Of a DNA stretch of 32,987 nucleotides, positions 1 through 32,987 are shown piece by piece. Below the pieces are notes generated by a model that was not told the DNA's origin, ran no database searches, and saw only the letters and a list, made by a program, of their open reading frames with translations. Position 1 is the stretch's first letter. The number at the start of each line of letters is the position of its first letter. Both the position numbers and the translations under genes were made by a program. This stretch comes from an uncultured Bacteroidia bacterium (GTDB lineage Bacteria > Bacteroidota > Bacteroidia > Bacteroidales > Prolixibacteraceae), in assembly GCA_903881215.1 (NCBI GenBank), contig CAIRSO010000090.1:1-32987 (forward strand). Direction: 5' to 3'.

Positions 1-723
1 ACACTTCCAATTGATATTCAAAAGAGGATAGGAATCTCCACTGAAACTACAACCTTACAAAAGATTTTCGATTATCAGGAAATCTCCATCGGCAATCCTC
101 CTCTTATTAATGGGCATGATTACCCCTTTTATGGAATTCCAACTGAGACAGTTCGACCAGCACTTTTTGTCGATCTGCCTGACTGTACTGAGATCTCACG
201 TGAACTTCTACCGGGTGTTAAATTTAGAGCATTCAACAGGATCCCGACTTTGAATATCCTGAATCCTGTGACCTTAAACTATTTCGTCGATCCACCGCTT
301 GTATTGCTCAACGGCATTCCGGTTCTGGACCTCAATGTGATTAAAAATATGGGCTCGAAAGACATAGACAGAATTGAAATATGCAGAAGAGAAAGATATT
401 TTGGAGATCTTGTTTTTCATGGAGTGATTGCCATTTTTTCCTCAAAACAGGTGAACAAACTCTTGTCAGAAACAGATGAGCTAATAAAAATTAACCTGGA
501 TACATTTCAGCCAGACAGCAATTTAATTATTCCCAAAGAGCAGGGTCAAAATGAACCGGATCTGCGCAAAGTACTACTATGGAATCCCCAATTGAAACCT
601 GAAGAGACCATCAAAATAAATTTTGTAACTTCTGACATAAAAGGCAGTTACAAATTTGTACTGCGAGGAATGACAAATGATGGAGAGGTAATATGTCACG
701 AACATATTTTTGAAGTAAACTAA
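1..723 (+). CDS. C-terminal part of a secreted plug-domain (TonB-receptor-plug-like) protein, 5' end outside window
   Basis: The reading frame is open from the first base, so this is the last 240 codons of a longer gene; the internal TTG at 250 is not a credible start. Near residues 95-140 there is a plug-like pattern: PLVLLNGIPV, then IDRIEI, then VIAIFSSK. This parallels the DGVPV...VLKDASA...GVIIITT pattern of SusC plug domains. The end (LLWNPQLKPEETIKINF, then SDIKGSY, then FEVN) resembles the final beta-sandwich of a Bacteroidota family of large exported proteins with MG2-like repeats and a C-terminal plug domain but no beta-barrel. The frame stops with no barrel following, which fits that family. 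The next gene starts one base after the stop, so they are probably co-transcribed. Function is unknown; surface display or transport is inferred only from domain type. Confidence 0.7.
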   Translation, partial: TLPIDIQKRIGISTETTTLQKIFDYQEISIGNPPLINGHDYPFYGIPTETVRPALFVDLPDCTEISRELLPGVKFRAFNRIPTLNILNPVTLNYFVDPPLVLLNGIPVLDLNVIKNMGSKDIDRIEICRRERYFGDLVFHGVIAIFSSKQVNKLLSETDELIKINLDTFQPDSNLIIPKEQGQNEPDLRKVLLWNPQLKPEETIKINFVTSDIKGSYKFVLRGMTNDGEVICHEHIFEVN

Positions 724-724
724 T

Positions 725-1426
725 ATGACCCACAAGCTACTTTATCTTGTTCTGGCAGTTGGGATACTCTCAACCGCGACAGCTTTTGCACAGCCAAAAA
801 ATCTGAAAAGCAAAAACAATGAAAACATCAGGGGTACCCGATTTATTCCTTATCCAAATTATACAGGAAAGCCTTACTTGTTTGATAAGTTCCTAAAAGG
901 TGAAATTGAATTGTCTGATGGAACAAAAATATCAAATTTAGGATTGAGTTACAGTACCTATCGTGATGAATTAATTTATTATAATTCTGCTGTTTCAGCT
1001 CAGATAATTATTGATAAGCTTAGTTTAAACGGCTTTTCTATCTCTGAAACAAATGGGAGAGTTCGGCATTTTTGCCGTCAATTCTGTTCCGAGTACATGC
1101 GTGACCAATGCTATTTTGAGATTCTAAGTGAAGGTAAGATATCGCTCCTCGCTTACAGGAAAGTAAATCTGGAGACATGTAATACTTATTACAGCAAATC
1201 CGGACTTGCCTACGAGCCTGCCAATAGCTTCTTTTTATACTCCCGGGAGAAGGGTTATTCACTTGTCAAACTGAACCGCAAATCGCTGTTATCAAAATTC
1301 AGCAAGCCTAACCAGAAGATAGTCAGGAAACTATTGCGCAGAAGTGGCATCGTGATAGCTGATGAGCATAGTTTTATATCAGCATGGAATTTGATCCGTG
1401 AGAAAGAGATTGAGCCTATTTTTTAA
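725..1426 (+). CDS. small exported protein of unknown function
   Basis: This 233-residue protein has a clear N-terminal signal peptide (about residues 1-22, ending TAFAQ). A small cysteine cluster follows in mid-protein (RHFCRQFCSEY, DQCYF, ETCNTYY), which could form disulfides outside the cytoplasm. The C-terminal third is basic (LNRKSLLSKF, IVRKLLRRSG) and resembles the tail of small secreted Bacteroidota proteins that lack an assigned function. Its ATG begins one base after the stop of the plug-domain gene, implying translational coupling and possibly a shared role. I do not recognise a specific family. No promoter of its own is visible. Confidence 0.75.
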   Translation: MTHKLLYLVLAVGILSTATAFAQPKNLKSKNNENIRGTRFIPYPNYTGKPYLFDKFLKGEIELSDGTKISNLGLSYSTYRDELIYYNSAVSAQIIIDKLSLNGFSISETNGRVRHFCRQFCSEYMRDQCYFEILSEGKISLLAYRKVNLETCNTYYSKSGLAYEPANSFFLYSREKGYSLVKLNRKSLLSKFSKPNQKIVRKLLRRSGIVIADEHSFISAWNLIREKEIEPIF

Positions 1427-1564
1427 TGATCGAGCTTTTATTTTTCAGAGGGAACCTGATTCCAATTGAAAATGGCATAGCCTTGTACTTGTAACTTCAT
1501 ATTTCAGATCAAAAAGATGAATTGCCTCCCAGATTATCCAATATATAGCCAGAATAGCTGATGA

Positions 1565-1595
1565 TTTGGGAATGACATTATTTTACATATATTTG
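1565..1595 (+). promoter_or_regulatory. Bacteroidota primary promoter of the first susC-susD pair
   Basis: TTTG at 1565-1568 is separated by exactly 19 bp from TATATTTG at 1588-1595. This is a full match to the phylum's housekeeping sigma consensus (TTTG, N19, TAnnTTTG). Transcription would start near 1601-1603, giving a leader of about 95 nt before the ATG at 1696. Confidence 0.75.
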
Positions 1596-1695
1596 TATTC
1601 ATACGCAAAAATTAACAATTGGCCTGCATCTGCATGGCAAATTCTTAGTGCTTTTAGAGTGTAGCAAAACTATGTTTAATCTAAAAAAAAAATCA

Positions 1696-4600
1696 ATGAA
1701 AAAAATTTCGCTGTTGCTTACTTTCCTCTTGTTCGTAGGAATGCAGGCTATCTTCGCCCAAACCAGAGATGTAACTGGTGTTGTTACATCTGTGGATGAT
1801 GGGTCAACGATACCCGGTGCTTCGGTAATTGTAAAAGGGACTACAGTTGGAACCATCACTAGCATGGATGGTCGCTTTACTCTTAAGGTCCCGGCAGGTG
1901 CTCGTAATTTGATAGTTTCTTTCGTCGGTTTTACTTCTCAGGACGTACTCCTAACCAATGCAAAAGAGTACACTATAGCTTTAAATTCAGAACAAATTGC
2001 TGTTGATGAAGTAGTGGTAGTAGGCTATGGAACTCAGAAAAAGCGCGATGTGGGAGGGACTATTTCCACAGTTAAAGGTGAGGATATCAAAATGACTCCT
2101 GTACAAAGTTTTGACCAGTCTTTACAGGGGAAAGCTTCTGGAGTCATTGTGACGATGCCAAATGGTGTACTGAACAATCCTCCGGTTATTCGGATCAGGG
2201 GGGTGAACTCCATTTCGTCAAGTTCTTATCCATTGATTATTGTGGATGGAGTACCTGTATTTACTGGTGACGTTTCTGCATCCAGTGCAGCATCAAATGC
2301 GTTGGCAGATATAAGTCCGAGTGACATCCAGTCTATGGAAATCCTTAAAGATGCTTCTGCAACTGCTATTTATGGATCCAGGGCGGCGAATGGAGTAATC
2401 ATTATTACGACCCGTAAAGGAATGGCAGGTAAGGTTAAAGTGACTTATGATGGCTATTTTGGTTATACTTCACCTTATCATCTGTTTGATGTGATGAATG
2501 CGACCCAATACGTAGAGCATAAAAATAGGGCAATTTCGAATAATCCCACTTCTTATGGCTCCCAATTTACAATTCCAACTCTAAACAATGCGCCTGTTAA
2601 TACCAAATGGTCTGATTATATCTACCGGACTGGTTCCCAACAATCCCATTCAGTCACCATTTCAGGTTCATCTCCTACGACGAACTACTTTCTGTCAGTG
2701 GGATACAATAATCAAGAGGGAATGATCCGCCAGAATAGTTATGAAAGGAAGAATGCCAGGTTAAATCTTGATCACAAGTTAAATAAATACATTACGCTTG
2801 GAGCCAATCTCGCTATTACCAACTCTTTCAATGCTGCTCCAAACACAGGTTCTTTATCGGGACAAGCATACAATACGGGTGGGGCAGCGCGACTGGCCTT
2901 TGTGCTTCCTCCCAACCTCGCACCTTACAAAGCCGATGGAACCTATAACATCGATGGTTCACAGATCGGCAGCATGGGTCAGCCTCAGACCAATTATGGA
3001 TATTACAATCCGGTCGCTATTTTTGATTTAAATAAATACACAGCTCAGAATGACCGCTTGCTGGCAAATTTTAGTGTTACATTTCAACCGGTCAAAGGCC
3101 TTAATCTAAAGACTGTATATGGAATGGATAACCTATCCGTTGAATCCACCATTTTTCAATCAGCAATAACAGGAGACGGGTTTGCTGGTAAAGGTTATGC
3201 AGAGAACGATTTCAATCGGGCAAACAGGTGGACATGGACCAATACTGCTGATTACTCTCTGGCAACCCTAAAGGAAAAGTTGAATTTTACATTTCTTGCA
3301 GGTACAGAGAAGCAATCAACAAAGGGAAACCTATGGTATGGCTTCAAGACCAACGTAGCGGATAACTTCTTTGAAACTTATCAGGGTTCATGGGTAACTG
3401 CAGGAATGGGTGGTGGTAGCCAATACGAGAATTATTTCATCTCTTATTTCGGTCGTATCAATGCCAATTACGATAAGCGGTTTTATCTGGAAGGAAGTAT
3501 ACGTAATGATGGTTTTTCGGGCTTGGCAGAAGGTAAGAAATTCGGAACATTCGGAGGTGGATCCTTTATGTACAATCTGTCCAATGAAAATTTCATCAAG
3601 ACAAGTAAAATTGCTGAGCTTTTTTCAGACATACGGCTGAAGGCCAGTTATGGTAAGGTAGGAAATATGTCCGGAATTGGTAGTTATGCTTCTCTGTCTC
3701 TCTATAGCGGTGGATTGTATGGTGCTTCTCCAACCTGGGGTTTCAGTCAGGCAGGTAATTCGGATCTAAAATGGGAGACCAGTGACAAATATGACGTAGG
3801 TTTAAGTTTTGGATTGCTTAAAAACAAATTTACGGTTGAAATGAATTATTTCTATAATGATGTCAATAATTTGATTCTTAACGTACCACAATCTCCATCA
3901 AAGGGTATCCCAGGGAACACAATACCGATGAATATTGGTTCGATGTTCAACAAAGGGCTTGAATTTTCAGTAACCAGTCATAATTTTACGAAGAAAGATT
4001 TCCAATGGACCACAAATTTTAATTTTTCGACCTTGAAAAATGAGGTGACTTCACTAGCTCCTGGAGTTACTGAAATTATTGGGACTACTTCGGGTTTGGA
4101 AACAACCAACCGCACCATGATAGGCTATCCTATTGGAAATTTATTTACTGTTGAAACCAGAGGTGTTGATCCACAAACAGGACGTCGGGTTTTTGTAAAC
4201 AAGGCCGGCAAAGAGGTTCTATATTCTCATGAGTCTCCAGCTGCAAGTAGGTGGACTTACAGGGACGGGACTGGCAATGCTCCTGCAATAGCATTAACCA
4301 CTGATGGTAAAATTTCCGGTTCTCCATTACCAAAAATATACGGAGGTATGGATAACAATTTCAATTATAAGAATTTTGACTTCGCTTTTAGTCTGACTTA
4401 TGCACTTGATTTCAAAATATACAATGGAACAAAGTCAGGTTTGAGAGATCAAAGGTGGTGGAACAACTCAGTGGAAGTGTATGAAACGGCATGGAGAAAT
4501 CCTGGTGATATTACAAGTATTCCGAAACCAATTATGAATGACAATGTCTCTAATGGTTCATCTATCCCAATTCTTGAAAATGTTGAAAAGGGTGATTATG

Positions 4601-4833
4601 TTAAAGTTAGAAATGTCTCTTTGGGATACACTGTCAAAAATCTTCCTTCATTTTTGGGTATTGAGAAGATTCGAATCTATGCGCAGGTTTTCAATGCATA
4701 TGTATTCACCAAGTATACAGGTTCAGACCCGGAAGTTTCTACAAACGGAAATACAAACCTGACAGCGGGTATCGACAGGAATTCAGCTCCGCAGGCCAGG
4801 AGTTATTCATTTGGGGCAAATATTACATTTTAA
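1696..4833 (+). CDS. SusC/RagA-family TonB-dependent outer-membrane transporter (first copy)
   Basis: This is the outer-membrane channel of a SusCD glycan or nutrient uptake system, powered by TonB. A signal peptide (1-21, ending IFAQ) is followed by a carboxypeptidase-regulatory-like beta-sandwich (about 25-98, with IPGASVIVKGTT). Then come a TonB-box-like segment DEVVVVGYG (104-112), a plug domain (about 115-245, with LIIVDGVPV and LKDASATAIYGSRAANGV) and a 22-strand-type barrel ending in a terminal aromatic residue (FGANITF). There is no STN domain, so FecI/FecR-type transmembrane signalling is not expected. The start at 1696 is chosen because the signal peptide then aligns with the second copy; in-frame ATG 1672 is an alternative. 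It has a consensus promoter at 1565-1595 and is followed 20 bp later by its SusD partner. The substrate cannot be told from sequence. Confidence 0.95.
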   Translation: MKKISLLLTFLLFVGMQAIFAQTRDVTGVVTSVDDGSTIPGASVIVKGTTVGTITSMDGRFTLKVPAGARNLIVSFVGFTSQDVLLTNAKEYTIALNSEQIAVDEVVVVGYGTQKKRDVGGTISTVKGEDIKMTPVQSFDQSLQGKASGVIVTMPNGVLNNPPVIRIRGVNSISSSSYPLIIVDGVPVFTGDVSASSAASNALADISPSDIQSMEILKDASATAIYGSRAANGVIIITTRKGMAGKVKVTYDGYFGYTSPYHLFDVMNATQYVEHKNRAISNNPTSYGSQFTIPTLNNAPVNTKWSDYIYRTGSQQSHSVTISGSSPTTNYFLSVGYNNQEGMIRQNSYERKNARLNLDHKLNKYITLGANLAITNSFNAAPNTGSLSGQAYNTGGAARLAFVLPPNLAPYKADGTYNIDGSQIGSMGQPQTNYGYYNPVAIFDLNKYTAQNDRLLANFSVTFQPVKGLNLKTVYGMDNLSVESTIFQSAITGDGFAGKGYAENDFNRANRWTWTNTADYSLATLKEKLNFTFLAGTEKQSTKGNLWYGFKTNVADNFFETYQGSWVTAGMGGGSQYENYFISYFGRINANYDKRFYLEGSIRNDGFSGLAEGKKFGTFGGGSFMYNLSNENFIKTSKIAELFSDIRLKASYGKVGNMSGIGSYASLSLYSGGLYGASPTWGFSQAGNSDLKWETSDKYDVGLSFGLLKNKFTVEMNYFYNDVNNLILNVPQSPSKGIPGNTIPMNIGSMFNKGLEFSVTSHNFTKKDFQWTTNFNFSTLKNEVTSLAPGVTEIIGTTSGLETTNRTMIGYPIGNLFTVETRGVDPQTGRRVFVNKAGKEVLYSHESPAASRWTYRDGTGNAPAIALTTDGKISGSPLPKIYGGMDNNFNYKNFDFAFSLTYALDFKIYNGTKSGLRDQRWWNNSVEVYETAWRNPGDITSIPKPIMNDNVSNGSSIPILENVEKGDYVKVRNVSLGYTVKNLPSFLGIEKIRIYAQVFNAYVFTKYTGSDPEVSTNGNTNLTAGIDRNSAPQARSYSFGANITF

Positions 4834-4853
4834 CCCTTAAAACTTAAAAAGTC

Positions 4854-6335
4854 ATGAGAAATATGATTAAAGCAACAATATGTTTGATGTTTTTTGTACT
4901 GGTCGGATGCTCTACGGATATGCTTTCCCTCAGTCCAAAAACATCTTTGGGAGAATTGCAGGCATTCGACACCAAAGATCGTGTTATCGGTCAGGTAAAT
5001 GGTATGTATGCATCCATGAAAAGTGGAAACTATCTTGGCGGAAGGTTTCAGGTATACAATGATGTAAGAGCTGATAATTTTCTACCAAAAAGCACAAATG
5101 GTGTGACCAATTATCAAACATGGAATCATTCAGTGATTACTTCTACCAACGAAGTAATTAACCTTTGGGGTGCAGTCTATGCAGCAGTTAATGCTATTAA
5201 TATCTTTCTGGAAGGTTTAGATAGTAACTGGAAGGCCGGAACATTAACGGGCAAAATAACTGATGCAGAGTACAGTCAATTTAAGAGTGAGGCACTTACA
5301 TTAAGGGCAATATGTTATTTTGATCTGTTAATGTTGTATGCTCAACCCTATAACAAGGACAATGGAGCAAGCCCCGGCGTTCCACTTAGGCTAAAGGCAA
5401 ACAAAACTGGTGAAGAGAATGACCTGGCGAGAAGTAAGGTATCAGAAGTATATACCCAAATCCTTGCAGACCTTAATGCCGCCGAACCATTGGCCATTGA
5501 TAAGTACACAACCAATTTGTTGAATACGACCCGGATCCACAAGAATACGATCATTGCTTTCAAAACCCGTGTTTACCTTCACAAAGGTGATTTCACTGCG
5601 GCTCAGACTGAGGGTGCGAAAATTGTATCGGCAACTGCACCTTATGGCGCTGCAACTGGTGTTCCAATCGGACTTAATGCAACATTTGCTGGTATCTGGG
5701 CGACTCCTTATACCACCAAAGAGTCTGTTTTTTCTATGCCTTTTACAGACACCAATCTTCCTGGTACCCAGAATTCTTTAGCTTGGTACAACAATCCTTC
5801 TTCTAATGAAGCTTATTACCTGACTACGACTCCAGGAAGTACGTTTTCGCAAATGGATGCTACAGATGCCAGGAAAATGTTATTTTCAACCGGGACAGTA
5901 TCCGGGACTACAGTATATTTTTGCGGGAAATATCCGAGCTTTACAATTCAGTCAGATTATGCTCCTATAATACGGTATTCAGAGGTGATGCTCAATTATG
6001 CTGAAGCCATTGTCAGAGGAGGAAATGCTGTTACGCAGAAAGCTGTGGATTTACTAAATGCCGTAAGAACACGCTCATTCCCGACAGGTGTATACACATT
6101 GGCAAGTTTTTCTACTGTTAAAGCATTTTTAGATGCTATGCTTCTCGAGAGGAGCATAGAATTCCTGGGTGAAGGATTGAGGAACATGGATTTGATGAGA
6201 ACTTACTCAACAATACCAGCCAAGAGTGGCACATCTGCTGGCTCTGTTTCAGCAATTGCTCCGGGCACTCCAACCTATATTTGGCCTATCCCATCCAGTG
6301 AGTTAGACATAAATAAACTAATGACAGGTAATTAA
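4854..6335 (+). CDS. SusD/RagB-family nutrient-binding lipoprotein (first copy)
   Basis: This surface lipoprotein is expected to sit as a lid over the preceding SusC channel and capture its ligand. It is 493 residues long, within the family's usual range. A lipoprotein signal ends in LVGC with Cys19 as the lipidation site. The N-terminal half has SusD-like helical (TPR-type) segments, such as FDTKDRVIGQVNGMYASM and ALTLRAICYFDLLMLYAQPY. The RagB/SusD C-terminal features include IIRYSEVMLNYAEAIVRG, LLNAVRTRSF and ERSIEFLGEGLRNMDLMR, closing with YIWPIPSSELDIN. It begins 20 bp after susC, so they are one transcript, and a strong terminator follows at 6355-6391. No sugar-binding residues could be assigned by eye. 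Confidence 0.93.
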   Translation: MRNMIKATICLMFFVLVGCSTDMLSLSPKTSLGELQAFDTKDRVIGQVNGMYASMKSGNYLGGRFQVYNDVRADNFLPKSTNGVTNYQTWNHSVITSTNEVINLWGAVYAAVNAINIFLEGLDSNWKAGTLTGKITDAEYSQFKSEALTLRAICYFDLLMLYAQPYNKDNGASPGVPLRLKANKTGEENDLARSKVSEVYTQILADLNAAEPLAIDKYTTNLLNTTRIHKNTIIAFKTRVYLHKGDFTAAQTEGAKIVSATAPYGAATGVPIGLNATFAGIWATPYTTKESVFSMPFTDTNLPGTQNSLAWYNNPSSNEAYYLTTTPGSTFSQMDATDARKMLFSTGTVSGTTVYFCGKYPSFTIQSDYAPIIRYSEVMLNYAEAIVRGGNAVTQKAVDLLNAVRTRSFPTGVYTLASFSTVKAFLDAMLLERSIEFLGEGLRNMDLMRTYSTIPAKSGTSAGSVSAIAPGTPTYIWPIPSSELDINKLMTGN

Positions 6336-6354
6336 TCACCCAATCTTGACAAAC

Positions 6355-6391
6355 AAAAAAGAGACTTCCTGAAATGGGAGTCTCTTTTTTT
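6355..6391 (+). terminator. rho-independent terminator after first susC-susD pair
   Basis: The stem pairs AAAAAAGAGACTTCC (6355-6369) with GGGAGTCTCTTTTTT (6376-6390), with one G-T wobble, across a 6-nt loop. It ends in a run of seven T. It separates the first SusCD pair from the second. Confidence 0.88.
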
Positions 6392-6564
6392 GTAATCATC
6401 TCAGTATTTAATTTTTTGGAAAAGATATTCGAATTTTCTATTTTGAAATAATTAACATATATTCGCGATACTTTACAAATTTTATTATATCTCTATCTGA
6501 ATATCTGGGTAGAGGGTTGAAAAAAGTATAAGTATTTGAATTATATAACTTTAAAATTTTTTCT

Positions 6565-9516
6565 ATGAAAAAAATTTCTCTGTTGCTTTCTTTCCTTTTG
6601 TTTATTGGAACGCAACTGGTTTTTTCCCAAACCAGAGAGATTACCGGGAAAATTACCTCCTCCGAAGATAATGGGGGAATACCCGGTGCCTCAGTAGTTG
6701 TAAAAGGAACCACGTTAGGATCTATTGCTGACATGGATGGGAAATTCAGGTTGCAGGTGCCTAAAACGGCCAAGACTTTGATCATTTCTTTTGTGGGAAT
6801 GAATACTGTTGAAGTCCAATTGACCAATGCTACCAATTATCCAGTTGTTCTTCAATCAACCAGCCTTGCTGTTGACGAGGTTGTTGTTGTTGGTTATGGA
6901 ACTGCCAAAAAGGTCGGTACCGTTGTAGGTTCAGTCGTCCAGGTAAATGCTGAAAAGATAAAGGACAAACCTTCGGCAAATGCATTTGATGCTTTGCAAG
7001 GGAAAGTAGCTGGTATTCAGGTTTATACTTCAAGTGGTGAGCCGTCACAGATTTCATCGATCCGTTTAAATGGTAACGGTTCGCTGGGAGCAGGTTCTAC
7101 ACCATTGTATGTTCTTGATGGCGTACCAATGAATTCAGGAGCCATGCTCTCACTGAATGCAAACGACTTTGAAAGTATTACAGTCTTAAAGGATGCATCT
7201 GCGACCTCCATTTATGGTTCACGTGCTGCCAATGGAGTTATCTACTTAACAACAAAACAAGGATCAAGTAGTGTTTCAAAAATCACTGTGAACGGAATGT
7301 ATGGTTATTCTTCATTAGCCAATACAGATTATTTTAATAATTACATGAATACCAAACAGCTGACTGACTTTTGGTTGGCAACCGGTTACCGTACACAAGC
7401 TCAAATTACGCAAACCCTAACTGATTATCCAAACGATTTCAAATGGTATAAATATTATTATAAGGAAAAAGCTCCTGTGTACCAGGGAGATATTTCGATT
7501 TCAGGTGGTAGTGGAAAGACAACCTACTATGTGTCAGGATCTTACTTTTTTCAAGATGGTCTTGCTGTTCGTTCAGGTTTAGATAGATACACGCTGCGTT
7601 CAAATATCGCTTCTAAAGTTAACAACTGGTTTAGTTTTGGACTGAACATGTCTGCCGGATATGACAAGCGTGCTTCAAATCCTTATGGATCAAATAGTTT
7701 AAATGGTGGATTGGCCATGTTGGCACAGCCATTTTACTCTCCTTACGATGCCAATGGTGTTAAGTACCCTGATATGATCCCGGGACTTGCGCGTTACAAT
7801 CCTGAATATTTGATCGAAAAACAACCTTATGACGCAAACACAATTCAGGTGAATGGCAACGCTTATATTCAGCTGAATCCGATTAAGGGTTTAACTATCA
7901 AATCGCAGATAGGTTTGGATGCGTATGATTACAGGCTGGGAACAAAAAGGATGCCTTCTTACAAAGGCTCATTAAACAATGGTTCTGTTTCAGAAAGTTT
8001 TTCCCGCAACGTTGTAAAAACGATAACAAACACTGCCGAGTACAAATTTAATATTCAGGAAAGACATAAAATCACTGTCTTAGGTGGACAGGAGGGAATT
8101 ACCAATCAATATACTTCCACTTATGGCGTTTCAACCGGGCAGACAGATGACCGTTTGGTTCTTTTACAGAATGGTCCAACAGGTAAAGATGGCAGTTCAG
8201 GTAAAAGTGAATATGCCTATCTTTCTTATTTTGGTCGGGCAGATTATAGTCTTGATGACAAATATTATCTTGATTTATCTGTTCGTAACGATGCTTCTTC
8301 CCGATTTGGGAAGAACAATCGTTCTGCAACTTTCTATGCAACCGGTGTCATGTGGAATGCCAAGAAGGAATCTTTTTTGAGAGATGTAAATTTCCTTTCT
8401 TCTCTTAATCTGAAGGCTAGTGTTGGAACCTCCGGCAACTCTGATATTGGTAATTATGCCAATCTCGCATTGGTTGGTACCAATCAGTATTCTGCTACAA
8501 CAGGATGGGGAATTTCTACTCCGGGAAACCCTGATCTGGGATGGGAGAATCAGAAAAAAACCACAATTGGCGCAAAATTCGCTTTGTTTAAAGATCAATT
8601 CCGTTTCAACGTGGAATATTACAAAAGAGTAACCACGAACATGTTAATTAGTGTACCATTTCCATATACTTCCGGCTTTGGGTCTGTACTTTCCAATGTA
8701 GGTGCATTACAGAACAGCGGTGTTGATATTGCTTTCGACTTTGACATCATCAAGGGAAAGGATTATTTTGTAACTCCTTATGTCAACTTTAGTTACAACA
8801 AGGAAAAGGTAACGGAGCTCTTCCAGGGATTGAATTACTGGATCATACCCAATACCGGCGTTTGCTGGGCAGTTGGAAAACCTGTCTCCTTTTTCTATCC
8901 ATATTTCGCAGGAATAGACCCGGCTGATGGGCTGCCAATGTGGTACAAACAAGGTTCAGACAAGACAGTGACATCCACTGCAGAAACCACGAAGGTGTTT
9001 AATACTGCAGCATTGGAGCAAAATGTTGGAATCAAACGTTATCCTCCAATTGTGGGTGGTTTTGGCTTGAATACAGGATGGAAAGGCATCACACTTCAAG
9101 CTGATTTCTCTTATGCTTTGGGCAAATATTTGATTAACAATGACCGTTACTTCACAGAAAATCCTTCAGTCTTTTCAGGATATAACCAATCTTCAGCAGT
9201 ACAGAATTATTGGAAACAAGCCGGTGACCAATCATTGTTCCCAAAATATGGTACGCAGTTTACGCAATTCGATTCCCGTTTGATTGAAAATGCATCCTTC
9301 ATGCGTCTGAAGAACCTAACCATCGGTTACAGGGTTCCTGCTAAAGTTCTGGCGAAAACGAAAACTTTTACCAATGCAAGAGTATTCCTGACAGGCAGAA
9401 ACTTAATAACAGTGACCAATTATAAGGGACCAGACCCTGAAGTTGACTCAAATCTTTCTCTGGGTGTCAATCCAAATACAAAACAATACTCTGTCGGTGT
9501 TGAACTTACATTTTAA
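6565..9516 (+). CDS. SusC/RagA-family TonB-dependent outer-membrane transporter (second copy)
   Basis: This is a second SusC-type channel of 983 residues. The signal peptide (1-21, ending VFSQ) and the carboxypeptidase-regulatory-like domain align without gaps to the first copy over roughly 113 residues, through DEVVVVGYGT at 104-113. The plug follows (LYVLDGVPM, VLKDASATSIYGSRAANGVIYLTTK), then a barrel closing with VGVELTF. Beyond the plug the two proteins diverge, which suggests different ligands. No STN domain is present. The 229-bp gap upstream contains the previous terminator but no clear TAnnTTTG element, so its promoter is not assigned. It is followed after 17 bp by its own SusD. Confidence 0.95.
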   Translation: MKKISLLLSFLLFIGTQLVFSQTREITGKITSSEDNGGIPGASVVVKGTTLGSIADMDGKFRLQVPKTAKTLIISFVGMNTVEVQLTNATNYPVVLQSTSLAVDEVVVVGYGTAKKVGTVVGSVVQVNAEKIKDKPSANAFDALQGKVAGIQVYTSSGEPSQISSIRLNGNGSLGAGSTPLYVLDGVPMNSGAMLSLNANDFESITVLKDASATSIYGSRAANGVIYLTTKQGSSSVSKITVNGMYGYSSLANTDYFNNYMNTKQLTDFWLATGYRTQAQITQTLTDYPNDFKWYKYYYKEKAPVYQGDISISGGSGKTTYYVSGSYFFQDGLAVRSGLDRYTLRSNIASKVNNWFSFGLNMSAGYDKRASNPYGSNSLNGGLAMLAQPFYSPYDANGVKYPDMIPGLARYNPEYLIEKQPYDANTIQVNGNAYIQLNPIKGLTIKSQIGLDAYDYRLGTKRMPSYKGSLNNGSVSESFSRNVVKTITNTAEYKFNIQERHKITVLGGQEGITNQYTSTYGVSTGQTDDRLVLLQNGPTGKDGSSGKSEYAYLSYFGRADYSLDDKYYLDLSVRNDASSRFGKNNRSATFYATGVMWNAKKESFLRDVNFLSSLNLKASVGTSGNSDIGNYANLALVGTNQYSATTGWGISTPGNPDLGWENQKKTTIGAKFALFKDQFRFNVEYYKRVTTNMLISVPFPYTSGFGSVLSNVGALQNSGVDIAFDFDIIKGKDYFVTPYVNFSYNKEKVTELFQGLNYWIIPNTGVCWAVGKPVSFFYPYFAGIDPADGLPMWYKQGSDKTVTSTAETTKVFNTAALEQNVGIKRYPPIVGGFGLNTGWKGITLQADFSYALGKYLINNDRYFTENPSVFSGYNQSSAVQNYWKQAGDQSLFPKYGTQFTQFDSRLIENASFMRLKNLTIGYRVPAKVLAKTKTFTNARVFLTGRNLITVTNYKGPDPEVDSNLSLGVNPNTKQYSVGVELTF

Positions 9517-9533
9517 TTTTAACGGTAATAATC

Positions 9534-11024
9534 ATGAAAAATATATTTAAAATAATTACACTGGCTGTATTAGTGACGGTCTCTGCAGCATCATGTAATT
9601 TGGACCGTTTCCCCTATGATTCTATCGAGCAGTCACAGTCTTTTCAGACAATAAAGGATGCAACAACCTTGAATACCGGATTGTATGCCATCTTAAGGCA
9701 ACGGCTTTATGGAATTTATATGTTCTCAACAGATGTTCAGGCAGACCTTTTGAATGCCACGCTTGATTACGGTAACAGGAATGGTTCTCCGCATAAATGG
9801 ACTACTTTCCTCGCGGATGATTATACAATCAGGGATACCTGGACCGGCTTTTATTCTGCAATTACCAATGTCAACAACGTTTTGGATAACATTGGTAAAA
9901 TTAAAACAACCAGTACCACCGAGGAGGCTTCCATCGCTTTATACAAAGGAGAAGCTTATTTGATGCGTGCCTTCTATTATCATATGTTGGTCCAAAGATG
10001 GGGCAAAGATTATGAGCCAGGTACTGCAGCCACCGATCTGGGAGTTCCACTTGTATTGGCATTTGACATTACCTTAAGGCCAAAACGCGCAACTGTTGCC
10101 GAAGTTTATACACAAATTCTGGCAGATATCGCACAGGCCAAAACTTTACTGGTTACAGCCGGAGCAAAAAGTTCCATTAAATTGACCAAAGATTGTGTGA
10201 CAGCTCTTGAGGCTCGTGTTCTTCTTTGCATGCACAACTGGACAGGTGCCACGGCTGCTGCAAATTCATTGATTTCTGGAGGAACATATCCACTGGTAAA
10301 TACTGCTGCAAACTTTAAGAAGATGTGGACAGATGATACCTCAACAGAAGTTATCTGTCAGATGTTTATGAGTCAGCCAAGTGAACTTGGAAGCTACATC
10401 AACAACATCTATCTTGGACTCAATGCTGCACTGGCTAAATACGCACCTGATTTTGTTCCTCAGCAATGGGTGGTCGATTTGTATGAAGATGCTGATATCA
10501 GAAAGAGTGTTTATCTGGAGAAAAAACCTTTGTTCATAGGTGGTATTAATTACCCAAATATCTGGTGTGTCAATAAATATCCTGGTAATCCTGTACTCTT
10601 TACTGCTGCGACAACCAATTATCAGCACAAACCAAACCTGTTCCGTGTAGCTGAAATGTATCTGATCAGCGCCGAATCTTCTGCCCAGTCAACTGGTACA
10701 GAATCCGCTGCTTTAGTTACTTTAAATCAACTTAGAGCTGCCCGTGGTTTATCAGCACTGAGTGGATTAACCGGAACCGCTTTGATGAATTCGATTAAGG
10801 ATGAGAGGCTACGTGAATTACTTTGTGAAGGAACTCGTCTTGATGACCTTAAACGCTGGAAAATGGGTGTTACCAGAAAAGCTCCTCAAAATTTGAACCT
10901 GATTACTCCGGGTGCCGATTTTGAACAAAAAACTGTTGCTGCCGGTGATCCTAAGTTTGTATGGGGTATTCCAGCCAACGATATTACCACCAATCCCAAT
11001 TTGGTTCAAAATACAGGTTGGTAG
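9534..11024 (+). CDS. SusD/RagB-family nutrient-binding lipoprotein (second copy)
   Basis: This is the lipoprotein partner of the preceding SusC, 496 residues long. The lipoprotein signal ends SAASC with Cys21 as the lipidation site. SusD-type landmarks are ALYKGEAYLMRAFYYHMLVQ, the AEMYLISAESSAQS helix, LNQLRAARGL, and the conserved ERLRELLCEGTRLDDLKRW segment near the C terminus, ending FVWGIPANDITTNPNL. It is only distantly similar to the first SusD, matching the divergence of the two SusC barrels. It ends 13 bp before the left arm of a shared terminator that separates it from the convergent dnaB gene. Confidence 0.94.
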   Translation: MKNIFKIITLAVLVTVSAASCNLDRFPYDSIEQSQSFQTIKDATTLNTGLYAILRQRLYGIYMFSTDVQADLLNATLDYGNRNGSPHKWTTFLADDYTIRDTWTGFYSAITNVNNVLDNIGKIKTTSTTEEASIALYKGEAYLMRAFYYHMLVQRWGKDYEPGTAATDLGVPLVLAFDITLRPKRATVAEVYTQILADIAQAKTLLVTAGAKSSIKLTKDCVTALEARVLLCMHNWTGATAAANSLISGGTYPLVNTAANFKKMWTDDTSTEVICQMFMSQPSELGSYINNIYLGLNAALAKYAPDFVPQQWVVDLYEDADIRKSVYLEKKPLFIGGINYPNIWCVNKYPGNPVLFTAATTNYQHKPNLFRVAEMYLISAESSAQSTGTESAALVTLNQLRAARGLSALSGLTGTALMNSIKDERLRELLCEGTRLDDLKRWKMGVTRKAPQNLNLITPGADFEQKTVAAGDPKFVWGIPANDITTNPNLVQNTGW

Positions 11025-11037
11025 TGAATGAATTTTT

Positions 11038-11073
11038 AAATAAGAAAAGCCCTTTTCAGGGCTTTTCTTATTT
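11038..11073. terminator. bidirectional terminator between second susD and dnaB
   Basis: A perfect 15-bp inverted repeat (11038-11052 and 11059-11073) surrounds a 6-nt loop. The arms start with A-rich and end with T-rich sequence, so it can serve transcription from both sides. Its right arm overlaps the dnaB stop codon (11072-11074). Confidence 0.88.
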
Positions 11074-12631
11074 AAAATGGTGTCTCATCGGCGAAACTGT
11101 TTCCGGGGCGCCCGAAGTCTGACTTTCCGGGACTGTTCTCCACCGTATTCGGTTCTGCATTCATTTTGGAGTGAAATACATTTTTTGCTTTTGGGCTGTG
11201 CAGATGGTTGAAAGATGGCTCTTCGATGGGTGAGTCCAGATTATTGAACTGCGCCAAATGAGATTTAAACGAGAGATGAAACTCGCCAACAGCACCGTTT
11301 CTGTGCTTGGCGATGATGATCTCGGCAATTCCCTTAAGTGAATTCCCATCCTGATCGTTCATCATACCATAGTATTCGGGTCGGTGAATGAACATGACCA
11401 TGTCGGCATCCTGTTCGATGGCACCTGATTCACGCAAGTCAGATAGCTGAGGCCTTTTCCCTTCGCGTGATTCTACAGAACGGTTCAATTGCGATAATGC
11501 GACAATTGGCACATCGATCTCCTTTGCAATGGCTTTCAGGTTACGGGAGATCATACTTACCTCCTGCTCGCGGTTGCCCCTGATGTCGCCACCTGCAGTC
11601 ATCAGCTGGAGGTAATCCACTACAATAATGCCAATATTATACTGCATCTTCAACCTCCGGCATTTGGCCCTGAATTCGAAAATGGAGAGGGCAGGGGTGT
11701 CGTCGATGTATAACGGTGCCTCTTCGAGATTCTTTAATTTTCTGTTGAAGACTTCCCATTCCCAGTTTTCCAGTCGGCCGCTTTTTATTTTATCCGAACC
11801 CAATTCTGTTTCGGCCGAGATTAACCGGTTGACAAGTTGCAGAGAGGACATCTCCAGCGAGAACACTGCAACAGGAACCTTGTAAATGGCTGCCATGTTC
11901 CTTGCCATTGTTAGCACGAAGGCTGTTTTACCCATGGCAGGCCTGGCTGCAATGATAATAAGATCAGTCTTCTGCCATCCACCGGTGATGCCATCAAGCT
12001 TGTGAAATCCGGAGGCAATTCCGCTTAGCCCATCGGGTTTTTTGGAGTTGATTTCAATTTGCTCAACGGCTCTTTGAAGCAATGGCTTGATGGGCTGGGA
12101 TTCTTTGGTAATGTTGCCTTCAGTCACTCTGAAAAGGGAAGATTCTGCAAAATCGATCAGGTCATTCAGCTCCATGGCATCTTCGTACGATTTGCTTTGA
12201 ATCTCGGAGGAGATCAGAATCAGCTCACGCTGGATAAATTTTTGAGCAATGATGCGGGCATGAAATTCGATATGGGCAGCAGAGGCAACCCTGGATGTAA
12301 GTTGAGTGATGTAAAGAGGTCCACCTACTTCATCCAATTCTCCGCGGTTTTTCAATGCCTGAGTCACAACCAGCAAGTCGATGGGTTTTTCTTTGGATGC
12401 AAGATCTTTGATGGCGTTAAAGATCTTTTTATGCTCCTCCTTGTAGAAACTTTCCGGCCTTAAAATGGACTGAACAGTGTGGAACGCATCTTTCTCCAGC
12501 ATCAGCGCTCCTAGCACCGCCTCTTCTACTTCAATGGCTTGTGGCGGAACTTTTCCGTAATAGGCATTCAGTTGTTCAATTGTGGTGGAAGGCTTGCTCT
12601 TGTTGCGGTAGTTGTTCGGTGTTTCGGCCAT
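11072..12631 (-). CDS. dnaB: replicative DNA helicase DnaB
   Basis: This is the hexameric helicase that unwinds DNA ahead of the replication fork. The 519-residue protein has the N-terminal all-alpha DnaB domain (about 28-130, with QAIEVEEAVLGALML), a linker and a RecA-like motor. Walker A is ARPAMGKTA near 229-237, the SLEMSS motif lies near 258-263, and Walker B is IIVVDYLQLM at 335-344. The later motifs are VPIVALSQLNR and SDLRESGAIEQDADMV. The C-terminal 60 residues are an acidic, low-complexity tail. There is no intein or insertion. The start MAETPNNY is supported by the alignment of the N-terminal domain and by a TAnnTTTG-type element 45 bp upstream. Confidence 0.96.
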   Translation of the reverse strand: MAETPNNYRNKSKPSTTIEQLNAYYGKVPPQAIEVEEAVLGALMLEKDAFHTVQSILRPESFYKEEHKKIFNAIKDLASKEKPIDLLVVTQALKNRGELDEVGGPLYITQLTSRVASAAHIEFHARIIAQKFIQRELILISSEIQSKSYEDAMELNDLIDFAESSLFRVTEGNITKESQPIKPLLQRAVEQIEINSKKPDGLSGIASGFHKLDGITGGWQKTDLIIIAARPAMGKTAFVLTMARNMAAIYKVPVAVFSLEMSSLQLVNRLISAETELGSDKIKSGRLENWEWEVFNRKLKNLEEAPLYIDDTPALSIFEFRAKCRRLKMQYNIGIIVVDYLQLMTAGGDIRGNREQEVSMISRNLKAIAKEIDVPIVALSQLNRSVESREGKRPQLSDLRESGAIEQDADMVMFIHRPEYYGMMNDQDGNSLKGIAEIIIAKHRNGAVGEFHLSFKSHLAQFNNLDSPIEEPSFNHLHSPKAKNVFHSKMNAEPNTVENSPGKSDFGRPGNSFADETPF

Positions 12632-12675
12632 AACGTATTGTAAATCAGATAGCTGTTAATTTGTGATCGCTTCTT

Positions 12676-12683
12676 CAAAGGTA
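12676..12683 (-). promoter_or_regulatory. candidate dnaB promoter -7 element
   Basis: The minus strand reads TACCTTTG, a full match to TAnnTTTG. It sits 45 bp upstream of the dnaB ATG, predicting a start near 12670 and a leader of about 39 nt. No TTTG is found at the expected upstream distance, so only the -7 half is supported. Confidence 0.4.
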
Positions 12684-12858
12684 GTCACAGGAAGGCAAAA
12701 ACCATCATTTATTTTTGCATCCCAATTTTGAAACCAGTTCAGCCTGTATCAGTTTGTTATATACTTACAAACAGTTTTATCAACCAGGATTATTCACTAA
12801 TGTGGAAAATTATTGTAAAAATTTTTTTCCGGCTCTAACTGATGCACCAAAAGTGCCT

Positions 12859-12903
12859 TCCACAAATAACTTCAATAATTATTTAAACTTAAGTTTTTGT
12901 GGA
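12859..12903 (-). terminator. hairpin downstream of ddl, possible terminator
   Basis: TCCACAAATAACTT (12859-12872) pairs with AAGTTTTTGTGGA (12891-12903) with one bulged T and an 18-nt loop. It lies 90 bp past the ddl stop. Only a short T-run follows on the minus strand, so terminator function is uncertain; two of the TCCACA words in this region are its two arms. Confidence 0.35.
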
Positions 12904-12992
12904 TTCTGCCGTGTGTCATATATTCTTAAAATCTCAATTTGAGTCTGATTTTCTCTGTGGAATAATGTGTTATGTTTGGTCAAAACACCTTT

Positions 12993-13970
12993 TCACCTTT
13001 CCACATTGTTTTCGATGATTTCTGTTAACAAATCAGTCAGATTTAGACCTGCTGCTTTAATCTGTTGCGGAATAAAGCTGGTGGCCGTCATTCCGGGTAC
13101 GGTGTTGATTTCCAGAAAATAGAATGTTTGGTCTTTCAGAATGTAATCGACCCGAACGATGCCTTTGCAGCTGCAGAGATCGTATATTTCAGAGGAGAGG
13201 GATTGCACTTTAGATGTAAGTGATGCACTGATTCTGGCAGGAGTAATCTCCTCAGCCATCCCTGGTGTATATTTGGCTTCGTAATCGAAAAACTCATTTT
13301 TGGGAATCACCTCTGTCACCGGAAGGACAATTTTTTTCGCCCCGATTTTTACCACCCCGCATGTAAACTCTTTCCCGTCAATAAACTGTTCGATCAATAC
13401 TTCGGGACTTTCATCGAATGCTTTTGCCACTGCTACAGCCAGTTCAGCCTCCTTTTTTACCTTAGTGACGCCAAAGCTAGATCCTCCTGCACTTGGTTTT
13501 ACGAACAGCGGCAGTCCGAGCTCTCCGATAACTTCAGAAGGATTCCATTTTTCATCCGGCACCAGTCGCAATGATCTGGCCAGCGGGATGCCGTATGACT
13601 GAAGGTATTTGTTGCAGAAATTTTTGTTGAAAGTAAGGGCAGAGGATTGAACACCGCAAGAAGAGTAGGGGATTCCCAGCATCTCAAAGTAGCCTTGAAG
13701 GTTGCCGTCTTCACCCGGAGTGCCGTGAATCATGATGTAGGCATATTCCAGCCGGATTTTTTCTTCATTCCATACAAAGGAAAAATCACTCCGGTTAACG
13801 TTGGCAATCACTGTTTCTCCGTTCAGTACGTTCCATTCGCCATTCCGGATGAAAACCATCCAGGGGGTGAACAACTTAGGATCAATTGCTTGCAGGACAT
13901 TGGCCCCGCTTTTTACAGAGACTACATACTCGGAAGAATCTCCTCCTGTAACGATTGCGATATTTTTCAT
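12993..13970 (-). CDS. ddl: D-alanine--D-alanine ligase
   Basis: This ATP-grasp enzyme joins two D-alanines in the cytoplasm for peptidoglycan precursor synthesis. The 325-residue protein has the usual three-part layout. An N-terminal domain carries HGTPGEDGNLQGYFEMLGIPY (82-102). The central lid has FVKPSAGGSSFGV with the ATP-contacting lysine near 158. The C-terminal domain has the metal-binding EINTVPGMT (from about 287). Immediately upstream on the same strand lie the repeat-flanked remnant, then rluD and a PASTA protein, a gene order common in Bacteroidales. The octamer array starts three bases before its ATG, so it forms the 5' leader if ddl is read from the rluD transcript. No separate promoter is visible. 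Confidence 0.95.
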   Translation of the reverse strand: MKNIAIVTGGDSSEYVVSVKSGANVLQAIDPKLFTPWMVFIRNGEWNVLNGETVIANVNRSDFSFVWNEEKIRLEYAYIMIHGTPGEDGNLQGYFEMLGIPYSSCGVQSSALTFNKNFCNKYLQSYGIPLARSLRLVPDEKWNPSEVIGELGLPLFVKPSAGGSSFGVTKVKKEAELAVAVAKAFDESPEVLIEQFIDGKEFTCGVVKIGAKKIVLPVTEVIPKNEFFDYEAKYTPGMAEEITPARISASLTSKVQSLSSEIYDLCSCKGIVRVDYILKDQTFYFLEINTVPGMTATSFIPQQIKAAGLNLTDLLTEIIENNVER

Positions 13971-13973
13971 AAT

Positions 13974-14101
13974 GTGCTAATATGCTAATGTGCTAATGTG
14001 CTAATGTGCTAATGTGCTAATGTGCTAATGTGCTAATATGCTAATATGCTAATGTGCTAATATGCTAATATGCTAATGTGCTAATATGCTAATATGCTAA
14101 T
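13974..14101. repeat. tandem array of sixteen 8-bp units (RTGCTAAT)
   Basis: Sixteen perfectly phased copies of RTGCTAAT occupy exactly 128 bp with no indels. The only variation is the first base: nine units begin with G (1, 3-8, 11, 14) and seven with A (2, 9, 10, 12, 13, 15, 16). The array runs up to the ddl start codon region. The same unit recurs in inverted orientation at 14264-14287. Confidence 0.97.
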
Positions 14102-14109
14102 TGAAAGAA

Positions 14110-14271
14110 TTAATTTTTGTTCTTTGATGTTGAGATAATGGATGATAATAATCTTTGTTTAACCAGGACATATTTCTTCAGCAGCTCAAGTTGTTCTGAT
14201 AATTCAATTATCGACAAAGCAAATATAAAACTCTTTTCCAGAACAACATTTCGTTTTTCCCCAATTAGCAA
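14110..14271 (-). pseudogene. internally deleted four-helix-bundle (23S rRNA intervening-sequence protein, S23) gene remnant
   Basis: On the minus strand a short frame (TTG 14271 to TAA 14110) reads NVVLEKSFIFALSIIELSEQ and continues with a LELLKKYVLVKQ segment. From family knowledge, this is the characteristic first helix of four-helix-bundle proteins encoded in 23S rRNA intervening sequences and dispersed in Bacteroidota genomes. Full proteins are about 115-125 residues; here about 53 codons remain. The segment after VKQ is not the expected second-helix SGTSIGAN-type motif. It reads LLSSIISTSKNKN and stops, which looks like the family's C-terminal tail. The simplest reading is an internal deletion that joined both ends. 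No ATG is left. The assignment is by eye; the deletion model is inference. Confidence 0.7.
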
Positions 14272-14287
14272 ATTAGCATATTAGCAC
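14264..14287. repeat. three inverted octamer units next to the rluD stop
   Basis: ATTAGCAA, ATTAGCAT and ATTAGCAC are the reverse complement of the RTGCTAAT unit in the array at 13974-14101, with one variant end base. They lie just downstream of rluD and upstream of the four-helix-bundle remnant. Confidence 0.93.
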
Positions 14288-14294
14288 ATTTTTT

Positions 14295-15356
14295 TCATTC
14301 CCGATTGGTTAGATAATTCCGCCACTTCTCAATGCAGGCCTGCATATCTTCGGGTAGCTCAGAATCGAAAATCATCTCCTGATGGGTTGTTGGGTGAATA
14401 AAGCCAAGTGTTTTGGCATGCAAAGCCTGTCGGGGAAGTATGGCAAAGCAGTTCTCCACAAATTGCTTGTATTTGGTGAAGGTTGTGCCTTTGAGGATTT
14501 TGTTTCCTCCGTATACTTCATCGTTAAAGAGTGGATGCCCAATCTCTTTCATATGTACTCTGATCTGGTGTGTCCGGCCTGTTTCCAAAACACATTCTAC
14601 GAGATTGACATATCCAAGCCTTTCCAAAACCCTGTAGTGTGTCACCGCTGGTTTGCCATGGTCGCCGTTGGGATAAACTGTGAATACTTGTCTGTCCCTT
14701 GTGCTGCGTCCAATGTTCCCTTCTATGGTGCCTGAATCAGCGGCCAGATTTCCCCAAACAAGTGCGACATATTGCCTTTGTGTTGTCTTTCTGAAGAATT
14801 GCATGGCCAGATTGAGTTTGGCAAGCTCCGTTTTAGCGACGAGTAGCAACCCGGATGTATTTTTATCGATCCGGTGAACCAGTCCGGGACGTGGATCATC
14901 ACCCCCATACAGCGGAAGTCCCTGGAATCTGAATGCAAGGGCATTGACGAGGGTGCCGGTGTAATTCCCATGACCAGGGTGCACGACCAGACCGGGAGGC
15001 TTGTTGACGATAAGTAGCTCCTCGTCCTCGTAAATGACATTGATGGGAATATCTTCCGGTATTATTTTCGTCTCCCTCCGGGGATAGTCCATTACAACAG
15101 TCACCTCATCACTCGGTTTTACCCTGTAGTTGGATTTGACAGGCTTTCCATTCACCAAAATACTCCCTGCTTCGGCGGCCATTTGTATCCGGTTACGGGA
15201 AGTGCCCAGAATACGGTTGGAAAGGAACTTATCTACCCGCATGAGTCCTTGTCCGGGATCTGCAACAAAGCGGTGGTGTTCGAACTGTCCGGCTAACTCT
15301 TCGTTATCGTCGGCCAGATCAAGGTCATCAAAAATGGATTCTTCGTTTTGTTTCAT
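14295..15356 (-). CDS. rluD: RluA/RluD-family 23S rRNA pseudouridine synthase
   Basis: This enzyme isomerises uridines in RNA, most likely 23S rRNA. The 353-residue protein has an acidic N-terminal extension (to about 30) and an S4 RNA-binding domain (about 38-95, with MRVDKFLSNRI and GSILVNGKPV). The catalytic domain carries the signature HRIDKNTSGLLLV at 161-173, where Asp164 is the expected nucleophile. RTHQIRVHM lies near the C-terminal third. It starts 18 bp after the PASTA gene stop, so they are co-transcribed. The specific RluD name is chosen by size and S4 domain; another RluA-family specificity cannot be excluded. Confidence 0.9.
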   Translation of the reverse strand: MKQNEESIFDDLDLADDNEELAGQFEHHRFVADPGQGLMRVDKFLSNRILGTSRNRIQMAAEAGSILVNGKPVKSNYRVKPSDEVTVVMDYPRRETKIIPEDIPINVIYEDEELLIVNKPPGLVVHPGHGNYTGTLVNALAFRFQGLPLYGGDDPRPGLVHRIDKNTSGLLLVAKTELAKLNLAMQFFRKTTQRQYVALVWGNLAADSGTIEGNIGRSTRDRQVFTVYPNGDHGKPAVTHYRVLERLGYVNLVECVLETGRTHQIRVHMKEIGHPLFNDEVYGGNKILKGTTFTKYKQFVENCFAILPRQALHAKTLGFIHPTTHQEMIFDSELPEDMQACIEKWRNYLTNRE

Positions 15357-15374
15357 GGAACTTTTTGTGCCGGA

Positions 15375-16154
15375 TTATTCCTTTGCACGCAGGGATAGAA
15401 CAAGATTTACGGCACTGCCGGCCGGGATAAATATGGTTGAATCGGCTTGAGGGAATTGGCTGACAACCTTCGCAGTCACTGAATCTGATTGATTTGTTAC
15501 GGAGGCATCATAATTTACAACTCCTGACTGGAGCTGCTTTTCCTGAAGTAATGCCACAACTTCTGCCATCGTCAATCCGGAGAAATCCGGAACAAATGTT
15601 TCGTTGCTACCGCTGTTTTGACCCACGACAAGGTCTATAATTGCTCCGTTGTCTAACCTTGTTCCAGGTGAAACGGGAAATCCAAGATTTTTCTGCTCAA
15701 GCACCAAATCATTAAATTCGGAAGGAATAAAGTCTACCCTTCCAAGAGCAAACCCTTTCGATTCGAGCAATACTCTTGCTTGTCGGAGTGAGATATCAGT
15801 TAGTTTTGGTACTTCGCCCTGCCCAGGAACTGAGGAGACCAAGGTGAGAAAAATCATTCGACCCGACTTTATTTTATGACCGGCTCCAGGATTTTGCATC
15901 AGGATAGTACCTGCTTTTCTGTCGGCTTTGTATACGGAGTCTTCAACTTCAAATCGCAAATGCATTTTTTTTGCAACCTGAGTTGCTTCCTCCATAGTCA
16001 TGCCAGTAAAATCCGGTATGGCCAGACTCTCGCCGCGATGAGTATAGATGGACAAAGAAAGCATGGTAAGCCAGAGCAAAATGAATGTGAGCAGGATTGC
16101 TCCCAAGACATGTTTCCTGAATAATTTGCTGAGGAAGAATTCCTTAAGATGCAT
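15375..16154 (-). CDS. single-pass membrane protein with three PASTA domains
   Basis: The 259-residue protein has a short basic cytoplasmic N terminus, one membrane segment (about 16-36, GAILLTFILLWLTMLSLSI) and three consecutive periplasmic PASTA domains (about 45-107, 113-178 and 187-256). Each domain opens with a VPDFSGLT-type motif, seen here as IPDFTGMT, VPKLTDIS and VPDFSGLT. No kinase domain is attached, unlike the PASTA kinases of Firmicutes. PASTA domains are associated with peptidoglycan or beta-lactam binding, and the neighbouring ddl supports a cell-wall role. It leads the rluD operon. Precise function is unknown. Confidence 0.9.
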   Translation of the reverse strand: MHLKEFFLSKLFRKHVLGAILLTFILLWLTMLSLSIYTHRGESLAIPDFTGMTMEEATQVAKKMHLRFEVEDSVYKADRKAGTILMQNPGAGHKIKSGRMIFLTLVSSVPGQGEVPKLTDISLRQARVLLESKGFALGRVDFIPSEFNDLVLEQKNLGFPVSPGTRLDNGAIIDLVVGQNSGSNETFVPDFSGLTMAEVVALLQEKQLQSGVVNYDASVTNQSDSVTAKVVSQFPQADSTIFIPAGSAVNLVLSLRAKE

Positions 16155-16206
16155 GGGAAAGCGATTAAAATGACGTTGTAAATTTAGGAAATATTTTTAG
16201 GAAGTG

Positions 16207-16230
16207 ACTTTAGCTCACTTTAGGCACTTT
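16207..16230. repeat. short CACTTTAG-type repeat at the mqnE stop codon
   Basis: The plus strand reads ACTTTAGCTC, ACTTTAGGC, ACTTT. On the minus strand the mqnE stop is inside AAAGTGCCTAA (16220-16230). The same 11-mer occurs at 24676-24686 and, in reverse orientation with one flanking change, at the stop codon of the 24.7-kb glycosyltransferase gene. Confidence 0.7.
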
Positions 16231-17344
16231 CTATGGTATTGTAAAGTGTATCCCTCTCGACAGGCACGAATCCGGCACCCCGAATCATTGCTGTTAGTTG
16301 ATCTGTTGAGGCTGTTGGTGACTTTTCTTCAGAGCCCGCCATCGAATAGATTTTGGTGGTATCATCGATGGTGCCATCAAGATCATCCACTCCAAAAGCA
16401 AGTGAGAGTTGGGCAACCTGTTTTCCGATCATTGGCCAGTAGGCTTTCAGGTGTGGAATATTATCCAGGAATATTCGAGAAACGGCATAATTTCTAAGGT
16501 CTTCGATAGTTGTTTGCTCTTCGATATGAGAAAATCTGTTGTTGTAATGTTTAAATTTCAGGGGGATGAATGCATTAAAACCGCCTGTCTCGTCCTGCAG
16601 GTTGCGCAGTCTGTTGAGGTGGTCAATCCGATGGGAATAATCCTCAATTAGTCCGTAGAGCATGGTAGAGTTTGTTGGAATACCCAGCTGATGGGCTGTC
16701 CTGTGGATGTTAAGCCAACCTGCAGAGTCGGTCTTGTCGGGACAAATTTTAGCGCGCAAAGTTTCATCAAAAATTTCAGCTCCACCTCCAGGTAAGGAGA
16801 CGAGACCAGCCTCTTTAAGCAGACTCAAGCCATCTTTAATTTCCATTTGGGCAAATTTGCACATGGCATCGATTTCCACGGCAGTAAAGGCTTTGATTTG
16901 AACATCTGGAAGGATCTTCCTGATTTCAACGAGTAGATCTGCATAGAAATGGATATCTCTATCGGGATGAACTCCACCTACGATATGGATCTCAGTGATG
17001 CCTGACAATGCATGGCTTTTGGCCATTTGCACGAGTTCGCCAATGCCCATTTCCCAGCAACCTTCTTCTCCTTTTCTTCTTCGGTAAGAGCAAAAGGCGC
17101 AATGGTTAACGCAAATGTTTGTGGGTTCGAGATGAATATTTCTGTTGAAAAAGACCTGATTGCCATTGATCCTTTTCCGAACGAGATCTGCCAAAACAGC
17201 TAAATAGGGAAGAGAGCCTTCCTTGAAAAGCAAAATACCCTCTTCAGAAGTAATGCGACTTCCGGAGGCAATTTTATCAGCAATTTCAATCAATGTTGCG
17301 GATAGCCCGGATTGCTTTAACAATGGGAGTATAGTTGAGACCAT
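16220..17344 (-). CDS. mqnE: aminodeoxyfutalosine synthase MqnE (radical SAM)
   Basis: MqnE performs the radical SAM step of the futalosine pathway, adding a SAM-derived adenosyl radical to 3-[(1-carboxyvinyl)oxy]benzoate to give aminodeoxyfutalosine, a menaquinone precursor. With the ATG at 17344 it is 374 residues, normal for the family. The iron-sulfur ligands are Cys78, Cys82 and Cys85 in CVNHCAFC. Other landmarks are EIHIVGGVHPD, SLPGGGAEIFDE and MLYGLIED. An upstream TTG could extend the frame to 17419, but a TAnnTTTG element at 17378-17385 would place transcription start near 17372, making the extension untranslatable. Related futalosine enzymes (MqnC, SPL-type lyases) were considered; the GGGAEIFDE region fits MqnE best. 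It suggests menaquinone-based respiration. Confidence 0.88.
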   Translation of the reverse strand: MVSTILPLLKQSGLSATLIEIADKIASGSRITSEEGILLFKEGSLPYLAVLADLVRKRINGNQVFFNRNIHLEPTNICVNHCAFCSYRRRKGEEGCWEMGIGELVQMAKSHALSGITEIHIVGGVHPDRDIHFYADLLVEIRKILPDVQIKAFTAVEIDAMCKFAQMEIKDGLSLLKEAGLVSLPGGGAEIFDETLRAKICPDKTDSAGWLNIHRTAHQLGIPTNSTMLYGLIEDYSHRIDHLNRLRNLQDETGGFNAFIPLKFKHYNNRFSHIEEQTTIEDLRNYAVSRIFLDNIPHLKAYWPMIGKQVAQLSLAFGVDDLDGTIDDTTKIYSMAGSEEKSPTASTDQLTAMIRGAGFVPVERDTLYNTIESA

Positions 17345-17377
17345 ATTTGAAATTACGATTTTGGATTTTCGATTGAG

Positions 17378-17385
17378 CAAAGGTA
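17378..17385 (-). promoter_or_regulatory. candidate mqnE promoter -7 element
   Basis: The minus strand reads TACCTTTG, an exact TAnnTTTG match and identical to the candidate element of dnaB. The predicted start near 17372 leaves a leader of about 28 nt before the ATG at 17344. No TTTG is found at the canonical upstream spacing. Confidence 0.48.
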
Positions 17386-17423
17386 TGGAATTTTCGAAAG
17401 AGACTTTGATTTGGTACAAAACA

Positions 17424-17456
17424 CAAAAGGTAAAGAATCCAGTTCTTTACCTTTTG
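17424..17456 (-). terminator. terminator after rpmH
   Basis: A perfect 14-bp inverted repeat (17424-17437 with 17443-17456, loop TCCAG) lies 27 bp past the rpmH stop. The arm ends carry four A/T bases, giving a short U-tract inside the stem but no long one beyond it. Confidence 0.65.
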
Positions 17457-17482
17457 TCTTCCACAATAAGACCATTCAGAAA

Positions 17483-17641
17483 TTATCTCTTGTGACGTGG
17501 CTCATCAGAAACACTTAGTTTATGACGACCTTTGGCACGACGGGCGTTCAATACACGGCGACCGTTTGATGTAGACATTCTTTCGCGGAATCCGTGTTTG
17601 TTTTTTCTCTTTGTGTTCGAAGGTTGAAATGTTCTTTTCAT
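17483..17641 (-). CDS. rpmH: 50S ribosomal protein L34
   Basis: This 52-residue, strongly basic protein reads [18 protein letters not shown], then [20 protein letters not shown], then [14 protein letters not shown]. It matches the whole L34 family, which is normally 44-52 residues, including the invariant MKRTFQPS start. L34 is a structural protein of the large ribosomal subunit. It has its own promoter at 17690-17721 and a hairpin downstream. In many bacteria rnpA follows rpmH, but here mqnE follows, and rsmG lies upstream on the same strand. Confidence 0.97.
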
Positions 17642-17689
17642 TGCTGAAATATTTTATTTAAGACTTTTCTTTTGCTTATTTAAGGAGTG

Positions 17690-17721
17690 CAAAAATAGTT
17701 TTTTTTTATATACCGTCCAAA
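17690..17721 (-). promoter_or_regulatory. rpmH promoter
   Basis: Read on the minus strand, TTTG (17721-17718) is followed after 20 bp by TATTTTTG (17697-17690). This fits the Bacteroidota consensus with a spacer one base longer than usual. It predicts transcription start near 17684 and a leader of about 43 nt. Confidence 0.6.
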
Positions 17722-17761
17722 CAAATGGGTAATTAGTAAATAAATTTATATTTCGTATAAA

Positions 17762-18385
17762 TTACCTGACTGGCAGATAGATCACTTTCTTTGTTTCAAA
17801 GTAGGGTTCTTCAAAGCTCGAAGAGAGATCAAAAATTTCTGCTGTAGCTCTGAACGCCTTGATTTCAGACTCAAAATCCCCGCCCTTGAGATAGATTATC
17901 CCGTTTGGAAGAGCATTTTTAGATAGTGGGGAGACATTCTTTCGCACCATCGAAACAAATTCAGGGAAGGCAGTTACAGCCCTGCTAATAACAAATTCAT
18001 ATCTTGTTTTAATCTCCTGAACCCTGCTTTTTAAGGCACTGACATTGGTCAATTTCAATTGTTCAGCAACGTCCTGAACCACCAGAATTTTTTTTCCGAT
18101 TGAGTCGATCATGGTGAAGTGGCAATCAGGGAAAAGGATGGCAAGTGGAATGCCAGGAAAGCCACCTCCGGTACCGACATCCAACAGAGTGGTTCCAGGT
18201 CTGAAACGTATGAATTTAGCGATAGACAGAGAATGAAGAATATGACGAACATATAATTCGTCAATATCTTTCCTGGAGATTAAATTTATTTTTTCGTTCC
18301 AATCCTGGTACAAGGGTCCCAATTTCTCAAACTGGCTAATTTGAAGAGAATTCAGATCGGGAAAGTATTTCAGCAGTAGATTCAT
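17762..18385 (-). CDS. rsmG: 16S rRNA (guanine-N7)-methyltransferase RsmG (GidB)
   Basis: RsmG methylates N7 of G527 in 16S rRNA using SAM. The 207-residue length is typical. The Rossmann motif I is LLDVGTGGGFPGIPLA (67-82), followed by the acidic motif II region HFTMIDSIGKK. The GidB N-terminal helix (YQDWNEKINLISRKD) and the LYVRHILHSL segment are both present, as is the ISRAVTAFPEF motif. The gene begins 3 bp after the sigma factor stop, so it is the last gene of the leftward run starting at 20121. Confidence 0.94.
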   Translation of the reverse strand: MNLLLKYFPDLNSLQISQFEKLGPLYQDWNEKINLISRKDIDELYVRHILHSLSIAKFIRFRPGTTLLDVGTGGGFPGIPLAILFPDCHFTMIDSIGKKILVVQDVAEQLKLTNVSALKSRVQEIKTRYEFVISRAVTAFPEFVSMVRKNVSPLSKNALPNGIIYLKGGDFESEIKAFRATAEIFDLSSSFEEPYFETKKVIYLPVR

Positions 18386-18388
18386 TTA

Positions 18389-18994
18389 CTACGCGATTTC
18401 ATTGTTCTTCATCAATTCAAAAAGCATTTCGCGGGAGCGGAAAAGTTGCACTTTGACTGTTCCGAGAGGCAGATCGAGCTCTTTAGCAATTTCATCGTAT
18501 GAGTATTCCTGAAAATAGCGAAGCTCAAGCAACTTACGGTATCGGGGTTTCAGTTTGGCGACCATTCTGCGCAGGATCTGCGAATTTTGATCGCGTATCA
18601 TGCCTTCTTCCGGATTGTATCCTTCCGCCTTAGCATTGTAGTTGTAGTCTCCACCAACTTGTCTGTCGCCGTAGGAGGGCTCCAGCGGAACAGTGATGGC
18701 TCTTTTCTTACGCATAAAATCAATCGCATTGTTGGACGCTATGCGGAAAAGCCAGGTACTAAAAGCGTATTGTGGCGTATACTGATGTATGTTGGTAAAG
18801 GCCTTTCCAAATGCTTCTAAGGTAAGGTCTTCGGCATCAGTCCGGTTATTTACCATCTTGAGCAGCATGAAATAGATGGTGTCCTTGTAACGGCGCATAA
18901 GGTCGGAATAGGCCTTTTCGCTGCCATTACGGGCGGCGTCCACCAGTTCGATGTCCCTTTTTGCATTCCCGGATGGACCTTGGCTTATTTCCAT
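18389..18994 (-). CDS. ECF-type RNA polymerase sigma factor
   Basis: This 201-residue sigma70-family factor contains only regions 2 and 4, as ECF factors do. Region 2 (about 20-95) shows YKDTIYFMLLKMVNNRTDAEDL followed by the STWLFRIASNNAIDFMRKK promoter-melting and -10 recognition segment. Region 4 (about 140-195) shows LRYFQEYSYDEIAKEL and LPLGTVKVQLFRSREML, a helix-turn-helix. No anti-sigma factor is encoded next to it. Its first 10 bases overlap the end of the membrane glycosyltransferase gene and rsmG follows after 3 bp, so expression is probably coupled to both. Its regulon cannot be inferred; it is far from the SusCD genes and those lack STN domains. Confidence 0.93.
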   Translation of the reverse strand: MEISQGPSGNAKRDIELVDAARNGSEKAYSDLMRRYKDTIYFMLLKMVNNRTDAEDLTLEAFGKAFTNIHQYTPQYAFSTWLFRIASNNAIDFMRKKRAITVPLEPSYGDRQVGGDYNYNAKAEGYNPEEGMIRDQNSQILRRMVAKLKPRYRKLLELRYFQEYSYDEIAKELDLPLGTVKVQLFRSREMLFELMKNNEIA

Positions 18995-20121
18995 TTTCTT
19001 TTTTGACCGGTGAATAGTTGGTTAATGATGAAAGCGCTGTTTATAATGGGCAAAAATGTTTTGTAAACAAGTAAAAGAGGTAAAAAATTTCTTTCGCCTA
19101 ACTTTTTGGTAGCTACGGCAATCCATATCATTTCAAAAATTATCAGGAATGACCATATGCCGAGGACCCAAAACCTAAGAGGAGAAACGATTAAAAGAAG
19201 AATGAAAGATGCGGTGAGCATCATTCTGCTTACCAAATTAAGCGACCTGAAAAATCTTTGTCCAGCATTGAATTTGCGACGGAGCATGAGTTGCTTCTTC
19301 TTAAATTCAACAAGATCTATTCTGTCGGTCTCTCCAATGAAAGCAATTGGAGTCGTCTTGTTGTTAAGGATTACAGTATTTTTACGTGTGCCTATTTTGT
19401 TGATAAAAAGCTCGTTTTCGCTAAATGGAGAATCAAGAACGGCAGCAAATCCACGTAGTTCAAGAAATTTTTCACGACGGTATGCAAGGTTAAATTCAAA
19501 AACCGGCATAGTAAGTCCGAATGACTGTCCGGCACCTGATAACAGATAAGAAGTGAAATTCTCAAATCGCAACCAGCTTTTATAATTTCCAGGGGCATTG
19601 TTGAAGTGCATGTATCCGATGGATACTTCTTTGCCGGGTTCAAGTCTCTGGGTGTAATTTTTAAGCCACTGGTTGTCGTTTACTCGGCAAAGCGGACTGA
19701 GATATATCAGCCATTCATTGCTGGCGGCTCTAACGCCTATGGTGATTGCCAGAGCATTGGGGAAATCAGTTTCCTGAATAATTTTAGTGGTTTTCAGGTT
19801 CCCATGGCTGATCTTAAGCTCAGCCAGCATCCAGTCAGTTCCATCTGTAGAACAATCATCCACAACGACTATTTCAAAATCAGGATAATCCTGTGCCAGC
19901 AGTGAAGGCAACAATTCCCGCAATGGTTCTACGTAATTTCGGGAGGTAATTATGATAGAAATAGAAGGTAGGTTTGATTCCTTGTTTTTCTGTTTTCCAC
20001 TGAAAATAAATTTAATCAGCAAGATCAGATAGACAAGTTGTATTAAAAAAGCCAAACCAAACAGAAGAAGTCCTATTACTTCCTCGATCGAAAATTGAAA
20101 TCCTCCAATGTCTATTGTCAT
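18985..20121 (-). CDS. membrane-bound family 2 glycosyltransferase
   Basis: The 378-residue protein begins with a membrane segment (about 13-39), followed by a GT-A glycosyltransferase domain (about 52-270). It has SISIIITSRNYVEPLRELLP, the nucleotide-sugar binding VVVDDCSTDGTDW (86-98) and an NEWLIYLSPLCRV segment in place of a classic DxD. Two or three further membrane segments lie near 295-360 (MMLTASFILLLIVSPLRFWV). This layout is that of processive or lipid-linked GT2 enzymes working at the cytoplasmic face of the inner membrane. The DxD-like motif appears weak, so catalytic details are uncertain. It heads the run with the sigma factor and rsmG. Confidence 0.85.
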   Translation of the reverse strand: MTIDIGGFQFSIEEVIGLLLFGLAFLIQLVYLILLIKFIFSGKQKNKESNLPSISIIITSRNYVEPLRELLPSLLAQDYPDFEIVVVDDCSTDGTDWMLAELKISHGNLKTTKIIQETDFPNALAITIGVRAASNEWLIYLSPLCRVNDNQWLKNYTQRLEPGKEVSIGYMHFNNAPGNYKSWLRFENFTSYLLSGAGQSFGLTMPVFEFNLAYRREKFLELRGFAAVLDSPFSENELFINKIGTRKNTVILNNKTTPIAFIGETDRIDLVEFKKKQLMLRRKFNAGQRFFRSLNLVSRMMLTASFILLLIVSPLRFWVLGIWSFLIIFEMIWIAVATKKLGERNFLPLLLVYKTFLPIINSAFIINQLFTGQKRKWK

Positions 20122-20139
20122 AATTCAAACAAAACTTCT

Positions 20140-20147
20140 CAAAAATA
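20140..20147 (-). promoter_or_regulatory. candidate promoter -7 element of the glycosyltransferase-sigma-rsmG run
   Basis: The minus strand reads TATTTTTG, an exact TAnnTTTG match located 18 bp before the ATG at 20121. It implies a very short leader. No TTTG lies at the expected distance. Confidence 0.42.
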
Positions 20148-20234
20148 CACAATGCTATGTTAAGTACCCTCTGTTTGGCAGTTTTTTTTACCAAGCAGCT
20201 ATAGATGCCGGAAATGTTATTTTGCTAATATAAC

Positions 20235-20242
20235 TATCTTTG
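20235..20242 (+). promoter_or_regulatory. candidate tgt promoter -7 element
   Basis: TATCTTTG matches TAnnTTTG and ends 18 bp before the tgt ATG at 20261, mirroring the divergent element at 20140-20147. The upstream TTTG is absent at canonical spacing. A start near 20249 would exclude translation from the in-frame TTG at 20240. Confidence 0.42.
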
Positions 20243-20260
20243 CGCCTTGAAAACCATTCA

Positions 20261-21391
20261 ATGAAGTTTGATTTAAAACATATATCTGTAGGCTCCAAAG
20301 CTCGTGCGGGTCAATTCCACACCGGTCATGGAGTCGTTGAAACGCCTGTTTTTATGCCAGTAGGAACGGTCGGTTCCGTCAAAGGAATCCATTTTAAAGA
20401 TTTGAAGGAGGACATAAAAGCCAGGATTATTCTGGGAAACACCTATCATCTATATCTCCGTCCGGGGATTGAAGTTCTTGAAAGTGCCGGTGGTCTTCAC
20501 CGGTTTAATGGGTGGGATAGGCCTATCCTGACAGATAGTGGAGGATTTCAGGTTTTTTCACTTGGTGACATTCGCAAGATTACTGAGGAAGGAGCCAAAT
20601 TTCAGTCTCATATCGATGGTTCAAGACACCTTTTTACTCCTGAACGCGTTGTTGATATTCAACGATCCATAGGGGCCGACATCATCATGGCATTTGATGA
20701 ATGTACTCCTGGTGATGCAGATTATGATTATGCGAAAAAGTCGCTCGAATTAACTCAAAGGTGGTTGGATCGTTGTATGAATCAATTTTCTATGACGCTG
20801 CCAAAATATGGTTATGATCAAACCCTTTTCCCCATTGTTCAGGGTTGTGTTTATCCTGACCTGAGGATCAAAGCTGCAGAGCATGTGGCTTCTTTTCAGG
20901 CCGATGGGTATGCCATTGGTGGCCTCTCAGTGGGTGAGAAGGAGGAGGACATGTATGCCATGATCGAAGTGGTAAACGAAATATTGCCGATTGACAAACC
21001 CAGGTATTTAATGGGAGTAGGTAATCCGGTAAATATACTGGAGGGGATCGACAGGGGAATCGATATGTTTGATTGTGTCATGCCGACCCGTAATGGTCGC
21101 AATGGCATGTTATTTACCCGTTACGGGGTGATCAACATCCGGAACCAGAAATGGGCCAATGATTTCAGCCCGGTCGATCCGGATGGAACATCTTTTGTTG
21201 ACACTCAATATACAAAAGCTTACTTGCGCCATCTTTTTCAGTCGGGCGAAATGCTGGGCCCGATGATCGGGAGCATTCATAACCTTGCTTTTTATCTTTG
21301 GCTTGTTGACGAAGCCAGAAAACAGATATTTCTGGGTACTTTTAAGCCCTGGAAAGAGCAGATGGTGGCACAGATGAGAAACAGACTGTGA
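20261..21391 (+). CDS. tgt: queuine tRNA-ribosyltransferase (tRNA-guanine transglycosylase)
   Basis: Tgt exchanges guanine-34 of GUN-anticodon tRNAs for the queuosine precursor preQ1. The 376-residue protein contains the base-binding TDSGGFQVFSLG (from 91, with Asp92 the expected general acid/base) and QGCVYPDLR. GGLSVGE follows, then FDCVMPTRNGRNG, in which Asp271 is the expected nucleophile. ATG 20261 is chosen over an upstream TTG because MKFDL aligns with family starts. Unusually, the C-terminal CxCxxC zinc site of characterised enzymes is not present: the segment 306-317 reads DPDGTSFVDTQY. The histidine of the IHNL motif (340) is retained. A permease gene follows after 30 bp, so the two are likely one transcript. 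Confidence 0.95.
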   Translation: MKFDLKHISVGSKARAGQFHTGHGVVETPVFMPVGTVGSVKGIHFKDLKEDIKARIILGNTYHLYLRPGIEVLESAGGLHRFNGWDRPILTDSGGFQVFSLGDIRKITEEGAKFQSHIDGSRHLFTPERVVDIQRSIGADIIMAFDECTPGDADYDYAKKSLELTQRWLDRCMNQFSMTLPKYGYDQTLFPIVQGCVYPDLRIKAAEHVASFQADGYAIGGLSVGEKEEDMYAMIEVVNEILPIDKPRYLMGVGNPVNILEGIDRGIDMFDCVMPTRNGRNGMLFTRYGVINIRNQKWANDFSPVDPDGTSFVDTQYTKAYLRHLFQSGEMLGPMIGSIHNLAFYLWLVDEARKQIFLGTFKPWKEQMVAQMRNRL

Positions 21392-21421
21392 AATTTGTTT
21401 TAATAATTATTTTGGGACAGG

Positions 21422-22513
21422 ATGATGAACAATTATTTGCAAAGAATTGACCGCTACATCATAAAGAGATACCTGGGAACTTTTTTCCTTGCTATTGCCC
21501 TAATTATCAGCATTTCAATAATTTTTGATATTTCAGAGAAAATTGATGATTTCATTTCAAGGAATGCTCCATTAAAAGCCATCCTTATTGACTATTATCT
21601 TCCTTTCATCCCTTATTTCACCAATCTTTTCAGCGCTCTTTTCAATTTTATCGCGGTAATATATTTCACTTCGAAAATGGCGGCGAATTCTGAAATCATC
21701 GCTATGATGGCAAGTGGTATCAGCTACAAAAGGCTCATGAGACCCTATATTGCGGCATCAGCAATCATTGCCTTGATGTCCTGGATACTTGGGAATTTTG
21801 TTATTCCCCAGGCAAACCTGTCAAGGGTAAATTTCACCAATATTTATGTAAATACTGAATATATTAATGTGGATAAGAATATTCACAGACAACTTGAACC
21901 AGGCCTTTATGTGTACATGAAAAGTTACAACAACAGGTCGGACGTGGGGTACAAGTTTACTATTGAGAAGTTTGAAGGACGGCAGCTTAAATCAAAGTTA
22001 ATAGCCGACTACATTAAATGGGATCGCGAAAAAAAGAAATGGGTTATTCATGATTATTTCATCAGGGACTTGAGTGGTCCGACAGAAATTATCAAGACCG
22101 GTTCTGTGATCGACACCACTTTACTGATGAGCCCTACCGAGTTCGGTCAGCAGAATTCAAGGCAGGAAACGATGAATTACTGGCAAATCAACAGGTACAT
22201 TGATGAACTGAAATTGAGAGGTGTTGACAATGTTTCCAATTATGAAAAGGAAAAGTATCAGAGGACTGCAGGACCTATCAGTACATTTATACTCACAATC
22301 ATTGGCGTATCCCTTGCCTCCCGTAAAACCCGGGGTGGCATTGGAATTCATTTGGGATTAGGTCTACTACTTGGATTCTCATACATTATGTTCATGCAGG
22401 TGAGTACAATTTTCGCTTTTAAAGCAGGGTTCAACATCATATTAGCGGTATGGTTGCCAAATATTATTTATGCATTGATAGCGTTTGTTCTGTACAAGAG
22501 AGCGGCCAAATAA
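21422..22513 (+). CDS. LptF/LptG-family (YjgP/YjgQ) permease
   Basis: The 363-residue inner-membrane protein has the LptF/LptG pattern. An N-terminal membrane domain (DRYIIKRYLGTFFLAIALII, then a second and third segment to about residue 125) is followed by a periplasmic beta-jellyroll-like domain (about 130-265). Three C-terminal membrane helices follow (ISTFILTIIGVSLASRKTRG, GLGLLLGFSYIMFM, IILAVWLPNIIYALIAFVLY). In characterised bacteria two such proteins form the membrane part of the LptB2FG transporter that extracts lipopolysaccharide. This copy lies apart from any LptB gene in the window. Whether it is LptF or LptG cannot be decided by eye. ATG at 21422 is directly followed by a second ATG at 21425. 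Confidence 0.88.
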   Translation: MMNNYLQRIDRYIIKRYLGTFFLAIALIISISIIFDISEKIDDFISRNAPLKAILIDYYLPFIPYFTNLFSALFNFIAVIYFTSKMAANSEIIAMMASGISYKRLMRPYIAASAIIALMSWILGNFVIPQANLSRVNFTNIYVNTEYINVDKNIHRQLEPGLYVYMKSYNNRSDVGYKFTIEKFEGRQLKSKLIADYIKWDREKKKWVIHDYFIRDLSGPTEIIKTGSVIDTTLLMSPTEFGQQNSRQETMNYWQINRYIDELKLRGVDNVSNYEKEKYQRTAGPISTFILTIIGVSLASRKTRGGIGIHLGLGLLLGFSYIMFMQVSTIFAFKAGFNIILAVWLPNIIYALIAFVLYKRAAK

Positions 22514-22601
22514 TCAAAGCATAGTATTTAGTGCGCATAGTACTGTTGTATATTTTGTAAGGTCTTTCTCCCTTCCATAAAGACAGAGATAATAATTTTT
22601 G

Positions 22602-22609
22602 TACTTTTG
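22602..22609 (+). promoter_or_regulatory. candidate promoter -7 element of the carboxyltransferase operon
   Basis: TACTTTTG followed by CGGG is an exact TAnnTTTG match 67 bp upstream of the ATG at 22677. The 163-bp gap after the permease gene and this element suggest a separate transcript. No TTTG is present at the expected upstream spacing. Confidence 0.48.
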
Positions 22610-22676
22610 CGGGACACTATTTTGACCAAAAATCAGTTCTTACATAGGACAAATCATAAGTAAACAATTACAAATT

Positions 22677-24221
22677 ATGTCATTAAAAAGAAACATCCTT
22701 GACCTTCGCAGACGAAAGAAAGAGGCTCAGCAAGGTGGTGGCGAGGCAGCCATCGGGAAACAGGTGGCCATGGGTAAAAAAACGGCCCGCGAAAGAATCA
22801 AAGCGATCCTTGACGAAAATTCATTTCATGAGTATGATCTTTTCGTTGAGCACACCGGAAAAGATTTCGACATGGAGAAAAAGGTTCTTCATGGGGATGG
22901 GGTAATCATTGGTACAGGTACCATGTTCAATCAGCCGGTATGTATTTATGCCCAGGACTTTACTGTTGCAGGGGGTTCCCTCGGACTGATGCATGCCCGG
23001 AAGATTACCAAGATAATGGACCATGCCCTTAAGATGCGGGTACCTATCATTGGGATCAATGATTCGGGTGGTGCACGTATTCAGGAGGGAGTAAATTCCC
23101 TGGCTGGATATGGGGAGATTTTCTACCGCAACACTGAAGCTTCAGGCGTCATTCCTCAACTATCAGTTATCTTGGGACCATGTGCCGGGGGAGCAGTTTA
23201 TTCTCCCGCGCTGACAGATTTTGTCTTTGTGGTTGAGAATATTTCAAAAATGTTTATCACCGGTCCAAGTGTGATTAAAACGGTACTTGGCGAAGAGATT
23301 TCGATGGAAGAGCTTGGTGGGGCCCTGGTTCACAGTGAGATTACCGGGAATGCCCATTTCTATGCTTTGAGTGAAGATGAGTGTTTCGAGCAGATAAAGA
23401 AGCTAATTTCGTTCATTCCATGGAACAATACACAGAAGGCTCTCCGTTTTCCAACACAGGCCCCAACTTTCCCAGTAAGCATTGAAGACATTGTTCCAAG
23501 TGATCCACATTATCCATACGATATCCGTGATATCATCAAAGCTGTTTCGGACAGTTCTGACTTTTTCGAGATCATGGAACTTTTTGCCCGTAACATTGTG
23601 ATCGGTTTTGGCAGGATTGCCGGAAACACTGTCGGCTACGTTGCCAACCAGCCGATGTATCTTGCCGGTGTTCTTGACTGTGACAGTTCAGATAAAGCTG
23701 CCCGTTTTATTCGTTATTGTGATGCCTTCAATATTCCTATCGTCACACTGGAAGATATGCCTGGCTATCTGCCCGGAGTTGACCAGGAGCATGCCGGCGT
23801 CATCCGGCATGGTGCGAAATTATTGTATGCCTACAGCGAAGCAACAGTTCCGAAGGTGACAGTAATCATCCGGAAGGCATATGGTGGTGGCTACATCGCC
23901 ATGAATTCCCGTCACTTGGGTGCCGATTTTGTCTATGCATGGCCAACAGCAGAAATTGCCGTGATGGGTCCGGAAGGAGCCGCAAATATTGTTTTCCGCA
24001 AAGAAATTGATGAAGCTGAAAATCCTGCTGAAATGCGCAAGCAAAAGATTCAGGAGTACAAGGATAAGTTTGCCAATCCATTCGTTGCTGCTTCCAAAGG
24101 ATACATTGATGAAGTGATAGAACCACTTGAAACTCGTGCCAGATTGATTCATTCACTTGAAATTTCTGAACATAAGGTTGATAAGCGACCAGCTAAAAAG
24201 CATGGTATCCCTCCATTCTGA
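22677..24221 (+). CDS. acyl-CoA carboxylase carboxyltransferase subunit (propionyl/methylmalonyl-CoA type)
   Basis: This subunit transfers carboxyl groups between carboxybiotin and an acyl-CoA. Its 514 residues comprise two crotonase-like halves. The first half has ARERIKAILDENSFHEYD, GINDSGGARIQEGV and GPCAGGAVYSPALTDF, with glycines of the oxyanion pocket. The second has VTLEDMPGYLPGVDQE and KAYGGGYIAMNSRHLG. The length and motifs match the propionyl-CoA carboxylase beta and methylmalonyl-CoA decarboxylase alpha group; sequence alone does not separate them. A biotin carrier gene follows after 30 bp, but no biotin carboxylase or membrane decarboxylase subunit is encoded in the window. A role in propionate/succinate metabolism is the likely context. 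Confidence 0.92.
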   Translation: MSLKRNILDLRRRKKEAQQGGGEAAIGKQVAMGKKTARERIKAILDENSFHEYDLFVEHTGKDFDMEKKVLHGDGVIIGTGTMFNQPVCIYAQDFTVAGGSLGLMHARKITKIMDHALKMRVPIIGINDSGGARIQEGVNSLAGYGEIFYRNTEASGVIPQLSVILGPCAGGAVYSPALTDFVFVVENISKMFITGPSVIKTVLGEEISMEELGGALVHSEITGNAHFYALSEDECFEQIKKLISFIPWNNTQKALRFPTQAPTFPVSIEDIVPSDPHYPYDIRDIIKAVSDSSDFFEIMELFARNIVIGFGRIAGNTVGYVANQPMYLAGVLDCDSSDKAARFIRYCDAFNIPIVTLEDMPGYLPGVDQEHAGVIRHGAKLLYAYSEATVPKVTVIIRKAYGGGYIAMNSRHLGADFVYAWPTAEIAVMGPEGAANIVFRKEIDEAENPAEMRKQKIQEYKDKFANPFVAASKGYIDEVIEPLETRARLIHSLEISEHKVDKRPAKKHGIPPF

Positions 24222-24251
24222 TCATTGATTGATCCTAATTATTAGACGATT

Positions 24252-24584
24252 ATGGAAGAAAATAAACCAAAATATGAGGTATTCGTTGTCAATACGGCGC
24301 AATACTACACCCTGCTAACCAAGAAATACGGTATGCGGAAGAAGTGGCAACCTGCCGATCTGAACGAAATACGCTCATTTATTCCGGGGACCATTCTTGA
24401 GGTCTATGTGAAGCCAGGCGATGAGGTTCATGTAGGTGAAAAACTCATCAAATATGAAGCCATGAAGATGCAGACCATCCTCGAAATGCCTTTTGAAGGA
24501 ACCGTGAAAGAGGTGCTGATAGCTGTAGGTGATAAGGTTCGGAAGGATCAGCTGATGATTCTGCTCGAAGAGCTGGCGGAATAG
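24252..24584 (+). CDS. biotin carboxyl carrier protein
   Basis: The 110-residue protein ends in a biotinyl/lipoyl-attachment domain (about 42-108): IPGTILEVYVKPGDEV, then YEAMKMQ with Lys72 as the biotinylation site, then EGTVKEVLIAVGDKV. The N-terminal 40 residues are charged and lack the long Ala/Pro linker seen in many carriers. It follows the carboxyltransferase gene by 30 bp and is most likely its mobile carrier. A separate holocarboxylase synthetase would have to biotinylate it. Confidence 0.93.
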   Translation: MEENKPKYEVFVVNTAQYYTLLTKKYGMRKKWQPADLNEIRSFIPGTILEVYVKPGDEVHVGEKLIKYEAMKMQTILEMPFEGTVKEVLIAVGDKVRKDQLMILLEELAE

Positions 24585-24598
24585 CCTATTTCCCTTGC

Positions 24599-24661
24599 AA
24601 CTTTTCCAAAGTTTCATCCTTTGATGATTAATTGAACAAAGAATCCAACTTTGGAAAAGTT
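24599..24661. repeat. 15-bp perfect inverted repeat with 33-nt spacer after the biotin carrier gene
   Basis: AACTTTTCCAAAGTT (24599-24613) is the exact reverse complement of 24647-24661. It begins 15 bp after the stop codon. Its loop is long for a simple terminator and a better terminator follows at 24676-24720. Confidence 0.85.
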
Positions 24662-24675
24662 TTCTAAAGTGAACT

Positions 24676-24720
24676 AAAGTGCCTAAAGTTTGGACTCCAA
24701 ATTTTAGGCACTTTTATTTT
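24676..24720. terminator. bidirectional terminator between biotin carrier and glycosyltransferase genes
   Basis: An 18-bp stem (24676-24693 with 24697-24714, one G-T wobble, 3-nt loop) carries AAAGTGCCTAAA in one arm and its complement in the other. T-rich sequence follows on the plus side. The right arm contains the stop codon (24704-24706) of the leftward glycosyltransferase gene. Confidence 0.82.
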
Positions 24721-26017
24721 GCAATAAATCCAGCTGCCGGAAGATCTTCAGTAATTCTCTGGGTATTTTGCTTACGGAGCTTGTTGTGCCAATTTCTTTT
24801 ATGCTACTACTGGCCTTAAAAGTGTCCATTTCTCCCAGGAGTTTAGTGGCTTCCTCAAGCAGCATGCCTTTGCCGCCTGGTTCAGATTCGCGGAGATTGA
24901 GGTATTGGATGATCCAAAATGCATTGATCAGGTGAAAGAATCTTTTGCCAAAGGTTTTGACATCTGAACAGTTATGTTTTAGTTCATTCAATCGGTCAGC
25001 AGTTCCTGTCTGCGCAAAATAGGCATTCAAAAATGGATCGAATTGATCATACTTATCCTTCCAGGTTTCCTTGTCAGACAAATAAAAGTACTCCGGATCG
25101 GTCAATAGCGGACGCAATGTTGCGAAAGACTTTAGAGCATAGCTGGATATGAGCTCCTGATCACCTTGCTCCCATCTTAATAATGCGGCACCTGTTCCAA
25201 ATGGGACCCTGTGAGAAACTCTGGCAGCAGGGAATACTGTTGTCTCGTGTACAAAGCCATACTTACCCAATAGTACAATTTTATGAAGAAAATGGAAGTC
25301 CTCGCCTGCCTGCCGTCTGTTCATGCCTCCTTGCTTCACGTATGAAGTTGCTTTAACAGCAAAGCTTGAGCCTACAGTGTGAATGGCATGTGGATAACCG
25401 CACCATTGCATGGCATTGCGAAGGTAACGAAGGTATAACTCGTATTGAATGATTCCTTGTCGCATGGAAGTAGTCAAATCGGGGTCATCTACCGGATGGT
25501 TAAAATTAAGGATCACAAAATGGGTTCCTGGGTTTTTGATGAAGGCGCTTTCGATGGAAGTGAAGTAGTTTTGAGCAACATAACTATCTGCATCAAAGGA
25601 AATTAAAATCCCCTCCTCGATCCCGGAGCAATCCAGGCATCGAATGGCTTCGTCCATGGCAATTTTTCTGGCCCATCCAACTCCGGCCCATTTTGATGGC
25701 AGGGCTGGAGCATATAAAAGGCGAAGCCGGTAAAATGGTTGGAACTCCTTTTGCCAAGCCAATACTTCCTGAAGGGTCTCCTCATTTCTTAACAAAATGG
25801 CATCGGAAGTGCTATCAGATGAGTTAACAACGATGATGACTGTTACAGGGGAGGTAGGGGGAGTGCAGGATGCCAGAGATTCCAGGGATTTGATAAGGTC
25901 GGGCTCGTCAAAACACGGGATGGCAACGAACAAGGCACTCTTGTCGCATTCGGGCGACAGGAGGCTTGCAAAAGTTGGCGGAGTTTGGCGTTCAAGGTAT
26001 TTCCTGAAATTTGACAT
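24704..26017 (-). CDS. family 2 (GT-A fold) glycosyltransferase
   Basis: The 437-residue protein carries a GT2 domain near the N terminus: FVAIPCFDEPDLIKSLESL, VTVIIVVNSSDST, GVGWARKIAMDEAI, and ISFDADSYVAQNYF with the DxD-type Asp pair. An HTVGSSFAVKATSYVKQGG segment and an AGEDFHFLHK motif provide the acceptor-side acidic residues. A mostly helical C-terminal region of about 150 residues has no recognised family. No membrane segment is evident. The ATG at 26017 is preferred over a TTG at 26041 because TTG starts are rare and MSNFRKYLE begins a normal protein. It lies 67 bp downstream of the OmpH-like gene on the same strand. Acceptor and donor are unknown. Confidence 0.85.
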   Translation of the reverse strand: MSNFRKYLERQTPPTFASLLSPECDKSALFVAIPCFDEPDLIKSLESLASCTPPTSPVTVIIVVNSSDSTSDAILLRNEETLQEVLAWQKEFQPFYRLRLLYAPALPSKWAGVGWARKIAMDEAIRCLDCSGIEEGILISFDADSYVAQNYFTSIESAFIKNPGTHFVILNFNHPVDDPDLTTSMRQGIIQYELYLRYLRNAMQWCGYPHAIHTVGSSFAVKATSYVKQGGMNRRQAGEDFHFLHKIVLLGKYGFVHETTVFPAARVSHRVPFGTGAALLRWEQGDQELISSYALKSFATLRPLLTDPEYFYLSDKETWKDKYDQFDPFLNAYFAQTGTADRLNELKHNCSDVKTFGKRFFHLINAFWIIQYLNLRESEPGGKGMLLEEATKLLGEMDTFKASSSIKEIGTTSSVSKIPRELLKIFRQLDLLQNKSA

Positions 26018-26084
26018 AATTGCCTGATTATTTTGCAACAAACATCAAAACAGGAAACTATAAAAATCTTTCAGGTGTATAGAA

Positions 26085-26666
26085 TCAAGGTTTGTATCTT
26101 TTGTTCAGCCCAATAGCCACATCTTTCGTGATGTTGTACTTTGGAGTTCCCTCAAGCATGCTTGCACTGTTTAGGATGATGTCGTATTTTTTATCAGCAT
26201 TGTAGCTCTTCAAAAATGAGGAGATGCTATCGATGATTTGCTGGTTGATTTGTCCCTGCATTTCTTTCAGTTTTTGAGTCAGTTCATAGTCAAGACGCTC
26301 TATTTCCTGTTGCTGACCAACCAAGCGTTCCTGCTCAAGTTTTGCACGTTCTTCGGTGAGGAAGCCACCTAAACGAACCTTTTCCTGAAAAGCCGCAGCT
26401 TCTTTCTCGAATTTTATCCTTTTTCCACTGTACTCCTTATTAAAAGACTCCTGGTTTACCTGAAGATTGGTAGTAAGTTTTTTTGCCAGTTCATAGGTAA
26501 AAAGTACTGAGTCCATTTTGACGTAGGCGATGGAAACAAATTTTGATGTCCCAGCGTTCTCAGTTCCTTGGGTAATTATACCATTCTTGTTCCCAAGGAA
26601 ATGAAGCAGATAAAGCAAAGCAACTGCTACCGCAAGTATAACCGAAACAATCGTTGAATTCTTCAT
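26085..26666 (-). CDS. OmpH/Skp-family periplasmic chaperone-like protein
   Basis: The 193-residue protein has an N-terminal hydrophobic segment (about 6-25) acting as signal or anchor. A short beta strand with IAYVKMDSVL follows, which is the typical OmpH opening. A long charged coiled coil comes next (about 60-150, rich in K, E and Q, for example LEQERLVGQQQEIERLDYEL). It closes with YDIILNSASMLEG. This matches Skp/OmpH, trimeric periplasmic chaperones for outer-membrane proteins. Because the hydrophobic segment lacks an obvious cleavage site, membrane anchoring is possible. Confidence 0.88.
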   Translation of the reverse strand: MKNSTIVSVILAVAVALLYLLHFLGNKNGIITQGTENAGTSKFVSIAYVKMDSVLFTYELAKKLTTNLQVNQESFNKEYSGKRIKFEKEAAAFQEKVRLGGFLTEERAKLEQERLVGQQQEIERLDYELTQKLKEMQGQINQQIIDSISSFLKSYNADKKYDIILNSASMLEGTPKYNITKDVAIGLNKRYKP

Positions 26667-26706
26667 GTGTAAATTATGACGTTCAAGTATTTTGTCTTAT
26701 GCGAGA

Positions 26707-26736
26707 CAAATATAGCTGAAATGTTTTATGTGCAAT
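26707..26736 (-). promoter_or_regulatory. candidate promoter of the OmpH-like gene
   Basis: The minus strand reads TATATTTG (26714-26707), preceded 18 bp upstream by ATTG (26736-26733), a 3-of-4 match to TTTG. This predicts transcription start near 26700 and a leader of about 34 nt. Confidence 0.52.
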
Positions 26737-26835
26737 ATTTTTCAACTTCTAAATTTTTCATGAGTTGATAAACATCATAGATTGGTGGGGAAGGCATAGT
26801 TACTTTTACATTCACAACGATGAAAAAAAATAAAA

Positions 26836-27741
26836 ATGATGATTAACCGTTTGATAGCATCCATTCTTCCTTTCATGCCAAAAAGGTTGGTTTGGATATT
26901 CTCCAAAAAATATATTTCCGGAGAGTTTCTGGCTGATGCTTTGCATGAATCAGAAAAGCTAAATGCGGAAGGTTGTTCTGTTACTATTGATGTTCTTGGG
27001 GAATTTGTCTCGAAATTGGCAGATGCTGAGTCGTTTAAAATTCAGTATATCAATGCTATTGAACAATTTTCATCTAGAAAAATCAAAGGAAATATCTCCA
27101 TTAAGCCTTCAATGTTTGGACTTCTGCTCGACAAAGAGGCTTGCTACAATAATATTCGGGAAATTGTCCTGACAGCAGTGAAATACAATAGTTTCATCCG
27201 GATAGACATGGAAGACTCCACATGCACTGATGATGAAATAGCCCTTTTTAACCGGCTTAAGGCAGAATTTCCTTATCAGGTTGGCTTGGTTGTGCAGGCT
27301 TACATGCGTCGAACACTTGACGACATCATACTATTAGCCGGGAGTCATTCGGCCACTTCTCCACTCAATTTTCGGCTGTGTAAAGGCATTTATGTCGAGG
27401 ACAAATCTATTGCCTACAAAGGATATCAGGAGGTCCGGGACCATTTTTTGGAAGATCTGGAATACATGTTGAAAAACGATATTTATGTGGGCATTGCCAC
27501 TCATGATCATTACCTGGTTGAACAGTCCATTTCCATGATTGAGAGACTGAATATCTCCAGGGAACGGTATGAATTTCAGATGTTGTATGGAGTGAACCCA
27601 AACCTGCGGCAGTCGATTGTTGGGAAAGGTCATCCGATGAGGGTTTATGTCCCCTTTGGAACACATTGGTTTAGTTATTCTACCAGACGATTGAAAGAAA
27701 ACCCCAACATGGTTTGGCACATTGTGAAGGCGATATTTGTG

Positions 27742-27750
<9 letters not shown>
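26836..27750 (+). CDS. proline dehydrogenase
   Basis: This FAD enzyme oxidises L-proline to pyrroline-5-carboxylate and passes electrons to the quinone pool. The 304-residue size matches the short monofunctional (PutB-like) class rather than bifunctional PutA. Family landmarks run along the barrel: ISIKPSMFGL, FIRIDMEDST, RLCKGIYVE, GIATHDHYLVE, EFQMLYGV, and VPFGTHWFSYSTRRLKENP, where the paired arginines bind the proline carboxylate. The start is ATG 26836, directly followed by a second ATG. No P5C dehydrogenase gene is adjacent. Its stop codon lies inside the inverted heptamer that opens a CTCAACT repeat. Confidence 0.93.
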
Positions 27751-27807
<57 letters not shown>

Positions 27808-27812
27808 TGCGC

Positions 27813-28553
27813 TCAGCTAAATATCCTGTACTTTGAAAGTCCCCATTTCTGAAGCCGGTATTTCACGGATACAAGCAAAACTCCGAACCCATAGATCGTA
27901 CTTCTTCTGAAATTAATTGAAGATGCTTCCTCGAAATATTTTGTTGGGCAGGTGATCTCTGCGATTTCAAACCCGGCGTAAAAAATCTGAGCTATCATTT
28001 CATTGTCAAAGACGAAATCATCCGAGTTTAGCTGATACTTTATTTTTCTGAGCACATTACCTGAGAAAGCCCGGTATCCGGTGTGGTATTCAGATAATTT
28101 TTGGTTGAGAACGAGGTTTTGAAATAGAGTCAGAAAACGGTTGGCGATGTATTTGTATACTGGCATGCCTTCCCTCATGGCTCCTTTACCAAGAATCCTT
28201 GAGCCAAGAACGACTTCATACACCCCATTGGCAATCAAATAACACATCGAATGAATTAGCAATGGAGTGTACTGATAATCGGGGTGTAACATTACAACAA
28301 TATCTGAGTTTAGCTCCAGAGCTTTGTCATAACAGGATTTCTGGTTTCCGCCATAGCCCTTATTTTGAGTATGTACGACGATGTGTTTTATCCCAAGTTG
28401 TTCAGCAACCTGGATGGTATTGTCGCGGCTAAGGTCGTCAACCAGAATGACATGGTCGACTACATCGAAGGGAATTTCCTTGTAGGTCTGCTCCAATGTT
28501 TTGGCAGCATTGTAGGCCGGCAAAACAACAGTAATGGTCTTTTTATTTATCAT
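27813..28553 (-). CDS. DPM1/ArnC-like family 2 glycosyltransferase
   Basis: The 246-residue protein is a compact GT2 domain. ITVVLPAYNAAKTLEQTYKE is followed by HVILVDDLSRDNT (the DD nucleotide-sugar site). NKGYGGNQKSCYDKAL comes next, then VVMLHPDYQY, where the HPD replaces the more usual DxD. A GYRAFSGNVLRKI segment and a basic C terminus follow. It has no C-terminal membrane pair. This form resembles dolichol/undecaprenyl-phosphate sugar synthases, which charge the lipid carrier used by PMT/ArnT-type enzymes. Its start overlaps the preceding PMT-like gene by 11 bp, supporting joint function. Confidence 0.88.
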   Translation of the reverse strand: MINKKTITVVLPAYNAAKTLEQTYKEIPFDVVDHVILVDDLSRDNTIQVAEQLGIKHIVVHTQNKGYGGNQKSCYDKALELNSDIVVMLHPDYQYTPLLIHSMCYLIANGVYEVVLGSRILGKGAMREGMPVYKYIANRFLTLFQNLVLNQKLSEYHTGYRAFSGNVLRKIKYQLNSDDFVFDNEMIAQIFYAGFEIAEITCPTKYFEEASSINFRRSTIYGFGVLLVSVKYRLQKWGLSKYRIFS

Positions 28554-30222
28554 TTAGGAAGGCTTTTCGTTTCAAAAAAACGAATCCGTTTTTTTCATAT
28601 AATAATTCCAGTGAAGGGTATTTTTTTGTGTTTTCTTCGAGCCTGTCGACCTTAACTAAAAAATAGGCATCCTTGTCGGTCTCACCGGACAGGAGCCAGT
28701 TGAGGTCCCGTGCATTTGGATTTTGGGCAGGTTGCTTTTTTGTATAAAAAAGTGGTGCATAGCTAAAATAATCAAGGGCCTTGACATAGACATCTTTACC
28801 AACTTTTGATTCACAAAATTCAATCGCAGCCCGCTGAGAATATCCCTCTATTCTGGGTGTAACGAGCAAGGTTAATAGCATGACGCACAACAGAGAACTA
28901 AACAGCAAAACCCTGGTGGCAACTGCATTCTTTCTCATGGCATTTAGTCCGTAGTAAATCAATCCCAATGCCAGAATTAAACCGGGCAAGGCTTCAAATC
29001 CTGTCCAGGCTACTCCTGCTTTCATATTCCCGGCAGCAAAAGCATCGTCGACCCATCCTTTTTCAAGAATCCATTGAATATTCATGGCCAGAAAGGGGAG
29101 AGCCAGGGCAACAAATGCAATGATGCCCCCGATTGCGAGCTGGAGTATATTCACCCACCTTTTCTGTTGGAGTGTTTTAATATCAACTGAATATAGATAT
29201 AGTGCCGCGAGAAAGGTGATGGGGAAGTAGCACAAGGAAGAATAGTGGACAATTTTTGTTTTAACGATGGTAAAAAGGATTAGGACTGTCCAAAACAGAA
29301 TGATCATCCAACGCTGGAACAAAACCTGCAATGTATTTGCCGGCATTTGCCTGATGATAAATGGAAGCGCAAACACAGAAGCTGGAAATACACCCAGGAG
29401 AAGCACCACAAAATGGTATAGGAAAAATCCGCCATGTCCTGCATCCTGTGTAGTAAAGAGTCTGATCTGGTAAATAATGAAATCTGCGATAAGTGCCCCA
29501 TTTCCACTAAGCAATTGCAAGATAAACCAGAATCCGCCGACAAGGCAAAATGCAGCAAGGTAAATAATGATATGAAGTGGTTTGATTTGAATTTTAAACC
29601 TGATAAGAAGAACGAACACGGCAAGAGCTATGCTGAAAACCAGAAATGCCACGGGTCCTTTGGTAAGCACTGCGAGACCTATAAAGGCCGCCGAATACAA
29701 AAGATTTTTTATTTGTACTACATTTCCTGACTTTTCCTGAAGGGCATAAATGTAATAAACAAAGAAGGCTACTCCATTGAAAATAAATAGATTAAACCAA
29801 GGGTCGATAATGCCTGATTTAAAATACAAATAGGGAAGAATGGAACTGGCATAGATAAGTACCCAAAGAAGACCAAATTTGACATCAAACAATTTTTTCC
29901 CATGTCTGAATAAAGTCAGGAAGGTCAGTATTCCACATATTGAATTTGGGAAACGGGCCGCAAATTCGTTGATACCAAATGCTTTCATCGATAGAACCTG
30001 AAACCAGATAAACAGAGGTGGTTTTTCCCAGAAAGGTTTGAAATCAATCTGTACCATCATGTAATTGTTGGAGACAAGCATCTCTCTGGCTGATTCCGCG
30101 AAGTTGATTTCATCCCAGTCGAACAAGTGCATTCCGCCAATAAACGGCATAAAAAGGATGGATGCAAATGCGACAATAAGTAACTGAATCAACCAGGGTC
30201 TGTCAATTATTTTTTTCAGCAT
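28543..30222 (-). CDS. PMT/ArnT-like (GT39/GT83) polytopic glycosyltransferase
   Basis: The 559-residue inner-membrane protein has about ten to twelve hydrophobic segments and the family signature in the first periplasmic loop. That signature is LFDWDEINFAESAREML, whose Asp-Glu is the catalytic acidic pair. EKPPLFIWFQ follows, then ARFPNSICG. A short soluble C-terminal domain ends the protein. Such enzymes transfer a sugar from an undecaprenyl-phosphate carrier to an acceptor such as lipid A, on the periplasmic face. It overlaps the PAP2 gene upstream by 20 bp and the ArnC-like gene downstream by 11 bp. The acceptor and sugar are not predictable. Confidence 0.88.
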   Translation of the reverse strand: MLKKIIDRPWLIQLLIVAFASILFMPFIGGMHLFDWDEINFAESAREMLVSNNYMMVQIDFKPFWEKPPLFIWFQVLSMKAFGINEFAARFPNSICGILTFLTLFRHGKKLFDVKFGLLWVLIYASSILPYLYFKSGIIDPWFNLFIFNGVAFFVYYIYALQEKSGNVVQIKNLLYSAAFIGLAVLTKGPVAFLVFSIALAVFVLLIRFKIQIKPLHIIIYLAAFCLVGGFWFILQLLSGNGALIADFIIYQIRLFTTQDAGHGGFFLYHFVVLLLGVFPASVFALPFIIRQMPANTLQVLFQRWMIILFWTVLILFTIVKTKIVHYSSLCYFPITFLAALYLYSVDIKTLQQKRWVNILQLAIGGIIAFVALALPFLAMNIQWILEKGWVDDAFAAGNMKAGVAWTGFEALPGLILALGLIYYGLNAMRKNAVATRVLLFSSLLCVMLLTLLVTPRIEGYSQRAAIEFCESKVGKDVYVKALDYFSYAPLFYTKKQPAQNPNARDLNWLLSGETDKDAYFLVKVDRLEENTKKYPSLELLYEKNGFVFLKRKAFLNDK

Positions 30223-30871
30223 AGGTTCTCTTTGTTGGGAATACTGATTGGTCTAAACGATTGAATATCTTATATTTTTCAAACAATAACAGCAAGAAAA
30301 GCGAGGTAAAAGTTCCGATGACTGCTCCAGCAACGACATCTGGTAAAAAATGCTGAAAAAGGTACAATCTGGAGTAGGCAATCAAGACCGCAGTGATCAA
30401 TCCAAGGATATGTAACCGGGTTTTATCTGTGTAGGCAACTAGGCAAAAAAACAAGGCAAAGGCGGTTCCGGTATGACCCGAAGGAAAGCTTTGACTTCCC
30501 CATATTTTGACTCCTTCTACCAAATGTATCGCGGGTGAATTTTCAATGAGTAAAATAGGGCGCAAAATATCAGGGAAAACAAATATTTTAAGCATTTGGA
30601 TGATTAGCCCCGACAAAAGATAGCCAATCAACAGGATAGATCCTTTCCGGATATTAAATAGAAGGAAGAGAAGAGAAATGATCAGGGCCGTGATGCCATC
30701 ACCTATATGGGTGAGATACTGAAAGAAAAAATCCAGGACCTTGTTGTTGTGTGAATTTATCCAAAGGGCTATTTCTATCTTATCGAAAAAAAGCAATAAC
30801 AAGGATGATCCACCGACCAAAATAAAAAACGGGACAGAGAATACTTTTGTTTTGCGCAACAATTCAATCAT
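30203..30871 (-). CDS. PAP2-family membrane phosphatase
   Basis: The 222-residue protein has about five or six membrane segments and the type-2 phosphatidic acid phosphatase motifs. The second motif is FPSGHTGTA, with the catalytic-triad histidine. The third is SRLYLFQHFLPD, an exact SR-x5-H-x3-D. A weaker first motif (KIFVFPDILRP) has longer than usual spacing. Members dephosphorylate undecaprenyl pyrophosphate or lipid A. It is first in the three-gene overlapping run, which suggests either carrier recycling or removal of a lipid A phosphate before sugar addition. Specificity is inference. Confidence 0.9.
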   Translation of the reverse strand: MIELLRKTKVFSVPFFILVGGSSLLLLFFDKIEIALWINSHNNKVLDFFFQYLTHIGDGITALIISLLFLLFNIRKGSILLIGYLLSGLIIQMLKIFVFPDILRPILLIENSPAIHLVEGVKIWGSQSFPSGHTGTAFALFFCLVAYTDKTRLHILGLITAVLIAYSRLYLFQHFLPDVVAGAVIGTFTSLFLLLLFEKYKIFNRLDQSVFPTKRTYAEKNN

Positions 30872-30893
30872 AGTGTTCCAGCTTTTGATGCTG

Positions 30894-30901
30894 CAAAAAT
30901 A
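30894..30901 (-). promoter_or_regulatory. candidate promoter -7 element of the PAP2-PMT-ArnC-like run
   Basis: The minus strand reads TATTTTTG, an exact TAnnTTTG match 22 bp before the PAP2 ATG at 30871. It is also in the short gap after the GH172 gene stop. No canonical upstream TTTG is visible. Confidence 0.45.
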
Positions 30902-30926
30902 AGCAAAGAATTGATGAGTAAATAAT

Positions 30927-32087
30927 TTAGTTTATTTCCAATTCACGCCAGCCTGGAAGTTTTGGGAATGAGGCATGCGGGTCTATCTGATACCAGAAGC
31001 AGGTGGAAGCAACATCAGAATGCTGGGCAAGGTATCGTCCATTAAGATGCCATCCCAGATCCTGAATTGTTATCTTCAGATCTTTATCGAAACGGATGGG
31101 ATCCATGATGTGCCAGCGATAGAGTCCAAATCTCATCATCACTTTGTAATCTGATGCCGGACGGATCACCTGGTGCAGACCTGAATAGGGGGTGCAAAAT
31201 TCTTTGTATTTGCCTTCACGGTCAAAGTTGTAAGATCCGCAGAAATAATCTTCAGTTCCGGTTCCACAGATGGTTGGAAATTTTGTGTCTCCATCCATGT
31301 AAAACTTGATTTCACCTTCACCCCACCAGCCATTGTTGGTGACACCCCAGGCCATGTAAAGACCTACAAACTGTCCTTTGCCTTTGATTCCATCAACAAT
31401 AGTGTAAACAGAAGACTCTACCGGATTTGTCCGGCGAAATTGGGCATGAAAATAGCCAGCATCAGCAGGAACATCTGTGAGCGTATAATCAATCTGATAA
31501 TAAACGTTCATGGCATCTTTCTCATTGATATTTTCCATGGTGATTTTGCACTTTTTACGGAAAGGCATTGCCCAATAACAGTTAAAAGCGCTGCCGGGAT
31601 TGACACAGACTGGGAGTGATGTCAGCTGTGCATAGGCATTCCAGCCCTGGCCAAAAAAATCGCCGACCGGACATTCCACCGATGGTTCTTTTTCATCGTC
31701 CCAATAGATGCGCAGAATTGAGTAGCGCCAGTTTCCGGTAGGAGTCATCCAAATATGCTGAATGGCGCCGGGTCCTTCTATTTCGGCAAGGGTAAAGGTT
31801 TGTCCGGGTTTAATATCGACCCAAGGGTTAACTTTCCAGCCCTGGCCCAGGTCTCTGGCAGCATTAGCAGCATTGGCAACATTGGGTTTATCCTTGTCTG
31901 CCGGATTTGCCATTCCACCTTTTCCTTTTTCTCCGGTGAAATTTTCAGGACTGATAGAGCGGGTTTTTGCATCAGATGTTCGGTAAAGATTACCCATATT
32001 CATATCTAATCCGTTGAACTTTGATTGGGAAAATCCAATGATTGTGAAAAAAATAAATAGGGCAGATGTAAAAAGTTTACTTTTCAT
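30927..32087 (-). CDS. exported DUF2961 / GH172-family protein
   Basis: The 386-residue protein has a signal peptide (about 1-20, ending IGFSQ) and a DUF2961 beta-sandwich. Typical motifs are GPGAIQHIWMTP, LRIYWDDEKEPSVECPVGDFF, and WGEGEIKFYMDGD followed by CGTGTEDYFCGSY. Glutamates in the last two segments are the best candidates for the catalytic pair, by position in the family. DUF2961 is now classed as GH172, whose known members act on alpha-fructofuranosyl or D-arabinofuranosyl linkages. The secreted location fits glycan degradation, but it is 20 kb from the SusCD pairs and no sugar transporter adjoins it. Start ATG 32087 gives a well-formed signal. Confidence 0.9.
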   Translation of the reverse strand: MKSKLFTSALFIFFTIIGFSQSKFNGLDMNMGNLYRTSDAKTRSISPENFTGEKGKGGMANPADKDKPNVANAANAARDLGQGWKVNPWVDIKPGQTFTLAEIEGPGAIQHIWMTPTGNWRYSILRIYWDDEKEPSVECPVGDFFGQGWNAYAQLTSLPVCVNPGSAFNCYWAMPFRKKCKITMENINEKDAMNVYYQIDYTLTDVPADAGYFHAQFRRTNPVESSVYTIVDGIKGKGQFVGLYMAWGVTNNGWWGEGEIKFYMDGDTKFPTICGTGTEDYFCGSYNFDREGKYKEFCTPYSGLHQVIRPASDYKVMMRFGLYRWHIMDPIRFDKDLKITIQDLGWHLNGRYLAQHSDVASTCFWYQIDPHASFPKLPGWRELEIN

Positions 32088-32389
32088 TTGGTTGAAGTAT
32101 TAGAGATGTTCATTGATTCAAAGGCACAATTTACTGAAAATTGAATAATTATTATGATCCTATGGGTAATTTCAACTCATATGAGAGGTCGATTTTTATA
32201 AATCTAGATTAAACTTTATTGAAACAATTGTGTCCAACACTTGAATAATGTATTATTCCCTGCTAGTTCTTATCAGTTATTAAATGAAACGAACATGTTG
32301 CTTCACAACACCCAAGAGACAATTTTCACTCCATCCGGTAATGAATATCCGGGTATTCTATGTGACATTAAAAAACAAATTAGATACAC
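32088..32389. other. 302-bp AT-rich divergent intergenic region
   Basis: This gap must hold the 5' regions of both the GH172 gene and the rightward glycosyltransferase gene. The best promoter-like word is TGCCTTTG on the minus strand (32126-32119, one mismatch to TAnnTTTG) 32 bp before the GH172 ATG. No matching element is found for the rightward gene, and there is no open frame of note, hairpin or repeat. Confidence 0.5.
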
Positions 32390-32987
32390 ATGAAAAATTT
32401 ATCAGTCATCATAGTTAACCACCAAAGGGGGGAAATACTTAGCAAATGTCTTGAGTCCTTAAAACTCACGGAAGTAAGTCGTTTCGCCTATGAAGTTATT
32501 GTGGTAGATAGCAAATCTAATATAGGCCGTCAAGCAGAATATATCCGACTTTATCCTGAATTCAGGTTTATTTCAAATACCGGGAACAATGGTTTTGCCA
32601 ATGGCTGCAACTTAGGGGCAGCAAATAGCACCGGATCCGTTTTACTCTTCTTAAATCCGGGAACTTCAGTAACTGTTGATGTTCTTAATGATATGTTGGA
32701 GGAGGTAAGGGTAGGACCAAAATGTTCTATCGTATCTTACAGAAAAGTTCAGGAAGAGGGATCAAATGGAATCCCTGTCAAGAATCATTTGGCACTTTCC
32801 AAACAAAACAAGTTGCTTCACATGATACGTCAGGTGTTTAATAATCATTCTGAAAAGACCCGGATAAAATCAAATCTTTGTGATTATCCTGATTGGATTT
32901 TCGGTTCTGCATTCATGATTAACCGGGATGGATTTTTCAAAATGGGTACATGGGACGAAGATTTCTGGATGTATTTTGAAGACGATG
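32390..32987 (+). CDS. family 2 glycosyltransferase, rhamnosyltransferase-like (3' end outside window)
   Basis: The first 199 codons of a GT2 gene are present and the frame runs off the window. The ATG at 32390 begins MKNLSVIIVNHQRGEILSKC, followed by EVIVVDSKSN, FISNTGNNGFANGCNLG, LLFLNPGTSV and DWIFGSAFMINRDGFFKMG. The last segment, WDEDFWMYFEDD, is the conserved acidic motif of WbbL/RfbN-type rhamnosyltransferases that build O-antigen or other surface polysaccharide. It may start a polysaccharide locus beyond the window edge. No Bacteroidota promoter element was found directly upstream. Confidence 0.9.
   Translation, partial: MKNLSVIIVNHQRGEILSKCLESLKLTEVSRFAYEVIVVDSKSNIGRQAEYIRLYPEFRFISNTGNNGFANGCNLGAANSTGSVLLFLNPGTSVTVDVLNDMLEEVRVGPKCSIVSYRKVQEEGSNGIPVKNHLALSKQNKLLHMIRQVFNNHSEKTRIKSNLCDYPDWIFGSAFMINRDGFFKMGTWDEDFWMYFEDD

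Follow-up and report, generated by a model that had tools for sequence, protein, structure and literature searches.

S23 genes, which encode four-helix-bundle proteins, are common in the bacterial family to which the genome studied here belongs, and we know of no function for them. Likewise, heptamer and octamer arrays have been reported repeatedly in bacterial spacers, and to our knowledge they have no known source. In REP/RAYT and REPIN systems, a short intergenic repeat is dispersed through the genome together with a cognate protein lineage, the gene of which is itself flanked by the repeat, and paired copies of the repeat exist without the gene. MITEs are short intergenic sequences bounded by inverted repeats, devoid of a transposase, and derived from a larger element by internal deletion.

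In Coxiella, the intervening sequence (IVS) of the 23S rRNA has a stem of 28 bp and contains an S23 ORF, and it is called a selfish genetic element in its description (PMC4990558). Tandem arrays of short units are described in Xanthomonas (GGGAATC, with 186 arrays and 70 cases of inverted pairs in X. campestris, PMC4692102), in Geobacter metallireducens (GTTGCTYN and other arrays, presented as predicted regulator sites, PMC2700814), in Beggiatoaceae and Bacteroidetes (TAACTGA arrays, PMC4679880), and in the P6b stem of the Nostoc trnL intron, where heptamers fall into classes I and II and one class replaces the other at one site (PMC4476775). Like the arrays reported below, these are tandem, mostly intergenic, dispersed and made of organism-specific units, and in Xanthomonas and Geobacter they often form inverted pairs. 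No link to an S23 gene was met in the accessible parts of these four accounts; the term 'four helix' is absent from the main text of PMC4679880, PMC2700814 and PMC4692102, and 'S23' from that of PMC4679880 and PMC4692102. Among the matches listed in the open-access literature, no paper joins S23, IVS or four-helix proteins with such repeats or with mobility.

The element described here was found in a 32,987-nucleotide stretch of DNA (hereafter the window) from an uncultured Bacteroidia bacterium, whose genome is designated G000. It was compared with the other genomes of a genus set of eight, with a set of 60 genomes of the family, and with S23 loci from more distant organisms.

The element between rluD and ddl

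The element lies between two ORFs of the minus strand, which are named as in the original prediction. Its features are the following.

12993..13970, minus strand: 325-aa ORF, which we take to be ddl (D-alanine-D-alanine ligase), downstream neighbour in transcription, matched in 8/8 genus genomes (in G060, by a contig end of 27 residues only)
13970..14101, plus strand: ddl-side arm, tandem array of 16.5 octamers TAATRTGC (TAATGTGC), Tandem Repeats Finder period 8 with 94% matches
14110..14271, minus strand: remnant of an S23/IVP (four-helix-bundle) gene, N-terminal part fused in frame to the C-terminal tail
14262..14290, minus strand: rluD-side arm, 3.5 copies of the octamer in inverted orientation, 28/29 complementary to 14075-14103
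14295..15356, minus strand: 353-aa ORF, presumably rluD (pseudouridine synthase), upstream neighbour in transcription

The ddl-side arm contains 16 exact copies of TAATRTGC, as direct repeats spaced 8 bp, and Tandem Repeats Finder places the inverted array of the rluD side at 14263-14290 (period 8, 3.5 copies). The best inverted pair, formed by 14075-14103 and 14262-14290, is 29 nt long and 97% complementary (28/29), with 158 nt between its arms. Its score of 26 was reached by none of 1000 shuffles, the shuffle maximum being 19. These measurements agree with the original prediction of inverted octamer repeats (24/25) around 160 bp between rluD and ddl, which had left out the array of 16.5 octamers on the ddl side and the fact that the element abuts both genes. 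The whole rluD-ddl spacer is in fact one element (13970-14290), made of an array, a 158-bp core and an inverted array: the array and the ddl start codon (13968-13970) have one base in common, the last of the codon, and a gap of 4 nt is left between the inverted array and the rluD stop codon (14295-14297).

Taken alone, the remnant gene matches the S23 profile PF05635 weakly (E 0.008, 16.8 bits for a cut-off of 33.8), and TIGR02436 with an E value of 0.04. Two congeners carry a full-length S23 gene above the PF05635 cut-off at the rluD-ddl junction (82.6 bits in G052, 82.0 bits in G007). Because full-length genes occupy this same junction, both the S23 identity of the remnant and its deletion are settled. 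The expected match of the frame to the S23 profile thus holds by way of the junction orthologues and not for the fragment itself: the remnant being below the cut-off and its orthologues above, it is what is left of a member of the family, not an intact member. Relative to the G007 gene and to a paralogue on contig C587 of its own genome, 65 codons are missing in frame, which bears out the proposal that the core consists of the start of an S23 gene fused to its tail, the middle being lost. The ATG of the full-length congener genes reads GGG in the remnant, and a TTG is present at 14269-14271. Both S23 genes of the TAATRTGC clade seen in G000 look broken, the window copy by its deletion and the C587 copy by one stop.

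Like the IVS of the Coxiella and Leptospira 23S rRNA (PMC4990558), the element has an S23-family ORF between stem-forming inverted ends, and its distribution is sporadic. It differs in lying between protein genes and not in rRNA, in having as its ends arrays of 7-10-bp units, the unit varying with the S23 clade, and in the dispersal of gene-less arrays of this unit through the genome.

The junction was compared in seven of the eight genus genomes, as G060 ends at a contig edge, and the end of rluD was found upstream of ddl in the congeners compared. Five states were observed: a full-length S23 gene between TAATRTGC-type arrays in G007 and G052 (the G052 bracket being weak, with an inverted score of 12), the deleted gene between TAATRTGC arrays in G000, a AATGTGGA-type inverted pair without recognisable S23 gene in G062, an AAGGATA-type inverted pair, also without recognisable S23 gene, in G061 and G028, and a plain spacer with no element in G040. 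The repeat family found at this one junction thus depends on the species and, in line with the original prediction, the interval is not conserved in the ordinary way among relatives. No target site duplication (TSD) was found at the junction, where no spacer is available for comparison because the arrays reach as far as the two ORFs. Inspection by eye of the spacer of G040, which lacks the element, revealed no obvious likeness.

In G061 and G028 (loci L077/L081), the rluD stop codon, as read by eye, seems to be part of the AAGGATA-type array (GGA TAA in G061, GAC TAA in G028), which would thus add a few residues to the rluD product. Elsewhere in the window, a second short array, made of seven copies of the 7-mer TCTCAAC (27755-27804), fills the spacer of two convergent ORFs ending at 27750 and 27813. 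A CTCAACT stretch in locus L027 resembles it, and no S23 gene was seen beside the window array.

Repeat brackets and the S23 protein tree

PF05635 has 61 matches in the eight genus genomes, 55 above the cut-off and 6 below, the latter being kept as a control. At least 300 bp were available on each side of 50 of the 55 genes. For these, the 500 bp upstream were compared with the 500 bp downstream, and a bracket was scored when the inverted ungapped score was at least 15. Inverted arms of 7-10-bp units were found to bracket 45 of the 50 testable genes, as compared to 5/300 cross-locus flank pairs, 0/84 random places in the same loci, 0/184 window places and 0/6 of the PF05635 matches below cut-off. 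When the two flanks were considered jointly, the best period, which is weak in some of the 55 loci, was 7 in 27 of them, 8 in 19, 9 in eight and 10 in one. The units vary by locus, examples being GGGAGACT, AATTATG, ATTTTGG, AGTACTTAA, GCATGGG, AAGGATA and TAATGTGC. TAATRTGC arms surround S23 genes at two sites in G007 and on C587 in G000, with a weaker bracket in G052. In the S23 sense, the 5' arm is rich in G and poor in C, with G exceeding C in 40/45 genus loci, and also in 33 of the 37 loci having arms in the set of named loci described below.

The ratio dN/dS was 0.05-0.15 in seven of ten S23 pairs, dS being saturated in the other three; S23 genes are under purifying selection. In three loci of the AAGGATA clade (L134, L133 and L130), a conserved palindromic stretch of the AATAATTTTCAGTAACTTATATAGAAAATTATT type precedes the S23 start codon, and is possibly a candidate autoregulatory or recognition hairpin. 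One G007 stretch (L124, C234:1-13500) holds three S23 units, of two clades, within 10 kb (matches at 803, 2350 and 10484).

Neighbours and gaps were surveyed in the 47 of 55 loci that passed the periodicity floor. With ORFs called mechanically, and for gap figures that come without a null, the outer gap between the S23 unit and the called ORF was within 10 nt in 42/91 cases and within 25 nt in 64/91. At the 44 sites where both neighbours were called, S23 was codirectional with them in 17 and opposite to both in 11, and the neighbours were convergent in 15 and divergent in one. These orientations bear on an explanation at the RNA level, in which the unit would be the mRNA counterpart of the 23S rRNA IVS: RNase III would cut the stem formed by the arms, S23 would bind the excised RNA, and mobility would be incidental. 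The window arms can indeed pair over 29 nt, the RNA fold of the interval surpasses 99 of 100 shuffles in stability (z -2.89), and the Coxiella rRNA IVS likewise has an S23 ORF and inverted ends (PMC4990558). However, the orientation of S23 does not follow host transcription, and the 15 convergent sites count against this explanation because convergent spacers need no processing. Nor was any rRNA match found in the 40 S23 loci scanned. We consider it rather unlikely that the units work in this way.

With none of these 40 loci matching rRNA, and no Rfam match at gathering scores in the window, an rRNA context for the S23 units was rejected. Descent from an rRNA IVS, which the element resembles according to the original prediction, finds no support.

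The tree of S23 proteins comprised 52 sequences of the genus, three of the 55 being too short (these three have flank units other than those tested in trans). Clades sharing one unit included eight proteins with an AAAGGAT-type unit, four with TAATGTGC, four with a AATGTGGA-type unit, two with ATTCGACA, four with AGTACTTAA, three with ATTTTGG, three with AGCTATT and two with GCATGGG; a clade of 11 S23 proteins (the GACTGGGG group) mixes periods 7, 8 and 9. When placed on the tree, the period label changed 9 times, versus a mean of 22.4 after shuffling, and 0/200 shuffles were as low. Protein identity was also correlated with array similarity (Mantel Pearson r 0.55, reached in 0/2000 permutations, of which the largest gave 0.14; Spearman 0.30), over 1298 pairs of loci in which no common flank DNA was detected, as selected by a blastn filter that may miss diverged orthologous sites. 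The coupling is directly visible in S23 loci on different contigs of one genome, as with TAATGTGC on C131 and C235 of G007, and AAGGATA on C36 and C49 of G062. Some clade members (AGTACTTAA, ATTTTGG) share one orthologous site, and the coupling is therefore in part due to common descent in place.

The chance proximity of a microsatellite-like octamer array and a decayed gene, unconnected to each other, would be compatible with the weak S23 match of the window fragment when taken alone, and tandem arrays do expand by slippage. Yet locus-specific brackets are present at 45/50 genus S23 genes and their unit follows the protein tree, so that such a coincidence is scarcely credible. On the basis of shuffles, cross-locus controls and random-place controls, a chance origin was rejected.

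At two orthologous sites, the whole unit is inverted between species: G007 C173 and G061 C54 versus G000 C745 at the first, G007 C234:803 versus G000 C5 at the second. In both cases both flanks are reversed and the switch occurs at the arrays. Comparison of G007 C87 with G062 C18 revealed an inversion with one flank, and in two of the six site pairs (G060 C128/G007 C236 and G000 C753/G062 C41) no clean inversion was seen. Recombination between the inverted arms would explain the clean inversions, as would independent insertion. The arms within a locus were more alike than the arms across species in 9/12 orthologous pairs of the same orientation, which are not independent. Nine pairs of inverted orientation were left out of this comparison because flank homology swamps the score (12/21 if they are included).

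Dispersed arrays and their distribution

Three units were searched in the eight genus genomes, which makes 24 cells, a hit for TAATRTGC being defined as three exact units. In the 60 genomes of the family, TAATRTGC arrays were present in three, G000 (33 hits), G007 (130) and G052 (8), and these are exactly the holders of the TAATRTGC S23 clade among the five genus genomes of this set. None were found in the further congeners G060, G061 and G062, none in the 55 family genomes outside the genus, where S23 clades are unassigned, and the reversed pattern used as a control gave no hit in all 60 genomes. AAGGATA arrays were found in G000, G007, G028, G061 and G062, which all carry the AAGGATA S23 clade, and were absent from G040, G052 and G060, which are all without it. 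For ATTCGACA there were 76 hits in G007, one in G062 and none in the other six genomes.

Array presence thus matches the cognate S23 clade in 24/24 genus cells, and all 14 clade-less cells are array-free. These cells are not independent, because they come from one genus with a species tree giving no resolution; the ddl tree of seven genus genomes, in particular, does not resolve whether the three TAATRTGC genomes form one clade. The eight ATTCGACA cells had been predicted in writing, and six others (TAATRTGC and AAGGATA in G060, G061 and G062) were foreseen but unrecorded. Outside the genus, AAGGATA arrays were found in G048 only (2 hits at one place), and none of the five S23 genes examined there, out of nine, has AAGGATA.

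The hits extend beyond the S23 loci. For TAATRTGC, none of the 7 hit places of G052 is on the S23 contig, and 6 of 8 contigs in G000 are gene-less; the ATTCGACA hits exclude the two S23 contigs. Other copies with the same ends, another element of the original prediction, thus exist as TAATRTGC arrays at other sites in G000 and in other genomes. From a subset of the hits, we read 22 gene-less TAATRTGC array sites in G007 and G052 (20 stretches) and 20 AAGGATA stretches. Nine of the TAATRTGC sites are inverted pairs around interiors of about 30-220 bp that are unrelated to one another, and 13 are single arrays. At 17/22 sites a called ORF lies no more than 10 nt from one or both ends of the array or pair, in either gene direction, which resembles the position of the S23 units. 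As judged by eye and unscored, the gene-less AAGGATA copies share short subterminal pieces. Arrays of a different unit are present inside some AAGGATA pairs (AGTTATA in L254, GACTGGGG in L263), which looks like nesting. In a G048 stretch (L284, C10:149000-151600), positions ~1050-1550 hold many different 7-8-mer arrays in a row, like a graveyard of unit families.

As in REP/RAYT systems, a dispersed repeat is found only with its cognate gene lineage throughout the genus cells, G048 being a possible exception outside the genus. The bracketed gene differs, however, since it encodes the PF05635 four-helix S23/Avd fold and not a Y1 transposase, and the repeats are tandem arrays where REP sequences are single palindromes. 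The window copy is MITE-like in being short, intergenic and internally deleted, and in sharing inverted ends with a larger, gene-carrying element. Unlike a MITE, it has no TSD that could be found and its ends are arrays of variable length. Because the interiors of gene-less TAATRTGC copies are unrelated, a classic MITE with a shared interior was rejected for this family.

These gene-less copies could also mean that the arrays came first, spreading alone by slippage and recombination, and that S23 is a hitchhiker, carried by homologous recombination from one array to another with the same unit. Array copy number does vary, inversion between inverted arms is an expected product of homologous recombination, and the closer likeness of arms within a locus, in those nine non-independent pairs, would follow as well, as would the G048 array without known cognate gene. 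On the other hand, hitchhiking predicts arrays without cognate S23 genes, and there were none in the 14/14 clade-less cells of the genus; TAATRTGC arrays were also lacking in 55/55 family genomes outside it, with the reservation on unassigned clades made above. We hold this order of events to be unlikely, and prefer to view the S23 gene and its arrays as the two parts of one unit. The proposal that an S23 gene and its flanking repeats are copied together is supported: arrays of the same octamer at other sites, a unit that follows the S23 clade at sites without detected shared flank, and the full-length copies at the junction all argue for it, whereas no insertion or transposition event, TSD or excised form was seen for S23-array units.

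Beyond the genus, a bracket score of at least 15 was obtained for six of the 30 best-scoring family S23 genes (L046-L075, with gene end set at a fixed length), the cross-locus control giving 6/148. Among 19 further family genes, scored without cross-locus control, seven reach 15 (6/14 from the lower listing and 1/5 from G048). A set of named loci, mostly Bacteroidota, gave 37/76 versus 5/304 cross-locus pairs; these 76 are the ones with enough flank among 80 loci, which were themselves the top-ranking ones of at least 587 pattern stretches and are thus biased to S23 genes resembling the query. Judging by record titles, many of which are of metagenome bins, 15 usable loci are clearly from other phyla, and seven of them reach 15: Anaerolineaceae (L157), an ANME-1 archaeon (L165), Cloacimonadota (L170), Atribacterota (L186), Geobacter (L206), Fermentibacteria (L209) and Nitrospirae (L212). 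The pattern is therefore present in Bacteroidota, as was first proposed, and is not confined to them. Among hand-picked genomes, a Geobacter genome with CGGGAYYC-type S23 arms has 13 hits of the CGGGAYYC-type unit, and the Cloacimonadota genome of L170, whose unit is similar, has 6; there were 0 hits in two genomes with other S23 units.

Eight plasmid loci (seven cyanobacterial, one from Riemerella) were hand-picked from 41 records and scored without cross-locus control. Five are bracketed, all cyanobacterial; four of these score at least 24, with the heptamers GGGAGTA, GGGAACA, GGGTGTA and GGGAAAA, and the fifth scores 15. On plasmid pNe_5 of Nostoc edaphicum (L264), the GGGAGTA-armed S23 unit stands between genes annotated as ribonucleotide reductase subunits. 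With one query (tblastn, E <= 0.001), no S23 match was found in 50,697 phage records.

The S23 protein and a proposed two-part unit

The AlphaFold model of an S23 protein (28 rows, mean pLDDT 96.5) is a four-helix bundle. It matches PDB entries 2GSC and 2RLD, each with five chains; 2GSC is the S23 protein XCC0516 of Xanthomonas campestris. It also matches Avd, the accessory protein of diversity-generating retroelements (4DWL, 8UB7 and relatives), with TM scores of 0.76-0.83, 8-11% identity and Foldseek E values of 0.04 or worse, and the confident matches of the fold search are S23 and Avd only. From these models we infer that S23 may be an oligomeric nucleic-acid binder. We know of no nuclease, transposase or polymerase motif in S23, nor of any catalytic domain.

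Likeness to the Avd fold suggests that S23 could act, as Avd does, with a reverse transcriptase located elsewhere in the genome, the units being retrotransposed. Sequence identity is 8-11%, however, and RVT_1 was unmatched in 3/8 genus genomes (G040, G052 and G062, drafts of 94-100% completeness), all of which have S23 genes. Dispersed arrays are present in G052 and G062 despite this. The units therefore do not obviously need a reverse transcriptase encoded by their own genome, which on the evidence of these drafts was rejected as a requirement, and we find a retroelement of this kind very doubtful.

We favour, with a probability of about 0.65, the reading that the window interval represents a non-autonomous copy, now decayed, of a two-part unit resembling a mobile element, the parts being an S23 gene and its cognate inverted arrays. 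This reading builds on the architecture of the units, the coupling of repeat unit and S23 clade, the matching distribution in the genus, the purifying selection on S23, the whole-unit inversion at two orthologous sites and the deletion in the window copy. Under it, each S23 lineage would tend to own a private tandem unit, here the octamer TAATRTGC, and the protein would recognise its own unit in tandem by putative binding. The form recognised is probably the stem between the two arms, either as RNA or as cruciform or single-stranded DNA. S23 may then support in trans the copying and spread of arrays and of array-bounded units, which would come to fill intergenic spacers. Spread or maintenance in trans that depends on S23 appears to be the likeliest mechanism, with a copying chemistry that is conjectural. 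The window copy, with its dead gene, would be a passenger acting in cis only.

More tentatively, and at somewhat less than even odds, S23/IVP proteins may be the trans-acting factors of an unrecognised class of dispersed-repeat elements, spanning bacterial phyla and at least one archaeon, whose lineages own, spread and ride between arrays of 7-10-bp units. The arrays of Nostoc, Xanthomonas, Geobacter, Beggiatoaceae and Bacteroidetes would then be footprints of such elements, and the rRNA IVS a special case within 23S rRNA. If true, this would be a second, unrelated design for the role played by REP/RAYT, and it could set the 23S rRNA IVS within a wider group of elements. The mirror-image arrays found in some Bacteroidota, Geobacter and cyanobacterial spacers would find an explanation in it, and the model predicts GGGAATC arrays around xcc0516 in Xanthomonas. 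The link between S23 genes and arrays thus provides a testable hypothesis for both: the protein family would have a private short word of DNA or RNA, and the repeat family a named protein.
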